Shown piece by piece: positions 1-64,000 of a DNA stretch of 64,000 bases. The stretch's first letter is position 1; the number at the start of each line of letters is the position of its first letter. Below the pieces are notes generated by a model. The model was not told where the DNA came from. It saw only the letters and a program-made list of their open reading frames with translations, and did not search any database. The translations under genes were made by a program, and so were the position numbers. Source of the DNA: Microbacterium sp. (lineage in GTDB: Bacteria; Actinomycetota; Actinomycetes; Actinomycetales; Microbacteriaceae); NCBI RefSeq assembly GCF_017305435.1, contig NZ_JAFKIP010000005.1, positions 1-64,000 of the forward strand. Reading direction: 5' to 3'.

Positions 1-32
1 AGGGTCGTCAAGGCAGACTGGTTCTGGGTCAT
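1..32 (-). CDS. 5' end of an unidentified gene running off the window
   Basis: Reading leftwards from an ATG at 32 gives MTQNQSALTT before the window edge. A purine-rich stretch (AAGAAGAG) sits about 8 nt upstream of this ATG and could be a ribosome binding site. Ten residues are too few to identify a family. The call rests only on the start codon and the upstream AG-rich sequence, so it is tentative. Confidence 0.35.
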   Translation of the reverse strand, partial: MTQNQSALTT

Positions 33-148
33 CGTGGGATCTCTTCTTTGCTTCTTGCCGGAAACAACTGGTCATCCCACGGTGGCCCCCCATCGTCTAC
101 AACGACGAGACCCCCGCGGGAAGTGACACCACGCTATGGGACTCACCC

Positions 149-266
149 GCGGGAACCTACAGTAGATGTAGGGACCTATTGAACTTCGGGTAGATGTAGG
201 GACCTATTGAAGTTGTCCGTTTCGCAGGGGACATGTCCGCGCGGTGTCCATCTGGACATTTCGGCC
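149..266 (+). repeat. Left copy of a ~90-bp repeat flanking the PdxH-cupin pair
   Basis: The segment opens with GCGGGAACCTACAG (149-162) and continues to GTTGTCCGTTTCGCAG (212-227) and a short inverted repeat TGTCCA-TC-TGGACA before CGGCC at 266. The same blocks, in the same order, recur at 1494-1583. The two copies differ in length by exactly 28 bp, explained by an internal duplication here (163-183 and 191-211). It may be an insertion-sequence or mobile-cassette end; no transposase is visible, so this is inference. Confidence 0.65.
163..211 (+). repeat. 21-bp direct repeat, period 28 bp
   Basis: TAGATGTAGGGACCTATTGA(A) occurs at 163-183 and again at 191-211 without a mismatch, separated by 7 bp. 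The second copy is absent from the related repeat at 1494-1583, so it looks like a recent local duplication inside the left flanking repeat. No function is evident. Confidence 0.8.
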
Positions 267-343
267 AGCGGCGTGCGTCGGGAGGCGGTGAGCTGGTGCA
301 TTGTGACGCAGCTCCAGGGAACGACCGACTCGGCGCCAGCGGC

Positions 344-958
344 ATGATGGTTTCTGTGACCCTACGACTTCCGGCTGAGCGACTGCGTGAGATTCCATCG
401 CTGACGGGAGAGCCTCAGAGCCTCGCGATGGGCGGATTGCCCATCGATCCCGTGGCACTCTTCGTCGAGTGGTTCGATCATGCACTTGAAGCAGGAGTCG
501 CCGAGCCCCACGCGGCCACGCTCGCTACCGTGGACCGAAGCGGGATTCCGGATGCCAGGACGTTGATCCTGAAGAGCCTGGATGAGCGAGGTTGGGCCGT
601 AGCCGGATCGCGGTTCTCTCAGAAGGCGGAGCATCTCGCCGTACAACCAGCGGCCGCGCTCAACTTTTGGTGGCAGCCGATCATGCGGGCAGTGCGCGTG
701 CGAGGAGTCGTTGAGGAAGCATCCCGCGCCGAGAGCGATGCCGACCTCGCCGCTCGTTCGGCATCTGCGCGAGCTGGAATCGAGCCCGGTGAGTGGGTGG
801 TCTGGCGTATCCGGCCAGTACGTGTGGAGTTCTGGCAGGCCTCCTTCGATCGCAGACATACTCGCATCGTGTACACGCGAGCCGACGGCGGCTGGTCCAT
901 CGACAATGGCCTCGTTGCTCGCGACGGCATCGAAGACGGGAGCGGTGAAGAGCAGTGA
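344..958 (+). CDS. Pyridoxamine 5'-phosphate oxidase family protein (PdxH/PhzG-like)
   Basis: Predicted FMN-dependent oxidase, 204 residues from the ATG at 344. The PdxH order is visible: an N-terminal EWFDHALEAGV helix, LATVDRSGIPDARTLILKS (FMN-binding strand), a SQKAEHLA helix, an ALNFWW strand and a C-terminal VEFWQASFDRRHTR segment corresponding to the VEFWQ..RLH.R motif of PdxH. The usual C-terminal RL.P ending is missing (it ends in GEEQ), so it may act on another substrate, as PhzG does. The frame extends upstream to 233 but that part is repeat sequence and was not used; no good ribosome site marks the start. It overlaps the cupin gene by 4 nt. Confidence 0.72.
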   Translation: MMVSVTLRLPAERLREIPSLTGEPQSLAMGGLPIDPVALFVEWFDHALEAGVAEPHAATLATVDRSGIPDARTLILKSLDERGWAVAGSRFSQKAEHLAVQPAAALNFWWQPIMRAVRVRGVVEEASRAESDADLAARSASARAGIEPGEWVVWRIRPVRVEFWQASFDRRHTRIVYTRADGGWSIDNGLVARDGIEDGSGEEQ

Positions 959-1404
959 GCGACTACGAGATCACATCCATCGGTTGCCTCGACTCGTGGC
1001 GGGACCACTTCGGCGGGTTCGACTACGCCCGTTCGCGCGATGGCCGACGAGTGGTCGATCACGAGCTCACGATGACGTACATCGGGCTCACTGCCAACGC
1101 ACTCGAGCCGGGAGAAGAAGCCGGGTACTGGCATAGTCACTCGCGCATCGAAGAGCTCTACGTCTTCCTCGATGGGCGGGGAGAGATGGGGCTGGACGAC
1201 GACCTGGTGCAGGTGTCTAGTGGCAGTGTCGTCCGCGTCGGGCCGGGCGTGTGGCGCACGTGGCGGGCACGGCCCGACAGCGCCGGTCAGTTGCGATGGC
1301 TGTGCATCCGAGCGGGAGGAGAGCAACTACCCGCGATGCCGGACGACAGCTCCCGCAATCCGACGAAGCCAATGCCGTGGGCCGATGAACCAAGATCGGC
1401 CTAG
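955..1404 (+). CDS. Cupin-domain protein
   Basis: 149 residues, GTG start overlapping the previous stop (GTGA), so probably translationally coupled to the PdxH-like oxidase. The cupin metal-site pattern is visible: HSHSRIEELYVFLDGRG (motif 1, two His and a Glu) and later SGSVVRVGPGVWRTWRA (motif 2, with the usual His replaced by Trp/Arg). Such small cupins often bind metabolites or act as isomerases or oxygenases; the substrate cannot be read from sequence. Codon use is less GC-biased than in neighbouring genes and the pair is bracketed by repeats, suggesting acquisition. Confidence 0.7.
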   Translation: MSDYEITSIGCLDSWRDHFGGFDYARSRDGRRVVDHELTMTYIGLTANALEPGEEAGYWHSHSRIEELYVFLDGRGEMGLDDDLVQVSSGSVVRVGPGVWRTWRARPDSAGQLRWLCIRAGGEQLPAMPDDSSRNPTKPMPWADEPRSA

Positions 1405-1493
1405 AAGGCACAGTCGAGATCGGGTGAGTCGTCCACGACACAGATATTTCGACGTTCGGTCGCGCTGATCGCGCGGATCGACGAGATTTCCGA

Positions 1494-1583
1494 GCGGGAA
1501 CCTACAGGAGCTGTGGGGTTACGCCGGAGTTGTCCGTTTCGCAGCTGAAACGTCCATGGTGCGTCCATCTGGACACTTCGGCC
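1494..1583 (+). repeat. Right copy of the flanking repeat
   Basis: GCGGGAACCTACAG (1494-1507), GTTGTCCGTTTCGCAG (1530-1545) and GTCCATCTGGACA (1562 onward) match the left copy in order and orientation. Within it GTTTC-GCAGCT-GAAAC forms a small inverted repeat. Together with 149-266 it brackets a ~1.2-kb two-gene unit in direct orientation. Confidence 0.65.
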
Positions 1584-1600
1584 GAGATCGCGAGCTCTGA

Positions 1601-1795
1601 CAGCATTGGCGGCTGACGTTCGCGGAATGGGCTCTCCTCGACAGTGGAGTCAGGTGTGATTCCGATCGAGTGCGCGCGCTCCTACATCTCGATTTCGTCG
1701 AGATCGGGCATCCGGTACGCGTTCTGGACCCTGACGCTGACCTCCGCGAAAGGGCCGGGCGACCCGCTTTCCCCTTCTATTATCCTCCACGATCC
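1601..1795 (+). pseudogene. Degraded NTF2-like (DUF4440) gene fragment
   Basis: An open frame from 1601, preceded immediately by a stop and without a credible start, encodes LTFAEWALLDSGVRCDSDR followed by VRALLHLDFVEIG. This resembles the start of DUF4440/NTF2-like proteins, which typically read EW.L.D..VR.D...V..LLHPDFVEIG. After EIG the resemblance disappears and the frame runs into the HelR promoter. I read it as a truncated remnant; the assignment is by eye. Confidence 0.4.
1778..1783 (+). promoter_or_regulatory. Candidate -10 box of the HelR promoter
   Basis: TATTAT lies 13 bp upstream of the rifamycin-associated element and about 100 nt before the HelR start, in a short AT-rich stretch (CTTCTATTATCC). 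No convincing -35 was found at the usual distance. Confidence 0.45.
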
Positions 1796-1796
1796 C

Positions 1797-1815
1797 GGGC
1801 TTGCGGCAAGGCCCC
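1797..1815 (+). promoter_or_regulatory. Rifamycin-associated element (RAE)
   Basis: GGGCTTGCGGCAAGGCCCC is an inverted repeat (CTTGC-G-GCAAG core with GGG/CCC arms). It matches the published RAE consensus, GGGGCTTGC-G-GCAAGGCCC as I recall it, except for C in place of G at 1796. RAEs lie upstream of rifamycin-inactivating and rifamycin-protecting genes in actinobacteria, including helR, and mediate rifamycin-induced expression. Its position just after the candidate -10 and before the HelR gene fits that role. Confidence 0.85.
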
Positions 1816-1881
1816 CTCAGTGAGGCAGAATCGCTGATCGCGCGCCATTTCGACCAGGCGCACCGATGGCGAGGGAGCGGG

Positions 1882-4086
1882 ATGCCGAGAACCGATGACA
1901 GCACGAGTGCGTTCGCCCTGCCCGAACGTCTGCATCGCAAGACCGACCCCGCGCTGATCGCCGACGACGAGATCCGTTTCGCGGCGATCGGCGCAGCGCT
2001 CGCCGACGACACAGCGCGCACGAGCGCCCGGCTCGATGCTCTCCGCCGCGAACCGGCGTCGGCGGGGCAGCGCGCGCTGGAACGAGACCTCGAGATCCGC
2101 GCCGAGTCCGCGCGCCTGCAGGTGCTGCGGCGTTTCGGGCTCGACGCGTGCATCGGGCGGATGGTCGGCACGGATGGGACGGTGACGTACATCGGTCGGT
2201 TCGGACTCGCGGGCGACGGCGAGGAGCGCCTGCTGACGGACTGGCGGGCGCCGGCATCCGCCCCGTTCTTCGCGGCGAGCGGCGCCGATCCGATGGGCCT
2301 CGCGAATCGGCGGCGCTACCGCTGGCGCGGGGGGCGCGTCGTGGACTACTGGGACGAGGTGTTCGTGCCTGACGGCATTGACCGGACCTCCGCGCTGGAC
2401 GACCAGTCGGCGTTCATCGCGAGCCTCGGCGCGAGCCGCTCGCCGAAGATGAGGGACGTGCTCGCGACGATCCAGTCGGACCAGGATGCGATCATCCGCA
2501 CGAACGCGCGCGGCGCTCTGGTCGTCGACGGCGGCCCCGGGACGGGCAAGACCGTCGTCGCACTGCATCGCGCCGCTTACCTGCTCTACGCTGACGCGCG
2601 TCTGCAGCACGGGAGCGGCGGGCTGCTGTTCGTCGGGCCGCATCGACCCTATGTCGCCTATGTCGACGACGTGCTGCCGAGCCTCGGCGAGGACGGCGCG
2701 CTCGTGTGCGCTCTTGACGACCTCGTCGCCATATCGGGCGACGTCGGGAAGGAGACGGAGGCCGCGGTGCGCCGCGTGAAGGGCGACGGTCGCATGATCG
2801 ACGCGGTCGAGGCCGCGGTGACGCTGTGGCAGCGTCCGCCGCGCCGCGCGCAGGCGATCGAGACCGCGTGGGGCGCCGTCCTCGTGATGCCTGCCGACTG
2901 GGCGGAGGTGTTCGCCGAGGTCGACACCATGCCGCACAACGCCCTGCGTTCCCGGGCGTGGGAGCGCCTGCTCGACCTGGTCGAAGAGCGCATCGACGAT
3001 GACCGCGACGGCGACCGTGACCCGTGGGCGGAGGAGGGCTTCGACGCCTACGGTTCGGGTTGGGACGACGACGAATCGGTGCGCGAGGTGCTGGAGAACG
3101 ACGCCGAGCTGCGCGAGCTGTTCGATCGCGCCTGGCCCCTCCTCGACCCCGACGCGCTGCTGCGCGGACTGCTCACCTCACCCGACATGCTCGCCCGCTG
3201 CGCCGCGTGGATGACTGCCGCGGAGATCGCCGTGATCACCGCCGCCGCGCGCGACCGCGACGCCGCATGGACCGACGCCGACCTGCCGCTCCTCGACGCC
3301 GCGCGGCTCCTGGTCGGCGACCCCCGCGCGGAGGTCCGCGCCCGCCGCGCGCAGCGTGAAGCGGCGGAGGAGAAGCGGATCATGTCCGATGTCGTCACCG
3401 ACCTCATCGCCGCGGACGACGGCGACCTGCGCATCATGTCGATGCTGCGCGGGCAGGATCTGCGCCGCACGCTCACCGATGCCGCGGCATCCCCCTCCGA
3501 TCGCTACGCGGGGCCGTTCGCCCACATCGTCGTCGACGAGGCGCAGGAGCTCACCGATGCGCAGTGGCGCATGTTGCTGCGGCGCTGCCCATCCGGGAGC
3601 CTCACGATCGTCGGTGATCGCGCCCAGGCGCGGCGGGGATTCGCCGAGTCGTGGGAAGAGCGCCTTGCCCGTGTCGGCGTCGCCCGCGTCGCGGTCGCGA
3701 CGCTCACGGTGAACTACCGCACGCCGGAGGAGGTGATGGATGCCGCAGGCCCCGTCATCCGAGCGGTGCTGCCCGACGCGAATGTGCCCACGTCGATCCG
3801 CCGCACCGGCGTGCCCGTGCACATCGGCCGCCGCGCCGAGCTGGCCGCCGTGGTCGCCGAGTGGGAGCGGGAGAGCGGCGACGGCACGGCGGTCGTCGTC
3901 GGCGCGCCGGACTTCGCCCCGAGCGAGCGCGTACTCTCGCTCGATCCCGTGCTCGTGAAGGGGCTCGAGTTCGACCTCGTCGTGCTCGTCGACTCGGAAC
4001 GCTGGGGCGAGGGTCTCATCGGCGCCGTCGACCGCTACGTGGCTATGACTCGTGCGACGCAGCGCCTCGTCGTGCTCAACGGGTGA
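1882..4086 (+). CDS. helR: HelR: RNA polymerase recycling motor ATPase (HelD-like)
   Basis: Superfamily 1 helicase-like ATPase of 734 residues that in its family removes rifamycin-stalled RNA polymerase from DNA and confers rifamycin tolerance. Visible features: the N-terminal coiled region with ALPERLHRKTDPALIADDE, the family block LLTDWRAPASAPFF, Walker A GGPGTGKT (about 217-224), and Walker B VVDEAQELTDAQW (about 549-561) followed by GDRAQARRGF. The acidic insertion around 370-400 fits the HelD secondary-channel arm. The ATG at 1882 has GAGGGAGCGG just upstream; longer in-frame extension would run through the RAE. The RAE upstream strongly supports the HelR subgroup and induction by rifamycins. 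Confidence 0.92.
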   Translation: MPRTDDSTSAFALPERLHRKTDPALIADDEIRFAAIGAALADDTARTSARLDALRREPASAGQRALERDLEIRAESARLQVLRRFGLDACIGRMVGTDGTVTYIGRFGLAGDGEERLLTDWRAPASAPFFAASGADPMGLANRRRYRWRGGRVVDYWDEVFVPDGIDRTSALDDQSAFIASLGASRSPKMRDVLATIQSDQDAIIRTNARGALVVDGGPGTGKTVVALHRAAYLLYADARLQHGSGGLLFVGPHRPYVAYVDDVLPSLGEDGALVCALDDLVAISGDVGKETEAAVRRVKGDGRMIDAVEAAVTLWQRPPRRAQAIETAWGAVLVMPADWAEVFAEVDTMPHNALRSRAWERLLDLVEERIDDDRDGDRDPWAEEGFDAYGSGWDDDESVREVLENDAELRELFDRAWPLLDPDALLRGLLTSPDMLARCAAWMTAAEIAVITAAARDRDAAWTDADLPLLDAARLLVGDPRAEVRARRAQREAAEEKRIMSDVVTDLIAADDGDLRIMSMLRGQDLRRTLTDAAASPSDRYAGPFAHIVVDEAQELTDAQWRMLLRRCPSGSLTIVGDRAQARRGFAESWEERLARVGVARVAVATLTVNYRTPEEVMDAAGPVIRAVLPDANVPTSIRRTGVPVHIGRRAELAAVVAEWERESGDGTAVVVGAPDFAPSERVLSLDPVLVKGLEFDLVVLVDSERWGEGLIGAVDRYVAMTRATQRLVVLNG

Positions 4087-4105
4087 GGCTTCCGGGGCGG
4101 GTGCC

Positions 4106-4555
4106 CTACTCCCGGGTCGCGACGAGGATCGTCGCCGAGCCGTCCGGCTCGTGCACCTCGATGTCGCATGTGAAGGCTCGGCGCAGCGCACCGGCGGCGG
4201 TGTCCGCCCACACGCGACCCCACGCTGCGATGAGCGCCGCGGGCATCTCGCCCGAGGCGGGGTAGGCCTCGCGCGGCGCTTCGGCGAGGTGGACGGCGGC
4301 GTAGTGCGGCGGCAGGTCCGCCGCGGCATCCACCCCCACGCCGACGACCTGCGTGTATGCGCCAGACTCGTCGGAGTCGTAGTCGAAGAGCGCGGCGTAC
4401 AGGCGCGCGTCGGCGCGCGCGGCCAGGTTCAGCAGTGCGTCGTCGGCGAGCACGCGACCCCACAGGGCGCCCAGCTGCGCGCGCTGCGGATCGGCCTCGG
4501 CGGCGTTCGTCGTGCGGGCGAGATGTCCGATGATGACGGCGGGAAGAACGCTCAC
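4106..4555 (-). CDS. GyrI-like / AraC effector-binding domain protein
   Basis: 149 residues, GTG start. It resembles stand-alone effector-binding domains (YdeE/GyrI-like family): VVGVGVDAAADLPPHYAAVH in the middle, then AALIAAWGRVWA, and a C-terminal RAFTCDIEVHEPD with an ILVATRE strand. These domains bind small hydrophobic ligands or inhibit DNA gyrase in some members; here there is no DNA-binding domain. It converges with HelR 20 bp away and is followed upstream by unrelated genes, so no operon partner is evident. Confidence 0.72.
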   Translation of the reverse strand: MSVLPAVIIGHLARTTNAAEADPQRAQLGALWGRVLADDALLNLAARADARLYAALFDYDSDESGAYTQVVGVGVDAAADLPPHYAAVHLAEAPREAYPASGEMPAALIAAWGRVWADTAAGALRRAFTCDIEVHEPDGSATILVATRE

Positions 4556-4714
4556 CGGCAGAGCCTATCCGGCGCTCAGCGCTGCCAGAACACCACGGCG
4601 CACAGCAGCCGCGTCTCGTCGTCGGCACCCTCGGGCGGGTCGATCGCGGGCGGGAAGGAGCCCCCGGGCGCAGCGAGGCGGGGATGGCCGCGGGCAGCAG
4701 AGGTGGCCACGGGC

Positions 4715-4748
4715 AGCGGGGAGGAGCACCGAGGCGCCCCTCCCCGCT
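4715..4748 (-). terminator. Terminator of the DUF6351 gene
   Basis: AGCGGGGAGG (4715-4724) pairs perfectly with CCTCCCCGCT (4739-4748) across a 14-nt loop. It starts 4 bp after the stop codon of the minus-strand gene, the expected place for a terminator; no long T run follows. The remaining 4556-4714 shows nothing recognisable. Confidence 0.65.
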
Positions 4749-4751
4749 GTG

Positions 4752-7568
4752 TCACGGCCGCGCGTTCATACGTCGACGGCGGGCGATCACTATCCCCGCC
4801 GCGCCTAGGGCCAGCAGCGCCGACGCGGCTGCGACGGCAGCCCACGGCGCATGACCGCCGGTCGATGCCAGCGACCCCGCCGGCACGATCGTGATCGCCG
4901 CGCGGATGGGGTCGTGCCCGGCCGAGGTGATCACCAGGGTGTGGGCGCCGGTGGGGAGTGCGGCGGGGATCGTCGCGCGGATCACGACGCGTCCGCTCGC
5001 ATCGGCCGCGGGGATGCCGGTCAGCACATACGGGTCGCTGTGGATCTCAGCGCCGATGACCTGCCCGGGGGCGAGTCTGCTGACGGTGACCAGCAGGGCG
5101 CCGCCCTGCTCGAACCTGCCGTCTCCGACATCCACCGTCGCCCAGGAGCTCGGTGACGCCGAAGAGCTCGGCGACGCCGACGGCGAGCTCGTCGCAGTCG
5201 GCGACGGGCTCGGCGCGAGCGCGACGGCCGCGGTGGAGCCCGACACCCGGGAGACCGGGTGGTAGCCGTCGGCGGTGAGCGAGACCCGCGCGGTGAGTTC
5301 GGCGCCCACCAGCGCGGCGTCCGGTGTGAAGGAGGATGCCGCAGCCCCCTCGATCGCTACACCGTCGGCGAACCACTGGTAGGACAGCGTCGCGCCGGGC
5401 GTCGAGCTGTTCGCCGTCGCCACGAGCTCGGTACCGACGTGCGGATCGCCGGCGATCACGGGGGTGCCGAGCTCGGCATCGCCTGTGGTGTCGAAGCTCT
5501 GCCAAGTGCCGGCGTACTCCACCCGGCCCTGGCTCGGCTTCGTCCAGTCGCACACGCCCGTCGAGAACGTGGCGAGCAGGCGCGTCCACTGATCGTCGGT
5601 GATGCCCGGATAGTCACCGCGCACGGGGGTGGCCAACTGGCATTTCAGCACGTCGCGTGCCAACCCCTCCCCAGCGACGTGCCGGGGCTCCGAGTGATAC
5701 GGGAACAGCTGGTTGCACGTGGAGGTCGGGTTGTCGTAGTCGAGCTGCTCCGAGACGAACCCGTTGTCGGTGTAGCAGCCGTCGCCGAGGCCCGCGGGGC
5801 GCGCGGCGACGGTGCGCTCCCGATCGCCGAAGCCGCCGAGCTCGACGATGTTGTCGAGCCACTCCTCCAGTTTGTTCAACGCATCGCTGTACATGAAGCT
5901 CGAGTACCACGCGTCCTTGCTGGTCCAGCTGACATGGGTGTCGGCGTTGCCGTAGGCGTCCAGCATCCGCTCACGGATGATGGCGCTGCGGTAGCGCTCG
6001 TGGAAGTCGCCGGTGAGGTCGGTGTACTTGCGCATCTCGATGACGGGCGTGTAGGCGAGGCCACCGGTCATCATGTTCACCCGCCCGGTGCGGAAGGCCT
6101 GCTCGATCGCGGCGACGCTCGCCTCGGAGCGGGCGGCGGTGCGGTTGCCGTCGACATCCATGCCGCCGGCCTTCTCGTTGAGCGTGACGAACTGCTCTGC
6201 CGAGATGACGCCGTCCTGGTAGGCCTGCAGACCGTACTGCACGCCGACGTTGTCGGGGATGACGCGCTGGCCGCGGCCCTGGTCGTCGGTGCCGTACACG
6301 TTCTTGACCATGTCGGAGATGGTGCAGCGCAGGCCGTCCGGGTTCGACGTCGACCACCGGTCACCCACGGGGACGGCGGCGTTGCAGCCCGACTTCGGGT
6401 TGTCGACGCCGGTGAACCACGTGAACCCGGTGCAGGTCTGCAGCTGCGCCTGGCCCGTGACGGCGAGCTTCTGGGCGGTGGACCAACCGGCGCCGGCAGG
6501 GGTGCCCCAGAAGTCGAGCAGGTTGACGCAGTCGTGTCCTCCCACGGTGGTGGTGCGCTCGTCGGGGAAGCCGATCTCGCCCATCACGCCGTCGATGATG
6601 CCGGGGTAGTTGTTGGACAGCAGCAGCTGCTGCATCGTGCCGGCGGAGCCGCCGGAGCCGATCGTGTAGACGGGCGGGCCGACCTGCTCGACCACGTGCT
6701 CCTTGACCATCATCGCGGTCTCGGCGCTGGTCACGTCGTTGCAGTTCTGGGCGTAGACGTTGAAGGTGGCGGAGGCGACGATGTAGCCGCGCGAGAGCAG
6801 CAGGTCGTTCTCGACGCCGCCGGTGCCGGTGCCCTGCCAGTAGCCGACGCCGCAGGCGCCGCCGAAGGTGTAGGCGAGCTTGCCGTTCCAGCCGGCGGCG
6901 CGGGCCGTGTAGCTCGGCGCCGGGTCGGTGGGACCGGCGAGCATCGCGGTCTCGTAGACGCCGCGGTTGATCGTTCCGCGCTCGATCCGCACAACGTAGG
7001 GCACCTGGCGGCCCTCGACCGTGGCGGTATTGAGGTTGGCGGGCACGCTGCCGTCGGTCGGGTAGTCGGCCCATCCGCCGCCGGTGGTGCGATAGCGGAA
7101 GGTCACCTTGGGCTCCGCGACGTGGCAGTTCGCGTCGGTCTCGCCGAGGTTCCACGGCGCACCGGAGGCGGTGCAGTACATCGGATGCTGGGGGCCGGAG
7201 AACACGGGCCCGGTGATCGGGTGGTTGGTCACTTCGAGCTTCGTGGTCGCCGAGCCGGACGTGGCCACGAGCTCGCTGACACCCACGGGCAGCCCCTCGA
7301 CCAGGCCGACCAGCCGGCCGTCGACGACGGAGAAGGCGGCGGTCACGTCGCGTCCGTCGGCGGTGACCCGGGCATCGGCATCCGCGCCGGTGAGCGCGAT
7401 GAGCGCGTCCCCGCCGGTGACCGTGTCGGCGCGGCCGGAGAGCACCGACAGAGTGATCTCGTCTGCGGCGACGGCCGGGGGCGCGGGTGCGGCCAGCGCC
7501 GCCATCAAGCCGATCGCGGCAGTCGCGCACACGAGCAGTCGCGCGCGGGATCGTCGTTGTCTGAACAT
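4752..7568 (-). CDS. Secreted, LAxTG-anchored DUF6351 family protein
   Basis: 938 residues from an ATG preceded by GGAGG at 7 nt, favoured over an in-frame ATG ten codons upstream. It carries a signal peptide (RRSRAR, then a hydrophobic run ending AVA-AD near residue 35). The DUF6351 core shows FGGACGVGYWQG, SAETAMMVKEH, GSGGSAGTMQQ (candidate nucleophile Ser near 308, like tannase-type alpha/beta hydrolases) and DNVGVQYGLQAYQDG. Behind it lie an Ig-like repeat (LSYQWFADG), a Pro/Ser/Thr linker, another beta domain and the tail SLASTGG, a hydrophobic segment and RRRR. LASTG fits class E sortase sorting signals, so it is probably wall-attached. The DUF6351 reaction is not known to me; hydrolase is inference. 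Confidence 0.82.
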   Translation of the reverse strand: MFRQRRSRARLLVCATAAIGLMAALAAPAPPAVAADEITLSVLSGRADTVTGGDALIALTGADADARVTADGRDVTAAFSVVDGRLVGLVEGLPVGVSELVATSGSATTKLEVTNHPITGPVFSGPQHPMYCTASGAPWNLGETDANCHVAEPKVTFRYRTTGGGWADYPTDGSVPANLNTATVEGRQVPYVVRIERGTINRGVYETAMLAGPTDPAPSYTARAAGWNGKLAYTFGGACGVGYWQGTGTGGVENDLLLSRGYIVASATFNVYAQNCNDVTSAETAMMVKEHVVEQVGPPVYTIGSGGSAGTMQQLLLSNNYPGIIDGVMGEIGFPDERTTTVGGHDCVNLLDFWGTPAGAGWSTAQKLAVTGQAQLQTCTGFTWFTGVDNPKSGCNAAVPVGDRWSTSNPDGLRCTISDMVKNVYGTDDQGRGQRVIPDNVGVQYGLQAYQDGVISAEQFVTLNEKAGGMDVDGNRTAARSEASVAAIEQAFRTGRVNMMTGGLAYTPVIEMRKYTDLTGDFHERYRSAIIRERMLDAYGNADTHVSWTSKDAWYSSFMYSDALNKLEEWLDNIVELGGFGDRERTVAARPAGLGDGCYTDNGFVSEQLDYDNPTSTCNQLFPYHSEPRHVAGEGLARDVLKCQLATPVRGDYPGITDDQWTRLLATFSTGVCDWTKPSQGRVEYAGTWQSFDTTGDAELGTPVIAGDPHVGTELVATANSSTPGATLSYQWFADGVAIEGAAASSFTPDAALVGAELTARVSLTADGYHPVSRVSGSTAAVALAPSPSPTATSSPSASPSSSASPSSWATVDVGDGRFEQGGALLVTVSRLAPGQVIGAEIHSDPYVLTGIPAADASGRVVIRATIPAALPTGAHTLVITSAGHDPIRAAITIVPAGSLASTGGHAPWAAVAAASALLALGAAGIVIARRRRMNARP

Positions 7569-7681
7569 GGGTCGTCCTCCGATTGACGTCATCGTCATGA
7601 GGCATGCGTCGTTGCACCCTCTCGGGGATGAGAGTAGAAGTAATGCTGACGCTCGTCAACAGAACTTTACATAAGCTTCTT

Positions 7682-8566
7682 TCAGCCGAAGCGCTGAGAC
7701 GTGACGAGACCGTCGAGTCCGGGTGCGATCTGGGCGATATGTGCGCGCACGCGCTCCTCTGCCGCAGGGCCGAGCGCGTTGTAGATGCTGACGAAGGCTT
7801 CGCGGGCGCGCGCGCGGGGCCAGTCCGGTGGCATGAGCGTCATGGGGTGTCCCGGGTCCGCATGACGGAAGGACTGCCACGTGAGCATGAACGACGTGCG
7901 GAGGGCGAGCGCGGCGTGCGGGTGCGGACCCGCGACCACCGGCTCCGTGCAGTCGCCCAGCCTCGCCAGGAACTCCTCGTACTCGCCGCGGAGCGAGGTG
8001 AGGTCCCAGGCCCGCATCGGAGTGTCGCCGGTCGCCACGGTCAGCGCCCCCCGCAGCGACGCGATCTCGAGGACCCCGAGCGACGCGAGCTCGGCGGTGA
8101 TGCGACTGACCGAATCGAAGGGTGAGATCCACACGCCGTCGTAGAGCGGCGCATAGCCGAGCCAGCGCAGACGGGTCCGGGCGGCATGACGGAGTGGGCG
8201 GTTCTTCTCGGGGATCGAGAAGAATATCGCGCTCCACAGGCCGTCCCAATCGGGGTCTTCCTGGCCGAACCGGCGCAGCCAGTCGGCCTCTTCCGTCATG
8301 ATGGCCCGTCCGCGGTCGGTGAGCGCGTGGCTGGTCCGACGGCCCGTCTTGGTCATCTCCAGCAAGCCGCGGTCGGTGAGCCGAGCGAGGGAGGCACGCG
8401 CCGCCGGCGCTTTGACCCCCAGGTCCGCCATCGAGGCGAGGACCGCTCCCGTGGGCAACGACTCGGGGACTCCCCACCAGTAGTCCCCGAAGAGCGTCAG
8501 GATCTGGTGCGCGGGTGAGCGCTTGCGTCCGATCGTGGGCGAAGGAGTCGGCAACGTGTCACTCAC
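7682..8566 (-). CDS. PaaX-family transcriptional regulator
   Basis: 294 residues from a GTG at 8566. PaaX order is visible: an N-terminal winged helix (QILTLFGDYWWGVPESLPTG, then ARASLARLTDRGLLEMTKTG), a central ferredoxin-like part beginning DWDGLWSAIFFSIPE with LRWLGYAPLYDGVWISP, and a C-terminal domain with HPMTLMPPDWPR. PaaX proteins repress phenylacetate-type catabolism and respond to CoA thioesters, but no such genes are nearby, so its target is unknown. The upstream extension to 8815 is not used because it lacks family similarity. Confidence 0.88.
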   Translation of the reverse strand: MSDTLPTPSPTIGRKRSPAHQILTLFGDYWWGVPESLPTGAVLASMADLGVKAPAARASLARLTDRGLLEMTKTGRRTSHALTDRGRAIMTEEADWLRRFGQEDPDWDGLWSAIFFSIPEKNRPLRHAARTRLRWLGYAPLYDGVWISPFDSVSRITAELASLGVLEIASLRGALTVATGDTPMRAWDLTSLRGEYEEFLARLGDCTEPVVAGPHPHAALALRTSFMLTWQSFRHADPGHPMTLMPPDWPRARAREAFVSIYNALGPAAEERVRAHIAQIAPGLDGLVTSQRFG

Positions 8567-8740
8567 CGGCCCATTCTCGCAGCGGATCCCCGGGTTCTTC
8601 CGGTGGCGCGCGCCGACGAGCGGCCTCGCAACGACTGCCACGTGCGAGGCGCGTCGGGCGCACGACGGGCGAGTCCGCAGCCGGCGCCGGCGCTCGTGCG
8701 AACCACCCCCACGCACCATGGGGGTGCCTACGATGGCGGG

Positions 8741-9610
8741 ATGAGAATCGTCCTGACCGGCGCGACCGGGTACATCGGCTCCTCCGTCCTCGCAGCGCTC
8801 GTCGCGCGCGGCCACGACGTGATCGCGCCCGTGCGCAGCGCGGCATCCGCCGCCACGGCGACGGGCGCGGGCGCCACCGCAGTCGTCGGCGACATCACCG
8901 ACGCGTCATTCCTCGTGCCGCTCCTGCAGAACGCGGATGCCGCGATCCACCTCGCCGCGTCGCGCGCGGGCGACGGCCCGCAGTTCGACGGCGCCGTGGC
9001 GGATGCCGTGATCTCCGCCTTCTCCGGCTCCGGCAAGCCCTACGTCCACACCGGCGGCCTGTGGATCCACGGCCCCTCCGACGACCTCACGGAGGAGACG
9101 CCGTTCGCCCCGCCCGCGCTCGTCGCGTGGCGTGAGGGCGTCGAGTCACGCCTCGAGGCGGCCGACCTCGCACTCTCGATCGTGGAGCCCGGCATCGTCT
9201 ACGGGCACGCCGCCGGCATCCCGGCATCCCTTGCCGATGCGCCGAGGGATGCCGAGGGCCGTCTCACGGTCGTCGGTGACGGCACTCAGCACTGGGCGAC
9301 CGTGCACGTCCATGACGTCGCCGACCTCTACGCGCTGATCGTCGAGAGTCCGGTCCCGGCCGGGCGTATGCTCGCGCTCAGCGGACAGAACCCGACGGTC
9401 GCCGAGCTCGGCGAGGCCTTCGCGGGCGGGCCGGTCGTGCCGGAAGGCGCGGATGCCTCGCGCGCCCGCCTCGGCGCGGCCTACGCCGACGCGCTCATGC
9501 TCGACCAGCAGGGCCGCGGCGCGAAGGCGCGGTCGCTCGGCTGGACGCCCTCGCGCGCGTCGCTTCTCGAGGAGATCCGAGCGGGGCACTACGCCGCCGC
9601 GCGCGAGTGA
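8741..9610 (+). CDS. NAD(P)-dependent epimerase/dehydratase family protein (extended SDR-like)
   Basis: 289 residues starting MRIVLTGATGYIGSSV, the GxxGxxG Rossmann motif of extended/atypical SDRs. Further features: VGDITDASFL, AAIHLAASRAG, and HWATVHVHDVADLY typical of the NmrA/epimerase group. The Tyr-x-x-x-Lys pair is not conserved, so it may be an NAD(P)-binding sensor or an atypical reductase. A TACGAT hexamer lies 6 nt before the ATG and no Shine-Dalgarno is seen, suggesting a leaderless mRNA. Confidence 0.8.
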   Translation: MRIVLTGATGYIGSSVLAALVARGHDVIAPVRSAASAATATGAGATAVVGDITDASFLVPLLQNADAAIHLAASRAGDGPQFDGAVADAVISAFSGSGKPYVHTGGLWIHGPSDDLTEETPFAPPALVAWREGVESRLEAADLALSIVEPGIVYGHAAGIPASLADAPRDAEGRLTVVGDGTQHWATVHVHDVADLYALIVESPVPAGRMLALSGQNPTVAELGEAFAGGPVVPEGADASRARLGAAYADALMLDQQGRGAKARSLGWTPSRASLLEEIRAGHYAAARE

Positions 9611-9677
9611 CCGGTGCGGCGCTGCCGACTCTGCCGTGTCGTTTCGGGAGGGGCGCGGGCGGGTCTACGCTCGCCGC

Positions 9678-9971
9678 ATGTGCCGCAACATCCGCGTCCT
9701 CCACAACTTCGAACCGCCGACGACCGATGACGAGGTGCGCGAGGCCGCGCTGCAGTTCGTCCGCAAGGTGAGCGGGTCGACCCGCCCGTCGCGCGCCAAC
9801 GCCGAGCCGTTCGACAGAGCGATCGACGAGATCGCGCTCGCCACCCGGCGTCTCCTCGATGCCCTCGTCACGAACGCTCCGCCCAAGAGCCGCGAGGCGG
9901 AGGCGATCAAGGGCCGGGCGCGCCACGAGGCGCGGATGGAACGCGAGGTGCGGATGCGCACGGCATCCTGA
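9678..9971 (+). CDS. DUF2277 family protein
   Basis: 97 residues beginning MCRNIRVLHNFEPPTTDDEV and continuing ALQFVRKVSGSTRPS, the hallmark of DUF2277, a short conserved family of unknown function found in many actinobacteria. The N-terminal MCRNI with its Cys is the most conserved part of the family. TACGCT six nt before the ATG points to leaderless transcription. Confidence 0.88.
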   Translation: MCRNIRVLHNFEPPTTDDEVREAALQFVRKVSGSTRPSRANAEPFDRAIDEIALATRRLLDALVTNAPPKSREAEAIKGRARHEARMEREVRMRTAS

Positions 9972-10000
9972 GCAGACGCGTCGAGCACGCCGGGCTGCTG

Positions 10001-10633
10001 TCATTCGGCGCGCGCACCCGTGAGGGCGGCATCCGACGACGGCAGGCGGATGCCGCGGACGATCAGGTATATCGCGAGCCAGATCTCGAACGCGAAGATC
10101 GGGACGGCGCACACGCCCGCGATCGCGCCGCTCAGGGGGATGACTCCGAACAGCTGTGCGAGGTCGCTCACCAGCACGAGCGCACCCCCGATCACTCCCA
10201 GCGCCGCGAGCGCGCGCGGCACCGCCTGCGATGAGAGCAGCAGCGACCCCAGCACGACCGTGTTCACGCCGATGACGAGACCCTGACCGACCAGGAACGA
10301 CGCCGTGTGCATCACGGTGAGCCCGGCCGTCGCCTCAGCGGAGAGCGGCACAAGCGTCCGGGCGACCATCGGGAGCGTGCCCGCGAGGATCACAGCGGCC
10401 TCGACAGCGCGGAGCCCAGCGAACGTCGCGGCGCGGGAGGGTCCGGCGGGGGCCAGTAGCAGCCAGAGCAGGATGCCGGTGCCGAGGCATCCGAGAGCCA
10501 GAGCGAACTCGAGGGCGACGCCCAGTGTCAGCTCGCCGGCGCCGTACGCGGCGACGGCTGTCACCGAGGTGACGTGGGTGACGAGATACAGCACACCCGC
10601 GGTGCGCGCGTACGTCCGTGCGATGTCGTTCAT
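10001..10633 (-). CDS. DUF4386-type integral membrane protein
   Basis: 210 residues with about six hydrophobic segments. The start MNDIARTYARTAGVLYLVTH and later FLVGQGLVIGVNTVVLGSLL fit the DUF4386 family of unknown function. GAGAGGG lies just upstream of the ATG. It is divergent from the TetR gene and its promoter region contains one copy of the repeated operator (10650-10666), so it is the likely regulated partner of that repressor. Confidence 0.8.
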   Translation of the reverse strand: MNDIARTYARTAGVLYLVTHVTSVTAVAAYGAGELTLGVALEFALALGCLGTGILLWLLLAPAGPSRAATFAGLRAVEAAVILAGTLPMVARTLVPLSAEATAGLTVMHTASFLVGQGLVIGVNTVVLGSLLLSSQAVPRALAALGVIGGALVLVSDLAQLFGVIPLSGAIAGVCAVPIFAFEIWLAIYLIVRGIRLPSSDAALTGARAE

Positions 10634-10649
10634 AGTGCCCTCTCGCAGA

Positions 10650-10701
10650 GGTATACGGCGTATACCAATTGACGCCGAGCGTACGGTCTACGGTGTATAC
10701 G
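10650..10701. promoter_or_regulatory. Twin TetR-type operators in a divergent promoter region
   Basis: GGTATACGGCGTATACC (10650-10666) is a perfect 8-1-8 palindrome. A second copy, GGTCTACGGTGTATACG (10685-10701), has the same layout with three changes and reaches into the TetR start codon. TTGACG at 10669-10674 lies between them and TACGGT (10689-10694) is a candidate -10. The arrangement predicts repression of both DUF4386 and TetR genes by the TetR protein. Confidence 0.8.
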
Positions 10702-11393
10702 TGTCAACAGTCGCGCGCCGTCCTCCGCTCGACCGGGCGGGAGTGGTTTCCGCCGCGATCGCCCTGGCCGATGCGCGAGGGCTCGAAGCGACGACGATGC
10801 GGGGGCTCGCAGACGTGCTCCAGGTCACACCGATGGCCCTGTACAAACACGTCGCCCACCGTGAGCAGCTGATCGACGAGATGGTGGATCGCGTCGTCGG
10901 TGACATCGGTGACAGTGCACCCCTGACGGTGGGCGCGAACGGAGCGACCGGGGACTGGCGTGCCGCGGTCCGCGGGCGCATCCTCGCGGCGCGCGGCATC
11001 CTGAGCCGGCATCCTTGGGCGCAGAACGCGATCGAGACACGCACCACGGCGAGCTCCGTCGTCCTCGCCCACATGGACGCGCTCATGGCCGCGATGTTCG
11101 CCGGCGGGCTCTCCGCCGATCTCGTACACCACGGCATGCATGCACTCAGCACGCGCATGTGGGGTTTCACGCGCGACGTGATGCCGACACCGACAGCCCC
11201 CGACGACCCGGAGGAGCGTGCGGTGGCGCTGGATGCCTTCGTGTCCGCCTATCCCGCGATCGCCCGCATGATGACCACGTCGCCGCACGCGGGCGCGGCG
11301 TGCGACGACGACGAGGAGTTCGCGTTCGCCCTCGATCTGCTCCTCGACGGCCTCCAGCGGCGCCACGAGGAGGGCTGGTCGTCCTCCTCGTGA
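10701..11393 (+). CDS. TetR-family regulator with TetR C-terminal domain
   Basis: 230 residues from GTG 10701. The N-terminal HTH reads RAGVVSAAIALADARGLEA, then MRGLADVLQVTPMALYKHV, followed by REQLIDEMVD; this with a large C-terminal domain (HHGMHALSTRMWGFTRDV) fits the TetR_C subgroup of classical tetracycline-repressor-like proteins. It probably autoregulates through the operator overlapping its start and controls the divergent DUF4386 membrane protein. The ligand is unknown. TACGGT six nt before the GTG indicates leaderless expression. Confidence 0.88.
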   Translation: MSTVARRPPLDRAGVVSAAIALADARGLEATTMRGLADVLQVTPMALYKHVAHREQLIDEMVDRVVGDIGDSAPLTVGANGATGDWRAAVRGRILAARGILSRHPWAQNAIETRTTASSVVLAHMDALMAAMFAGGLSADLVHHGMHALSTRMWGFTRDVMPTPTAPDDPEERAVALDAFVSAYPAIARMMTTSPHAGAACDDDEEFAFALDLLLDGLQRRHEEGWSSSS

Positions 11394-11410
11394 CGTCGAG
11401 CGCCTTTCAC

Positions 11411-11459
11411 CTGACGCGTGTGCCGGAATCGCCGTCGGCTTTTCCGGCACACGAGTCAG
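11411..11459. terminator. Bidirectional terminator between TetR and GH13 genes
   Basis: CGTGTGCCGGAA (11417-11428) pairs perfectly with TTCCGGCACACG (11442-11453). Beyond one mismatch, CTGAC (11411-11415) and GTCAG (11455-11459) extend the stem to 18 positions. It sits between two convergent genes and should serve both. Confidence 0.75.
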
Positions 11460-11475
11460 TCGAACCGGAGTCGAC

Positions 11476-13191
11476 TCAGGCGGGCGCGAGCCAGACCGTC
11501 TGTTCGGCGGCGACGACACCGGTGGATGCCGCGGCGTCGGCATCCACCGGCGCGCTCGTGAGCAGCACGGCACCGGCCCCTTCGGGGAGGGGATACGGCT
11601 CCGTGCCGAAGTTCGTCACGACCTGCCACCCGTTCGGGCGCGCGAAGTGCAGCACATCAGCACGGTCGGTGTCGATCCACACGAGTTCCTCGGCGGTCTG
11701 GAGGTCGTGCCGCAGCGCGAGCGCGCGGCGGTACATCGAGAGCGTCGAGTCGGGGTCGGCCTCCTCCGCGGCGACGGAATGGCCGGCGAACCACGCCGGT
11801 TGCGGCAGGTGGGCGCCGCCGTCGCCGAAGCCGAAGGACGGGCCCTCGGTCGTCCACGGGAGCGGCACGCGGCATCCATCCCGTCCGTACTGCTCCTGGT
11901 GCGTGCGGAAGTACGTCGGGTCCTGCCGCTGGTCGCCGGGGATCTCGGCGACCTCGTGCAGCCCGAGCTCCTCGCCCTGGTAGAGGTAGGCCGATCCGGG
12001 CAGGCCGAGCAGGAAGAGCGTCGCCGCGCGCGCCCGGCGCTCGCCGCCGACGCGATCGAGCCGCGCCTGGTCGGCTCCCGACTCGAGCCACCCGGCGCCG
12101 TGCCTGCGCGGCACCGCGCCGTCCTCGTCGACCGCGGGGAGGTCCCGCAGCCCGTAGCGCGTCGCGTGCCGGAAGACGTCGTGATTGGACAGCACCCACG
12201 TCGACGACGACCCCGACCGCGCGGCGAGGTCGATGTTGTGCGTCACGATCGCGCGGAACTGCCCCGCGTCGAAATCGGCGACGAGCAGGTCGAAGTTGAA
12301 CGATTGCCCGAGGCTCTCCGGGCTCGCGTACTTCGGGACGCGGTCGGATGCGACCCACGCCTCGGCGACCGCCGTGCGCGGCGGGTCGTACGAGTCGAAG
12401 ACCTCGCGCCACTGGGCGTACACCTCGTGCACGTCGTCGCGGTCGAGGAGCGGGTGGTTGCCGTCGACGGGGATCGCCGCGAGCTCGGCCGCCGACGGCA
12501 GCGGCTCGCTGAGATCCTTCGTCAGCATGTGCGCGACGTCGATGCGGAACCCGTCGACGCCCCGGTCGGACCAGAACCGCAGCGTCCTCACGAAGTCGGC
12601 GCGGACCTCGGGGTGCGCCCAATTCAGGTCGGGCTGCTCGATCGCGAAGCTGTGCAGGTACCACTGTCCGTCGGCGACCCGCACCCAGGCGCTGCCGCCG
12701 AACGCCGCCGTCCAGTCCGTGGGCGGCTCGGCGCCGTCGGGACCCGACCCCTCGCGGAAGATGTAGCGCTCCCGCGCCGCCGATCCGCGCCCGGCCGCCA
12801 GTGCCTCTCGGAACCAGGCGTGCTGGTCGGAGGTGTGGTTCGGCACGATGTCGATCACGACCTTCAGCCCCCGCGCGTGCAGCGCTGCGAGCATGTCGTC
12901 GACATCGGCGAGGGTTCCGAGGCGCGGATCCACGTCGCGGTAGTCGGCGACGTCGTACCCGCCGTCGGCGAGCTCGGACGGGTAGAACGGGCTGAGCCAC
13001 ACCGCGTCGATGCCGAGCTCGGCGAGGTAGTCGGCGCGGGAGAGGATGCCGCGGATGTCGCCGAGGCCGTCACCGTCGGCATCCGCGAAGCTGCGGGGGT
13101 AGATCTGGTAAACGGTCGCCTGCCGCCACCACGGCGGGGTGTCGGCGAGGGCGTCGAGCGGAAGACGGGCGGCGTCGATCGAGACGGTCAC
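11476..13191 (-). CDS. GH13 alpha-glucosidase
   Basis: Cytosolic glycoside hydrolase of 571 residues that should cleave imported alpha-glucosides. Visible: WWRQATVYQIYPRSF at the N-terminus, the GH13 conserved regions DIVPNHTS, DGFRIDVAHM (nucleophile Asp about 218), AVAEAWVAS (acid/base Glu about 277) and LSNHDVFRH (third Asp about 338), and YLYQGEELGL. The set fits oligo-1,6-/alpha-glucosidases (subfamily 23/30-like). It is last in the operon after two permeases and the binding protein. The GTG at 13191 was chosen because similarity starts directly after it; the ribosome site is weak (AAAGG 12 nt upstream). Confidence 0.93.
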   Translation of the reverse strand: MTVSIDAARLPLDALADTPPWWRQATVYQIYPRSFADADGDGLGDIRGILSRADYLAELGIDAVWLSPFYPSELADGGYDVADYRDVDPRLGTLADVDDMLAALHARGLKVVIDIVPNHTSDQHAWFREALAAGRGSAARERYIFREGSGPDGAEPPTDWTAAFGGSAWVRVADGQWYLHSFAIEQPDLNWAHPEVRADFVRTLRFWSDRGVDGFRIDVAHMLTKDLSEPLPSAAELAAIPVDGNHPLLDRDDVHEVYAQWREVFDSYDPPRTAVAEAWVASDRVPKYASPESLGQSFNFDLLVADFDAGQFRAIVTHNIDLAARSGSSSTWVLSNHDVFRHATRYGLRDLPAVDEDGAVPRRHGAGWLESGADQARLDRVGGERRARAATLFLLGLPGSAYLYQGEELGLHEVAEIPGDQRQDPTYFRTHQEQYGRDGCRVPLPWTTEGPSFGFGDGGAHLPQPAWFAGHSVAAEEADPDSTLSMYRRALALRHDLQTAEELVWIDTDRADVLHFARPNGWQVVTNFGTEPYPLPEGAGAVLLTSAPVDADAAASTGVVAAEQTVWLAPA

Positions 13192-13280
13192 GGAGAAGGG
13201 GCCTTTCGGGTCAGAGGATCGGGGGTCCGGGTGTCGACCGATCGGGGAATCGACAGATCGAGACGGCGGCGGAGGGCGTG

Positions 13281-14198
13281 TCAGCCCTTGACGGCCCCCT
13301 GCGTGACGCCCTCCATCACCCAGCGCTGAGTGAAGAGATAGACGACGATCGCAGGGGCCATGGCCATGAGGTAGGACGCGAACGACACGTTGTAGTTGTT
13401 GCTGAACTGCGTCTGGAACAGGTTCTGCCGCACCGGCAGCGTCTGCAGGGCCGGGTCGGAGATGATGAGCGACGGCATCATGAAGTCGTTCCAGGCGTAC
13501 AGGAACGCGAAGATGCCGACCGTCGCGCTCATGGGGGCGAGGAGCGGGAAGATCAGCCTCCAGAACGTCTGCCACGTGGATGCCCCGTCGATGCGGGCGC
13601 TCTCCTCCAGCTCGAGGGGGATCGACCTCAGGAACGCGGTGAACAGCAGCACGCTGAAGCTCAGCTGGAACATCGTCGCGAGGATCATCACACCGAACGG
13701 ATTGTCGAGCCCGACGCGGCCGGTCAGCTGGATCTGGGGCAGCGCGACGACGGGGAACGGGATGAACATCGCGGCGAGCAGGTAGAAGAACGAGTACCGG
13801 AACAGACGCCGATCCCAGTTGCGCACGATCGCGTACGACGCGAACGCCGCCAGGACGATCGTCGCGCACACGGTGCCCGCCGTCACGAGCAGCGAGATCG
13901 TGGCGCCCACCGGGAACTTCGTGAGGTTCCACGCCTGTACGAATCCATCGACCGAGAAGGGAGCGGGCAGCGAGAACGCATTGCCGTCGACGGCCTGGCC
14001 GGTCGTCTTGAACGCCATCGAGATCGTGACGTAGAGGGGCAGCAGCACCGTCACCGCGCAGAGGATGAGGATGATCGTCGTCGACCAGTTGACCCGTTCG
14101 AGACCCGGGCGCGGGGTGCGCGTGCGGCGCCCGGCGCGACGCGCGTCGACGGTGACCTCGGCCTGTTCGAAAGCGAGGGCCGGCTGTGTGGTGGTCAT
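13281..14198 (-). CDS. Carbohydrate ABC transporter permease (MalG-like)
   Basis: 305 residues, about six membrane segments, with the EAA loop ELEESARIDGASTWQTFWRL that docks on the ATPase. The N-terminal 40 residues are polar and hydrophobicity begins at INWSTTIIL-like NWSTTIILILCAVTV. Its ATG overlaps the upstream permease stop (ATGA), indicating translational coupling. No ATPase gene is in the operon, so it probably shares a general MsiK-type ATPase, as is common for actinobacterial sugar importers. Confidence 0.92.
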   Translation of the reverse strand: MTTTQPALAFEQAEVTVDARRAGRRTRTPRPGLERVNWSTTIILILCAVTVLLPLYVTISMAFKTTGQAVDGNAFSLPAPFSVDGFVQAWNLTKFPVGATISLLVTAGTVCATIVLAAFASYAIVRNWDRRLFRYSFFYLLAAMFIPFPVVALPQIQLTGRVGLDNPFGVMILATMFQLSFSVLLFTAFLRSIPLELEESARIDGASTWQTFWRLIFPLLAPMSATVGIFAFLYAWNDFMMPSLIISDPALQTLPVRQNLFQTQFSNNYNVSFASYLMAMAPAIVVYLFTQRWVMEGVTQGAVKG

Positions 14199-15109
14199 CA
14201 GAACTGGTTCCTTCCGCGCGTGAGCGAGAGCTGGAGGACGGAGATGAGCACGGCGACGATGAAGAAGATGGTCGCGTTGGCCATCTGGTAGGCGTAGTCG
14301 CCGCCGTTGAAGCCGGCGATGATCGTCATCGCGATGCTGCGGGTCGCCGTTCCCGGACCGCCGTTCGTGAGGCCGACGATGATGTCGTAGGCGTTGAGGA
14401 AGCCCTTGAAACCGAGGATGACGTTGATCACGACGTATCCCGCGACGAGCGGCAGCGTGATGCGCACGAGCTGCTGCGCCTTGCTGGCGCCGTCCAGGTC
14501 GGCGGCTTCGTACACGTCGCCCGGCACCGACAGCAGGCCCGCGATGTAGATGAGGAGCGTCCCGGGGATCGCCTGCCAGGCCGTCACGATGACGATCGCG
14601 ACCCACGCCAGGTCGGGGTTCGCGAGCAGGCTCGTCTCGAGCCACGGGATGCCGATCGCGCCGCCCGCGGCCGGCAGCGAGTTCGAGAAGAGGAAGTTGA
14701 AGACGTAGGCGATGATGATGCCCGAGATCACCATCGGGATGACGAAGATCGCGCGCAGGCCCGTCTTGAAGCGGATTCGCGAGGTGAGCCCGACCGCGAG
14801 GAGGAAGGCGAGGACGTTCACCACGATGACGCACGCGATCGACAGCCCGAACGTGAACAGGTAGCTCTGCAGGATGGCCGGATCGCTGAACAGCGCGATG
14901 TAGTTCGTCAGTCCGATGAAGTTCCAGTCGCCGATGCCGATGGAGTCCGTGAAGCTGAAGAAGATGCCGATGACGCCCGGCACCGTGATCGCCAGCGTGA
15001 ACAGCACGAGGCTCGGCAGCAGGAACAGATAGTAGATCGGCTCGACGCGGCGGGTGCTGCGCCGAGCGGTCTGGTTCCCCTGCGTGACGAGGGTCGACGT
15101 CGTGGTCAT
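14198..15109 (-). CDS. Carbohydrate ABC transporter permease (MalF-like)
   Basis: 303 residues with about six membrane segments. EAADLDGASKAQQLVRITLP is the EAA motif. The first segment starts at IYYLFLLPSLVLFTLAI. The ATG overlaps the end of the binding-protein gene by 4 nt and its own stop overlaps the next permease, so the three genes are tightly coupled. Partner of the downstream permease in the membrane channel. Confidence 0.92.
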   Translation of the reverse strand: MTTTSTLVTQGNQTARRSTRRVEPIYYLFLLPSLVLFTLAITVPGVIGIFFSFTDSIGIGDWNFIGLTNYIALFSDPAILQSYLFTFGLSIACVIVVNVLAFLLAVGLTSRIRFKTGLRAIFVIPMVISGIIIAYVFNFLFSNSLPAAGGAIGIPWLETSLLANPDLAWVAIVIVTAWQAIPGTLLIYIAGLLSVPGDVYEAADLDGASKAQQLVRITLPLVAGYVVINVILGFKGFLNAYDIIVGLTNGGPGTATRSIAMTIIAGFNGGDYAYQMANATIFFIVAVLISVLQLSLTRGRNQF

Positions 15110-16404
15110 CGCTGACCCTCCTCTTCTGCACTGGCGGGCTGGCGGAACGCGAGGCGCGCCCAGTCCTGGTCCATGGTGCGCAGGATGGATGCCGACGAGC
15201 CGTCGAACACCATCGCCTGCGCGTAGTTGAAGACCGGGATCGTCTTCGGCACGAGGACGGACGGCCCCTGATAGACCTCGCCCGCGTTGTAGAAGGGGAT
15301 CATGCCCGCGATACGGGGATCGTCCGGTTCGGTGGCGCCCGTGAGGGGGGTGAACCCGAGCTGCGAGGCGTTGTAGGCCTCGACGCGGTCGGGCTGGAAC
15401 AGGTATTCCAGGAAGTCGCGGGCCGCCTCCTGGTGACGGGATCCTTCGGGGATCATCGCGGCGAGATCCATGTTGACCCGTACCTTGCGGTCGGCGGCAT
15501 CGTCGGTCATGGGCATGGGGAAGGTCCCGAGCTGCAGGTCGGGCGACGTCTTCGCGATCTCGCTGAACGCCCATGGGCCCTGCAGGTACATGGCCGCCTC
15601 CCCCTTCGCGAAGGCGAGGTTCCCGTCGCCGTAGCCGCGGCTCGCGGCATCCGGGTTCGTGTATGTCGACGTGAGCTGCAGCATCTTCTCCGTCGCGCCG
15701 GCGAAGTCGTTCTCGAACGAGGCGGCCGAATCCGGGCCCACGTCCGCGCCCTGCGACTTCAGCCGGTCGAAGAAGTCGAGCACATCGAGCGAGCCGCCGA
15801 CCGAGTAGTCGTACCAGCCCTGCCCAATGGTCCAGTCGTCCTTGAAGGTCGCGTAGAACGGCGTGACCCCTGCCGCCTTGAGCTTCTCGCAGACGTCGAT
15901 GAGCTCGCTCCACGTGGCCGGAACGTCGAGGCCGTTGTCGGCGAAGATCTGCGTGTTGTAGATGACGGATGCCGCCATGACCGAGTACGGGAGTGCACTG
16001 ATGCGTCCATCGCACTTGCCGTACTGGTCGAGGAGGGGCTGCAGGCTCTGGTCGGACTCGCCCGCGGCCTGAGTGCCGGACAGGTCGCTGAGCGCGCAGC
16101 GCTCGACGAACCGGGCGATCTCGTAGTTGTAGTTCGCGAGCATGATGTCGGGCGGATTGCCGCGCACGAAGCTCGCCGAGACGACGTCGACGCCCGACGT
16201 GTCCATGACGACCTGCACCCTGTCCTGGGAGGCGTTGTAGTCGTCGACGACCTTGTTCATGAAGTCGAGCGCCTCGCGTTTGCTGAAGGTGAAGCGGATC
16301 GTCTCCTTCCCGTCGGCGGAGCAGCCGGCGAGGGTGGTCGCCGCGAGGGCGGTCACCGCCAGCGCGGCGATGAAACGCCCTGCTCTTCGCGTTCGTGCAG
16401 ACAC
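15106..16404 (-). CDS. Sugar ABC transporter substrate-binding lipoprotein
   Basis: 432 residues. The N-terminus has RRAGR, a hydrophobic run and the lipobox TLAGC (Cys 28), so it is a membrane-anchored extracytoplasmic receptor. The body is an extracellular solute-binding protein family 1 fold: PPDIMLANYNYE, ALPYSVMAASVIYNTQIF, FAKGEAAMYLQGPWA. GGAGGA precedes the GTG start at 6 nt. First gene of the alpha-glucoside operon and divergent from the ROK regulator; ligand specificity (maltose, isomaltose or trehalose type) is inferred from the GH13 partner. Confidence 0.92.
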   Translation of the reverse strand: MSARTRRAGRFIAALAVTALAATTLAGCSADGKETIRFTFSKREALDFMNKVVDDYNASQDRVQVVMDTSGVDVVSASFVRGNPPDIMLANYNYEIARFVERCALSDLSGTQAAGESDQSLQPLLDQYGKCDGRISALPYSVMAASVIYNTQIFADNGLDVPATWSELIDVCEKLKAAGVTPFYATFKDDWTIGQGWYDYSVGGSLDVLDFFDRLKSQGADVGPDSAASFENDFAGATEKMLQLTSTYTNPDAASRGYGDGNLAFAKGEAAMYLQGPWAFSEIAKTSPDLQLGTFPMPMTDDAADRKVRVNMDLAAMIPEGSRHQEAARDFLEYLFQPDRVEAYNASQLGFTPLTGATEPDDPRIAGMIPFYNAGEVYQGPSVLVPKTIPVFNYAQAMVFDGSSASILRTMDQDWARLAFRQPASAEEEGQR

Positions 16405-16446
16405 CGTCGTCCTCCTCCGAGCGGGCAGCGCCGCCAGCTTCGATGA

Positions 16447-16488
16447 GTAGATTTACTCGCCAAATTAAATGGATGCAGGCAATATTGC
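16447..16488. promoter_or_regulatory. AT-rich divergent promoter/operator of the alpha-glucoside operon and ROK gene
   Basis: This short region is markedly AT-rich against its surroundings. It holds ATTTA...TTAAAT arms (16451-16470) around CTCGCCAAA and a perfect palindrome GCAATATTGC at 16479-16488. ROK repressors bind AT-rich inverted repeats, so these are the best candidates for the operator that couples sugar sensing to the operon. No experimentally known site was matched. Confidence 0.5.
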
Positions 16489-16516
16489 AGGAGCATCGTC
16501 GAAAGGTCAAGACCCC

Positions 16517-17704
16517 GTGTCCGTATCGCCCGCCGTGTCTGCCGCGCCGCCTCCCAGCCAGACGGCGGTGTGGCAGTACGCGTGGCGCGTGCGCGAGTTC
16601 ACCGCGAGCGACGCGATGGCCGCGACCGGCATGACCCGATCGACGGTGATCGACGCGATGGACGGACTCGCGGAGATCGGGCTCCTGCGTGAGCTGGCGA
16701 ACGCGCGCGACGCCGGCGAGTACCGGAAGGGGCGGCCGGCGCGCCGCTTCGAGCTCGCCGCGGATGCCGCGCTCCTGGTCGGCATGGATGCCGGGCGCGC
16801 GCACGTGACCGTCGTCGTGAGCGATCTGCGCTCGCAACCTCTCGTGACGCACCACGTGACCGCCGACGGGGTGAGCGACGACGTCGTGGAGCGGCGACGG
16901 GTGCTCGTCGCCGCTGTGGACGAGGCGCTCGCGCGCGCCGATCGCGCGCGCGCTGATGTCGCCGCTCTGTGCGTCGGCGTCCCGGCTCCGGTCGACCGCG
17001 CGGGAGTTTCGCCACGGCATCCGGAGGGGTTCTGGGAGCTCATGAACCCCGACCTGGTCGACCTCTTCGACTGGGCGCCTCTCGTGCGCGTCGACAACGA
17101 TGCCTCCCTCGCCGCCGTGGCCGAAGGGGCGGAAGGCGCAGCGGTCGGGTACCGCGACTACATCTCACTGCTCGCGGGCGAACGATTCGGGGCCGGGGTC
17201 GTCGTCGATGGACGGCTGCTGCGTGGCGCCCACGGTGGCGTTGGGGAGATGGTCGCCTTCGATCATGTCGAGGGCGTCGGGTCGGCGTACGGGCTCGGGT
17301 ACGTCGCCACGCAGTGGGCTCAGGAGGCGATCGACGCGGGTGAAGCCGATCCGCGGGGTGCGCTCGCCCGTGCCGAACGGCTCGATGGGCGGGTCGTTCT
17401 CGCCCTCGCGGCCGCCGGCGACCCCGACGCGCAGCGCATCGTCGACCGCATGAGCGCCGTGCTCGCGCGCATCGTGAGCGTACTGGGGAGCATGTTCGAC
17501 CCTCAGATCGTGGTCGTATCGGGTGCCGTCTCCGCAGGTATCGAGCAGGTCGCCGCGTCAGCGCGCGCCGCCCTGCCGACCGATCTGCACCTGCCCGCTC
17601 CCGAGCTCGTCGTCTCGACGCTCGGCGGTGACGTCGTGGTGGTCGGCGCGGTCGCGGCAGCCGCCGACCTCGCTCGACAGCATCTTCTCGAGACCCGGGG
17701 TTGA
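16517..17704 (+). CDS. ROK-family transcriptional regulator
   Basis: 395 residues from GTG 16517. The N-terminal winged helix is SDAMAATGMTRSTVIDAMDGLAEIG, split here by position only; the ROK sugar-kinase-like domain follows: VGMDAGRAHVTVVV, VDNDASLAAVAEGAEGA, GVVVDGRLLRGAHGGVGEM. The kinase-type Cys/His zinc motif of NagC-like proteins is not evident. It is divergent from the alpha-glucoside transport operon and is the likely sugar-responsive repressor of it. Its 3' end meets a long hairpin shared with the convergent EamA gene. Confidence 0.88.
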   Translation: MSVSPAVSAAPPPSQTAVWQYAWRVREFTASDAMAATGMTRSTVIDAMDGLAEIGLLRELANARDAGEYRKGRPARRFELAADAALLVGMDAGRAHVTVVVSDLRSQPLVTHHVTADGVSDDVVERRRVLVAAVDEALARADRARADVAALCVGVPAPVDRAGVSPRHPEGFWELMNPDLVDLFDWAPLVRVDNDASLAAVAEGAEGAAVGYRDYISLLAGERFGAGVVVDGRLLRGAHGGVGEMVAFDHVEGVGSAYGLGYVATQWAQEAIDAGEADPRGALARAERLDGRVVLALAAAGDPDAQRIVDRMSAVLARIVSVLGSMFDPQIVVVSGAVSAGIEQVAASARAALPTDLHLPAPELVVSTLGGDVVVVGAVAAAADLARQHLLETRG

Positions 17705-17708
17705 CGCG

Positions 17709-17773
17709 CGGCTCAGTTGACGCTTCCGCCGGCAACAGAGGCGCGGTTTCCGGTCGAAGCGTCAACTGAGCCG
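17709..17773. terminator. Long bidirectional hairpin at the ROK/EamA convergent junction
   Basis: CGGCTCAGTTGACGCTT (17709-17725) is perfectly complementary to AAGCGTCAACTGAGCCG (17757-17773), giving a 17-bp stem with a 31-nt loop. It begins 5 bp after the ROK stop and encodes the last ~20 codons of EamA, whose TGA lies inside the left arm. Probably a shared terminator. Confidence 0.7.
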
Positions 17774-18663
17774 GGCGCCGTCGACGCGCGGGCGCGCGGG
17801 CCGGGGATCGAGGCGACGAGGACGCCGCCGATGAGGAGGAGGCCGCCCGCGATCTCTGCGGTGTTCGGGATCTGGCCGAGGAGCAGTGCCGCCGAGGTCA
17901 TCGCGACGACCGGCGCGAGGAGCACCCACGGGACGACCGCGGCGGAGCGGTTGCGGGAGAGGAGCGCGTTCCAGATCGAGTAGCCCACGAGCGTGCAGAG
18001 CCCCGCCGTGTAGAGGGTCGAGAGCGCCGACGTCCACCCGAACGCGGCCAGGCCCGCGGCGATCGCGGTCGGGCCCTCGACGAGCAGCGACAGCGCGAGC
18101 GCCGGCACCGGCACGACGAGCGCCGACCACACCGTGAGGGAAAGGCTGCCCGCGCGACCGGGGCCCGCGACGACGCCCGCACGGCGGGAGATGACGTTCC
18201 CGATCGCCCAGGATGCCGCGGCGGCGAGGGCGAGCGCGACCGCGAGAGCGGGCGCCTGGCCGCCCCTCCCCGCGGCCACGATCGCGAGACCGATGACGCC
18301 CAGGGCGACCCCGAAGAGCTGCGGCCGGGTCGGGCGCTCGCGCAGCGCGAGCGCGGCGAAGAGGATCGTGAAGACCGCCTGCGCCTGCAGGACGAGGGCG
18401 GCGAGCCCCGGCTGCAGGCCGAGCGCCATCGACGTGTAGAGCAGGCCGAACTGGCCGAGCGACATGAACAGCCCGACGCCGACGATCGTCCGCCACGACG
18501 TGCGCGGCCGCGGCACGAACAGCACTGCCGCCGACACCACGAGGAAGCGGATCGCGACGAACAGGAGCGGGGGCACGCCGCGCATGCCCCAGTCGATCAC
18601 GACGAAGTTGAAGCCCCACAGGGCGGCGACCGCGGCGGCCAGGATCATGTCACGTCTGCTCAC
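17713..18663 (-). CDS. EamA-family (DMT superfamily) transporter
   Basis: 316 residues with ten predicted membrane segments in two repeats of five, typical of RhaT/EamA drug-metabolite exporters; AALWGFNFVVIDWGM and LYTSMALGLQPGLAALVLQ fit the family (YdcZ/YedA type). The GTG at 18663 has GGAGTGGGAG upstream. It is divergent from a LysR gene, the usual arrangement for an exporter regulated by its neighbour. The last residues (ASTGNRASVAGG) are encoded by the terminator hairpin and are unlikely to be functional. Confidence 0.88.
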   Translation of the reverse strand: MSRRDMILAAAVAALWGFNFVVIDWGMRGVPPLLFVAIRFLVVSAAVLFVPRPRTSWRTIVGVGLFMSLGQFGLLYTSMALGLQPGLAALVLQAQAVFTILFAALALRERPTRPQLFGVALGVIGLAIVAAGRGGQAPALAVALALAAAASWAIGNVISRRAGVVAGPGRAGSLSLTVWSALVVPVPALALSLLVEGPTAIAAGLAAFGWTSALSTLYTAGLCTLVGYSIWNALLSRNRSAAVVPWVLLAPVVAMTSAALLLGQIPNTAEIAGGLLLIGGVLVASIPGPRARASTAPGSVDASTGNRASVAGGSVN

Positions 18664-18687
18664 GCTCCCACTCCAGCGTGACCCACG

Positions 18688-18737
18688 ATGAAGCACAAGC
18701 AATCATTTCTGCGCATGATCATGTAGCCTTGCTTCAT
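18688..18737. promoter_or_regulatory. LysR/EamA divergent promoter with nested inverted repeats
   Basis: ATGAAGCA (18688-18695) and TGCTTCAT (18730-18737) form widely spaced arms; inside them ATCAT (18702-18706) and ATGAT (18715-18719) form a second pair. TAGCCT (18724-18729) is the candidate -10 of the LysR gene, 6 nt before its ATG, so LysR binding at the proximal arm would cover its own start (autorepression). Confidence 0.55.
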
Positions 18738-19647
18738 GATCGATCTGGAGGCCGTCGTCTCGCTCCGCGCCGTCGCGACCGGAGGCAGCGTCTCCGCCGC
18801 GGCCACGACCCTCGGGTTCACGCCGTCGGCGGTGTCCCAGCAGATCAAACGTCTCGAACGCGAGGTCGGCGTCGCGCTCCTCGAACGCGTCGGGCGCGGT
18901 GTCGTGCTGACGGATGCCGGGACGCGGCTCGTCGTGGCATCCACCCCCATTCTCGAGGGCCTCGACCGCCTCGGCGCCGACCTCCAGCTCGCCGGCGGCG
19001 AGGAACGGGTCACGGGCGAGATTCGGCTCGCCGCGTTCTCGACGGTCGTGCGCGGACTCATGATCCCCGCCGTGGCGGGCCTCGAGGCGCGGCATCCCGA
19101 CCTCTCTCTGCCGCTGCGGGAGAGCGAGCCGTGGGAGACGATCGCGCTCGTCGCGTCGGGGCAGCGCGACCTCGGCGTGGTGCACCGCTGGGGCGGCGTC
19201 GCCCTCGCGATGCCCGAGCCGCTCGTCGCGACGCCGCTGTTCACGGATGTCGCCGACGTGATCCTCCGCCGCGACCACCCGCTCGCGGACCGCGCCGTCC
19301 TCCACCCGGAAGACCTCGCCGGCGAGGCGTGGGTCGCGACGTTCGAGGCGACGATCTGCCGGCAGTGGCTGCGGCGCCTGTTCGACGGGGTGCCGGGCGC
19401 GCCCCGGATCGTGCACGAGTCGATGGAGTTCGAGAACCACATCGCGTTCGCGCGCGCCGGCGGTGTCGTCGCTCTCGTCCCGCGACTCGGCCGCGGCGAC
19501 CTGGGGCCGGACCTCGTCGCCATCCCGACGGCCGGTCCCGCCTCGACGCGCGACGTGCTGGCGGTGCATCGCCGCACGCAAGGCGACTCACCCGCTCTCC
19601 GCGCGGTGCTCGACGAACTCGTCGCGCGAGCCCGCGCGTTCGCCTGA
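18736..19647 (+). CDS. LysR-family transcriptional regulator
   Basis: 303 residues. The N-terminal HTH reads LRAVATGGSVSAAATTLGFT and PSAVSQQIKRLEREVGVALL, followed by the periplasmic-binding-like effector domain (GEIRLAAFSTVVRGLMIPAV, then DLGVVHRW). Divergent from the EamA exporter, which it probably controls together with itself. The inducer is unknown. The ATG directly follows TAGCCT plus 6 nt, so the transcript appears leaderless. Confidence 0.92.
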   Translation: MIDLEAVVSLRAVATGGSVSAAATTLGFTPSAVSQQIKRLEREVGVALLERVGRGVVLTDAGTRLVVASTPILEGLDRLGADLQLAGGEERVTGEIRLAAFSTVVRGLMIPAVAGLEARHPDLSLPLRESEPWETIALVASGQRDLGVVHRWGGVALAMPEPLVATPLFTDVADVILRRDHPLADRAVLHPEDLAGEAWVATFEATICRQWLRRLFDGVPGAPRIVHESMEFENHIAFARAGGVVALVPRLGRGDLGPDLVAIPTAGPASTRDVLAVHRRTQGDSPALRAVLDELVARARAFA

Positions 19648-19657
19648 CCGGCGGAAG

Positions 19658-19697
19658 CACGCCCGCGAGCGCTCAGGCGTGCGCTCTCGCGGGCGTG
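19658..19697. terminator. Bidirectional terminator between LysR and LtrA genes
   Basis: CACGCCCGCGAG (19658-19669) is perfectly complementary to CTCGCGGGCGTG (19686-19697), loop 16 nt. It starts 10 bp after the LysR stop, and its right arm lies in the last codons of the convergent LtrA gene. Confidence 0.7.
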
Positions 19698-20869
19698 TCC
19701 GCGTGCTCGCCGTCGCCGACCGGCTGACGCCAGACGAGCACGGCGACGACGGCGACGAGGATGACCGTCGTCACGGCGAAGGGCACCGGGATCAGCGGAT
19801 CGACGAGGACGAGCAGGGCACCCACGGGCACGACCGTGTTGACGACGCGGTCGGCGACGCGGCGGATCGCGAGCAGCCACACGCCCAAGATGAAGACCGC
19901 GATCGGGATCGTGTAAGAGAACGCCGCCCACGGTGCGTGCAGCTCGCTGTGGCCGGTGAGCACGTCGATCTCGACCTCGATGCCGGCCGAGAAGGCGGCC
20001 GCCGCGGCGAAGATGAAGTAGTGGCCGTAGCCGTACGCGATCGACTGCCTCAGAGTTCCGATCGCGTGGTGGTGCGGCGGCCAGAAGTAGATCCACCACA
20101 GCGCCGCCGTCGCGATCAGCGCGAGGGCCGCAACGCCGATGAGGGGCGCGATCGACTCGGCATCCTCGAGCGCATGGATGATCGCATTCGCCGACGCGAG
20201 CAGGCTCTCGCCCAGCACGATGAGCGTGAACAGGCCGTAGCGCTCGGTGATGTGGTGCGGATGCCACGGCGTCGTGCCGTGACGCTCGGCGATTACCGGC
20301 ACGGCCAGTTCGGCGGCGATGAGCACCACGATCGCCGCGGGCCCCACATTGGCGGGGAGCAGCAGCGACAGCAGCCACAGCACCTGCACGATCGCGATGC
20401 CGACGGCGTAGGTCAGGGTCGTCCGGCGCAGCGGCCCGGCGGACCGCGAGGCGCGCAGCCACTGGGTCAGCAGGGCCAGCCGCATGACGACGTACCCGAT
20501 CACCATGATCGTGAAGTCGCTGTGCGCGAAGAGGGGCGGAATGCCCGCGGCGAGGATCAGCACCCCGCTCATCTGCAGGATCGTCAGCACCCGGTAGAGC
20601 CAGTCGTCGGTGTCGAACGACGTCGCGAACCAGGTGAAGTTCATCCACGCCCACCAGATCGCGAAGAACACGACCGCGAAGTGGATGATCCCGATGAGGA
20701 TCTCGCCGTGGGTCAGCTTGTCGTGCAGCTGCACCGCCGCCGTGCTGATCGCGATCACGAAGACGAGGTCGAAGAAGAGCTCGAGGCTGGATGCCGCGCG
20801 GTGCGGCTCGTGCGCGTCGCGCGGCCGCATGCGGACGAGTCGGAATCGGGATGCCGTCGGGGAACTCAT
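19673..20869 (-). CDS. ltrA: Low temperature requirement protein A (LtrA) family membrane protein
   Basis: 398 residues, about ten membrane segments. The LtrA signature is clear: SSLELFFDLVFVIAI near the N-terminus, WAWMNFTWFATSFDTDDW, HHITERYGLFTLIVLGESLL in the middle. LtrA was named from Listeria mutants unable to grow in the cold; its biochemical role is not settled. The ATG at 20869 follows TACCCT by 7 nt without a ribosome site. An upstream extension in frame to 21034 has no similarity. Confidence 0.9.
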   Translation of the reverse strand: MSSPTASRFRLVRMRPRDAHEPHRAASSLELFFDLVFVIAISTAAVQLHDKLTHGEILIGIIHFAVVFFAIWWAWMNFTWFATSFDTDDWLYRVLTILQMSGVLILAAGIPPLFAHSDFTIMVIGYVVMRLALLTQWLRASRSAGPLRRTTLTYAVGIAIVQVLWLLSLLLPANVGPAAIVVLIAAELAVPVIAERHGTTPWHPHHITERYGLFTLIVLGESLLASANAIIHALEDAESIAPLIGVAALALIATAALWWIYFWPPHHHAIGTLRQSIAYGYGHYFIFAAAAAFSAGIEVEIDVLTGHSELHAPWAAFSYTIPIAVFILGVWLLAIRRVADRVVNTVVPVGALLVLVDPLIPVPFAVTTVILVAVVAVLVWRQPVGDGEHADTPARAHA

Positions 20870-21017
20870 GCGCGCCAGGGTAGCGGGTGGCGGAGGTGCG
20901 TCGCGCCCGAGCCGTGTGTGTCGGGCGTCCGCGCGATTGCCGCTCGACAGCACTGCCAGGACGGGGGAGGATGCGAGAGAGCGTCCGCTCGTGTCTCGAT
21001 GAAGAGGAGATCCGCAC

Positions 21018-22010
21018 ATGAAGAAGCTCATCAACGCGCCCGACGCGGTGCTCGCCGACGCGTTGCGCGGCGTCGCCGCCGCCCATCCCGAGCTGGCCGT
21101 CGATCACGAGAACCGCCTCGTCGTCTCGACGGCGCCGCGCGAGGGGCGGGTCGCACTCATCTCCGGCGGCGGATCGGGTCACGAGCCGCTGCACAGCGGG
21201 TTCGTCGGGGTGGGCATGCTCGATGCCGCGTGCGCGGGTGAGATCTTCACGTCGCCGACGCCCGACCAGATGCTCGCCGCCGCGCAGGCGGTCGACACGG
21301 GAGCGGGCGTGCTCTTCATCGTCAAGAACTACACGGGCGATGTCCTGAACTTCGAGATGGCGGCGGAGCTCGCGGCGGATGAGGGCATCCAGACGGCATC
21401 CGTCGTCGTCGCCGACGACGTCGCGGTGCAGGACTCGACGTGGACGGCCGGCCGACGGGGAGTCGGGACGACCGTCATCGTCGAGAAGATCGCGGGCGCC
21501 GCCGCTGCCGAGGGGAAGAGCCTTGTCGATGTCGCCGCGATCGCCGATAAGGTCTCGCGCGCCGGACGCTCGATGGGCGTCGCCCTCACGAGCTGCACTC
21601 TGCCCGCCGTGGGCCACCCCAGCTTCGACCTTCCCGACGACGAGATGGAGGTCGGCGTCGGCATCCACGGTGAGCCGGGACGCAAGCGCGTGCCGCTGGA
21701 AAGCGCCCACGACATCGCGCACGACATCGTCTCGGCGATCACGGACGACCTCGACTTCACCGGCGCCCCGGTCATCGCTTTGCTGAGCGGCCTCGGCGGC
21801 ACGCCGCTCATCGAGCTGTACGTCATCTACGCCGACATCGCCGCGGCGCTCGCCGAGCGCGGCATCGAGATCGCCCGGGTGCTCGTCGGCGACTACATCA
21901 CGAGTCTCGACATGGCCGGCTGCTCCCTGACCCTCGTCAAGGCCGACGACGAGCTGTTGCGCCTGTGGGATGCCCCGGTGAACACGACCGCGCTGCGCTG
22001 GGGCGTCTGA
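21018..22010 (+). CDS. dhaK: Dihydroxyacetone kinase subunit DhaK
   Basis: Binds dihydroxyacetone covalently as a hemiaminal and presents it to DhaL. 330 residues. [36 protein letters not shown] and GIHGEPGR (hemiaminal His about 217) are the family landmarks. AAGAGGAG lies 9 nt before the ATG. First of three overlapping genes dhaK-dhaL-dhaM; the product dihydroxyacetone phosphate feeds glycolysis. No regulator gene is adjacent. Confidence 0.96.
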
Positions 22011-22678
22011 TGGCGAGCACCGTCACCTCCGCCGAACTCGAGGCGTGGCTGCGCGCGGCCGCGGTCGAGCTCGCGGCGCACGCCGACGAGCTGACGGCGC
22101 TCGACTCCGCGATCGGCGACGCCGACCACGGCACGAACATGGCCCGGGGGTTCGCCGCCGTCATCGAGAAGCTCGACGCGGCATCCGGCGGGGAGCCCAC
22201 CGTCCCGGCGCTGCTGAAGTCCGTGGGGATGACCCTCGTCTCGAAGGTCGGCGGCGCCAGCGGGTCGCTCTACGGAACCCTCTTCCTCGACATGGCGAAG
22301 GCGTCGCCCGCAGAGGACGCCCTCACGCTCGCCCAGGCCGCGGACGTCGTCGCGGCGGGCGTCGCGGGTGTCGTCGGCCGCGGACACGCCGTCGTCGGCG
22401 ACAAGACGATGATCGATGCGTGGGAGCCGGCCGTGACGGCGCTGCAGGATGCCGCGGCATCCGGAGCGTCGGCCGCCGACGCGTTCGCCGCCGCCGCCGC
22501 GGCCGCGGCGCAGGGGCGCGATGCGACCGAGCCGCTCATCGCGCGCAAGGGCCGTGCGTCATACCTGGGCGAGCGCAGCGCGGGGCACATCGACCCGGGC
22601 GCCGCGTCGACGACGATCCTTCTCGACACCCTGGCGCGAGTGACGGCGGAGTCGGCGAGCGACGGAAAGAGCGCATGA
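22010..22678 (+). CDS. dhaL: Dihydroxyacetone kinase subunit DhaL (ADP-binding)
   Basis: 222 residues. Carries the tightly bound ADP that is re-phosphorylated by DhaM. The nucleotide/Mg site is seen in LDSAIGDADHGTNMARGF (Asp residues coordinate Mg), plus SKVGGASGSLYGTLF and the C-terminal GERSAGHIDPGAAST. The ATG overlaps the dhaK stop (TGATG), so translation is coupled. Confidence 0.95.
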   Translation: MASTVTSAELEAWLRAAAVELAAHADELTALDSAIGDADHGTNMARGFAAVIEKLDAASGGEPTVPALLKSVGMTLVSKVGGASGSLYGTLFLDMAKASPAEDALTLAQAADVVAAGVAGVVGRGHAVVGDKTMIDAWEPAVTALQDAAASGASAADAFAAAAAAAAQGRDATEPLIARKGRASYLGERSAGHIDPGAASTTILLDTLARVTAESASDGKSA

Positions 22679-23448
22679 TCGGATTCGTCGTCGTCTCGCA
22701 CAGCGCGCCGCTGGCGCACGCCGCGGTCGACCTCGCGATGCAGATGGTCCACGGCGACGCCCCGCCCGTGCGTGTCGCGGCGGGCGCTGACGGCGGGTTC
22801 GGGACGGATGCCGCCGCGATCGCCGCGGCGATCGACGACCTCGCCGACGCAGACGGGGTGCTGATCCTCACCGACCTCGGATCGGCCGTGATCAGCTCGG
22901 AGCTCGCCCTCGAGCTGCGCGAGAGCACGCAGCCCGTGCGCATCAGCGGGGGTCCGTTCGTCGAGGGCGCGACGGCGGGCATCGTCCGCGCCGCGACCGG
23001 CGGCACCCTCGCCGAGGTCGCCGCAGAGGCGGCGCAGGCGCTCATCGCGAAGCAGCCGCACGGCCTCGACGAGCAGTCCGCGGATGCCGAGCCTCCGGCA
23101 GCCGCGGCATCCGACGCCGGCGCGCGCCCTCCTGCGGCGGACGCCGTCGTGCGCGACGTCACGCTGATCAACCCCGTCGGGCTGCACTCGCGCCCGGCAT
23201 CCCTGATCGTGAAGGCCGTCGGCGGATTCGCCTCCGTGCCGACCCTCACCGACACGACCAACGGCAAAGGGCCCGCCCCCGCGAACAGCATGATCGCGCT
23301 GCTCGCCCTCGGCGCGACCGTCGGCCACGTGCTGCGCGTGACGGCCACGGGACCGGATGCGGCCGCGTCCGTCGGCGCCGTGGCCGCGCTCGTGGAGGCG
23401 GGCTTCGGCGAGAAGGAGGACCTTCAAGGACGAGCAGACACCGGGTAG
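22675..23448 (+). CDS. dhaM: DhaM: PTS phosphotransferase subunit of dihydroxyacetone kinase
   Basis: 257 residues, two domains. An EIIA-mannose-like domain with the phosphorylation site His 9 in VVVSHSAPLA is joined by an Ala/Pro-rich linker (about 133-160) to an HPr domain with LINPVGLHSRPAS (His about 171). Phosphate therefore flows from PEP and enzyme I through the fused HPr to the EIIA domain and on to DhaL-ADP. The third (EI-like) domain of the E. coli protein is absent. ATG overlaps the dhaL stop. Confidence 0.95.
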   Translation: MIGFVVVSHSAPLAHAAVDLAMQMVHGDAPPVRVAAGADGGFGTDAAAIAAAIDDLADADGVLILTDLGSAVISSELALELRESTQPVRISGGPFVEGATAGIVRAATGGTLAEVAAEAAQALIAKQPHGLDEQSADAEPPAAAASDAGARPPAADAVVRDVTLINPVGLHSRPASLIVKAVGGFASVPTLTDTTNGKGPAPANSMIALLALGATVGHVLRVTATGPDAAASVGAVAALVEAGFGEKEDLQGRADTG

Positions 23449-23451
23449 CAT
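23423..23451 (+). promoter_or_regulatory. Candidate promoter for the type VII-like gene set
   Basis: TTCAAG (23423-23428) and TAGCAT (23446-23451) are separated by 17 nt. The -10 overlaps the dhaM stop codon. It lies 71 nt before the first gene of the following cluster and is the only good candidate between the two operons. Confidence 0.45.
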
Positions 23452-23521
23452 CGTGACCGTCACGGCGGTCCCGTCGACGGGAAACGACGGCTGATCGCGC
23501 GAAAACGCCCCGGAGGTGCGA

Positions 23522-24265
23522 GTGTCGGACGAGGCCGAGACGATCTACGAGCTGCGCGACGGCATCGTCCGCGACGCCCAGACGTATGCGGCCGCCGCCG
23601 CCCGCCCCCTTCCCGCGACCGCCGTCGACGACGAGGACGTGGTCCGCGTCGAGCTGGGTGAGGACGGCACGCCGGTCGTGACCGTGCGCGACGGGTGGCT
23701 GGCGGTCTACGAGCCGAGCGAGCTGTCGGGGGTCGTCCTGTCCACCCTCGCCCGTCTCGGCGAGGCCCGCACCGAGGCGTGGGCCACGGGCCTCGGCGAA
23801 GAGTTCGACGCGGAGCGCGCCAACGTCCCGCTTCCCGCGCTCAGCGACTCGGTCGCGGGCAGAATCCAGGCATCGCTCGAAGACGACCCGGACGCGTCCG
23901 CCGCCGTGACGGCGATGCTCGAGCGGGTCCTGACCTTCCTCGACGACGTCGCGGAGAACGTCGATGCGAGCTTCGACGCCGCCGTGCGCCGAGGACAGGT
24001 GACGACGGAGGGCGCCGCGGACGGACGCCACGTCGTGGTCCGGCTGGCCCCGACCGGCGAGCTGCGGGCGATGGAGATGTCGGAGCGGTGGCTGGAGGCA
24101 GCCACCCCCGGCGACATCACGCGGCAGATCAACGCGGCGATCGAGGAGGCAGGGCGGCAGACGCCGACATCGTCCTCCCCGCTCGAGGGCACGCCGCTCG
24201 GCGAGTACCAGAGGTTCGTGGACGACCCCGACGCGTTCGTGCGGTATCTGAGAGGGAAGGACTGA
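23522..24265 (+). CDS. YbaB/EbfC-like domain protein of a type VII-like cluster
   Basis: 247 residues, GTG start with CGGAGG 5 nt upstream. The C-terminal part (GRHVVVRLAPTGELRAMEMS followed by DITRQINAAIEEAGRQ) has the YbaB/EbfC-like pattern of strands then a helix, as seen in proteins encoded beside WXG100 genes in actinobacterial ESX-type loci. The N-terminal half is acidic and not recognised. First gene of a four-gene co-oriented set (2- to 18-nt gaps or overlap). Function unknown; association with secretion is from context. Confidence 0.6.
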   Translation: MSDEAETIYELRDGIVRDAQTYAAAAARPLPATAVDDEDVVRVELGEDGTPVVTVRDGWLAVYEPSELSGVVLSTLARLGEARTEAWATGLGEEFDAERANVPLPALSDSVAGRIQASLEDDPDASAAVTAMLERVLTFLDDVAENVDASFDAAVRRGQVTTEGAADGRHVVVRLAPTGELRAMEMSERWLEAATPGDITRQINAAIEEAGRQTPTSSSPLEGTPLGEYQRFVDDPDAFVRYLRGKD

Positions 24266-24267
24266 GG

Positions 24268-24585
24268 ATGGATCCCGAACTGAGAGTCGCGTTCGAGGCG
24301 CTGACGAAGGATGCCTCGGTGTGGGACGGCGTCGGTGACGCGCTGTCGGCGGCGCAGAGCGAGGTGGCCGCGATCGAGGTCAATCGGGGTGCGTTCTCGT
24401 TCGCGGCGATCGACCTCGCCGACTCCTACGCGCAGCTCCACACGACCGTCGCCGGGCTGTTGCGCGACGGAGCGGAAGCGACGCACGCGGGCGCCGATGC
24501 GCTGCGGACCGTGCGGGACGACTTCAGCCGCTACGAAGACATCGCCCAGTCCGAGCTGTACGCCCTGTGGCAGCCGATCGCCTGA
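24268..24585 (+). CDS. EspC/WXG100-like ESX secretion-target-type protein
   Basis: 105 residues, almost entirely helical, beginning MDPELRVAFEALTKDASVWD. Length, helical hairpin character and the central FAAIDLADSYAQLHTTV followed by a helix ending FSRYEDIAQSEL fit the EspC/DUF2580 group of small ESX-exported proteins, in which a turn joins two helices. A classical WXG turn is not present, so the assignment depends on size and neighbours. It starts 2 nt after the YbaB-like gene with GAGG next to the ATG. Confidence 0.6.
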   Translation: MDPELRVAFEALTKDASVWDGVGDALSAAQSEVAAIEVNRGAFSFAAIDLADSYAQLHTTVAGLLRDGAEATHAGADALRTVRDDFSRYEDIAQSELYALWQPIA

Positions 24586-24603
24586 GATCGAGAGAGACGC
24601 ACC

Positions 24604-25296
24604 ATGAATCCCGTCGACCGAATCATCGAACTGCTGCGGAAGATCCAGGACAGGATCGACCAGATCACCCGACTCGTGAACGCCGTGCTCGGGCGCATCC
24701 CCTTCTCCCTGAAGTGGGTGGCCGATCGTCTTCGCGACGGCTGGGACGCGATGCTCACGAAGCTCGGCGAGTTCTGGGACTGGTTCGCGGACAAGCTGTC
24801 GTACTGCGGTGACCCCTTCACGCTCAACGGGGCCGCCGACGGGTGGAAGCAGATGGCCGCGAAGGTGGCACGGCTGAACGACGACATCACCGACCTGAAC
24901 CTGTCGGTGGACGACCGCTGGACGGGGCGCGCCGCCGACCAGTACCAGCAGTCGATCGAGCCTCAGCGACGCGCCAACACGTCGATCCTGTCCGACTACG
25001 CGGAGAACATCGCGGGCGCGATGACCACGATGGCCGGGGCGATCATCGCGTTCTGGGCCGGCGTCGCGGTGGCGATCATCGCCCTGCTCAGCGCGCTCGC
25101 GGGGGCGGCGGTCGCGACCGGGACGATCATCGGCCTGCCGGCCGTCCCCGTCCTCGTCACGCTCGGGATCGTCGCCTTCCTCGTCGCCGCCGGGGCCGGC
25201 GTCGCCGTCCTCTACGTCGCCGCCGGCGGGGCGCGTTCGACGCTGCGCTCGACATCGGCGGGGATCGCCTCCTGGCCGCAGATCGCGACGCGATGA
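24604..25296 (+). CDS. WXG100-superfamily protein with membrane segments
   Basis: 230 residues. A WXG100-like helical hairpin occupies about 75-140: LNGAADGWKQMAAKVARLND, then the turn DDRWTGRAADQYQQSI (W-x-G with the Y-x-x-x-[DE]-like tail). Two to three membrane segments follow (FWAGVAVAIIALLSALAGAA, then VLVTLGIVAFLVAAGAG). Such WXG-plus-membrane proteins accompany ESX/type VII loci and polymorphic toxins. Probably acts at the membrane with the preceding small protein; unproven. Confidence 0.65.
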   Translation: MNPVDRIIELLRKIQDRIDQITRLVNAVLGRIPFSLKWVADRLRDGWDAMLTKLGEFWDWFADKLSYCGDPFTLNGAADGWKQMAAKVARLNDDITDLNLSVDDRWTGRAADQYQQSIEPQRRANTSILSDYAENIAGAMTTMAGAIIAFWAGVAVAIIALLSALAGAAVATGTIIGLPAVPVLVTLGIVAFLVAAGAGVAVLYVAAGGARSTLRSTSAGIASWPQIATR

Positions 25297-25718
25297 GCTC
25301 CCCGGAGCGTCCGGCCTTCCGCTCTCGCCGCCCGCGGGTGACGGCGACGGTGAGCGTCATCGTCGCCGCGGGCGCCGTCGCGCTCGGCGCCGCGCTCCTC
25401 TGGGCGGGGGCCCGCGACGGCGCCTTCGTCGGCCCGGCCGCGGCGATGCTGGTGCTCGGCGTGCTGAGCGCGCTCCTGGGCATCGTCGGCTACCGGGTCG
25501 CCCGCGCCGCCGGTGCGTCGGCGATGACGGGACCGATCCGGCTGTTCACGATCCTCTCGTTCGTCGTCGGCGTCGCGGGGGCCGTGCTCGGCATCGTGTT
25601 CGGCGGGCTGCTCGGGTCCGTCCCCGCGATCGGCGCAGGATGCCTCGCGCTCCTGCTGAGCCTCGTCGTCTCGCTCCAGGGAGCGCTGCTGTACGGCGCG
25701 GCCGCGCATCGCGACTGA
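25293..25718 (+). CDS. Four-helix membrane protein of the type VII-like set
   Basis: 141 residues with four strongly hydrophobic segments after a basic N-terminus (RSRRPRVTATVS). Its ATG overlaps the previous stop (ATGA), so it is co-translated with the WXG100-membrane protein. No family recognised. Possibly a membrane partner in secretion or an immunity-type protein; this is inference from coupling only. Confidence 0.6.
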   Translation: MSSPERPAFRSRRPRVTATVSVIVAAGAVALGAALLWAGARDGAFVGPAAAMLVLGVLSALLGIVGYRVARAAGASAMTGPIRLFTILSFVVGVAGAVLGIVFGGLLGSVPAIGAGCLALLLSLVVSLQGALLYGAAAHRD

Positions 25719-25790
25719 CCCCGCGGGGCAGCGAACGACCGGACGGCGCCCGCCCCGGCATCCGTTCAGACCCGCTCGGTACACTCTCCT

Positions 25791-27260
25791 GTGCCCGAAA
25801 ACTCCTCCATCGACCCCGCCGAGCTCGAGATCGCGCTGCGTGTGATCGCCGCGACCGCCGACCTCGACCCGGAGGACCCCGACTACATCGCCCTGCGCCG
25901 CGCCACCGGGAAGATGTACAAAGACGTCAAGCGGCTGGCCCGCAAGGACAAGCGCCAGCGGATCGCCGACGCCGATCGCGCCGTCGTCGCGGCGACCGCG
26001 ACGGGCGCTCCCGACCGCATCGACGACGAGACCCGCGGCATCCCCCTCGCCGCCCGCACCGCCGCGCCGACGGCGGGCGAGCTCATCAAGCCGCGCGCCT
26101 GCTACATCTGCAAAGAGCAGTACACGACGGTGGATGCCTTCTACCACCAGCTCTGCCCCGACTGCGCGGCGATGAGCCACGAGAAGCGCGACGCGCGCAC
26201 CGACCTCACCGGTCGCCGCGCGCTGCTGACCGGCGGACGCGCGAAGATCGGCATGTACATCGCGCTGCGCCTCCTGCGCGATGGGGCCCACACGACCATC
26301 ACGACACGCTTCCCCCGCGACGCGGTGCGCCGCTTCTCGGCGCTGCCCGACGCGGCCGACTGGCTCCACCGCCTGAAGATCGTCGGCATCGATCTGCGCG
26401 ACCCGGCGCAGGTGATCGGCCTCGCCGACGCCGTCGCCGCCGACGGGCCGCTCGACATCCTCATCAACAACGCGGCGCAGACGGTGCGCCGCTCGACCGG
26501 CGCGTACAAGCCGCTGGTGGATGCCGAGCTGGCGCCCCTGCCGCAGGGTCCGCTGCCCGAGCTGCTGACCTTCGGGCACACGAACGACGCGCACCCGCTC
26601 GCCCTCGCGCAGTCGGTCTCGTCGCATCCGATCCTGGCCGCCGCGGCGCCCTCGTCGGAGAAGCTCAGTGCGGAGGCGCTCACGGCGGAGGCGATGGCCG
26701 CCGGCTCCTCGTCGCTGGAGCGCCTGGCCGCCGGCACGGCGATCGACGCGGGCGGCCTCGTGCCCGACGAGAACCACATCAACAGTTGGACGCAGCACGT
26801 CGATCAGGTCGAGCCGCTCGAGATGCTCGAGGTGCAGCTCGCGAACATGACGGCGCCCTTCCTGCTCGTCAGCCGCCTGCGACCGGCGATGGCCGCAGCG
26901 CCGGCCCGGCGGAAGTACATCGTCAACGTGTCGGCGATGGAGGGCGTCTTCGGCCGCGGGTACAAGGGCCCGGGGCATCCGCACACCAACATGGCGAAGG
27001 CCGCGCTCAACATGCTCACGCGCACGAGCGCCCGCGAGATGTTCGAGACGGACGGCATCCTTATGACGGCCGTCGACACCGGCTGGATCACCGACGAGCG
27101 CCCGCACTTCACGAAGGTGCGTCTCGCCGAAGAGGGCTTCCACGCACCACTCGACCTCGTCGACGGGGCGGCGCGCGTCTACGATCCGATCGTGCGCGGC
27201 GAGGCCGGCGAAGACCTGTTCGGCATCTTCTTGAAGGACTACCGCAAGAGCTCGTGGTGA
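25791..27260 (+). CDS. Zinc-knuckle SDR-family oxidoreductase, atypical active site
   Basis: 489 residues. An N-terminal region of about 100 residues precedes a four-cysteine knuckle (CYICKEQ...LCPDC, about 104-124), then a Rossmann domain with TGGRAKIGMYIALRLLRDG and DILINNAAQ. The usual Ser is kept (NVSAMEG), but at the Tyr-x-x-x-Lys position the sequence is TNMAK: Lys kept, Tyr replaced by Thr. Family members of this length in actinobacteria share this layout; the substrate is unknown. TACACT 5 nt before the GTG indicates leaderless expression. Confidence 0.82.
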   Translation: MPENSSIDPAELEIALRVIAATADLDPEDPDYIALRRATGKMYKDVKRLARKDKRQRIADADRAVVAATATGAPDRIDDETRGIPLAARTAAPTAGELIKPRACYICKEQYTTVDAFYHQLCPDCAAMSHEKRDARTDLTGRRALLTGGRAKIGMYIALRLLRDGAHTTITTRFPRDAVRRFSALPDAADWLHRLKIVGIDLRDPAQVIGLADAVAADGPLDILINNAAQTVRRSTGAYKPLVDAELAPLPQGPLPELLTFGHTNDAHPLALAQSVSSHPILAAAAPSSEKLSAEALTAEAMAAGSSSLERLAAGTAIDAGGLVPDENHINSWTQHVDQVEPLEMLEVQLANMTAPFLLVSRLRPAMAAAPARRKYIVNVSAMEGVFGRGYKGPGHPHTNMAKAALNMLTRTSAREMFETDGILMTAVDTGWITDERPHFTKVRLAEEGFHAPLDLVDGAARVYDPIVRGEAGEDLFGIFLKDYRKSSW

Positions 27261-27269
27261 GTGGCGCGG

Positions 27270-28043
27270 TCACTCCGCGTCGGTGAGCGGCAGCGCGAGG
27301 ATCTCTGCGGGCGGCAGCGTCAGGCGCAGCCAGGCATCCATCCGGGCGAGCAAGTCGTCGACCGACGCCGCGGTGCTGTCGGAGCCGAGCGAGCCGAGCG
27401 TCCCCACCGCTTCGCGGAGCGGAGTCGCCGCGAGGATGTCGGCCCGGATGCCCTCACGGAAGAAGTGGCCGATCCCCACGCGGAAGGTGCCATACGGGCG
27501 GAGACGAAAGAGGGAGATCCAATCGATCTCGGCGGCCTGGGTGATGGGTACGCCGGGCCACTTCTGCGCGATGCGACGTCGCAGGTCATCGTGATCGACG
27601 GTCTTGAACGCGGGATCTCTATTCGCGCGCAGCTCACGAGCGCGCACGGCGGCGTCGCGCTTCTCGCTCCACGTGAGTTCCGGACGCGTCTCGAGCAGGC
27701 CGAGCGCGTGAGCGCGTTCTAGGGTCGGATCGAGCGCCTCGGGCGTCGCGACGTCATGAATGACGCGGTCGACGTCGGCGAAGAGTCGCGCCAGGTCGTC
27801 GGATGCCGGGCTGCGCAGCATCCCCGTCAGATCGCGATCCCACCCGCTGAGTCGCCCAGGGCCGCCTCCGCCGTCCACGTGGAGTCGGAAGAGGTCGAAG
27901 AGCGCGATAGTCGTCTGCCCCTCGCTGGTCGCCGCGTGCTGCGCGGCACCGCCCCACCGTTCGCGGGCAGCGGCCAGAAGCTCCGCCGCCGTGATCTCAG
28001 CGGATCGACCTCGGTTGGCGATGTCCTCGGGAGTGTCGTCCAT
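27270..28043 (-). CDS. Unrecognised soluble protein
   Basis: 257 residues, no signal peptide or membrane segment. I recognise no family. The start MDDTPEDIANRGRSAEITAA and the middle (TWSEKRDAAVRARELRANRD, then ISLFRLRPYGTFRVGIGHFF) look like a folded, helical cytosolic protein. Its ATG abuts the stop of the zinc-ribbon gene (28044-28250), so they form a transcription unit. Codon use is slightly less biased than in surrounding housekeeping genes. Context with a type VII secretion-associated gene suggests an accessory role. Confidence 0.65.
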   Translation of the reverse strand: MDDTPEDIANRGRSAEITAAELLAAARERWGGAAQHAATSEGQTTIALFDLFRLHVDGGGGPGRLSGWDRDLTGMLRSPASDDLARLFADVDRVIHDVATPEALDPTLERAHALGLLETRPELTWSEKRDAAVRARELRANRDPAFKTVDHDDLRRRIAQKWPGVPITQAAEIDWISLFRLRPYGTFRVGIGHFFREGIRADILAATPLREAVGTLGSLGSDSTAASVDDLLARMDAWLRLTLPPAEILALPLTDAE

Positions 28044-28250
28044 TCACACCCGTCCAGTACCCAGCATCGCGAGGACGCGCTGGCGATCCACGACCGAGGG
28101 GTAGTCGAACCCGAGCTCCCAGTACGACCTGCACAGTGCGCATCGGTAGAAGCGTGAACCGTCCGCCTCCCCGATGAACCCGGGCTGATCCGAACGATAG
28201 ATCCACTTCTCGCGACAGTAGTCGCAGCCCTGTTCGCGGAAGGGGATCAC
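28044..28250 (-). CDS. Small zinc-ribbon protein
   Basis: 68 residues, GTG start. Two CxxC pairs, CDYC (9-12) and CALC (37-40), predict a zinc ribbon. The rest (FIGEADGSRFYR, ELGFDYPSVVDRQRVLAML) is not recognised. TAGGCT lies 6 nt before the start within a 15-bp sequence repeated at the next promoter upstream, indicating its own leaderless promoter. It abuts the 257-residue gene downstream. Confidence 0.7.
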   Translation of the reverse strand: MIPFREQGCDYCREKWIYRSDQPGFIGEADGSRFYRCALCRSYWELGFDYPSVVDRQRVLAMLGTGRV

Positions 28251-28253
28251 CCG

Positions 28254-28268
28254 GTCAGCCTAACCACC
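28254..28268 (-). promoter_or_regulatory. Promoter copy A (GGTGGTTAGGCTGAC)
   Basis: The minus-strand sequence GGTGGTTAGGCTGAC is identical to that at 28970-28984 and holds the TAGGCT -10. It ends 4 nt before the GTG of the zinc-ribbon gene. It also encodes the Gly-Gly-stop end of the 28-residue ORF. Confidence 0.6.
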
Positions 28269-28346
28269 ATCGAGGGAGCGTTGGATTGCTCGGTACAGTC
28301 GTTCCGTCTCGCGACTCACCTTGATCCCGCGCGACCTGCCGCTCAT
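28260..28346 (-). CDS. Putative 28-residue protein coupled to the type VII-associated gene
   Basis: The ATG at 28346 overlaps the stop of the preceding gene (ATGA), a strong sign of translational coupling. The product starts MSGRSRGIKVSRETERLYRA and ends IQRSLDGG; it is basic and likely helical. No family recognised. It fills most of an otherwise empty 92-nt gap. Short length leaves real doubt. Confidence 0.45.
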   Translation of the reverse strand: MSGRSRGIKVSRETERLYRAIQRSLDGG

Positions 28347-28966
28347 GCCTTCAGGATGTCGGCTGGGTCGATGATTGCAGCGAACTCGGCGCCGGGGTCG
28401 AGAGCGATCCGAACGCCCTCAGGAAGCGTCCGCGCGTAGTCCCGGCCGGGAACAACGATGAGATCGGGATACCCCGAGGCCGCTGCTTTCTCGGCATCGG
28501 TGAAAGCGTAGGCCAAGCGGCTTCCGTCTTTGGCCGTGGCAAGAACGATCTCACCTTCCGGACGAGTGATGATGACGAGTTCCGAAGCGGCGAACTCCTC
28601 ATCCAGCTGTCGACTCGTTGCGTGTCCGGCCCGGGCGAGCTGGAGTACTCGTTCGAGCTTGGTGATCGGGCGAGGCCAGCCCCGTGCGATAGGGGACGGC
28701 ACGTAGCGGGGATTGGGAGTGAAATCGTCACTCAGCTCGCCCGCGTCGTCCGATCGCCACGCCCCGATGATGCCCTCGGGCGGCACCCGATCAGCGCCCT
28801 TGAACTCCGGGTCGATCGCACACACCCATGCGCCCGGATTCGATCGTGCTTCCGCTCGGAGTTCATCCGTGATGGGCGGTGGCGGGGAGGTCATCGGGCT
28901 GCGGCATCCGTCTGGAGCCGTCGCGGTGTCGACGTGCCCGGCGACCAGCGGATTCGGCGGAGTCAC
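28343..28966 (-). CDS. Type VII secretion system-associated protein (SseB-like N-terminal domain)
   Basis: 207 residues from GTG 28966. The block ITDELRAEARSNPGAWVCAI, PEGIIGAWRSDDAGEL and FTPNPRYVPSPIARGWPRP is characteristic of the actinobacterial proteins annotated as type VII secretion system-associated; an SseB-like part with EGEIVLATAKDGSRLAYAF follows. These genes normally neighbour ESX substrates, but the nearest such genes here are 3 kb away on the other strand. TAGGCT 6 nt before the GTG supports this start and leaderless transcription; an ATG at 28894 is the alternative. Confidence 0.75.
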   Translation of the reverse strand: MTPPNPLVAGHVDTATAPDGCRSPMTSPPPPITDELRAEARSNPGAWVCAIDPEFKGADRVPPEGIIGAWRSDDAGELSDDFTPNPRYVPSPIARGWPRPITKLERVLQLARAGHATSRQLDEEFAASELVIITRPEGEIVLATAKDGSRLAYAFTDAEKAAASGYPDLIVVPGRDYARTLPEGVRIALDPGAEFAAIIDPADILKA

Positions 28967-28969
28967 CCC

Positions 28970-28984
28970 GTCAGCCTAACCACC
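28970..28984 (-). promoter_or_regulatory. Promoter copy B (GGTGGTTAGGCTGAC)
   Basis: Identical to copy A at 28254-28268, with TAGGCT placed 6 nt before the GTG of the type VII-associated gene. Identity over 15 bp at equivalent positions before two genes suggests duplication or shared control. Confidence 0.6.
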
Positions 28985-28993
28985 CGTATCGCA

Positions 28994-29007
28994 GGCGGAA
29001 ACCCGCC
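28994..29007 (-). terminator. Short hairpin downstream of the NUDIX gene
   Basis: GGCGG-AAAC-CCGCC (28994-29007) forms a 5-bp stem with a 4-nt loop about 10 bp beyond the NUDIX stop. It is short and lacks a T run, so termination is only plausible. Confidence 0.35.
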
Positions 29008-29017
29008 GTCGGGCGCG

Positions 29018-29428
29018 CTACGCGTCCGGCAGGAAGTAGGTCGCGGCGAGCGGCGCGACGTCGAGGTCGGATGCCTCGGCGCGCGTCACCCAGCGCAGTT
29101 CGTCGATCTCGGCATCCGCCACCGGGGTCTGGCCGCCGATGTCGACGCGGAAGACGTCGGCCACCACGAGGAACCCGGGTTCGTTCGCGGCCGCGGCGGT
29201 GAACTCGCCGAGCGGCTCCAGCGCCGCCTCATCGAGCCGCAGCCCGAGCTCCTCGTGCAGTTCGCGCACGAGCGTCACGTCCGGGGTCTCGCCCGGCTCG
29301 GGCTTGCCGCCCGGCTGCATGAAGGCCGTCGTGCCCGCCTTGCGCACGAGCAGCAGGCGACCCTCCGCGTCGGTGATGACGGCCGCCGATACCCGGATGG
29401 AACGGGGGGATGCCGCGGCGTCGGTCAC
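29018..29428 (-). CDS. NUDIX hydrolase
   Basis: 136 residues. The Nudix box is intact: GGKPEPGETPDVTLVRELHEELGL (fits Gx5Ex7REUxEExGU), here spelled across the catalytic helix, with VSAAVITDAEGRLLLVRK before it. Hydrolyses a nucleoside diphosphate linked to another moiety; substrate unknown. GTG start with TACCGT 6 nt upstream, leaderless type. Confidence 0.92.
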   Translation of the reverse strand: MTDAAASPRSIRVSAAVITDAEGRLLLVRKAGTTAFMQPGGKPEPGETPDVTLVRELHEELGLRLDEAALEPLGEFTAAAANEPGFLVVADVFRVDIGGQTPVADAEIDELRWVTRAEASDLDVAPLAATYFLPDA

Positions 29429-29492
29429 CTTCGCACGGTACCAGGAACGGATCCCGCCGCGGCGACGAGCGGAGCGTTCGCCGCCTCGACGG

Positions 29493-31118
29493 TCAGCGCC
29501 CCGTGGCGACGGACTCGGGGATCTCGTCCGGTCGGTAGCGCGGCAGTCTGCTCGCGGGCACGATCGCGATCGCGCTCACTCCGGCCAGGATGAGCAGCCC
29601 CAGCCGCAGCGCGCTCAGACGCGCGTCCTCGTTGACCTGGACCGCCGCATCGACCTGGGCGGTCGTGGCATCCGTCTCATCGAGGATCGCGCGGAGCCGA
29701 TCGTTGCTGACGAAGTTGGTGCGGTCGAGGGCCACCTGCGACACGAGCTCAGGCGGCAGTTCGGGGTGGTCGGCCAGCGCGGTGACGACGTTCGTCGAGA
29801 GGATGCCGACGAGGAGCGCACCCGCGACGGCGGTGCCGACGGCGGAGGCGAGGTTCTGCGTCGTGCCGCGCACCGATCCGACATCCCCCGCGAGCTCCTT
29901 GGGCGAGGCGGTCACGAGCACGTTGAACACGAGCGTGACGAGCGCGCCCTGGCCGACGCCGAAGACGAAGAGTCCGAGGATCGTCGGCAGCGTCTCCCAG
30001 TTGTTCGTCACGACGAACGACAGCCAGATGAGCGCGACGGTCGTCAGGCAGAAGCCGAACACGCCGATCGTCCGGGGTGCGAACCGCGGGTAGAACCGCA
30101 CGACCAGCATCGCCGCGAAGAACACTGTGAGGTTGAACGGCAGCATCGCGAGGGACGTGTCGAACGGGGTTCGCCCCTGCACGATCTGGATGTACAGCGG
30201 CACCGTGAAGTTCAGCGCCGCCTCGAGCGCGACCACGATGAACATCGCGTAGACCGCGGCGCGCTCGCGCGCCGACCCGAACACCGACAGGGCGACGAGC
30301 GGCACCTTCCCGGCCTTCGTGCGCTGTCGCGTGCGCAGGAAGAACAGCTGCACCAGGATGACGCCGATCACGATCAGCAGCGGTGCGGGGGAGAGCCCGC
30401 CGACCTGGAACGGCGCATCGGGCGTCGCCGACAGGAGGCCCCACCGGTTCAGGTTGTTGACGCCGAGGGTCAGCGACATGATGCCCGCGCCGATGAGGAG
30501 CGCCGCGACGACGTCGATCTTGATGTCGCGGTTGCCGGGGGCCCCGCGCAGGCGGAAGCTGAGCGCGAACACCGCGACGGCGATGACGAGCACGACGATG
30601 AAGACCTGGCGCCAGCCCACGAGGGTCGCCAGCGTGCCGCCGATGAGGAAGGCGCTGACGCCCGCGAGCGCGCGGGCCGAACCGAGCGACCCGATCGCGG
30701 TCGCCTGCTGCGACCCGTGGTAGTTCTCGGCGATCAGCGCGACGAGCGACGGGACGATGATCGCTGCGGATGCCCCCGCCATCGCCTGCGCGGCGATGAC
30801 CCATCCCACCGAGGGGGCGAGGATCATCATGAGGGCGGACCCGGCGAAGAGGGCGACGACGACGCGGAACATCGTCACCCAGCCGACGCGCTGCCCGATC
30901 TTCGCGCCGACCATCACGAGGGCCGCGACGACGAGGCCGTACGTCACGATCGCCGTGCTGACGTCGGTGGGTGGCACCTGGAACGTGTCGACCATGCCGC
31001 CGAGCGTCACGGGGAGGGCGGCGACGTTGAACGACATGAGGATCTGGGCGAGGAAGAGCCCGATCATGGGCACCCAGGAGGTGCGCGTGGAGGTGGCGGC
31101 GGAGTCGGTGGTGCTCAT
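29493..31118 (-). CDS. MFS transporter (DHA2-like, 14 membrane segments)
   Basis: 541 residues. MFS features: MIGLFLAQILMSFNVAALPV (segment 1), GAKIGQRVGWVTMFR (loop 2-3 motif A), SLGSARALAGVSAFLIGGTL (motif C region). Length and about 14 segments fit drug/H+ antiporters of the DHA2 family. GAGAGGA precedes the ATG at 7 nt. It follows the glutaminase gene by 11 nt and is probably cotranscribed; an amino-acid or drug substrate cannot be decided. Confidence 0.88.
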   Translation of the reverse strand: MSTTDSAATSTRTSWVPMIGLFLAQILMSFNVAALPVTLGGMVDTFQVPPTDVSTAIVTYGLVVAALVMVGAKIGQRVGWVTMFRVVVALFAGSALMMILAPSVGWVIAAQAMAGASAAIIVPSLVALIAENYHGSQQATAIGSLGSARALAGVSAFLIGGTLATLVGWRQVFIVVLVIAVAVFALSFRLRGAPGNRDIKIDVVAALLIGAGIMSLTLGVNNLNRWGLLSATPDAPFQVGGLSPAPLLIVIGVILVQLFFLRTRQRTKAGKVPLVALSVFGSARERAAVYAMFIVVALEAALNFTVPLYIQIVQGRTPFDTSLAMLPFNLTVFFAAMLVVRFYPRFAPRTIGVFGFCLTTVALIWLSFVVTNNWETLPTILGLFVFGVGQGALVTLVFNVLVTASPKELAGDVGSVRGTTQNLASAVGTAVAGALLVGILSTNVVTALADHPELPPELVSQVALDRTNFVSNDRLRAILDETDATTAQVDAAVQVNEDARLSALRLGLLILAGVSAIAIVPASRLPRYRPDEIPESVATGR

Positions 31119-31129
31119 GAGGGGTCCTC

Positions 31130-32131
31130 TCAGGCGTGTGAAGCGGAGGCGAAGATGTTGAGGCCGAGGGCGCGAGACAGATAGGCGGTCGCGATCTGAC
31201 CGCGCACGCTGTTGCCCGCGCTGTCGAGCGGCGGCGCGTAGGCGCCGATGCCGACCTTGCCCGGCGCGATCGTGACGAGTCCACCCGCGACCCCGGACTT
31301 CCCCGGCATCCCGATCTCGAAGAGCCATTCGCCTGAGCGTTCGTAGAGGCCGCTCGCCGCCATCACCGCGAGCGTGTCGCGCGCGACCTCGGCGGAGACG
31401 ACGCGCTCGCCGGTGACCGGGTTGACGCCGCCGTCGGCGAGGGTGGCGCCCATGACGGCGAGGTCGCGGGCATCGACCAGGAGAGAGCACTGCCGGGTGT
31501 AGACGTCGACGGCCTCGAGCGGATCGCAGCGGATGCGGTCGTAGCTCTGCAGGAGCGTCGCGATCGCACGGTTGCGCTGGTTCGTCTCGGACTCCGAGCG
31601 ATACACTTCGTCGTCGACATCGAGCGCGCGCCCCGCGAAGCGCGACAGTCCGGCGTGCACGGCATCCCACTTCTCGGCGGCGCTCCCGCCGGGGATGAGC
31701 GCCGTCGTGGCGATCGCCCCCGCGTTGACCATCGGGTTGCCGGGATGCCCGCCGTTCAGCTCGATCGCGACCACCGAGTTGAATGGCGCCCCCGTGTTGT
31801 TGACGCCGACGATGCGGTACGCGTCGGTGTGTCCGACCGCCTCGCACAGCAGGGCGTAGACGAAGGCCTTCGAGATCGATTGGATCGAGAAGCGGGTCGC
31901 GGTGTCGCCGACCGAATGGATGCCGCCGTCGACGTCCACGACGCTGACGCCGAACGCCTCCGGGTCGGCGCGACCGAGGATCGGGATGTAGTCGGCGACC
32001 GTGCCTTCCCGGTGCGTGAGGGCGCGCCGATAGGCGGAGTCGAGGAGGTCATCGATCCGCGCGTCCGCGGGGACACGGCCGGTCTCGGAGGCCTGCGCGA
32101 TGTCGGCGACATCGTAATCACCGGGGTGCAT
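31130..32131 (-). CDS. glsA: Glutaminase A
   Basis: Hydrolyses glutamine to glutamate and ammonia. 333 residues, the normal length. Serine-dependent beta-lactamase-like fold: RFSIQSISKAFVYALL (catalytic Ser-x-x-Lys), NNTGAPFNSVVAIELNGG, NPMVNAGAI, SETNQRNRAIATLL, and MPGKSGVAGG near the C-terminus. TACCGT lies 6 nt before the ATG with no ribosome site, so leaderless. First gene of a likely two-gene unit with the MFS transporter. Confidence 0.96.
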   Translation of the reverse strand: MHPGDYDVADIAQASETGRVPADARIDDLLDSAYRRALTHREGTVADYIPILGRADPEAFGVSVVDVDGGIHSVGDTATRFSIQSISKAFVYALLCEAVGHTDAYRIVGVNNTGAPFNSVVAIELNGGHPGNPMVNAGAIATTALIPGGSAAEKWDAVHAGLSRFAGRALDVDDEVYRSESETNQRNRAIATLLQSYDRIRCDPLEAVDVYTRQCSLLVDARDLAVMGATLADGGVNPVTGERVVSAEVARDTLAVMAASGLYERSGEWLFEIGMPGKSGVAGGLVTIAPGKVGIGAYAPPLDSAGNSVRGQIATAYLSRALGLNIFASASHA

Positions 32132-32191
32132 ACCGTCACGGTAGCGCTCCCACCGCACGATCGGGCGATTTCCCGCTCGTAGGGTGGAGCT

Positions 32192-34327
32192 ATGACGTCC
32201 ACCTTCTCGTCGCGCCCGCTCGTCCGCCGATCTTCCGAGGAGCTCGGCATCCCCACCGCGGCACTTCTCGCACTCGCCGACCGGCTCGCCGAGGACGGCC
32301 TCGACCCGCACGCGCTGCTCGTGGCCCGTCGCGGCGAGGTGGCGTTCGAGACGGCCTGGGCGCCGTATCGACAGGACCGTCCGGCGCTCGTCTACTCGGC
32401 ATCCAAGACGTTCACGTCGCTCGCGATCGGCTTCCTGGCGGATGAGGGCCGGGTGTCCCTGGACGCCGCGGCCGCGGACCTGCTCGCGGTCGTGCCTCCG
32501 ACCGGCGCCCCCGTCATCACCGTTCGCCACCTGCTGACGATGAACACGGGCCACACGAGTGCGCAGATCGACGCGCTGGGAGAGGATCCGCGCGAGCTGC
32601 TCCACGTCACTCCCGAGCGTGAGCCCGGGACGCACTTCGCATACAGCTCACCCGCGACGCACGCGCTCTCGGCGATCGTCACGGCCCTCACGGGCGAGGC
32701 GCTGACGGCGTACCTGCGCCCGCGGCTGCTCGACCCGCTCGGGATCGGCGAGCGGTGGATGCGCTCGCGCGGAGGCGTCGAACACGGGGCATCCGGCTAC
32801 CACCTCACGGTCGAGGACCTCGCCCGCGTCGCGATCATGCTCGGTGCGGGCGGCGCCTTCGCCGGCGCGCAGGTCGCGCCGGCGTGGTACGTCGAGGAGA
32901 TGAGCCGGCCGTGGTCGGTCACCGCCTCCTTCGACGGGCCCGCGGCGGCCGCCGGCGAGGCGAACGACTGGGCGCTCGGCTACGGCTACCAGGTGTGGCG
33001 CAGCACGCACGGCTTCCGTCTGGACGGCGCGGCCGGCCAGTTCGGGCTCGTCATCCCCGAGCACGACCTCGTGCTCGCCTACCAGGGCGCGACGGCGGAC
33101 ACGCAGGCGACGCTGCGGGCGTTCTGGGCCTTCGTCGACGCCGTCGCGGTCGCGGAGGCCGCGGGCGGAGCGGGCTCGCCTGCTGCCGGTGCCGCCGGGG
33201 CGGCCCTGCCCGCGCCGTCCGAGGCGCGCGACACGTGGGACGCCCGCGATCGCATCGCGCTCTGGCCGGGCGAGGCGCCGTCCGCGGAAGAGGGCCTCAC
33301 GCTCGTCGACACGGGAGACGGCTGGTCGCTGACCCTGCCCGACGTCGGTGAGCTCCCCGTCGCGACCCGGTGGACGGAGATCCTGTTCCGAAAGCAGGCC
33401 GAACCGGCCGCATCGGCCGCCACAGGGGTCGGGGGCGACGATTCCGCCTGCGTTCGGAACGGCGAAGCCGACCGCCTGCACCTCGCGACGCGCGGCGAGA
33501 CCCGCCCCGACGGCTCCGTGCTCGTGCACGTCGTCGACACGACGTCGCCGCATCGCATGATCGTCACGCGCGACGCCGCCGGCGCGGTGACGGCCGGGTG
33601 GCACGTGCCGCCACTGGCGAACGGATGGGAGGGGCTGCAGGTCCCGGCATCCGTCGCCGAGGCGAGAGGCACGACGACGACGGATGCCGCGGCGCTCCTC
33701 CTCGACATGGACGGCACGCTCGTCGACTCGACGGCCGTCGTCGAGCGGCTGTGGACGCAGTGGTCGATCGAGCACGGCGTCGACCCCGCGCGCACCCTCG
33801 CGATCATCCACGGGCGTCAGGGGCAGGACTCGATGGCGCTCCTCCTCCCCGACCGCCCCCACGAGATCAACCTCGCGGAGAACCGCGAGCTGCTCGTCGC
33901 CGAGACGGCGCAGACCGAGGGGGTCGTCGCGATCCCCGGAGCCGCGGCTCTGCTCGGAGCCCTTGAGGGACTGCCGCACGCGCTCGTCACCTCCGCCACC
34001 CGTGAGCTCGCGCAGGCGCGCATGGATGCCGCGGGCCTCGCGATGCCGCCGCTCGCCGTCACCGCGGAGGACGTCGCCCGCAGCAAGCCCGACCCCGAGG
34101 GATTCGTCGCCGCGGCCCGCGCTCTCGGCGTCGAGCCGGCCGCCTGCATCGTCGTCGAGGACTCGGCCAACGGCATCGCGGCGGGCCTTGCCGCCGGGAT
34201 GCGCGTCATCGGCGTCGGCCCGCACGCCGCGGCGGCCGGGCCGACCTGGGCGGTGGCGGATGCCACGGGCATCCAGGTCTCGCCCATTCCGGACGGCGCG
34301 GGCGTGCGCGTCTCGATCGCGGGGTGA
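32192..34327 (+). CDS. Fusion: beta-lactamase-like serine hydrolase + HAD phosphatase
   Basis: 711 residues, one uninterrupted frame. Residues about 15-320 are a class C beta-lactamase/esterase-like hydrolase: LVYSASKTFTSLAIGFLADE with Ser 69-x-x-Lys 72, then FAYSSPATHALSAIV (Tyr-x-x motif) and a C-terminal HGFRLDGAAGQFG. Residues about 370-490 form a C-terminal beta domain. From about 500 a HAD-IA phosphatase follows: LLDMDGTLVDST (Asp 505 and 507), SATRELAQARMDAAG, SKPDPEGFVAAA and VVEDSANGIAAGLAAG. The HAD half resembles sugar-phosphatases. TAGGGT is 6 nt before the ATG. The joint substrate is unknown. Confidence 0.88.
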   Translation: MTSTFSSRPLVRRSSEELGIPTAALLALADRLAEDGLDPHALLVARRGEVAFETAWAPYRQDRPALVYSASKTFTSLAIGFLADEGRVSLDAAAADLLAVVPPTGAPVITVRHLLTMNTGHTSAQIDALGEDPRELLHVTPEREPGTHFAYSSPATHALSAIVTALTGEALTAYLRPRLLDPLGIGERWMRSRGGVEHGASGYHLTVEDLARVAIMLGAGGAFAGAQVAPAWYVEEMSRPWSVTASFDGPAAAAGEANDWALGYGYQVWRSTHGFRLDGAAGQFGLVIPEHDLVLAYQGATADTQATLRAFWAFVDAVAVAEAAGGAGSPAAGAAGAALPAPSEARDTWDARDRIALWPGEAPSAEEGLTLVDTGDGWSLTLPDVGELPVATRWTEILFRKQAEPAASAATGVGGDDSACVRNGEADRLHLATRGETRPDGSVLVHVVDTTSPHRMIVTRDAAGAVTAGWHVPPLANGWEGLQVPASVAEARGTTTTDAAALLLDMDGTLVDSTAVVERLWTQWSIEHGVDPARTLAIIHGRQGQDSMALLLPDRPHEINLAENRELLVAETAQTEGVVAIPGAAALLGALEGLPHALVTSATRELAQARMDAAGLAMPPLAVTAEDVARSKPDPEGFVAAARALGVEPAACIVVEDSANGIAAGLAAGMRVIGVGPHAAAAGPTWAVADATGIQVSPIPDGAGVRVSIAG

Positions 34328-34343
34328 TGCCCGCGGCCCGTTC

Positions 34344-34373
34344 TTGACACATCTGGGCGTGCGCCTGCATACT
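34344..34373 (+). promoter_or_regulatory. Promoter of the beta-glucoside PTS operon
   Basis: TTGACA (34344-34349) and CATACT (34368-34373) are 18 nt apart, one of the best sigma-70-type promoters in the window. It precedes a leader with a perfect 8-bp hairpin (CGCGGAGC 34379-34386 with GCTCCGCG 34391-34398) and the antiterminator target. Confidence 0.75.
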
Positions 34374-34399
34374 GTCCTCGCGGAGCGTGGGCTCCGCGA

Positions 34400-34427
34400 G
34401 GATTGTTACTGCACGGCAGGCGAGACC
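34400..34427 (+). promoter_or_regulatory. Ribonucleic antiterminator (RAT) for a BglG/LicT protein
   Basis: The leader reads GGATTGTTACTGC, ACG, GCAGGCGAGACC. This matches the BglG/LicT RAT consensus (GGATTGTTACTG...GCAGGCAAAACC) with two changes. The 3' end of the RAT (34423-34427) is also the 5' arm of the following terminator, so binding of the antiterminator protein prevents terminator formation. The protein is encoded 2 kb downstream at 36505. Confidence 0.92.
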
Positions 34428-34460
34428 TCCTCTACGGATGCGTAGTGCGAGGTCTTTTTT
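34423..34460 (+). terminator. Conditional intrinsic terminator in the PTS leader
   Basis: AGACCTC (34423-34429) pairs with GAGGTCT (34449-34455), followed by six T residues (34455-34460). It overlaps the RAT by five bases, giving a transcription-attenuation switch before the EIIBCA gene. Confidence 0.9.
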
Positions 34461-34509
34461 GTTGCCCGGCAGGCGAGACTTCGGACGTCTTCCAATGAAG
34501 GAGAACACC

Positions 34510-36447
34510 GTGAGCACAACCACGACGGACGCGGCGCTTGCGCGGCGCATCGGCGACCTCGTCGGCGGCCCCGCCAACGTCGCCTCTGTCCACAACTGCA
34601 CCACTCGGCTGCGCTTCGTCGTCCGCGACGACGGCAAGGTCGACTACGAAGGGCTGTCGCAGACGCCCGGCGTCATCCAGGCGGTGAAGGCGGGCGGACA
34701 GGTGCAGGTCGTCATCGGGACGCATGTGGATCGAGTACGTGACGACCTGGTCGGACTTCCGGGCTGGTCGGCAATGGGCGATGGCGCGGCCGAAGGCGCG
34801 GGAAAGCGTCGGCCCCTCGACGTCGTCTTCGACTTCCTCGGCGCGACATTCCAGCCGTTGATCCCCGCCATCACGGGCGCCGCACTCGTGCAGGTGCTCG
34901 TGCTGCTGCTGACGCAGTTCGGCTGGCTCGCCGCCGACAGCCCGACGGCCGGGGTGATGACGGCGGCCGGAAACGCCATCTTCTACTTCCTCCCGGTCTT
35001 CGCGGCGTTCACGGCATCGCGCAAACTCGGAGCGAATCCGTTCGTCGGCGCCGCGATCGCCGCCGCGCTGCTGCACCCCGCGTTCACGGCGCTCGGCGCG
35101 CAGGGCACGCAGGTCCAGGCGTTCGGCCTGCCGCTGTTCCTGTACTCGTATGCGAGCTCGATGTTCCCCGCATTGATGCTGGCGCTCGCTCTGGGCGGCC
35201 TCGACCGTCTGCTCAAGCGCTACCTGCCGCGGGCGCTGCAGCAGGTGTTCGTCCCGACGATCGAGATCCTCGTCCTCGTTCCCGCCACCGCGCTCGTCTT
35301 CGGGCCCATCGGCGTCCTGTTCGGCAATGTGATCGGCGATGGCCTCGCGTGGCTCAGCGGCAACGTGCCTTTCGCGTTCTACGTGATCGTTCCGGCGCTG
35401 TGGATCTTCCTCGTCTCGATGGGCATCCATTGGGCGCTGATCTCGATCGCCCTCGTCGAGCTCGCCGCCGGCAAGAGCGTGATCCTGGGAGCTGCGTTCG
35501 GGTACCAGTACGCGATGTTCGGAGTCGCGCTCGGGATGGTGATCCTCGCCGCCCGCCAGCGGAACAAGAAGCTGCGTGACACGGCGGTTGCCGCGACGAT
35601 CTCGGTCGGCGTCGGCGGGATCACCGAGCCCACACTGTACGGGCTCGTGCTGCCGTACCGCCGGGTGCTCGCGATCGAGATGATCTCGGCCGCGGCATCC
35701 GGACTCGTCCTCGGCCTGTTCAGCACGTTCGCGATCGGCTTCAGCCCGGCGCCGATCCTCGCGCTTCCTCTCCTGTCGCCCACGCTCGGGGCCGTGCTCG
35801 CCCTCGTGGTCGGGCTCGCTCTTCCCATCATCCTGCTGCAGGTGTGGGGCTTCCAGAAGAAGGGCGCCGCGGAAGCCGTGGATGCTGCGGATGCCGGCGA
35901 TGCCGCCGCATCGGCGACGCGCGGCACCGGGTCGGCAGGCGTCGGATTCCGCGGCCTCGTCGACACCGGAACGCGCACCGCGACGGTGATCGTCGTCGCG
36001 CCCATCGAGGGCGAGGTCATCCCTCTCGCGAAGGTGCCCGATCCGATCTTCGCGGGGTCGCTCATCGGTCCCGGTGTCGCGATCGCCCCGTCGGCGACGG
36101 CCGACCGCGTCGTGGCGCCCGTCAGCGGCGTCGTCGTCGCCGCACCCGTGAGCGGGCACGCCGTCGGTCTGCGGGCCGACGACGGCACCGAGCTGCTCAT
36201 CCATGTCGGCATCGATACCGTGAAGCTGAACGGGGAGCACTTCACGCTCGTCGTCGGCCAGGGCGATCATGTCGAAGCCGGGCAGCCGCTGATCCGGTTC
36301 GACGCCGCGGCGATCGCCGCAGCCGGCTATTCGCTGGTCACACCGGTCGTCGTCACCAACATCGCCGGCGACCAGCGCGTCGTCGACGTCGCCGAAGGCG
36401 TCGTCAGCGAAGGCGCCGCCCTCTTCACCGTCAACCCCGCGGGGTAG
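34510..36447 (+). CDS. PTS beta-glucoside-type transporter EIIBCA
   Basis: 645 residues, order B-C-A as in BglF. EIIB carries the phosphocysteine in VHNCTTRLRF (Cys about 30). EIIC spans about 100-455 with ten membrane segments and GGITEPTLYGLVLPYRR, the glucoside-family motif. EIIA (about 490-645) has LLIHVGIDTVKLNGEHF with the phosphohistidine about 565. Imports and phosphorylates a beta-glucoside. The GTG at 34510 has AAGGAG 6 nt upstream, preferred over an ATG at 34495. Expression depends on the RAT/terminator in its leader. Confidence 0.94.
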   Translation: MSTTTTDAALARRIGDLVGGPANVASVHNCTTRLRFVVRDDGKVDYEGLSQTPGVIQAVKAGGQVQVVIGTHVDRVRDDLVGLPGWSAMGDGAAEGAGKRRPLDVVFDFLGATFQPLIPAITGAALVQVLVLLLTQFGWLAADSPTAGVMTAAGNAIFYFLPVFAAFTASRKLGANPFVGAAIAAALLHPAFTALGAQGTQVQAFGLPLFLYSYASSMFPALMLALALGGLDRLLKRYLPRALQQVFVPTIEILVLVPATALVFGPIGVLFGNVIGDGLAWLSGNVPFAFYVIVPALWIFLVSMGIHWALISIALVELAAGKSVILGAAFGYQYAMFGVALGMVILAARQRNKKLRDTAVAATISVGVGGITEPTLYGLVLPYRRVLAIEMISAAASGLVLGLFSTFAIGFSPAPILALPLLSPTLGAVLALVVGLALPIILLQVWGFQKKGAAEAVDAADAGDAAASATRGTGSAGVGFRGLVDTGTRTATVIVVAPIEGEVIPLAKVPDPIFAGSLIGPGVAIAPSATADRVVAPVSGVVVAAPVSGHAVGLRADDGTELLIHVGIDTVKLNGEHFTLVVGQGDHVEAGQPLIRFDAAAIAAAGYSLVTPVVVTNIAGDQRVVDVAEGVVSEGAALFTVNPAG

Positions 36448-36461
36448 CCCCCGTCCGCTCG

Positions 36462-36493
36462 CTGCGGCCGCCGGCACCGACCGGCGGCCGCAG
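36462..36493 (+). other. Strong intergenic hairpin between EIIBCA and the antiterminator gene
   Basis: CTGCGGCCGCCGG (36462-36474) pairs perfectly with CCGGCGGCCGCAG (36481-36493), loop CACCGA. No T run follows and the ribosome site of the next gene (AGGGAG) lies just beyond. It could slow decay of the upstream mRNA or partially terminate, lowering antiterminator dosage. Confidence 0.6.
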
Positions 36494-36504
36494 AGGGAGT
36501 AGCC

Positions 36505-37356
36505 ATGCGCACCATCACGAAGATCTTCAACAACAACATCATCAGCGCCGTCGACGCCGACGGCGAGGACGTCATCCTCGTCGGAGCCGGCGTCGGCTAC
36601 CTCACCGCAAAGGGCGCGGCCGTCGACGAGGAGCGTGTCGAGCGTGAGTTCCACCTCACCGGCGTCGCCCGCAGCGGAGCTTTTCGCGTGCTGCTCGAGG
36701 TGCCGTACCCCGTGCTGCGCGCAACCTCACGCGTGTCGGAGATGCTCGCCAGAACGTATGGAGTGCATCTGCCGGCGACCGTGGAGGTGGGTCTCGCCGA
36801 CCATCTCGCGTCGTCGATCCGACGCATGGACGAAGGCATCCCGCTCTACAACTCGATGCTGTGGGAGACGAAGATGACCTACCCCTCCGAGTTCGCGATC
36901 GCTCTGCACGCGCTCGAGGTCGTCCACGAGGAGCTCGGTCGAAAGCTGCCGCTCGACGAAGCCGGGTTCATCACCCTCCATCTCGTCAACGCCGGGCTCG
37001 TCGGAGATCCCGGCCGTGCGATGACTCTGGGCGCCACCATCCGCGCGATCATCGACATCGTCAGGGAGGACGTCGGCATCGACGTCGACGGATCGACGAC
37101 GGCGAGCGCGCGCTTCCTCACGCACATCAAGTTCGTCGTGCAGCGTCTCACCCGCGGTCGCGCGCACCACGGCGCCGCCGACGACTACTACCAGCGGCTC
37201 ATCGCCGAGAACCCTGACATGTACGCCTGCGTCCAGCACATCGGCCGCTACCTGGACGACACCTTCGATGCGGGCATCACCGACGAAGAGCGCATCTATC
37301 TGCTGCTTCACCTCATCACTCTGCGCGACGAGCAGCAGCGCGCGGCCGACGACTGA
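36505..37356 (+). CDS. BglG/LicT-family transcription antiterminator
   Basis: 283 residues. The RNA-binding CAT domain occupies the first ~55 (MRTITKIFNNNIISAVDADG, then ILVGAGVGYLTAKG). PRD1 (about 65-170) has LADHLASSIRRM and ITLHLVNAG; PRD2 (about 175-280) has LTHIKFVVQRLTRG and LLLHLITLRDEQ. Conserved His residues are targets of PTS phosphorylation: EIIB inhibits without substrate and HPr activates under carbon need. It should bind the RAT at 34400 and permit its own operon's expression. Spacing after EIIBCA is 57 nt and includes a hairpin. Confidence 0.95.
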   Translation: MRTITKIFNNNIISAVDADGEDVILVGAGVGYLTAKGAAVDEERVEREFHLTGVARSGAFRVLLEVPYPVLRATSRVSEMLARTYGVHLPATVEVGLADHLASSIRRMDEGIPLYNSMLWETKMTYPSEFAIALHALEVVHEELGRKLPLDEAGFITLHLVNAGLVGDPGRAMTLGATIRAIIDIVREDVGIDVDGSTTASARFLTHIKFVVQRLTRGRAHHGAADDYYQRLIAENPDMYACVQHIGRYLDDTFDAGITDEERIYLLLHLITLRDEQQRAADD

Positions 37357-37377
37357 CCTCACCCCGAAAGGACCGAC

Positions 37378-38184
37378 ATGCCCCGACTCATCGTGCAGGC
37401 CGACGACATCGCCATCACGCACGGCACCACCCTCGGCATCCTCGACGCCATCACCGACGGAATCGTGCGTGCGACCGGCATCTTCACGAACCGTCCGGAT
37501 GCCGCGTTCGCGGCCGAACGCCTGCGAGAGCTCGAGGGGGTGGATGTCGGGATCGACCTGAACTTCGTCACGGGCCGGCCCCTCCTTCCCACCGGTCGCG
37601 TTCCCGATCTCGTCAACGCGGATGGCGCGTTCCGCAGCTCCGGGCAGATCCGCATGGCGTTCCACGCGGCGCACACCGCCGATCTCGTCACGGCGTTCGA
37701 GCGCGAACCGTTCGACGCGGAGCAGACGCTCGCCGAAGCACACGCACAGGTCGATCGGTTCGTCGAGCTCATGGGTCGACCCCCCGCCTACGTGCACCCC
37801 CACTCCCTCGTCTCCGCCGCCAGCGACGAGGTCGTGCGACAGGTCGGAGCGGAGCTGGGCGTCCCGTACGTCGACGACCTCTACCGCGACGGCACGATCC
37901 CGCTCCTTCCGAACGATTGGTACGCGACGCCGTTCCCGTGGGAGGCGCAGGCCGCAGCGGATGCGGTTGGCGCTCTGAAGCGAATGCTGCCCGCGATCAC
38001 CTCCAACGACCTGAGCCTGCTCATCGTGCATCCCGGCTACGTCGATGCAGAGATCTTGGAGGTCAGCACCTATTCGATCATCCGCGCGCGCGACCTCGAA
38101 CTGGTCACCGCACCGGAGTCGCGTCTGCTGCTGCGGGATGCCGGCGTCGAGATCGTGAGCTTCTCCGGCGCCGGGCTGCTCTGA
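37378..38184 (+). CDS. YdjC/ChbG-like carbohydrate deacetylase with altered metal ligand
   Basis: 268 residues. YdjC-type core: LIVQADDIAITHGTTLGILD (Asp 9/10 pair), a VHPHS motif (His 140, 142) and LIVHPGYVD. In ChbG the motif G.HLNL supplies a zinc ligand; here it reads VGIDLNF, Asp 60 in the place of His. It ends the PTS operon, 21 nt after the antiterminator gene, and may deacetylate the imported sugar phosphate; in enteric bacteria ChbG deacetylates chitobiose phosphate. The ligand change makes activity uncertain. Confidence 0.82.
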   Translation: MPRLIVQADDIAITHGTTLGILDAITDGIVRATGIFTNRPDAAFAAERLRELEGVDVGIDLNFVTGRPLLPTGRVPDLVNADGAFRSSGQIRMAFHAAHTADLVTAFEREPFDAEQTLAEAHAQVDRFVELMGRPPAYVHPHSLVSAASDEVVRQVGAELGVPYVDDLYRDGTIPLLPNDWYATPFPWEAQAAADAVGALKRMLPAITSNDLSLLIVHPGYVDAEILEVSTYSIIRARDLELVTAPESRLLLRDAGVEIVSFSGAGLL

Positions 38185-38210
38185 GTCCGCGACACCGCGA
38201 GCGACGCGGC

Positions 38211-39131
38211 CTACTCGCCCGGCTTGACCGGCGCGTGCCCTTCGGCGAACGAGAGGTTCCGCCCGAACGCCTTGCCGATGAGGAGCACGACGCCGACGAT
38301 GACGAGTCCCCAGGCGAGCCCGACCACAGCGGACACGAGCGTGTTGCCGAGCCAGACGACGACGGCGCCGGCCGGCTCGAGCGCGTGTTCGACGGCGTGC
38401 AGCAGATCGATCGGGGCGTGCCAGCCGACCTCGCCGAGATTCTGCAGCACGAGGTGGCCACCGACCCACAGCATGGCGACGGTGCCGACGATCGAGATCA
38501 CGCGGAACACCGTCGGCATGGAACGGACGACTCCCTCGCCGAACCGTCGGAGGCCCGGGGCATCCCCGGTCGCCATCTTCAGGCCGATGTCGTCGAGCTT
38601 CACGAGCAGGGCGACGGCGCCGTAGACGAGGGCTGTCATGGCGAGAGCGATGATCGCGAGGACGGCCAGGCGCATCCAGAAGCCGAGGCTCGGGTCGATC
38701 GCGGCGAGGCCGATCAGCATGATCTCGGCCGAGAGGATCAGGTCGGTGCGGACGGCGCCCGCGACGAGACGCTTCTCGTCGCGCGCTCCCTCCTCGCCGT
38801 CATGACCGCCGTGGTGGAAGCCGAACCACTCGAGCACCTTCTCTGCGCCCTCGAAGCACAGGTAGCTGCCGCCCACGATCAGCAGCCACGGCAGCACCCA
38901 CGGCGCGAAAGCGGTGAGCAGCAGCGCGATCGGGATGATCACGAGGAACTTGTTCGCGAGCGATCCGAGCGCGATGCGCCCGACGACCGGCAGCTCGCGC
39001 GCGGGCGACAGGCCCTGCACGTACTGGGGCGTGACGGCGGCATCGTCGATGACGACGCCGGCCGACTTCGCGGAGGCTTTGAGCGCGGCGCTCAGGATGT
39101 CGTCGACAACAGCGAGCAGACCCACGGACAT
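38211..39131 (-). CDS. DUF808 (YedI-like) membrane protein
   Basis: 306 residues. MSVGLLAVVDDILSAALKAS and DDAAVTPQYVQGLSPARELP are the DUF808 landmarks, with SLANKFLVIIPIALLLTAFA as first strong membrane segment and a His-rich FGFHHGGHDGEEG loop. Family of unknown function. Choosing ATG 39131 over the GTG three codons upstream places TACTGT 7 nt before the start (leaderless); the GTG would overlap that hexamer. Confidence 0.88.
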   Translation of the reverse strand: MSVGLLAVVDDILSAALKASAKSAGVVIDDAAVTPQYVQGLSPARELPVVGRIALGSLANKFLVIIPIALLLTAFAPWVLPWLLIVGGSYLCFEGAEKVLEWFGFHHGGHDGEEGARDEKRLVAGAVRTDLILSAEIMLIGLAAIDPSLGFWMRLAVLAIIALAMTALVYGAVALLVKLDDIGLKMATGDAPGLRRFGEGVVRSMPTVFRVISIVGTVAMLWVGGHLVLQNLGEVGWHAPIDLLHAVEHALEPAGAVVVWLGNTLVSAVVGLAWGLVIVGVVLLIGKAFGRNLSFAEGHAPVKPGE

Positions 39132-39223
39132 GCGATTCACAGTACCGGCTCGAGCGACGGGGCCGGGATGCGGCTTTGACGGGGCTTGCCGACGTCGAAT
39201 CGATTCGATAGAGTGGATGCCGT

Positions 39224-39243
39224 GGCGCTCCGTTCGGAGCGCC
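39224..39243 (+). other. Leader hairpin upstream of the MATE gene
   Basis: GGCGCTCC-GTTC-GGAGCGCC is a perfect 8-bp stem with a tetraloop, about 50 nt before the MATE start. TTGACG (39176-39181) upstream may be a -35, but the spacing to TAGAGT (39209-39214) is too long for certainty. It does not match a riboswitch class I know. Confidence 0.5.
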
Positions 39244-39295
39244 CTTCGCTGTTTCCGCGGCAGTTCGCCCTCCCCCCGAACCCCCAGAAAGCCTC

Positions 39296-40825
39296 ATGTC
39301 CCGTACCCTCACCACCGGCAGCCCGTGGCGCGTCATCCTCGCTTTCTCGGTGCCGCTGCTGATTGGCAACGTCGTCCAGCAGCTGTACCAGTTCGTCGAT
39401 GCGATCGTCGTCGGGCGCCTCCTCGGCGTCGACGCGCTCGCGGCCGTGGGTGCGACGGGCGCGCTGCTGTTCCTGCTCCTCGGGTTCACGTGGGGCTTGA
39501 CGAGCGGCTTCGCGATCCCGACCGCGCAGGCGTTCGGCGCGCGCGACTTCGCCGCTGTGCGACGGTCAGTCGCGACGGGCGCGCTGCTGTCGGGGGCGAT
39601 CACGATCGTGCTGACCGTGTTCGCGCCGATGTTCGCGGGGCCGATCCTGGTTCTCCTGCAGACTCCTGCTGAGCTCCTGCCCGGCGCGACGGTGTTCGCG
39701 CAGATCAGCTTCCTCGGCACGGGCGCGATCGTCGCGTTCAACTTCCTCGCGTCGATCATCCGCGCGATCGGCGACTCGCGCACGCCGCTGATCTTCCTGA
39801 CGATCTCGTGCCTGCTCAATGCCGGGCTCGTGATCCTCATGGTCGGCCCCCTCGCGTGGGGCATCGCCGGCGCCGCGCTCGCGACCGTCGTCGCGCAGGC
39901 GGTATCGGTGGTGCTGTGCCTCGACTACGTGCGGCGGCGTGTCCCGGTGCTGCACGTGCGCCGCTTCGACTGGCGCGTGACGCGCGCCGACATCGCCGAG
40001 CACCTGCGGCTCGGTCTGCCGATGGGATTCCAGGCATCCATCATCGGCATCGGCACCCTCGCGGTGCAGATCGCCCTCAACACGCTCGGCGCCGACGCGG
40101 TCGCGGCGTACACGACGGCCTCGCGCGTCGACGGGCTCGCGGTGGCGCTCCTGCAGTCGCTGGGGCTCGCGGCATCGATGTATGCGGCGCAGAACCTCGG
40201 CGGACGCCGACCCGACCGGATCCGCCGCGGCGTCGTGCAGGCGGGGTGGATGGCGCTCGGGACGGGACTCGTGCTCGGCGCGCTGCTGATCGCGTTCGGC
40301 GGGTCGATGGTGCGCCTGTTCGTCGGCGACGAGTCCGAGCGTGTCGCCGAGCTCGCGACCCTGATGCTGCACGTGAACGGCTTCTGGTACTGGGCGCTCG
40401 CAATCCTGTTCATCCTGCGCGGATCGCTCCAGGGGCTCGGGTCGACCATCATCCCGACCGTGACGGGCGTCATCGAGCTCGTCATGCGCGTCGCCGCCGC
40501 GCTGCTGCTCGGGCACCTGCTCGGCTTCGAAGGCGTCGTCTGGTCGAACCCGCTCGCCTGGATCGGCGCGTGCGTCGTGCTCGTCCCCGCCTACGTCCGC
40601 GCGCATCGCGCCCTCGCGGCCATGCCCGTCGACCCGCTCGAGGTCACCGAGACGACCGCGATCCCCGTCATCGGCCCGACCGATGGGTCGATGGTGGTGG
40701 ATGCCGTCGTCACGGCATCCATGCCCGTCATCCCCCCGCAGGACGCGGGCCGCGGGCGAGCGGGCCGCCGCGGCGGGCTCGCCCGGACGCGCCGCCGGGA
40801 CCGCAAGGTCGGCAGCCGGGAGTAG
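39296..40825 (+). CDS. MATE-family multidrug/Na+ or H+ antiporter
   Basis: 509 residues. Twelve membrane segments in two six-helix halves; the start is PWRVILAFSVPLLIGNVVQQ, with LYQFVDAIVVGRLLGVDALA typical of NorM/DinF exporters, and GLPMGFQASIIGIGTLAVQ beginning the second half. The last ~70 residues are a Pro/Arg-rich cytosolic tail (GRGRAGRRGGLARTRRRDRK), longer than usual. AGAAAG is 5 nt before the ATG. Confidence 0.92.
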   Translation: MSRTLTTGSPWRVILAFSVPLLIGNVVQQLYQFVDAIVVGRLLGVDALAAVGATGALLFLLLGFTWGLTSGFAIPTAQAFGARDFAAVRRSVATGALLSGAITIVLTVFAPMFAGPILVLLQTPAELLPGATVFAQISFLGTGAIVAFNFLASIIRAIGDSRTPLIFLTISCLLNAGLVILMVGPLAWGIAGAALATVVAQAVSVVLCLDYVRRRVPVLHVRRFDWRVTRADIAEHLRLGLPMGFQASIIGIGTLAVQIALNTLGADAVAAYTTASRVDGLAVALLQSLGLAASMYAAQNLGGRRPDRIRRGVVQAGWMALGTGLVLGALLIAFGGSMVRLFVGDESERVAELATLMLHVNGFWYWALAILFILRGSLQGLGSTIIPTVTGVIELVMRVAAALLLGHLLGFEGVVWSNPLAWIGACVVLVPAYVRAHRALAAMPVDPLEVTETTAIPVIGPTDGSMVVDAVVTASMPVIPPQDAGRGRAGRRGGLARTRRRDRKVGSRE

Positions 40826-40852
40826 CCTCTCGTTCATGCGGAAGGGGTTTTC

Positions 40853-41155
40853 ATGAAAGCCGTCCTGAACGACACCGTCATCGCCGAGGCTCCGCGCGAG
40901 GATCTCATCTCGATCGAGGGCAACTGGTACTTCCCACCTTCGAGCGTGCATGCAGAGCACCTGAGCGCGAGCCCGACGCCGTACACCTGTCCGTGGAAGG
41001 GCGAGTGCCAGTACTTCACCGTCACGGTGGGCGACGAGACGCTGCCCGACCGTGCCTGGAGCTATCCGCACCCGTACGCGTCTGGAATAGAGCGCGTCGG
41101 CAAGGACTTCTCCGACTATGTCGCGTTCTGGAAGGAGATCCGTGTCATCGAGTGA
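40853..41155 (+). CDS. DUF427 family protein
   Basis: 100 residues: MKAVLNDTVIAEAPREDLIS, GNWYFPPSSV and TPYTCPWKGECQYFTV, the small beta-rich DUF427 fold of unknown function, often with conserved Cys and Trp as here. GGAAGGGG lies 7 nt before the ATG. Its 3' end overlaps the next gene by 14 nt. Confidence 0.9.
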   Translation: MKAVLNDTVIAEAPREDLISIEGNWYFPPSSVHAEHLSASPTPYTCPWKGECQYFTVTVGDETLPDRAWSYPHPYASGIERVGKDFSDYVAFWKEIRVIE

Positions 41156-41966
41156 GCAGGTGCCTGCGCCCCTGGTCGAACTGACCCGACTGCCCGATCC
41201 GCAGTTCATCATGGTCGGCGAGGGCCTCCGCATCGCGACCTACTCCTGGGGTGAGCTGGATGACCCGGTGGTCGTGGTCGTGCACGGGTTCGCCTCGAGC
41301 ACGAAGGACAACTGGGTCGCGACCGGCTGGGTGCGCGATCTGCTGCGGGCGGGCTACCGCGTCATCGGGCTCGACCAGCGCGGGCACGGCGCGAGCGACA
41401 AGCCGCACGATCCGAACGACTACGACCTGCGCCAGCTCGCCGGCGACGTCGAGACCGTGCTCGACACCTACCTCGTCGACGACGCCGTCTACGTCGGATA
41501 CTCGCTCGGCGCTCGCGTCGGGTGGGAGGTCGTCCAGGACATCGCGCCGCGCATCCCGCGGGCCGTCCTCGGAGGTGTGCCCGACGGCATCCCGCTCGCC
41601 CGCCTGGACATCGACCAAGTGCGCGCCTACGTCGAAGACGGCACGCCGGTCACCGACCGCGTGACGCAGAACTACATCGCCCTCACCGAGCGCGTGCCCG
41701 GCAACGACCTGCGGGCGCTCCTCGCGATCGCCCGCGGCATGCGCGAGTCGAAGACCGTCGACCCCGACCCGGCGCACGCGCCCCAGCAGCCCGTCCTCTT
41801 CGCGACCGGGTCGGAGGACGCCATCATCGCGGGGTCCCGCGCGCTCGCGGCCGCCACGCCGCAGGGGAGGTTCCTCGAGATCCCCGGCCGCCACCACTTC
41901 AACGCCCCGGGCTCGCGCGTCTTCCGCGAGCGGGCGATCGCGTTCCTCCAGGAGGGTTCCCGATGA
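41142..41966 (+). CDS. Alpha/beta hydrolase
   Basis: 274 residues from GTG 41142, preceded by AAGGAG at 5 nt. HGFASSTKDNW gives the oxyanion hole, VGYSLGARVGWE the nucleophile elbow (G-Y-S-L-G), TGSEDAIIAG the acid-bearing loop and PGRHHFNAPGS the catalytic His. Esterase/epoxide-hydrolase-like; substrate unknown. Overlaps DUF427 upstream and Gfo/Idh/MocA downstream by 14 and 4 nt, so probably one operon. Confidence 0.9.
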   Translation: MSSSEQVPAPLVELTRLPDPQFIMVGEGLRIATYSWGELDDPVVVVVHGFASSTKDNWVATGWVRDLLRAGYRVIGLDQRGHGASDKPHDPNDYDLRQLAGDVETVLDTYLVDDAVYVGYSLGARVGWEVVQDIAPRIPRAVLGGVPDGIPLARLDIDQVRAYVEDGTPVTDRVTQNYIALTERVPGNDLRALLAIARGMRESKTVDPDPAHAPQQPVLFATGSEDAIIAGSRALAAATPQGRFLEIPGRHHFNAPGSRVFRERAIAFLQEGSR

Positions 41967-43018
41967 CGCGCGCCGACACGATCCGCCTCGCCACCATCGG
42001 CACGAGCAGCATCACGGAGCGGTTCGCCGCCGCCGTCATCGATGCGGATGCCGCGGGTGACGGCATCCGCATCGATGTCGCCTTCTCCCGCGATGCGGAG
42101 CGCGGGCGTGCCTTCGCCGACCGGATCGGCGCGCCGCACGCCGCGACCGACTTCGACGCGCTGCTGCATTCCGGCGACGTCGACGCCGTCTACGTCGGCT
42201 CGCCGAACGGGGCGCACGCCGATCAGGCGAGGCGGGCGATCGCGGCCGGTGTGCACGTGTTCCTCGAGAAGCCCGCGACGCCGACCGCGGAGGAGTTCGC
42301 CGAGCTCGTCCAGCTGTCGCGCGAGCACGGCGTCGTCGTCTTCGAGGGCATGCGCAACGTCTACGATCCGGGCCTTCAGCGCGTCGCGGAGTTGCTGCCG
42401 CAGGTCGGGCCCGTGCGGCTCGTCTCGTTCGGCCAATCGCAGTACTCGGCCCGCTACGACCTGGTGCTGCGCGGCGAGACCCCGAACATCTTCGACCCGA
42501 AGCTCTCCGGCGGCGCCGTGTTCGACCTCGGCGTCTACCCGCTGAGCGCGCTCGTCCATCTGCTCGGCGCCCCGGCATCCGTCGCCGGCCACCTCGTCGA
42601 GATCGCGACGGGTGCCGATGGGGCCGGCGCCGCGGTGCTCGGCTACCCCGACGCCGTCGCGCAGGTCGCGTTCTCGAAGATCGGCGTCTCGCACCGGCCC
42701 AATGAGATCCAGGGCGAGTGGGGCACGATCGAGTTCGACGAGGTGACGGCTCCGCGCGAGATCGCGCTGTCGCTGCGTGCCCGGGGTGGCGCGGCCGCCG
42801 TCCGCACCGCCGAGCACGTCGAGGCATCCGCCAACAACATGGTCTACGAGGTGCGGCGCTTCGCCGCGCTCGTGCGCGGCGAAGACCCGGCCGCCGACCA
42901 GGCGCGCACGCTCGCCGTCCTGCGTATCGTCGAGACGCTGCGGCGGAACGGCGCGCCTTCGACGACGCACACCGAGACGACGCACGACGAGACGACGCAC
43001 GACGAGAGGGGAGCCTGA
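41963..43018 (+). CDS. Gfo/Idh/MocA-family oxidoreductase
   Basis: 351 residues. N-terminal Rossmann fold (IRLATIGTSSITERFAAAVI), VDAVYVGSPNGAHADQARRA and the catalytic-site EKPATPTAEEF; the C-terminal domain carries GGAVFDLGVYPLSALVHLLG, the metal-free sugar dehydrogenase pattern. NAD(P)-dependent oxidation of a sugar or cyclitol is the family activity. AGGAGG 7 nt upstream of ATG. The C-terminus consists of a short TTHDE repeat encoded by 15-bp tandem copies. Confidence 0.92.
   Translation: MTRADTIRLATIGTSSITERFAAAVIDADAAGDGIRIDVAFSRDAERGRAFADRIGAPHAATDFDALLHSGDVDAVYVGSPNGAHADQARRAIAAGVHVFLEKPATPTAEEFAELVQLSREHGVVVFEGMRNVYDPGLQRVAELLPQVGPVRLVSFGQSQYSARYDLVLRGETPNIFDPKLSGGAVFDLGVYPLSALVHLLGAPASVAGHLVEIATGADGAGAAVLGYPDAVAQVAFSKIGVSHRPNEIQGEWGTIEFDEVTAPREIALSLRARGGAAAVRTAEHVEASANNMVYEVRRFAALVRGEDPAADQARTLAVLRIVETLRRNGAPSTTHTETTHDETTHDERGA
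42962..43006 (+). repeat. 15-bp tandem repeat, three copies, in the Gfo/Idh/MocA 3' end
   Basis: ACGACGCACACCGAG, ACGACGCACGACGAG and ACGACGCACGACGAG follow without gap, encoding TTHTE-TTHDE-TTHDE. The unit is a multiple of three, so copy-number change would keep the frame. Confidence 0.85.
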
Positions 43019-43019
43019 C

Positions 43020-43475
43020 ATGGCCGACACGAAGAGCGGGTTCAGTGCCGACGAGCGCGCGGCGATGAAGCAGCGCGCGGCGGAGATCCGCGCCGACAAA
43101 GGCCTCAAGGGCGCCGCGAAGACCGCGAAGGAGTACGAGGACTGCATCGCCGCGATCGACGCGCTCACCGGCGTCGACAGAGAGGTCGCGGTCGCTCTGC
43201 ATCAGATCGTCACCGACGTCGCACCCGAGCTCGCGCCGAAGACCTGGTACGGCTTCCCGACGTACGCGAAGGACGGCAAGGTCGTCGTCTTCTATCAGCC
43301 GGCCGCGAAGTTCAAGACCCGATACGGGACGGTCGGGTTCCAGGATGCCGCGCAGCTCGACGACGGCGCGATGTGGGCCGTCGTCTACGCGGTGGTCGAG
43401 GTGACGGATGCCGTGAAGGCGAAGCTGCGCGAGCTCGTCGCCACCGCGGCGGGCGCCCCGGAGGATCGCGCCTAG
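43020..43475 (+). CDS. DUF1801/YdhG-like (YjbR/CyaY superfamily) protein
   Basis: 151 residues. After a basic helical N-terminus (AMKQRAAEIRADKGLKG) the core VAPELAPKTWYGFPTYAKDG, KVVVFYQPAAKFKTRYGTVG and AMWAVVYAVVEVTD fits the YdhG/DUF1801 group, sometimes called iron chaperone-like. Function unproven. ATG lies 2 nt after the previous stop. Confidence 0.82.
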   Translation: MADTKSGFSADERAAMKQRAAEIRADKGLKGAAKTAKEYEDCIAAIDALTGVDREVAVALHQIVTDVAPELAPKTWYGFPTYAKDGKVVVFYQPAAKFKTRYGTVGFQDAAQLDDGAMWAVVYAVVEVTDAVKAKLRELVATAAGAPEDRA

Positions 43476-43515
43476 ACTGGACGGGTCCTTTCCTCCCCGT
43501 CCGGATGAGCTCCAC

Positions 43516-44130
43516 GTGACCGACGCCTCGACGCGCACCTTCGCCGTGCGACACCTGCAACTCGTGCGCGCCCTGTTCGCGGCGATCGCGGCGATCATGA
43601 TCACCTTCTCGGCCGACCACTCGGCCGCCGTGGGCCTCTCCGTGTTCAGCGGGTTCGCCATCGCGACGGCGATCGCGATGTTCCTCGCCGTGTGGCTCGT
43701 GTACCCCTCGGGATCGCGCGCCGTGCCGGTGCTCCTCGGCGTCGTCACGGTCGTCGCGGGGATGGTCACGGGCATCCCGCCGCTGCGCTCCACGACGCTC
43801 TTCTTCGTCGCGGTCATCGCGTGGGCGGTCATCGCGGGCGTCATCGAGCTCGTCGGGGGGTTGCGCGCGCGCCGCGCCGGCGACGTGTACGCCCGCGACG
43901 GCATCCTCATCGGAGCCTTCACGCTCGCGCTGGCCGCGGGCCTGCTGGTCGTCAACCCGGCGTTCCGCTTGGACTATACGGTCGGTCCGCAGGACCTGAC
44001 CCTCACCGGCACGGCGATCGGCGTCGGCGTGTTCGGGGGGTACGCGGCGATCATCGCAGTGTTCCTCGGCATTGCGGGCTTCTCCCCGCGCGCCGTCACC
44101 GTCGCGCCGACGGCAGGAGAGCGCGCATGA
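43516..44130 (+). CDS. HdeD/DUF308-like membrane protein
   Basis: 204 residues with six membrane segments in short repeats (LFAAIAAIMITFSADHSAAV, FFVAVIAWAVIAGVIELVGG), as in the HdeD/DUF308 acid-resistance family. GTG start. TAGACT at 43473-43478, overlapping the previous stop codon, is a possible promoter. Its stop overlaps the next ATG (ATGA). Confidence 0.75.
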   Translation: MTDASTRTFAVRHLQLVRALFAAIAAIMITFSADHSAAVGLSVFSGFAIATAIAMFLAVWLVYPSGSRAVPVLLGVVTVVAGMVTGIPPLRSTTLFFVAVIAWAVIAGVIELVGGLRARRAGDVYARDGILIGAFTLALAAGLLVVNPAFRLDYTVGPQDLTLTGTAIGVGVFGGYAAIIAVFLGIAGFSPRAVTVAPTAGERA

Positions 44131-44459
44131 GCGAGAACCGACCCACCCGCCGCGACCTCATGAAGCCGGTCCAGCTGCTCGGTTTCGCATTCGGAGCGGC
44201 CGCGTTCGGCGGCGTCATCGCGCTCGTCTCGATGGGCTTCTTCCAGGACCTCAGCGACGACCAGCGCATGCACGTCGTGATCGTCTCGCTCGTCGTCGCC
44301 GGCATCGCCTTCATCGCGACCCTCGTCATCATCGCGCTGCTCATGCTCGCGGTCGATCCCGCGCAGGTGACCAAGCCGGTCGATCACGGAGTCCTGCTGC
44401 CGGAGCCGGGTGACGACGACGCGTCGGACGCCGAGGCATCCGACGGCCCTCGCGCCTGA
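44127..44459 (+). CDS. Small two-helix membrane protein
   Basis: 110 residues, two membrane segments (LLGFAFGAAAFGGVIALVSM and VIVSLVVAGIAFIATLVIIA) and an acidic C-terminal tail. Co-translated with the HdeD-like gene via ATGA, with CAGGAG upstream. No known family; similar small proteins occur beside membrane protein genes in Microbacteriaceae. Confidence 0.75.
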   Translation: MSENRPTRRDLMKPVQLLGFAFGAAAFGGVIALVSMGFFQDLSDDQRMHVVIVSLVVAGIAFIATLVIIALLMLAVDPAQVTKPVDHGVLLPEPGDDDASDAEASDGPRA

Positions 44460-44466
44460 CGGCGCG
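44451..44466. terminator. Short hairpin at the convergent junction with purB
   Basis: CGCGCC-TGAC-GGCGCG (44451-44466) is a perfect 6-bp stem whose loop contains the stop codon of the small membrane protein. It lies between convergent genes, but the stem is short and no T run follows. Confidence 0.4.
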
Positions 44467-44471
44467 GCCGG

Positions 44472-45854
44472 CTAGAGCTCGTCGACCAGGCGGTCGGCGA
44501 GGCCCGTGTAGGTCGCGGGCGTCAGCGCGACCAGGCGCGCCTTGGCATCCGCCCCGATGTCGAGCCCCTCGACGAACGCGACGAGCTCCGCACCCCCGAC
44601 GCGGCGGCCGCGCGTGAGCTCCTTGAGGAGCGCGTAGGGGTCGGTGATCTCGGAGCGACCGGCGACGATCTCGGCGCGCACGACGGTCTGGATCGCCTCG
44701 GCGAGCACCTCCCAGTTCGCGTCGAGGTCCGCCAGCAGCACGCCCCGCGCGAGCAGGATCTCCGTCAGGCCGCGCTGCAGGTTGTCGAGCGCGAGCAGCG
44801 AGTGCCCGAACGCGACCCCGATGTTGCGCTGCGTCGTCGAGTCGGTGAGGTCACGCTGCATGCGGCTCGTGACGAGCGTGGATGCCAGGGTCTGGAACAG
44901 GCCGCCCGCGATCTCGAGATTCGCCTCCGCGTTCTCGAACCGGATCGGGTTGATCTTGTGCGGCATCGTCGACGACCCGGTCGCGCCCGCGACGGGGATC
45001 TGGGCGAAGAAGCCCATCGAGATGTACGTCCAGACATCGGTCGCGAGGTTGTGCAGGATGCCGCCCGCGTGGCGCGCGCGGTCGTACAGCTCGACCTGCC
45101 AGTCGTGCGACTCGATCTGCGTCGTCAGCACGTTGAAGTGGATGCCGAGACCCTCGATGAAGGTCCGCGAGAGCTCCGGCCAATCGACGTCGGGGGCGGC
45201 CGCGAGGTGCGCCGACCACGTGCCGGTCGCGCCGGAGAATTTCGCGAGGTAGTCGCCGCCCTCGATCTGCGCCGCGACCCGCTCGAGGCGCCACGCGAAC
45301 ACGGCGAGCTCCTTGCCCATCGTCGACGGGGTCGCGGGCTGGCCGTGGGTGCGGGAGAGCATCGCGGCATCCCGGTGCTCCCGGGCGAGGTCCGAGAGCG
45401 CGGCGATCACGGAGCGGAGCTTCGGCAGCCACACGTTCTCGACGGCGCGCTTGACGGTGAGGGCGTACGACGCGGAGTTGATGTCCTCGCTCGTGCAGGC
45501 GAAGTGCGTGAGCTCGGCGATCGCGTCGAGCCCGAGGGATGACAGACGGTCGCGCACGAGGTACTCCACGGCCTTCACGTCGTGGCGTGTGACGGCCTCC
45601 TTCTCGGCGAGCCAGTCGATCTCGGCCTGGCCGAAGTCGCGGTAGAGCCCGCGCAGGCCGTCCTTCTGGGCATCCGTCAGCGGCGTCGCGCCGAACAGAC
45701 CTCGATCCGCGAGCGTGATGATCCACTCGACCTCGACTTCGACCCGCGCGCGATTGAGGCCGGCTTCGGAGAGGTAGTCGGCGAGGCCGGCGACGGCGCC
45801 GCGGTAGCGCCCGTCGAGGGGGCTCAGGGGCTGGGGAGGCAGGGAGGTGGTCAC
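44472..45854 (-). CDS. purB: Adenylosuccinate lyase
   Basis: Purine synthesis enzyme cleaving SAICAR and adenylosuccinate with release of fumarate. 460 residues, E. coli PurB-like length. PLSPLDGRYRGAVAGLADYL at the N-terminus, THFACTSEDINSASYALTV, SRTHGQPATPSTMGKELAVF (catalytic His) and the fumarate-lyase signature GSSTMPHKINPIR. GTG start with GGAG about 6 nt upstream. Follows the low-molecular-weight phosphatase gene by 26 nt. Confidence 0.97.
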   Translation of the reverse strand: MTTSLPPQPLSPLDGRYRGAVAGLADYLSEAGLNRARVEVEVEWIITLADRGLFGATPLTDAQKDGLRGLYRDFGQAEIDWLAEKEAVTRHDVKAVEYLVRDRLSSLGLDAIAELTHFACTSEDINSASYALTVKRAVENVWLPKLRSVIAALSDLAREHRDAAMLSRTHGQPATPSTMGKELAVFAWRLERVAAQIEGGDYLAKFSGATGTWSAHLAAAPDVDWPELSRTFIEGLGIHFNVLTTQIESHDWQVELYDRARHAGGILHNLATDVWTYISMGFFAQIPVAGATGSSTMPHKINPIRFENAEANLEIAGGLFQTLASTLVTSRMQRDLTDSTTQRNIGVAFGHSLLALDNLQRGLTEILLARGVLLADLDANWEVLAEAIQTVVRAEIVAGRSEITDPYALLKELTRGRRVGGAELVAFVEGLDIGADAKARLVALTPATYTGLADRLVDEL

Positions 45855-45880
45855 GAGGCTCCGTTCGATGAAACGGGCGC

Positions 45881-46402
45881 TCAGGTTTCGAGTCGAGGGG
45901 ACGAAGGGCGGATGGCGGGTTCGAGCTGCCGGAAGAGCGCCCGGCTCGCACTCTCGATCATAGCGAGCACCTCGTCGAACATCGCCGGGCCGGCGTAGTA
46001 GGGATCGGGCACATCCCACCCGTCGCCGACAGACGGGGCGAAGGACAGAAGGAGCGCGAGCTTGTCGACGTCGTCGTTCGTGCGCGCCCAGCTCGTGAGG
46101 ATGCGCTCGTGGGAGCGGTCGAGCGCGACGACCAGGTCGTTGCGGTCGAAGTCGGCGAGCGTGAACTGACGGGCCCGGTGGTGCTCGCCGTCGTACCCGC
46201 GACGATGCAGGGCCTCGATCGTGCGCACGTCGGCGCGCTCGCCCACGTGCCAGTCCCCGGTTCCGGAACTGGACGACACGACGTGATCCCCGAGCCCCGC
46301 ACGTTCGGCGACGTCACGGAACACGATCTCCGCCATCGGCGAGCGGCAGATGTTGCCGGTGCACACGAAGACGACGCGGAAGGGCGCGAGCACGTGCGGC
46401 AT
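45881..46402 (-). CDS. Low-molecular-weight protein tyrosine phosphatase
   Basis: 173 residues. The phosphate loop VCTGNICRSPMAE (Cys 14, Arg 20) and the general-acid loop DVPDPYYAGPAMFDEV are intact. Dephosphorylates phosphotyrosine or phosphoarginine-like substrates. Probably cotranscribed with purB, which follows 26 nt downstream; no capsule or kinase genes are near. Confidence 0.94.
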   Translation of the reverse strand: MPHVLAPFRVVFVCTGNICRSPMAEIVFRDVAERAGLGDHVVSSSSGTGDWHVGERADVRTIEALHRRGYDGEHHRARQFTLADFDRNDLVVALDRSHERILTSWARTNDDVDKLALLLSFAPSVGDGWDVPDPYYAGPAMFDEVLAMIESASRALFRQLEPAIRPSSPRLET

Positions 46403-46536
46403 CCCTTCATTCTGGCGAGCCGCGCGCCCTCGCGGAAGTGTCCATCGCCTCCTCCCCAGAAGCGGGATCCGCGAATCCGTCCACAGATCCGCGCTCGGCG
46501 CTCCCGCGGGCCCGGCGATGCCGCCAGTGTCGGGGC

Positions 46537-46824
46537 ATGGTCTCGCTCATCGACTCCCCCCTCCTCGAGGCGCTCGACGCGGCGCGCCGGCACGTGCACC
46601 GCGCGCAGCAGAGCGCCGTCCGCGTGCGGACGCGCGTCGGCGCGCTCGCGGATGCCACCGACTGGCGCTCGCGCGCTACCGAGCGCTACCGCACCGGGCT
46701 CGCCGATCTGGACGGAGGGTGCGCGCGCCTCGCCGACCTGCTGCGGGGCGCCGAGGCCGCCCTCGACGATGCCGCGCGGCGCGAAGGCATCCGCATCGCC
46801 CAGGTGTACGGGAGCGTGCCGTGA
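46537..46824 (+). CDS. WXG100-like small helical protein
   Basis: 95 residues. A helical hairpin with the turn DATDWRSRATERYRTGLADL (W-x-S in the place of W-x-G, then Y) between two helices. Size and pattern fit WXG100-type secretion partners. Its stop overlaps the GTG of the alpha/beta hydrolase, so the two are co-produced; such a pair would be a secreted effector with its ESX chaperone-like partner. No ESX core component is in the window. Confidence 0.6.
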   Translation: MVSLIDSPLLEALDAARRHVHRAQQSAVRVRTRVGALADATDWRSRATERYRTGLADLDGGCARLADLLRGAEAALDDAARREGIRIAQVYGSVP

Positions 46825-48230
46825 GCGCTCCGGGGGATCTCGATATCGGCAGCGGCGGCATCGTCGCCGTCGACACCGAGAGCCTCCGTGCGGCCGCCGC
46901 TGCGCTGCGCGCTCTCGGCGCGGAGTGCGACGACATCGAGGCGCAGCTGGGCGCCGCCCGCCGGGGGCTCGGCGCGCACGCGGTGGAACTCGCCGGTGCG
47001 AGCGCGGCGGCGCAGGACGCCGCGGCGCAGGTCGCCCGGATCGCGGGAGACCTCGACCGCATGGCCGACGTGTACGAGTTCGTCGAGGTGTCGGCCCAGA
47101 TCGAGCTGGCCGGCGCGGCCGGCGATCAGGACCTCGCGAATGCGCTGCGCGGCCGCATCCTCGCCCTCGTGGCGGCGGACCCGGGGCTCCTCGCCGCTCT
47201 TGCCGTCGAGACTGCGCGCTGGCGCACCGCGGAGCCGGGCGCTCTGTGGCGGCAGAACGACCTTCCCTTCCTGCCGCTCGCACCGGGCGGGGATGTCACG
47301 CTGCTCGGCCTCGCGGGGGTCCTGCTGTCGGGCGCGGCGACGACTCTGGGTCTCGGCACGGTCCCGCGCGGCACGCGGCTCGGCGGGCCGGAAGCCCCGG
47401 TGACGGTTACCCGGCTGGGCACGTCGGGCGGGGTTGTGGCACCCCCGGCATCCCTCGCCGACACGGTGGACCGCATCCCGCGCGGTGAGGGCCGCGTACG
47501 GGTCGAGCGCTACACGATGCCCGATGGCTCCCGGCGGTTCGCCGCCTACGTCGCCGGCACGGTCACCACGACCGACCGGCGGGAGCCGATGGACTGGTGG
47601 TCGAACCTCGCCCTGTACGGGCGTGGGCACGCGGCATCCGAGGCCGCCGTCGCCGCCGCGCTCGCCGATGCAGGCGCCCGGCCCGGCGACAGCGTCGAGC
47701 TCTTCGGGCATTCGCAGGGCGGTATGGCCGCCTCCTCCCTCGCCCTGTCCGAGGAGTACGACGTGCCGCTCCTCGTCACATACGGCGATCCCGTTCAGGC
47801 CGAGGTCGGCGAGAGCACGCTGAGCGTCGCCGTGCGTCACCTCGACGACCCGGTCTCGGCGCTCGCCGGCGGTGGCACCGCGGCGGGTGTCGGCGCGGCG
47901 GGCAGCTTCGTCGCGACGCGCGAGACGCCCGGCACGCTGGCCACGGGGCAGAGCCCGATCGACCCGCATCTGCTGGGCGCCTATCGCGAGACGGCGACCA
48001 TGCTGGATGCCTCGACCGATCCGCGCATGGGCGGCGTGCGCGAGCGGCTCGCCGAGCTCGCTCAGGCCGGCTCGGTCGAGGTGTTCACCTACAGCGCGAC
48101 GCGCGACATCGACCTCGCGCCGGCGCGCTATGCGACCGGCGAATCGTCGCCGGCCGCGCCGGGTCCGTCCTACGGTGCGGCGGGAGTCAGCGGGAGCGCC
48201 GCCGATCGCTCGACTGCGGACGGAGGATGA
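46821..48230 (+). CDS. Helical-domain alpha/beta hydrolase, candidate type VII effector
   Basis: 469 residues, GTG start coupled by 4-nt overlap. Residues about 15-110 are a helical Ala-rich region (TESLRAAAAALRALGAECDD) like ESX substrate domains; a hydrophobic LLGLAGVLLSGAATTLGLG segment follows near 165. The hydrolase part has SVELFGHSQGGMAASSLALS with the G-H-S-Q-G nucleophile elbow, then HLDDPVSALAGGG. Looks like a lipase/esterase presented by a type VII-like leader. The C-terminal 15 codons overlap a minus-strand gene. Confidence 0.72.
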   Translation: MSAPGDLDIGSGGIVAVDTESLRAAAAALRALGAECDDIEAQLGAARRGLGAHAVELAGASAAAQDAAAQVARIAGDLDRMADVYEFVEVSAQIELAGAAGDQDLANALRGRILALVAADPGLLAALAVETARWRTAEPGALWRQNDLPFLPLAPGGDVTLLGLAGVLLSGAATTLGLGTVPRGTRLGGPEAPVTVTRLGTSGGVVAPPASLADTVDRIPRGEGRVRVERYTMPDGSRRFAAYVAGTVTTTDRREPMDWWSNLALYGRGHAASEAAVAAALADAGARPGDSVELFGHSQGGMAASSLALSEEYDVPLLVTYGDPVQAEVGESTLSVAVRHLDDPVSALAGGGTAAGVGAAGSFVATRETPGTLATGQSPIDPHLLGAYRETATMLDASTDPRMGGVRERLAELAQAGSVEVFTYSATRDIDLAPARYATGESSPAAPGPSYGAAGVSGSAADRSTADGG

Positions 48231-48594
48231 TGCCGAACACCCAGTTGATGAGCGAGATGACGATCGCGGCGAGGATGCCGTGCCAGAGGTCCTCGACGTG
48301 CAGTCCCCAGCCCCACCACTGCGTGAACCACGCCGTGATCACGAGGAGCAGTCCGTTGATGAGGAAGGAGATGAGACCGAGCGTCAGGATGTAGAGGGGG
48401 AAGGCGACGACCTTGATGACCGTGCCGATGATGCTGTTGACGATCGCGAACACCGCGGCGACGGCGAGGAGCGACAGCACGAGCTGCAGCGTCTCGCCCG
48501 GCGGGAACGGCGTGACGACCGTCATGAGGGCGGGGATCAGCGTCACGACCCAGATCGCGAACGCATTGACGATGACTCGGATGAGGAAGCGCAT
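48187..48594 (-). CDS. Phage holin family 4-type membrane protein
   Basis: 135 residues, four membrane segments; VRVIVNAFAIWVVTLI-like start (RVIVNAFAIWVVTLIPALM), FAIVNSIIGTVIKVVAFPLY and LGLISFLINGLLLVITAWF are typical of the actinobacterial four-TM holin superfamily IV family, which is chromosomal and not tied to prophage. Its 3' end overlaps the hydrolase gene tail-to-tail by 44 nt. Confidence 0.88.
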   Translation of the reverse strand: MRFLIRVIVNAFAIWVVTLIPALMTVVTPFPPGETLQLVLSLLAVAAVFAIVNSIIGTVIKVVAFPLYILTLGLISFLINGLLLVITAWFTQWWGWGLHVEDLWHGILAAIVISLINWVFGIILRPQSSDRRRSR

Positions 48595-48639
48595 GGTGCG
48601 GTCAGTCTCGCACGGCGTGCGCGCGGAGGGAATCGGCGA

Positions 48640-49008
48640 TCAGCGCGGGACTCGATGCGCGGCGATCTGACGCTCCGCTTCGTCAAGGTCGATGATGCTC
48701 TCCGCGACCCCGACGACGAGGCCGAAGGCGTCGTCCGTCGTGAAGTCGTGCGCGGACCCGTTGATCCACAGCATCGACACCATGAACGTCCACCCGCTGC
48801 GCTTGTTGCCGTCGAAGAAGGGGGGGTTCCTCACGACGCTTTCCAGGAGCGCCGCGGCCTTCCGATCGAGCGAGACATAGGCATCCGCCCCGAAGACCGT
48901 CGTCGCCGGCCGCGCCAGGGCGGATGCGAGCAGGCCGTGGTCGCGCACGTGAAAGCCGAACTCCTTCGTGATGAGGAGCGCGTCATCCAGAGTCAAGAAC
49001 TCGGTCAC
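48640..49008 (-). CDS. Doc-type (Fic fold) toxin with altered catalytic motif
   Basis: 122 residues, Doc length. LTLDDALLITKEFGFHVRDH and DRKAAALLESVVRNPPFFDG lead to GNKRSGWTFMVSMLWING. The Fic/Doc motif is HPFxDGNKR; here PPFFDGNKR, so the catalytic His is Pro. The codon is CCC inside a run of seven C, one base from CAC. Doc proteins phosphorylate EF-Tu and need this His, so the protein should be inactive as read, or a base-call error is present. It overlaps the antitoxin gene by 4 nt. Confidence 0.85.
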   Translation of the reverse strand: MTEFLTLDDALLITKEFGFHVRDHGLLASALARPATTVFGADAYVSLDRKAAALLESVVRNPPFFDGNKRSGWTFMVSMLWINGSAHDFTTDDAFGLVVGVAESIIDLDEAERQIAAHRVPR

Positions 49009-49211
49009 GCGTCTTCGAGGCGCTGCAGCAGTTCCGCGTCATGCGTGCGGACGAAGTCGACGGCGCCGAGGATCTCTGCTCGCCTGCCGTCGCGGGCCAC
49101 CATCGCCTCGGCGGCCTGCAGCAGGAGCGCATGCTTGGAGATGTGGCGGCTCGCAGCCAGCTCTTCGAGGCGAGCATCGAGATCTTCGGGCAGTCGCAGC
49201 GTCATGGCCAT
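49005..49211 (-). CDS. RHH-type antitoxin
   Basis: 68 residues from ATG 49211. MAMTLRLPEDLDARLEELAA, followed by HISKHALLLQAAEAMVA, is a ribbon-helix-helix domain; the C-terminus (RTHDAELLQRLEDA) should bind the toxin. The upstream gene of the pair, overlapping the Doc gene (4 nt). TACCAT lies 6 nt before the ATG inside the operator, so the transcript is leaderless and directly blocked by antitoxin binding. Confidence 0.85.
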   Translation of the reverse strand: MAMTLRLPEDLDARLEELAASRHISKHALLLQAAEAMVARDGRRAEILGAVDFVRTHDAELLQRLEDA

Positions 49212-49241
49212 ACCGAAATGGTATCTCGGTACCATTTCGGT
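49212..49241. promoter_or_regulatory. Antitoxin operator, 12-6-12 inverted repeat
   Basis: ACCGAAATGGTA (49212-49223) and TACCATTTCGGT (49230-49241) are perfect inverted copies around TCTCGG. The left arm abuts the antitoxin start and includes its -10 (TACCAT on the minus strand). This is the expected autoregulatory site of the toxin-antitoxin pair. Confidence 0.85.
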
Positions 49242-49278
49242 GGCAACGCGGTTGCCCGCTGTTTCGTAGACTGCTCGC

Positions 49279-50352
49279 GTGAGCGATCTTCCCGAGCTGC
49301 CCGTGCGTATCCGCCCCGAGATCGCGGCGCTGCCCGCCTATAAGCAGGGCAAGCAGGCCGGCACCGACGCGTTCAAGCTCTCCAGCAACGAGAACCCGTT
49401 CGACCCCCTCCCGGGCGTCGTGCAGGCGGTGCAGGCCGCGCACGGATTCAACCGTTACCCGGATGCCACCGCCGCGCGCCTGCGCGCGCGCCTCGCCGAG
49501 CGATTCGGCGTCGCCGACGACCACGTCCACGTCGCGGCGGGCTCCGTGTCGATCCTCTTCCAGCTCGCACAGGCGACGAGTGGACCCGGCGACGAGATCC
49601 TGTTCTCGTGGCGCTCCTTCGAGGCCTACCCGAGCCTGGCCGTCGTCGCCGGCTCGACCGCGGTGACGGTGCCGAACGATGCGGCCGGCGGGCACGACCT
49701 CGACGCGATGGCGGATGCCGTCACCGACCGCACCCGCATGATCATCGTCTGCACGCCGAACAACCCGACCGGCCCGGTCGTCACGCAGGCGGCCTTCGAC
49801 GCGTTCCTCACGCGCGTTCCCCGCGACGTGCTCGTCGTCCTCGACGAGGCGTATGCCGAGTTCGTCACCGACGCGGATGCGGTCGACGGCGCGCGTGTGG
49901 TGGCGGCGCGGCATCCCCACGTCGTCGTGCTGCGCACGTTCTCGAAGGCGTACGGCCTTGCGGGCCTGCGCGTCGGGTACGCGGTCGGTGACCCGCGGGT
50001 CCTCGCGGCGGCGCGCTCCACGGGCATCCCGCTGTCGGTGACGGCCGCGGCGGAAGAGGCCGCGCTCGCGAGTCTGGATGCCGCGGACGAGCTGCACGCG
50101 CGCGTCGCCGAGCTCGCCGAGCGCCGCGACGCGCTCGCCGCGCGGCTGCGCGAGGCGGGCTGGGACGTCCCGGTCGCACAGGGCAACTTCGTGTGGCTCC
50201 CCGCCGGCGACCGCGCGCTCGAGGTCGCGGCCGCGTTCGATGCGGCGGGCCTCATCGTGCGTCCCTTCGCCGGCGACGGCGTGCGCATCTCGATCGGCGA
50301 AGCCGAGTCGCTCGACCCGATCGTCGCGGTCGCCGCATCGGTGGCCCCCTGA
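49279..50352 (+). CDS. hisC: Histidinol-phosphate/aromatic aminotransferase (HisC-like)
   Basis: PLP-dependent class I/II transaminase, 357 residues. [60 protein letters not shown] and [19 protein letters not shown] (PLP Lys) are all HisC landmarks. Without a histidine operon here it may be the second, aromatic (Pat/phenylpyruvate) paralogue. GTG start with TAGACT 6 nt upstream, leaderless. Confidence 0.88.
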
Positions 50353-50455
50353 CCCCGACGCCGACCAGCTGTCTGTGGCGAGCGCACGGCGGATCGCGGC
50401 ATCCGTTGTGGGGTGCATGCAGAGCTGCGCATACGCGCGGGTCTAGCGTGGACAC

Positions 50456-51583
50456 ATGACCCTGCCCGACGACCCGGCGCTCGTGCGCGTCCTGGCATCC
50501 GACGGAACCTTCGCGCCCACGCCCGAGGCCGAGCGGTACCTCCCGCTCATCGACGCGCTGACCGAGGCCGAGCTCGAGACGTTCTACCGCGACATGGTCG
50601 TGGTGCGTGCCTTCGACCGGCAGGCGACGAACCTGCAGCGTCAGGGGCAGCTCGCCCTCTGGCCGCCGTCCTTCGGGCAGGAGGCGGCGCAGGTCGGCTC
50701 CGTGCGCGCGACGCGGACGCAGGACCATGTCTTCCCGAGTTATCGCGAGCACGTCGTGGCGACGATCCGCGGCGTCGACCCGATCGACATCATCCGGGTG
50801 ATGCGAGGGCTCACGCACGGCGGCTGGGACCCGACCGACCCGAAGAACGGCAACACCCGCATCTACACCCTCGTCCTGGGCTCGCAGACGCTGCACGCCA
50901 CGGGCTTCGGCATGGGTCTCGCCTTCGACGGGCGCTCTGGCACCGGCGACCCGGAACGCGACGAGGCCGTCATCGTCTACTACGGCGACGGGGCGTCGAG
51001 CCAGGGCGACGTGCACGAGGCGATGGTCTTCGCGAACACCTACCGGACCCCCGAGGTCTTCTTCCTGCAGAACAACCAGTGGGCGATCTCGGTGCCGGTC
51101 TCCACGCAGGCTCGCGCGCCGCTGTATCAGCGCGGTGCCGGCTACGGCATGCCCTCGATCCTCGTCGACGGCAACGACGTCCTCGCGAGCTATGCCGTCT
51201 CCCGCCTCGCGCTCGACGAGGCGCGTTCGGGCTCAGGCCCGCAGGCGATCGAGGCGACGACCTACCGCATGGGCGCGCACACGACGAGCGACGACCCGAC
51301 GAAGTACCGCACCTCGGACGAGGAGGAGTCCTGGGGGCGCCGCGACCCGATCGTGCGCATGCGCGCGTATCTCGAGGGCAGGGGCGCCGCGGCATCCTTC
51401 TTCGACGACGTGGATGCCGAGGCGCAGGCCTACGCGGACGATGTGCGCACCCGCACCAACGCCCTCGGCGGGCTCGACGTCGACACGATGTTCGCGCACG
51501 TCTACAGCGACGCGCATCCGCTCATCGAGGAGCAGCAGCGGTGGCTCGCCGCCTACGAGGCCTCGTTCGAAGGAGGTGCGTGA
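50456..51583 (+). CDS. 2-oxoacid dehydrogenase E1 component, alpha subunit
   Basis: 375 residues. Thiamine diphosphate-dependent decarboxylase: FYRDMVVVRAFDRQATNLQR, QGQLALWPPSFGQEAAQVGS, the ThDP motif YYGDGASSQGDVHEAMVFAN (GDG...N) and the phosphorylation-loop-like YRMGAHTTSDDPTKYR. Branched-chain or pyruvate type; BkdA-like similarity is favoured because most actinobacteria use the homodimeric AceE for pyruvate. TAGCGT 6 nt before the ATG. Heads an E1alpha-E1beta-E2 operon. Confidence 0.9.
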   Translation: MTLPDDPALVRVLASDGTFAPTPEAERYLPLIDALTEAELETFYRDMVVVRAFDRQATNLQRQGQLALWPPSFGQEAAQVGSVRATRTQDHVFPSYREHVVATIRGVDPIDIIRVMRGLTHGGWDPTDPKNGNTRIYTLVLGSQTLHATGFGMGLAFDGRSGTGDPERDEAVIVYYGDGASSQGDVHEAMVFANTYRTPEVFFLQNNQWAISVPVSTQARAPLYQRGAGYGMPSILVDGNDVLASYAVSRLALDEARSGSGPQAIEATTYRMGAHTTSDDPTKYRTSDEEESWGRRDPIVRMRAYLEGRGAAASFFDDVDAEAQAYADDVRTRTNALGGLDVDTMFAHVYSDAHPLIEEQQRWLAAYEASFEGGA

Positions 51584-52560
51584 TGGTGGAGTCGATGCCG
51601 CTCGCGAAAGCGCTCAACGCGGGTCTGCGCGCCGCGATGACCTCCGATGACCACGTCCTGCTGATGGGTGAGGACATCGGCAAGCTCGGCGGTGTCTTCC
51701 GCGTCACCGAGGGTCTGCAGGCGGAGTTCGGCGACCGCCGCGTGCTCGACACGCCGCTGGCCGAATCGGGGATCGTCGGCACGGCGATCGGGCTTGCGAT
51801 GGCGGGCTTCCGCCCCGTGATCGAGATCCAGTTCGACGGGTTCGTGTTCCCCGCGTTCGACCAGATCACGACGCAGCTCGCGAAGCTCACGAACCGGCAC
51901 GAGGGCGCACTGTCGATGCCGATCGTGATCCGCATCCCCTACGGCGGACACATCGGCGCGGTCGAGCACCACCAGGAGAGCCCCGAGGCGTACTTCGCGC
52001 ACACTCCGGGCCTGCGCGTAGTGTCGCCGTCGACGCCGAACGACGCGTACTGGATGATCCAGGATGCCATCCGCTCGCCCGACCCCGTGATCTTCCTCGA
52101 GCCCAAGGCCAAGTACTGGATGAAGGGCGAGGTCGACACGGCTGAGCGCGCGCTGCCGCTGCACGCCTCCCGGGTCGTCCGCCGCGGCACCGACGTCACC
52201 CTCGTCGGCCATGGCGCGATGGTGACGACGCTGCTGCAGGCGGCGGCGCTCGCCGAGTCGGAGGGCACGTCGTGCGAGGTCGTCGACGTGCGATCGCTGT
52301 CGCCGATCGACTACGCGCCCATCCTCGACTCGGTGCGGCGCACGGGCCGCATGGTCTACGCGCAGGAGGCGCCCGGCAACGTGTCGGTCGGGTCGGAGAT
52401 CGCCGCGACCGTCATGGAACGGGCCTTCTTCGCCCTCGAGGCACCGGTGCTGCGCGTGTCGGGCTTCGATGTGCCGTTCCCGCCCGCGAAGCTCGAGGGA
52501 ACGTATCTGCCCGACGCCGACCGCATCCTCGAGGCCGTGGACCGCGCCCTCGCCTACTGA
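51583..52560 (+). CDS. 2-oxoacid dehydrogenase E1 component, beta subunit
   Basis: 325 residues, ATG overlapping the alpha stop, with AAGGAGG 6 nt upstream. [60 protein letters not shown] and the C-terminal [17 protein letters not shown] are typical. Completes the alpha2beta2 ThDP enzyme. Confidence 0.93.
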
Positions 52561-52571
52561 CTGGAGTCGCC

Positions 52572-53939
52572 ATGAGCACGCAGACCTTCCACCTGCCGGA
52601 TGTCGGCGAAGGGCTCACCGAGGCCGAGATCGTGCAGTGGCGCGTCGCGCCCGGCGACACGGTCGCGGTCAACGACGTGCTCGTCGAGATCGAGACGGCG
52701 AAGTCGCTCGTCGAACTGCCGTCGCCGTTCGCCGGCACGGTCGGCGAGCTGCTCGCGGCCGAGGGCGACACGGTGACGGTCGGCGCGCCCGTCATCACCA
52801 TCGCGGGTGACGAGGGTGGGCAGGATGCCGCGGCGGGCCTCTCCGCGCACGGCGAACCCGCCGCCGAGCCCGAGCCCGACGCTGCGGGGGCCGTTCTCGT
52901 CGGCTACGGGACGGGCGCGGGCGCGACCTCGCGCCGCAAGCGTCCGGAACGCGTCGAGGTGCGCACTGAGGCCGTGCGCGCGTCGGTCGGCGTCGTCGCG
53001 AAGCCGCCCGTGCGCAAACTCGCGCGCGACCTCGGCGTCACGCTCTCCGACGTCACGTCGTCGGGCCCCGCGGGCGAGGTGACCCGCGAGGACGTCGTGC
53101 GCCACGCCGAGCAGGCGAGCGTCTTCCGCAACATCGCGACGCCGGAGGCTCCGACCGAGCGCGAGCACACGATCGCGGTCTCCCCGGTCGCGCCCGCGGC
53201 ACCGGCGCCTGTGCGCGCGCCCGCTCTCTTCGAGGGCCGCGAAGAGGCGATCCCGGTGAAGGGCGTGCGCAAGGCCACGGCATCCGGAATGGTGCGCTCC
53301 GCGTACACGGCGCCGCACGTCTCGGTGTGGACCGACGTGGATGCCACGCGGACGATGGAGCTCGTCAAGCGCCTGAAGGCATCGCCCGACTTCGCCGACA
53401 TCAGGGTGTCGCCGCTGCTCATCATGGCGCGCGCCGTCATCTGGGCGGTCCGTCGTACGCCCCTGATCGGCGCCGCGTGGGTCGACAACGAAGACGGCTC
53501 GGCCGAGATCCGCGTGCGGAACTACGTGAACCTCGGCATCGCGGCGGCGACGCCGCGCGGCCTGCTCGTGCCGAACATCAAGGACGCACAGGATCTCTCG
53601 CTGCGCGACCTCGCCCGCGCGCTCGAGAAGCTCACGCTGACGGCGCGCGAGGGTCGGACGACGCCCGCCGATCAGCAGGGTGGGACCGTCACGATCACGA
53701 ACATCGGCGTCTTCGGCATGGATGCCGGCACCCCGATCATCAACCCCGGCGAGTCCGGCATCGTCGCGATGGGCACGATTCGGCAGAAGCCGTGGGTCGT
53801 GGACGGCGAGGTGCGCCCGCGGTTCGTCACGACGGTGTCCGGTTCGTTCGACCACCGCGTCATCGACGGCGACGGCATGAGCCGGTTCATCGCCGACGTG
53901 GCATCCATCCTCGAGGAACCTGCGCTGCTCCTCGACTGA
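52572..53939 (+). CDS. 2-oxoacid dehydrogenase E2 (dihydrolipoyl acyltransferase)
   Basis: 455 residues. One lipoyl domain ([20 protein letters not shown]; lipoyl Lys in [14 protein letters not shown], reading ETAKS rather than ETDKA), a linker, a peripheral subunit-binding domain ([20 protein letters not shown]), an Ala/Pro linker and the catalytic domain ending [13 protein letters not shown] (His and Asp of the acyltransferase). No E3 gene follows, so a shared lipoamide dehydrogenase is used. 11 nt after E1beta. Confidence 0.94.
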
Positions 53940-53981
53940 TCAGCGCTCGACACCTTGTCTGATCAGCGCTCGACCCTTGTC
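53937..53981 (+). repeat. 22/23-bp direct duplication beginning at the E2 stop codon
   Basis: TGATCAGCGCTCGACACCTTGTC (53937-53959), in two blocks TGATCAGCGCTCGAC and ACCTTGTC, is followed directly by a copy lacking one A (53960-53981). The first TGA is the E2 stop. The sequence then runs into the TGTCCCAC-type repeats. Confidence 0.75.
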
Positions 53982-54014
53982 CCACTTGCGGCACGGGTTG
54001 TCCCCATTCGTGCG

Positions 54015-54033
54015 CACCATGTCCCACTTGTGG
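54015..54033 (-). repeat. Inverted copy of the TTGTGGGACATGG repeat core
   Basis: CACCATGTCCCACTTGTGG is the reverse complement of the core of the downstream tandem repeats (CCACAAGTGGGACATGGTG). A weaker inverted copy, CTTGTCCCACTTGCGGC, lies near 53976-53992. The copies face the tandem array. Confidence 0.65.
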
Positions 54034-54055
54034 TTGTTTTCGGCGCGCGGGAACA

Positions 54056-54148
54056 GCCATTTGTGGGACATGGTCGCGGCGAGGCGGCCACTTGTGGGAC
54101 ATGGTGGCGGTGAGGAAGCCATTTGTGGGACATGGTCGGGGTGAGACG
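54056..54148 (+). repeat. 31-bp tandem repeat, three copies
   Basis: Copies start at 54056, 54087 and 54118 and abut exactly. Each reads GCCA[T/C]TTGTGGGACATGGT followed by a G-rich 11-bp tail (CGCGGCGAGGCG type) that varies. Every copy contains CCAT...ATGG-type symmetry around TTGTGGGAC. The array lies 83 bp before the Fur-family gene. No family match is known to me. Confidence 0.85.
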
Positions 54149-54230
54149 TGATGGGATGCCGCGGCAGCGGCCAGCGCGCGGCGCCGAGGCATCCAGCCCG
54201 CTCCAAGACCGCGTCGGTAGACTCCCCGTC

Positions 54231-54665
54231 ATGGTCCAGCGCAACACCTGGCAACGCGATCGCGTGCGCGAGGCGCTCGGCGACGCCGCGGGTTTCGTCA
54301 GCGCGCAGGATCTCCACGCCGCCCTCCGCGACGACAACACGGGCATCGGCCTCGCGACCGTCTATCGTGCCCTCGCGACGCTCGCCGCGAGCGGGGAGGC
54401 GGATCAGCTCCAGAGCCCCGACGGCGAGGCCATCTACCGCGCCTGTTCCACGACGGGCCACCATCATCACCTGATCTGCCGGTCGTGCGGCAAGGCCGTG
54501 GAGATCGAAGCGCACGAGGTCGAGTCGTGGGCGCAGCGCACCGCGGCGGCCCACGGCTTCACCGAAGCCGAGCACGTCGTCGACATCTTCGGACTGTGCG
54601 CGGCGTGCAGCGCGGCGGCTGCGGCGCCCGCGGCATCCGCCCTCGATCCCGATGCGCGTGCCTGA
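54231..54665 (+). CDS. Fur-family metalloregulator (Zur-like)
   Basis: 144 residues. Winged helix with SAQDLHAALRDDNTGIGLAT and VYRALATLAASGEADQL; metal sites in HHHHLICRSCGKAVEIEAHE and FGLCAACSAAA (two CxxC pairs for structural zinc). The operon partners (permease plus His-rich protein) favour Zur over Fur, but no Zur box was found by eye. TAGACT 7 nt before the ATG, leaderless. Overlaps the next gene by 14 nt. Confidence 0.85.
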   Translation: MVQRNTWQRDRVREALGDAAGFVSAQDLHAALRDDNTGIGLATVYRALATLAASGEADQLQSPDGEAIYRACSTTGHHHHLICRSCGKAVEIEAHEVESWAQRTAAAHGFTEAEHVVDIFGLCAACSAAAAAPAASALDPDARA

Positions 54666-55713
54666 GCAGACCGCATCGCGGCCGACGTACACGCCGCGCA
54701 CGCAGCGGCTCGATCGTGACCCCCGGGTCGCGCGCGCGGGACTCATCCTGCTCGGCGCAGCGGTGGTCGCCGCGCTCATCGCGATCGCGATCGTCTCGCC
54801 CGGCCCCGCACTCCCGACGCGCCTGCAGGACGGGCTGACCCTCTCGATCAGCGTCCTGATCGAGTCGATGCCGTTCGTCGTCCTCGGCGTCCTGCTGTCG
54901 ATCGTCGTGCAGGTGTGGGTGCCGCCCGGCATGATCGAGCGATGGATGCCGCGGCGGGCATGGGCGCGCCGCATGGTGCTCTCCCTCCTCGGCATGCTCG
55001 TGCCCGTCTGCGAGTGCGGCAACGTGCCCTTCGCCCGCGGCCTCATGATGCGCGGGTTCACCGTGCCCGAGACGCTCACCTTCCTCATCGCGGCGCCGAT
55101 CGTGAACCCCATCGTGATCATCACGACGCATCAGGCGTTCGGGTTCGACGACGGCATCCTGATCGCTCGCCTGCTCGGCGGGTTCGCGGTCGCGAACCTC
55201 ATCGGGTGGCTGTACAGCAGGCATCCCGATCCCGACGGACTCCTCACGGAGCGCTTCGCGGCCTCGTGCGTCGTCGCGCTCGAGGCCGACGCGCACGCCG
55301 GAGGTGCGAGCGACCGCGGTCGGCGCAGCCTCGCGCAGTTCGTCATCGAACTGCGCGCCGTGCTCCCCGCGCTCATCATCGGATCGGCGCTCGCGGGGGC
55401 CGTGCAGGTGCTCGTGCCGCGCTCGGCGCTGCTCGCGATCGGGTCGAACCCGGCGCTGTCGATCGTCGCGATGATCCTCCTCGCGATGATCGTGTCGATC
55501 TGCTCGAACGTCGACTCGTTCTTCGCGCTGTCGTTCGCCTCGACGTTCACGCCCGGGTCGATCGTCGCGTTCCTGCTCGTCGGGCCGCTCGTCGACGTGA
55601 AGATGCTGGCCCTGCTGCGCACGACGTTCCGCAACCGGGTGCTCGTCGGGCTCGTCGTGGTCGTCGTGCTGTTCGCTGTCGCCGTCGGATCGGTGGTGAA
55701 CCTCTTTGCGTGA
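54652..55713 (+). CDS. DUF318/YraQ-family permease
   Basis: 353 residues, about eight membrane segments. Family landmarks: SISVLIESMPFVVLGVLLSI, LGMLVPVCECGNVPFARGLM (the conserved C-E-C-G motif in a membrane helix) and LAMIVSICSNVDSFFALSFA. Such permeases occur next to TIGR03943 proteins, often under metal regulators; a transported zinc or other metal ion is inferred. ATG within the 3' end of the Fur-like gene. Confidence 0.9.
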   Translation: MRVPEQTASRPTYTPRTQRLDRDPRVARAGLILLGAAVVAALIAIAIVSPGPALPTRLQDGLTLSISVLIESMPFVVLGVLLSIVVQVWVPPGMIERWMPRRAWARRMVLSLLGMLVPVCECGNVPFARGLMMRGFTVPETLTFLIAAPIVNPIVIITTHQAFGFDDGILIARLLGGFAVANLIGWLYSRHPDPDGLLTERFAASCVVALEADAHAGGASDRGRRSLAQFVIELRAVLPALIIGSALAGAVQVLVPRSALLAIGSNPALSIVAMILLAMIVSICSNVDSFFALSFASTFTPGSIVAFLLVGPLVDVKMLALLRTTFRNRVLVGLVVVVVLFAVAVGSVVNLFA

Positions 55714-56518
55714 CGTGTTCTCGGGCTGGGGGCCTCGCCTGCTGGGGGTCGGCCTTGCGGCGGCGCTGTCGGCCGTGACGATCGGACTGTGGCTGACCGG
55801 ACAGCTCGGGCTGTACATCAACCCCGACTCGGCTTGGTTCGCCGTGACGATGGCGGTCATCGCGCTCGTCGGCTGCGCCGTGAGCTTCGCGCTGCCGCGC
55901 GGGGCGGAGGCCGATCACGGGCACGATCACGGCGGCGGGCACGACCACGATCACGGCGAAGACCACGACCACGAAGACCACGACCACGCGCATGCCCCAC
56001 TGGGAATATGGGCGACCGCCGCGACCGTGACAGGCGGCGTCCTCGCGACCGCTGTCGTCGCGGCGATCGTGCTGACACCACCGGCGACGCTCTCCGCGCA
56101 GCTCGCGATGGAGCGCGACACCGGCACCCCACCCCTCTTCCAGGGCGCCGACAACATCGCTCTCGCCGCGACGGGCGACACCGCGTCGTTCGGCGTCGGC
56201 GAATGGGCGAGCGTGTTCGCGACCGCGACCAACCCGGAGTCCTTCGACGGCAGTCAGGTGACGCTCACGGGATTCGTGACCCCGGGCGACGACGGGTTCT
56301 CGCTCACGCGCCTCGTCATCACGCATTGCGTCATCGACGCGCAGCCCGCGAGCGTGCGCGTCGCCTCGGGTGATGCGGGCGGCGATGCGGGCGCTGCCTA
56401 CGACACCGGCCAATGGGTGACGGTGACCGGCACGATCCGCGACGACGACGGCCGTCTTGCGATCCACGCGTCCTCGGTCGAGCAGATCGCCGAGCCGAAG
56501 GACCCGTATGAGTACTGA
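55706..56518 (+). CDS. TIGR03943 family membrane protein with His-rich loop
   Basis: 270 residues. Two N-terminal membrane segments, then a loop (about 71-97) of alternating His and Asp (GHDHGGGHDHDHGEDHDH), another membrane segment (TVTGGVLATAVVAAIVL) and an extracytoplasmic domain with VTLTGFVTPGDDGFSLTRLV and ITHCVIDAQPASVRV, the OB-like core of the YcgQ family. The loop should bind Zn, Ni or Co. Start taken at TTG 55706; GTG 55715 is possible. Overlaps both neighbours. Confidence 0.87.
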   Translation: MRDVFSGWGPRLLGVGLAAALSAVTIGLWLTGQLGLYINPDSAWFAVTMAVIALVGCAVSFALPRGAEADHGHDHGGGHDHDHGEDHDHEDHDHAHAPLGIWATAATVTGGVLATAVVAAIVLTPPATLSAQLAMERDTGTPPLFQGADNIALAATGDTASFGVGEWASVFATATNPESFDGSQVTLTGFVTPGDDGFSLTRLVITHCVIDAQPASVRVASGDAGGDAGAAYDTGQWVTVTGTIRDDDGRLAIHASSVEQIAEPKDPYEY

Positions 56519-57962
56519 GTCCCGGCGCAGCACCGACTCTCGGCGCACGCGGCGGCAACGGCAGCGTGCGCGCGCGTTCCTCGGCGCGTTCGCGATCGTC
56601 GTGGCACTCCTCGCCGTCGTCGGCTTCGCCGGTGCGGCGGTCACGACGGTGCAGGGCCCTCGGGCGACGCGCGTCAGTGTGGACCCGGATGCCGCGACCC
56701 GCAACGCCGGCGCGCGCGTCATCTTCACGACGACGCAGTCCCTCGCCGAGGTGAACCCCGACCAGGTGACGGTCACGCCGGCGGCCGCGTTCACGGTCGA
56801 CACGTCCGGCCGCAGCGTGGGCGTGCGCTTCGCGCTCCCGCTGTGGGACGACACGGCGTACACCGTGACGATCCGGGACGTCGCGGGGGCGGGGGGCGCG
56901 GCATCCACGACCCTCACCGAGACGTTCACGACGCCCAAGCTCCAGACGTACATCCTGCAGCGCGGTGGCGCAGACGGCGGAGCCGACACCGTCTTCCGCA
57001 CGGACCTCGAGGGGGATGCCGCGGTGCCGGTCTACACGGCGCCGCAGATCGAGGACTTCCGCGCGACGAGTTCGCATCTCGTGATCTCGACGATCGATGA
57101 CGACGACCATTCGCACCTCGTCGTCACCGATCTCGACGGGCAGGACGAGCGCGAGCTCACACTTCCGGGGACCGGGACCGTCACCAACCTGCAGAGCGCC
57201 GACCGGGGTGACCTCATCGGCTACACCTTCACCGACGCGAACGTCGGGGCGGCCGGGGCGCGCGAGAACGTGCTCTTCACGGCATCCCTCGCCGACGCCC
57301 AGGCACAGGCCGACCCGACCGCGATCACCCGCACGGGCGGAGAGTCCCGCGTCGGCGACTGGCGGTTCGTGCCCGGCACCGACAGCCTTCTCACGCTCAC
57401 CTACGACGGGGCGCTGACCCTCGTCTCGCCGCCGACCGCATCGGGAGGATCGGGCGGCGACCCCGTCGCGCTCGGCAACGCGCTCGCGATCGACGGGATC
57501 GCGCGCGGCACCACGACCGTCGTGATCGAGCGGGTCGCGGGGCCGGCCGCGATCGATCTCGCGACCGCGCAGGAGGTCCCGCTCCCGGCGACCGACGAGG
57601 CGCTCGGCCAGGTGAACCGCGTCATCCCCCTGCAGGACGGGACGACACTCCGCGTCCTCGCCCTCCTCGACGGGTTCACCGTGCGCTCGACGACCGTGAA
57701 TGTCGTGGATGCCGCGGGGGCCGCACGGCCGGTCTTCGGGGTCGACCCGAAAGACACCCTGATCGACACGTGCGTGTCGCCGAGCGGGCGCTACGCCGCC
57801 TTCCTCGTCGCCCCCGACGCCGTCTCCAACACCTATGACGCCCACCGGCTGCCGCTGCCGGAGCAGGTGCAGACGCACATCGTCTCCCTCGCCGACGGCA
57901 CCGAGCTGGTCGCGCTGAGCGGCTTCGACATCTCGTGGTGCCAGACACCGCCGCGGATGTGA
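56508..57962 (+). CDS. Membrane-anchored beta-propeller-like protein
   Basis: 484 residues: basic N-terminus (RRTRRQRQRARAF), one membrane anchor (FLGAFAIVVALLAVVGFAGA), then an Ig-like domain (DQVTVTPAAAFTVDTSGRSV) and a region of repeated strands such as LVVTDLDGQDERELTLPGTG that suggests a propeller. No enzyme motif seen. Overlaps the TIGR03943 gene by 11 nt and the glycosylase gene by 4 nt (GTGA). Role in the operon unknown, perhaps cell-surface sensing or metal handling. Confidence 0.7.
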   Translation: MSTESRRSTDSRRTRRQRQRARAFLGAFAIVVALLAVVGFAGAAVTTVQGPRATRVSVDPDAATRNAGARVIFTTTQSLAEVNPDQVTVTPAAAFTVDTSGRSVGVRFALPLWDDTAYTVTIRDVAGAGGAASTTLTETFTTPKLQTYILQRGGADGGADTVFRTDLEGDAAVPVYTAPQIEDFRATSSHLVISTIDDDDHSHLVVTDLDGQDERELTLPGTGTVTNLQSADRGDLIGYTFTDANVGAAGARENVLFTASLADAQAQADPTAITRTGGESRVGDWRFVPGTDSLLTLTYDGALTLVSPPTASGGSGGDPVALGNALAIDGIARGTTTVVIERVAGPAAIDLATAQEVPLPATDEALGQVNRVIPLQDGTTLRVLALLDGFTVRSTTVNVVDAAGAARPVFGVDPKDTLIDTCVSPSGRYAAFLVAPDAVSNTYDAHRLPLPEQVQTHIVSLADGTELVALSGFDISWCQTPPRM

Positions 57963-58807
57963 GCGGCGTGTCGGGGCCGTCGGCGGCGCGCGCGAACGCT
58001 TTCTCAGGACGCGAGCCGGGCGCGGAGCGCGCGGCGGCTGAGAACACCGGGCCCGGCCGCGCGGAGCCGGCGACTCCTCCTGAGAAAGTGCACACCACTC
58101 CGCCGCGTGCCGATCCGCCGCTCCCGGGCCTCGTGCGCGCGACCCGTGCAGCGCTCGAGGAGCTGCCCGTCGAGGTCGCGCCGCGGCTGCTCGGGGGCGT
58201 GCTCGAGGTCACCGCGGTCGGTGTGACCGTCGCGCTGCGCGTGACCGAGGTCGAGGCCTACCACGGCGCCGGCACGGGAGAGCTCCCCGACCCCGGATCG
58301 CACGCCCGCATGGGCCGCACCGCGCGCAACGCCACCATGTGGGGCGAGCCCGGTCATCTGTACGTGTACCTCAGCCACGGCATCCATTCATGCGTCAACG
58401 TCGTGTGCGGTCCGGACGGGACCGCGGGCGGTGTGCTGCTGCGGGCCGGCGAGGTCGTCGAGGGGCAGGATGCCGCGTTCTCACGGCGACCGGCGGCGCG
58501 CAGCCCGCGGGATCTCGCCCGTGGGCCGGGGCGGCTCGGGGATGCCGTGGGCCTGCGGCATCCCGTCCACGACGGCATCGACGCGGTGACCGGCGCCGAA
58601 CACGGCGGAGCCGCCGCGCGGCTCTGGCTGCCGACGTCCGTGCGCGACGACATCGCGAGCGGCCCGCGTGTGGGCGTCGCCGGCGTCGCGGGGACGGATG
58701 CCTTCCCCTGGCGCTTCTGGGTTGCGGGTGACCCCACGGTGTCGGCGTTCCGGTGGGGCCGAGGAGCGGCACCCGTCAAGGCGACACGCCCAGCCGTGCT
58801 AGACTGA
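57959..58807 (+). CDS. Methylpurine-DNA glycosylase (AAG/MPG family)
   Basis: Excises alkylated purines. 282 residues from GTG 57959 (GTGA overlap), preferred to a GTG at 57935. The first ~65 residues are low-complexity and Ala/Pro-rich; the domain then runs PRLLGGVLEVTAVGVTVALR, VTEVEAYHGAGTGELPDPGS (catalytic Glu in TEVEAY), SHARMGRTARNATMW and LYVYLSHGIHSCVNVV. The N-terminal region contains an 11-bp inverted repeat (57999-58009, 58078-58088). Last gene of the Fur-like operon. Confidence 0.9.
   Translation: MSGVSGPSAARANAFSGREPGAERAAAENTGPGRAEPATPPEKVHTTPPRADPPLPGLVRATRAALEELPVEVAPRLLGGVLEVTAVGVTVALRVTEVEAYHGAGTGELPDPGSHARMGRTARNATMWGEPGHLYVYLSHGIHSCVNVVCGPDGTAGGVLLRAGEVVEGQDAAFSRRPAARSPRDLARGPGRLGDAVGLRHPVHDGIDAVTGAEHGGAAARLWLPTSVRDDIASGPRVGVAGVAGTDAFPWRFWVAGDPTVSAFRWGRGAAPVKATRPAVLD
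58800..58805 (+). promoter_or_regulatory. -10 box of the rpmB-rpmG-rpsN operon
   Basis: TAGACT overlaps the last codons of the glycosylase gene (CTA GAC TGA). It implies a ~150-nt leader for the ribosomal protein mRNA. A good -35 was not found. Confidence 0.5.
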
Positions 58808-58920
58808 CTCTTCGTCTGCGCGCGGAAGTTTCATCTCCTCGAGCACGCAGTTCGTATCCCACCTCTCACCATCGGCAGGAATGCCGCGCTGAGGTGTGGG
58901 GTGCAGACAAGGGATCTTGG

Positions 58921-58940
58921 GTGAGGCCGTCCGGCCTCAC
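58921..58940 (+). promoter_or_regulatory. Leader hairpin before rpmB
   Basis: GTGAGGCCGTCCGGCCTCAC: a perfect 8-bp stem with a GTCC loop, ending 7 nt before the AAGGAG of rpmB. It may be an autoregulatory protein-binding site or an attenuator. No Zur-type AT-rich palindrome is visible in 58808-58961. Confidence 0.6.
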
Positions 58941-58961
58941 GGTACAGAAGGAGTAATCACC

Positions 58962-59198
58962 ATGGCAGCAGTGTGCCAGGTGACTGGAGCGGTTCCCGGC
59001 TTCGGTCACAACATCTCGCACTCGCACCGCCGGACGAAGCGCCGCTTCGACCCGAACGTGCAGAAGAAGACCTACTACGTTCCTTCGCTTGGTCGCAAGA
59101 TCACGCTGAACGTCTCGGCCAAGGGCATCAAGGTCATCGACGCCCGCGGCATCGAGTCGGTCGTGAAGGACCTGATCGCGAAGGGTGTGAAGCTCTAA
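58962..59198 (+). CDS. rpmB: 50S ribosomal protein L28
   Basis: 78 residues: [40 protein letters not shown] and [26 protein letters not shown] lies 8 nt before the ATG. Only one Cys is present, so no zinc ribbon (zinc-independent form). First of three tightly spaced ribosomal protein genes; its TAA shares an A with the rpmG ATG. Confidence 0.97.
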
Positions 59199-59368
59199 TG
59201 GCGAAGAAGGCTCAGGACGTCCGTCCGATCATCAAGCTGCGTTCCACCGCCGGCACGGGGTACACCTACGTGACGCGCAAGAACCGTCGCAACAACCCCG
59301 ACCGCATCGTGCTGAAGAAGTACGACCCGGTGATCCGCAAGCACGTCGAATTCCGAGAGGAGCGCTGA
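59198..59368 (+). CDS. rpmG: 50S ribosomal protein L33
   Basis: 56 residues: [40 protein letters not shown]. No Cys pairs, the zinc-free variant. Overlaps the rpmB stop by one base and is followed 4 nt later by rpsN. Confidence 0.97.
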
Positions 59369-59372
59369 TCTC

Positions 59373-59678
59373 ATGGCCAAGAAGAGCAAGATCGCGCGCA
59401 ACAACCAGCGCGAGGAGGTCGTCGCCCGCTACGCCGAGAAGCGTGCCGAGCTGAAGAAGACCCTCGTCGACCCGAACGCGACCGACGAGGCCCGCGAGGC
59501 CGCGCGCGTCGGCCTGCAGAAGCTGCCGCGCAACGCGTCGCCCGTCCGCCTGCGCGGTCGCGACGCGATCGACGGTCGCCCCCGCGGCTACCTGTCGAAG
59601 TTCGGCATCTCGCGTGTCCGCTTCCGCGACATGGCGCACAAGGGCGAGCTGCCCGGCGTGACCAAGTCGAGCTGGTAA
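59373..59678 (+). CDS. rpsN: 30S ribosomal protein S14, long zinc-free form
   Basis: 101 residues: [40 protein letters not shown] and [20 protein letters not shown]. The length and absence of the CxxC...CxxC ribbon identify the zinc-independent S14. With zinc-free L28 and L33 it matches the set that mycobacteria and streptomycetes express under zinc shortage, but here it could be the only copy. Confidence 0.97.
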
Positions 59679-59686
59679 GCACCACA

Positions 59687-59726
59687 GCAGGAAGGCCCGT
59701 CCCCGCGAGGGGGCGGGCCTTCCTGC
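59687..59726 (+). terminator. Terminator of the rpmB-rpmG-rpsN operon
   Basis: GCAGGAAGGCCCG (59687-59699) pairs with CGGGCCTTCCTGC (59714-59726); inside, CCCC-GCGA-GGGG continues the helix. Starts 9 nt after the rpsN stop. 59727-59933 holds no gene, only the HU promoter. Confidence 0.9.
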
Positions 59727-59840
59727 ATGCAGAAGGGATGCCGGAGCCACATCCGTCACATCCGCCCCTTCCGCCACGCGACACGCCGGGGAAGATGACG
59801 TGAGAAGGCCGGAAATCCGCGGAATTCCGCCTGTCATGGG

Positions 59841-59846
59841 TATATT
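59841..59846 (+). promoter_or_regulatory. Candidate -10 box of the HU gene
   Basis: TATATT in CATGGGTATATTCGGG is the only AT-rich hexamer in this 200-nt GC-rich gap; it gives a leader of about 85 nt before the HU gene. The -35 is not clear. Confidence 0.5.
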
Positions 59847-59933
59847 CGGGACCGGTCCATCCGACCAACCCGGGCGGTCGCCCGGTTCGAAGTAAGGAAA
59901 AGGCGGCACACGCTGCCGTCTGGAGGAAATCCC

Positions 59934-60212
59934 ATGGCTATCACCAAGACCGAGCTCGTCGCCAGCATCGCCAGCGCCACGGGCGAGAGCCAGGCCACCG
60001 TCGGCCGCGTCGTCGACGGCCTGTTCTCGGCTGTCTCCGAGGCCGTCGCCAAGGGCGAGAAGGTCACGATCCCCGGCTTCCTGTCGTTCGAGACGGTGGA
60101 GACCGCCGCCCGCACGGGCCGCAACCCCCAGACCGGTGCCGAGATCCAGATCGCGGCCGGCAAGCGCGTCAAGGTCACGGCCGGCTCGAAGCTCAAGGCT
60201 GCCGCTAAGTAA
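59934..60212 (+). CDS. hup: HU-family nucleoid DNA-binding protein
   Basis: 92 residues, the short bacterial HU form without the Lys/Ala-rich tail of mycobacterial HupB. MAITKTELVASIASATGESQ, VTIPGFLSFETVETAARTGR and NPQTGAEIQIAAGKRVKVTA contain the DNA-binding arm (GRNPQTG). GGAGG is 7 nt before the ATG. Bends and compacts DNA as a dimer. Confidence 0.97.
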   Translation: MAITKTELVASIASATGESQATVGRVVDGLFSAVSEAVAKGEKVTIPGFLSFETVETAARTGRNPQTGAEIQIAAGKRVKVTAGSKLKAAAK

Positions 60213-60261
60213 GCGGAAGCGGGTCGATGCCGCGCAGCGGCGTTGATGCGCCTGCGGCTCA

Positions 60262-60296
60262 GGTTGAGTAGCCCGCGAAGCGGGCGTATCGAAACC
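60262..60296 (+). repeat. REP-like element 1
   Basis: GGTTGAGTAGCCCGCGAAGC continues GGGCGTATCGAAACC. Its core is GCCCGC-GAA-GCGGGC between conserved flanks GGTTGAGTA and GTATCGAAACC, a layout typical of interspersed palindromes in Microbacteriaceae. Confidence 0.7.
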
Positions 60297-60311
60297 TTCG
60301 CCACCACCTCC

Positions 60312-60341
60312 GGAGGGGGATGCCACGAGGCATCCCCCTCC
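60312..60341 (+). terminator. Terminator of the HU gene
   Basis: GGAGGGGGATGCC (60312-60324) pairs perfectly with GGCATCCCCCTCC (60329-60341), loop ACGA. It lies 100 nt after the HU stop and between two REP-like elements. Confidence 0.8.
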
Positions 60342-60353
60342 GTCGTCCGTCCT

Positions 60354-60391
60354 GGTCTCGATACACCGCCGCTGCGCGGCGGCACTCGACC
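60354..60391 (-). repeat. REP-like element 2, opposite orientation
   Basis: On the minus strand it reads GGTCGAGTGCCGCCGC, GCA, GCGGCGGTGTATCGAGACC; flanks GGTCGAGTG and GTATCGAGACC match element 1 while the stem sequence differs. The two elements face each other around the HU terminator. Nothing else is seen between HU and the next gene. Confidence 0.7.
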
Positions 60392-60440
60392 ACCGACTCC
60401 GCCCACCGATCATGTGCCACGGCCCGCGTAGGCTGGACGG

Positions 60441-62435
60441 GTGCCCACCCGAGTCTTCCGGGTCGCAGGTCCTGCGATCCTCGTCGTCGCCGCGCTCGCG
60501 GCGCTCGTCGTGGGCCTCGTCTACGGCGGCGGAGCGGCACCGCTGCTGATCGCCGACCCGGGTCCGCTCGTGCGCTGGGGTCTGCCGATCGCGACGCTCG
60601 GGGTCAACCTCTCCGCCGCGGGCATGGTCGGGGCGCTCGTCCTCGCCCTCTTCGCCCTCGAGGCGCACACGAGGCCGTTCGACACGGCGCTCGACCTGGC
60701 ATCCGTCTCGGCGGCGATCTTCACGGTCGCGAGCGCCGCCGTCGCGTTCCTGACCTTCCTCAACATCTTCAACGCGACGCCGAGTGCGAGCGCCGAGTTC
60801 GGCCAGCAGCTCGGCCGGTTCCTCGTCGACACCGATCCCGGTCGGGCGTGGTCGCTGACGACGCTCGCCGGTGCGACGCTCACCGTCCTCACCTTCGCTG
60901 TACGCGGCTGGACGCCCACGCTCGTCGTCGCGGCGCTCGCCGTCGCGGCGCTCATCCCGATGGCGACGCAGGGCCACTCCGGCGAAGAGGCCAACCACAA
61001 CACCGCCGTCGTGGCGCTCGCGCTGCACATCATCGCCGCGGCGGTGTGGCTCGGCGGCGTGCTCCTGCTCGTCGCGCTGCGCCCGCAGCTCGAGCGCCGC
61101 GCCCTCGCCGACGTGCTGCGCCGCTACTCGTCGATCGCTCTCGCCGCCTTCGTCGTCGTCGCCCTCTCGGGCACCGTGCGCGCCGTCGTCGGCGTCGTCT
61201 CGTGGGAGCACCTGTTCTCTCCGTATGGCGCGATCCTCACCGTGAAGGTCGTGGCCCTCCTCGCGATCGGCGTGCTCGGCGCCTGGTATCGCCGTGGCCT
61301 CATCGGGCGGATCGGGTCCGATGCCGCGGACGCCGCCCGCCGCGCCACGGGGCGCTTCTGGGGTCTGATCGCTCTCGAGCTGGCGTTCATGGGCATCGCC
61401 TCGGGCGCTGCGGTCGCGCTCGCGCGCACGCCTCCGCCCGTCGACACGAGCCTGCCGGACACGCCGACGCCCGCCGAGGTGCTGACCGGCGCCCCCCTGC
61501 CGCCCGAGCTCACACCGCTCCGCTGGATCACGAGCTGGGATGCCGACCTGCTCTGGGCGTTCGCCGTCGGATTCGGCGTGTTCTTCTACCTCGCGGGCGT
61601 GTGGCGGCTGCACCGCCGCGGCGATCGATGGCCGGCCTACCGCACCGTCCTGTGGCTCGCGGGTCTCGCGATGCTGCTCTGGGTGACGAACGGGTCCGTC
61701 AACGCGTACCAGGACTACCTGTTCAGCATGCACATGGTCGGCCACATGCTGCTGTCCATGGCGATCCCGATGATGCTCGTCTTCGGGGCTCCCGTGACCC
61801 TGGCATCCCGTGCCATCGCGAAGCGCGACGACGGCACGCGCGGCGGGCGGGAGTGGATCCTGTGGGCCGTGCACACGCCGTTCTCGCGCGTCATCACGCA
61901 CCCGCTCTTCGCTGCGGCGATGTTCATCGGGTCGCTGTGGGCGTTCTACTACACCGACCTCTTCCGCTGGAGCCTGTACGACCACATCGGCCACGAGTGG
62001 ATGATCGCGCACTTCCTCATCTCGGGGTACCTGTTCGTGCAGTCGCTCGTCGGCATCGACCCGGTGCCCTACCGCCTGCCCTACCCGTTCCGCCTGCTGA
62101 CGCTCATCGGCGTCATGGCGATGCACGCGTTCTTCGGCATCTCGATCATGATGTCGACGGGGCTGTTCGTCGCGGAGTGGTTCGGCTCGATGGGGCGCAC
62201 ATGGGGGGAGACGCCGCTCGCAGACCAGTACACCGGCGGCGGCGTCGCGTGGTCGATCGGTGAGATCCCGACGCTCATCCTCGCGATCACGGTGGCGATC
62301 CAATGGAGCCGATCCGACGACCGGCTGCAGCGCCGGGCCGATCGGCAGGCCGACCGCACGAACGACGCCGAGCTCGTGGAGTACAACGCGCGGCTGCAGG
62401 CACTCGCCGACCGCGACGCCCGCGCACGCCGCTGA
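60441..62435 (+). CDS. CopD-CtaG fusion: copper resistance / cytochrome c oxidase assembly protein
   Basis: 664 residues, about fifteen membrane segments. The first ~330 residues are CopD-like (GHSGEEANHNTAVVALALHI, AAVWLGGVLLLVALRPQLER, conserved His in membrane helices). The second half is CtaG/caa3 assembly-like (WDADLLWAFAVGFGVFFYLA, MHMVGHMLLSMAIPMMLVFG, HEWMIAHFLISGYLFVQSLV). Should deliver or import copper for cytochrome oxidase. This fusion is common in actinobacteria. GTG start, TAGGCT 6 nt upstream, leaderless. Confidence 0.92.
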   Translation: MPTRVFRVAGPAILVVAALAALVVGLVYGGGAAPLLIADPGPLVRWGLPIATLGVNLSAAGMVGALVLALFALEAHTRPFDTALDLASVSAAIFTVASAAVAFLTFLNIFNATPSASAEFGQQLGRFLVDTDPGRAWSLTTLAGATLTVLTFAVRGWTPTLVVAALAVAALIPMATQGHSGEEANHNTAVVALALHIIAAAVWLGGVLLLVALRPQLERRALADVLRRYSSIALAAFVVVALSGTVRAVVGVVSWEHLFSPYGAILTVKVVALLAIGVLGAWYRRGLIGRIGSDAADAARRATGRFWGLIALELAFMGIASGAAVALARTPPPVDTSLPDTPTPAEVLTGAPLPPELTPLRWITSWDADLLWAFAVGFGVFFYLAGVWRLHRRGDRWPAYRTVLWLAGLAMLLWVTNGSVNAYQDYLFSMHMVGHMLLSMAIPMMLVFGAPVTLASRAIAKRDDGTRGGREWILWAVHTPFSRVITHPLFAAAMFIGSLWAFYYTDLFRWSLYDHIGHEWMIAHFLISGYLFVQSLVGIDPVPYRLPYPFRLLTLIGVMAMHAFFGISIMMSTGLFVAEWFGSMGRTWGETPLADQYTGGGVAWSIGEIPTLILAITVAIQWSRSDDRLQRRADRQADRTNDAELVEYNARLQALADRDARARR

Positions 62436-62440
62436 CCGCG

Positions 62441-63583
62441 TCAGTCGCCGTCGGTGACCTGAATGGATGCCGTGCCGTCGGGCAGGATCGTCACCGTGCC
62501 CCCCATGAAGAAGGGCACCGCTTCGTCGAGGGTGCGGACGCTGCCGTCGAAGAGCGAGCGGATGTCGACCGTGATGTGCGCGGCGGCCTGCACGCGCTCG
62601 ATCGCCCAGTTCGCGCCGTCCGGGACGAGCGAGATCTTCGGCTGCTGAGCGATCGACCAGGTCGGCGCGCTCGCGATGCGGTTCTGCACGACGAGGCCGA
62701 AGGGGCATCCGGTGGGCTGCAGCACCTGCTGCGTGGCGCACGCGGTGAGGAACGCTTCGACCTGCTCCTGCACGGCGGCGACGAACTTCTCGGTCGGCTG
62801 GGTCTGCAGGTCGACGGGGATCTTCGCGAGCGGGGTGTCGGAGAGCACGGCGACCCCGGGGCTCGACGAGATCGCGGTGTCGACGGAGATCGAATAGAGG
62901 CCGGGCGAGAACACCAGCAGCGACACCGGATCGAGCGGGTCGGCGGCCTCTCTGTCCGGCGAGACCTGTCGCGTGTCGAGGTCGAAGCCGTTGACCGCGA
63001 ACTGGGTCGCGCCGCGCAGCGTCAGACTGATCGCGGCGAGCGGGCTCGTCGCGAACCGCCACGTCGGCAGGAGCCCGATGGACCCGGCTCGTTCCACGTG
63101 GAACGCCGTCGAGCCCGCATGCGGACCGGCGGCGTAGGACACCGTGATGATCGTCGTCCCACCGGAATCACCGGAATCGCCCGGCTCGGCGGTGACCGAG
63201 GTGACCTCGGCATCCGTCAGCGGCGCCAGCGCCGCGCGGCGCAGGAGGGCTTCGTCGGCATCGGCGGGGAGGCCCGAGCGCAGGAGGGCGGCGGAGTCGA
63301 CCGCGACGCCGGGGACGGCGAGGGCTCCCGCCGCGTCGCCGCGGCTCAGCAGATCGAGGTAGCGGCGCACGAACGCCGCGGGGCTGTAGAGGTCGTCGTA
63401 GAGCACCACGCCCGCAGCGCCGAACGCGCCGGCGAGGAGGACGCCGATGACACCGAGTGCGGTGAGGTCGCGGCCGAGCGAGCTGCGGCGACGGCCGCGA
63501 CGGCGCGTCGAGCGGGCGGACGCGGGAGACGCGACACCACCCGCCGCGGCATCCACCGTCTCGCCTTCCGCTTCCGCACCCAC
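62441..63583 (-). CDS. Membrane-anchored protein of unknown function
   Basis: 380 residues: a basic N-terminal tail (RSTRRRGRRRSS), one membrane anchor (LTALGVIGVLLAGAFGAAGV) and an outside domain with NTF2-like opening (FVRRYLDLLSRGDAAGALAV) and later VQEQVEAFLTACATQQVLQP. Many actinobacterial surface proteins share this layout; no enzyme motif. GTG start with TAGACT 6 nt upstream. Convergent with the CopD-CtaG gene 5 bp away. Confidence 0.72.
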   Translation of the reverse strand: MGAEAEGETVDAAAGGVASPASARSTRRRGRRRSSLGRDLTALGVIGVLLAGAFGAAGVVLYDDLYSPAAFVRRYLDLLSRGDAAGALAVPGVAVDSAALLRSGLPADADEALLRRAALAPLTDAEVTSVTAEPGDSGDSGGTTIITVSYAAGPHAGSTAFHVERAGSIGLLPTWRFATSPLAAISLTLRGATQFAVNGFDLDTRQVSPDREAADPLDPVSLLVFSPGLYSISVDTAISSSPGVAVLSDTPLAKIPVDLQTQPTEKFVAAVQEQVEAFLTACATQQVLQPTGCPFGLVVQNRIASAPTWSIAQQPKISLVPDGANWAIERVQAAAHITVDIRSLFDGSVRTLDEAVPFFMGGTVTILPDGTASIQVTDGD

Positions 63584-63627
63584 GCGCCCAGTCTAGGAAA
63601 TGGACGCTGATGGCTAGCATTGTGTCG

Positions 63628-64000
63628 GTGAACATCCCTCCGCTCTCCCCCGAGCAGGAGGAGCTGTTCCGCCTCATCGAAGACACCCGCGAGCATGTCT
63701 TCGTGACGGGGCGCGCGGGGACGGGCAAGTCGACGCTGCTGCAGCACCTCGCCTGGAACACCGAGAAGCAGATCGCCGTCTGCGCGCCGACGGGAGTCGC
63801 GGCGCTCAACGTCGAGGGGCAGACGATCCACTCGCTGTTCCGGCTGCCGATCGGGCTCATCGCCGACAGTGAGCTGGAGCAGTCGGAGCCCGCGCGGAAG
63901 ATCATGAACGCGATCGACACGCTCGTGATCGACGAGATCTCGATGGTGAATGCGGACCTCATGGATGCCATCGACCGCTCCCTCCGGCAGGCCCGCCGCA
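63628..64000 (+). CDS. Pif1-type AAA helicase, 5' part
   Basis: Open to the window end (124 codons). From GTG 63628: NIPPLSPEQEELFRLIEDTR, the Walker A VTGRAGTGKSTLLQHL, CAPTGVAALNVEGQTIHSLF and Walker B TLVIDEISMVNADLMDAIDR. This order is that of Pif1/RecD2-like superfamily 1B helicases; the SLFRLP block is frequent in bacterial Pif1. TAGCAT lies 7 nt before the GTG, supporting this start over the GTG at 63622. The remaining two thirds are outside the window. Confidence 0.9.
   Translation, partial: MNIPPLSPEQEELFRLIEDTREHVFVTGRAGTGKSTLLQHLAWNTEKQIAVCAPTGVAALNVEGQTIHSLFRLPIGLIADSELEQSEPARKIMNAIDTLVIDEISMVNADLMDAIDRSLRQARR

Follow-up and report, generated by a model that had tools for sequence, protein, structure and literature searches.

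The rifamycin-associated element before a Microbacterium helR gene as a candidate shared −35 core of two divergent promoters

Introduction

Genes for HelR, a HelD-class ATPase, are reportedly controlled by the rifamycin-associated element (RAE) in Streptomyces venezuelae (SVEN_6029) and Mycobacterium abscessus (MAB_3189c). In the accessible text of PMC10719064, the RAE is needed for rifamycin induction of M. abscessus helD, and two promoters, both in the sense direction, are described for M. smegmatis helD: P1 lies some 20 bp ahead of the RAE, and P2 has the RAE over its −35 region; the parts of the published map available in PMC12802891 and PMC10719064 name no antisense promoter. Rox-, Arr- and helicase-type genes of M. 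smegmatis are rifampicin-induced independently of SigB, according to an excerpt of PMC6529629, and an excerpt of PMC12802891 states that the RAE mechanism remains to be elucidated.

A dual-promoter rifampicin alarm has been demonstrated for Bacillus subtilis helD: in the text available from PMC12802891, a slow sense promoter is kept silent by a dominant antisense one, the arrest of polymerase by rifampicin occurs chiefly at the busier of the two, and induction is abolished when the promoters are brought into steric conflict. Two RAE-linked sub-branches have been reported in PMC8655204, which also describes a Nonomuraea strain with a rifampicin-resistant beta subunit and an RAE ahead of a helD gene; a figure legend there names two Microbacterium strains as potential HelR carriers, so that the pairing of RAE and helR is not new. 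Here we examine a 64,000-nucleotide stretch of a Microbacterium sp. genome (the window: positions 1 to 64,000 of contig NZ_JAFKIP010000005.1, assembly GCF_017305435.1), in which a sequence-only reading had recognized an RAE ahead of a HelR homologue.

Results

The RAE-helR locus

The element proposed by that reading, GGGCTTGCGGCAAGGCCCC, is present at 1797-1815; its symmetric register, CGGGCTTGC-G-GCAAGGCCC, starts one base further left (Table 1), with complementary bases in 7 of the 9 arm pairs. Apart from a C at −9, the site fits the consensus derived from the sites aligned in this analysis, and it precedes the helR start by 67 nt, close to the predicted distance of about 70 nt. It is the window's only match to the RAE 20-mer at up to 3 mismatches (0.01 expected from shuffled sequences) and, with 1 mismatch, the sole site of the 3.5-Mb genome within 2 mismatches of GGGNCTTGCGGCAAGNCCC. 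The genome search suggested by the earlier reading returned no further RAE at that threshold; a looser, shorter pattern adds 54481-54497, which does not carry the hexamer pair described below. Since a reversed-pattern control finds two sites at up to 2 mismatches in the same genome, sequence by itself is not decisive at this stringency, and position and conservation carry the argument. A chance palindrome, such as 2-mismatch patterns also produce, is a practically negligible explanation, refuted by the conservation of the element before helR in the genus and beyond.

Table 1. Features of the RAE-helR locus. Coordinates refer to the window; hexamer offsets are counted from the RAE centre.
Feature	Position	Strand	Basis
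RAE, 19-bp imperfect palindrome	1796..1814, centre 1805	.	aligned with 49 genus sites and phylum sites
Sense −10 hexamer CAGAAT, +21..+26, toward helR	1826..1831	+	positional conservation
Antisense −10 hexamer GATAAT, −21..−26, away from helR	1779..1784	−	TANNNT variant, conserved position
Putative sense −35 TTGCGG, 19-bp spacer to CAGAAT	1801..1806	+	inferred from spacing
Putative antisense −35 TTGCCG, 19-bp spacer to GATAAT, overlaps sense −35	1804..1809	−	inferred from spacing
Predicted helR transcription start (+31..+33)	1836..1838	+	inference; M. smegmatis arr start
Predicted antisense transcription start region	1771..1774	−	inference from −10 position
Shine-Dalgarno-like GAGGGAG	1871..1877	+	read from sequence
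helR, 734 aa, uninterrupted, RNA polymerase recycling ATPase; start codon ATG at 1882	1882..4086	+	profile, alignment, tree

The proposed HelR identity is upheld by a score of 988.7 bits against NCBIfam NF041254 (motor_HelR; cut-off 750), compared with 376 bits against HelD_MYCSM (NF041465; cut-off 1051) and a score also far below the cut-off for HelD_BACSU. Residues 35-732, including the GGPGTGKT motif, align with the solved structure 6yxu, which we take to be that of M. smegmatis HelD, a homologue belonging to another subfamily. At the tip of the PCh-loop, described for mycobacterial HelD in the available part of PMC7749160, the pairwise alignment sets AADDGD of the window protein against LMDDED of 6yxu, so that the former would likewise have a PCh-loop reaching the active site with an acidic tip.

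As the sequence-only reading had proposed, a phylogeny was used to ask whether the protein belongs to a clade of HelD proteins that has no link with RAEs. In a quick, midpoint-rooted tree of 79 HelD-class proteins, it lies instead inside an RAE-linked group (SH-aLRT 100), whose 66 rows comprise all 31 RAE-linked proteins of the genus in the tree (the window and 30 others), 33 from other genera and two RAE-less ones of the genus. Four HelD paralogues of the genus (of six fetched, two having failed the length filter) fall outside this group. The window protein has a long end branch (0.94) and an unsure exact place within the 66 rows. With respect to the midpoint root, a second RAE-linked group of 9 rows, mostly from Nocardiaceae, falls on the same side as the paralogues; this agrees with the two sub-branches in the excerpt of PMC8655204.

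HelR exceeds its cut-off in 51 of the 119 genus genomes sampled, and the CTTGN3CAAG core occurs exactly once, just upstream of helR, in the window and in 49 of the 52 other genus helR loci fetched, two of which are partial matches. The helR match is split over frames in L052 (genome G036) and L051 (G090), by decay or sequencing error, and the RAE is kept in both. The window locus is thus an ordinary RAE-helR member, and the novelty considered below concerns the architecture of the RAE, not this copy. By analogy with published relatives, helR is very probably RAE-controlled and would be inducible by rifamycins, and rifamycin tolerance of the host is predicted on the same grounds. The genome has no match to Arr, and its Rox- and Rph-like matches are only far below cut-off.

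Downstream of helR and convergent with it lies a gene for a Cass2-like effector-binding domain protein (4106-4555, −), followed by those for a large DUF6351 (tannase-like) protein (4752-7598, −; 703 bits to Pfam), which ends in LASTG and a hydrophobic, arginine-rich tail resembling a sorting signal, and for a PaaX-type regulator (7682-8815, −). Upstream, a cupin gene (955-1404, +) has its 3' end at a distance of about 370 bp from the predicted antisense start, and an antisense RNA from the putative RAE promoter pair would head toward this gene.

Mirrored hexamers around RAE sites

The exact RAE pattern was detected in 34 of the 396 genomes of a phylum scan and in 177 of the 394 of a class scan; these two scans gave more places than were fetched, and 20 of the rest were examined. 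The comparison comprises, among the matches listed, 179 RAE sites in 176 loci (30 from the phylum scan, 26 new from the class scan and 120 from a further scan). Clustering of open reading frames included wrong frames, so gene classes were redone by tblastn, which among the matches listed classified 166 sites (HelR 77, Rox 54, Rgt 13, Rph 12, Arr 9, MFS 1) and left 13 unclassified. The 166 include the window (L087), L119 and L120 from the same genus, and L165, with rgt and helR on opposite sides; the 152-site phylum counts used below exclude the window, L155 and the helR side of L165. Representatives of Rph, Arr and HelR exceed an NCBIfam cut-off, and those of Rox (332 bits against rif_monoox), Rgt (532 bits against Rgt; both cut-offs 800) and MFS (below all NCBIfam cut-offs shown) do not, so these three labels are by similarity.

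Two hexamers accompany the element at mirrored distances. Among the matches listed, antisense TANNNT lies exactly at −26..−21 in 160 of the 166 classified sites (three more have NANNNT and three another sequence), and sense NANNNT, usually CAGAAT, exactly at +21..+26 in 163, its first base being C in 151, G in 10, and A and T in one each. The exceptions include one-base shifts in L144 (sense) and L178 (antisense), the loss of T6 in L132, L189, where NANNNT is present on the antisense strand only, and L245, which lacks both hexamers. After removal of near-copies, the antisense TANNNT and sense NANNNT frequencies are 98% and 98% at 125 phylum sites (among the matches listed) and 79% and 97% at 40 genus sites; before removal, the genus values are 82% of 49 sites and 98% of 50. 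Backgrounds are near 0.1% for TANNNT and near 2% for NANNNT, and both hexamers together were met at 23 of 240,000 random positions (120 loci, among the matches listed). A further 20 sites came from the genus of G507, which is probably Mycobacterium: the two hexamers occur together in one orientation in 19 of them, and in L280 the antisense hexamer is displaced by one base.

Among the 13 unclassified sites, the exact pair is found in one orientation in L200, L214, L246, L251 and L252, L223 and L228 are partial cases and L239 is truncated; the remaining five (L112, L155, L158, L222, L225) have neither hexamer and are taken for chance RAE matches. The antisense hexamer of the window, GATAAT, recurs in seven genus relatives, with GATAAG in one, and A4A5 is present in all 9 genus rows with G for T1, the window included; these rows probably reflect few independent events. 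Three genus helR loci (L040, L045, L053) have neither an RAE upstream of helR nor the antisense TANNNT; they keep a sense GAGAAT, which precedes a GTG and lies 29-35 nt upstream of the first aligned codon, and L053 has GAGGAT at the antisense place. The two RAE-less loci with full genes form one branch and may thus represent a single event.

Sequence comparison shows that the mirrored hexamers, at a distance exact to the base, are conserved over several gene families and orders. A search of the literature, with the primary RAE and HelR papers outside its scope, found no description of an antisense partner or of the mirror spacing, and this anatomy appears to be new.

Promoter reading of the hexamers

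The RAE likely constitutes a shared −35 core of two divergent, overlapping promoters, each with a 19-bp spacer to its hexamer (Table 1). When both strands of the 40 genus sites were scanned for likeness to TATAAT from −100 to +95, the antisense and sense hexamers ranked first and second (4.21 and 3.85 of 6). In the phylum, the match to the consensus is 3.90 for the sense hexamer versus 3.50 for antisense TANNNT, the latter being also below antisense TATANN at −24..−19 (3.94) and sense TATAGC at −22..−17 (3.73). The direction of the left hexamer is the weak point of the argument, as A2 and T6 belong to the antisense and the sense reading alike; antisense, it scores 3.50 in the phylum and 4.21 in the genus, versus 2.41 and 3.08 when read in the sense direction at −27, and antisense T1 is present in 98% of phylum and 79% of genus sites, the sense reading being C-first; the A4A5 of the nine G-first genus rows likewise favours the antisense direction. 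On these sequence grounds we read it as a putative antisense promoter element.

The same bases could alternatively represent the −10 hexamer of P1 in a tandem pair of sense promoters, P1 to the left and P2 to the right, with the RAE in the P1 leader. Starts of both P1 and P2 have been published for M. smegmatis (available text of PMC10719064), sense TATAGC scores 3.73 in the phylum, and a sense NANNNT stands at −27..−22 in 99% of the 152 sites (among the matches listed), a frequency that follows from the A2 and T6 shared with the antisense reading. A C-first hexamer (86% in the phylum, 97% in the genus) with the lower of the two scores is nevertheless a poor −10 candidate, TATAGC is without T at position 6, and the A at −21, 98% conserved in the phylum, has no role in the −27 reading. 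The published P1 start would moreover need a −10 near −41..−36, where the phylum sites are pyrimidine-rich with no −10-like hexamer, and a tandem arrangement is accordingly unlikely.

An outside reference for the right-hand promoter is M. smegmatis arr, the transcription of which begins 31 bp before its GTG (excerpt of PMC7882622). The comparison was made through the relatives L281 and L287 rather than arr's own locus; with the GTG at +62 in both (counted by hand), the start would be near +31, five bases past the sense hexamer. The published arr start thus fits the sense promoter and sets the RAE upstream of the arr transcript. This bears on the idea that the RAE works in the leader as an attenuator, forming an RNA hairpin, in keeping with its palindromic form and its placement in 5' UTRs in the accessible parts of PMC12802891 and PMC10719064. 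An element upstream of the transcript, as the arr start and the conserved sense −10 both indicate, could hardly do so; in addition, 124 of the 152 sites (among the matches listed) have G:A or G:G at the −6:+6 pair, and 1350-1950 holds no terminator-like site. The hairpin was therefore rejected as very improbable. The generic promoter and terminator scan of 1350-1950, which admits spacers of 16-18 bp and not of 19 bp, returned nothing.

When profiles of the two RAE sides were compared over 18 columns in the exact register, mirror and tandem scores were 0.09 and −0.04 in the phylum and 0.39 and 0.01 in the genus, other registers reaching 0.16 and 0.23, respectively. With mirror scores this weak, the symmetry rests on the hexamers and not on a longer palindrome.

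Conservation nevertheless reaches beyond the −35 hexamers into the palindrome arms, and the outer GGG and CCC are largely kept also in the genus set, which was not selected by arms, a pattern suggestive of protein binding. A dedicated transcription factor dimer could occupy the RAE over the −35 region and be switched by rifamycin or stalled polymerase, the antisense promoter being a by-product, and an unknown factor has been suggested in print (available portions of PMC12802891 and PMC10719064). The centre base agrees with an orientation-free dimer site in the genus (G 27, C 23 of 50) but is mostly G in the phylum (129 to 23, among the matches listed). Such a dimer gives no reason to expect an outward hexamer starting with T at a constant mirrored distance, and the patchy distribution of RAE genes, exemplified by HelR in the genus genomes, would require the factor in every host. 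Moreover, clustering of one longest open reading frame per side, some in a wrong frame, gave no recurring regulator family opposite the RAE and, beyond the five resistance families, no cluster larger than three on either side. We regard the dimer as a serious alternative, though one with clearly less than even odds.

Other RAE loci

Around position 2670 of L165, divergent rgt and helR share one RAE, with helR on the TANNNT side, against the usual rule. In L150, the RAE around 125 is followed by a DHA2-like MFS efflux gene that scores below NCBIfam cut-offs, and a similar open reading frame is located on the antisense side of a helR RAE around 1703 of L179; efflux may belong to the RAE regulon. 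RAEs were also met with arr on a contig titled as a Xanthomonadaceae MAG (L184, around 7636), with rox- or rph-like genes in Chloroflexi MAGs (L175, L188, L205) and with arr in Aerophototrophica (L189, around 4883), where the full hexamer pair is absent; these five represent either transfer outside Actinomycetota or mis-binned contigs. In three genus genomes where HelR is not above cut-off (G084, G024, G030), an RAE with an outward hexamer pair occurs (L072, L081, L260), with a Rox-like match of 36% identity nearby in L260. L265 (G065:C129, near 6355) is an RAE variant with the centre CTTGTGG and the pair TAAATT and CAGGAT, and a HelD paralogue is encoded on the same contig.

Discussion

The explanation that we favour as a whole, with a probability of roughly 0.55, combines RAE control of helR, a shared −35 core and promoter competition. 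The sense promoter (CAGAAT) would drive helR, and an outward promoter (GATAAT) would use the other half of the palindrome; with overlapping polymerase footprints, the two would exclude each other. Without drug the outward promoter would dominate and helR would be kept low, whereas sub-inhibitory rifamycin would tip the balance to the sense promoter, RNA polymerase itself being the sensor, and HelR would then release polymerase blocked by rifamycin, as has been published for relatives. That competition for RNA polymerase at the promoter pair forms part of the rifamycin sensor is a conjecture held at a little under even odds; the stronger form, in which the RAE is no operator but a sensor free of any dedicated protein and rifamycin-bound polymerase flips mutually exclusive promoters, is more doubtful still. 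Against competition, polymerase held up at the antisense promoter would be expected to keep the sense promoter blocked, and in B. subtilis induction was abolished once the promoters were close enough to interfere. The G-first antisense hexamer in the window counts against an antisense promoter at this locus. The polymerase shift may also involve a protein that occupies the conserved GGG and CCC arms.

The mirrored hexamer pair makes the question of the RAE mechanism directly testable and argues against the RAE as leader RNA; together, RAE and hexamers form a longer motif that helps to separate true RAEs from chance palindromes. Were the protein-free sensor true, it would serve at least five unrelated resistance families in Actinomycetota.

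With the published RAE-controlled helR genes, the window locus shares the element, the gene family and a putative P2-like promoter with the RAE over its −35 region, and the antisense partner is undescribed in the portions seen of those reports. Like the helD and pps alarm of B. subtilis, the RAE pair would combine, ahead of a gene of the HelD class, a weak sense promoter with one that reads outward, and it resembles that system in its asymmetry, the gene lying on the side of the C-first hexamer, but not in its geometry. A stronger antisense promoter is favoured by the T-first versus C-first hexamers and by the consensus match in the genus (4.21 versus 3.85), but not by that in the phylum (3.50 versus 3.90). 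Whereas the B. subtilis promoters converge, with 39 bp between their starts, the RAE hexamers are divergent, back to back on a palindromic −35 core that they would share, and in the favoured reading the pair lacks the convergent layout whose gap lets both polymerases bind. If the protein-free sensor is true, the RAE would be a divergent counterpart, of independent evolutionary origin, to the convergent alarm of B. subtilis.
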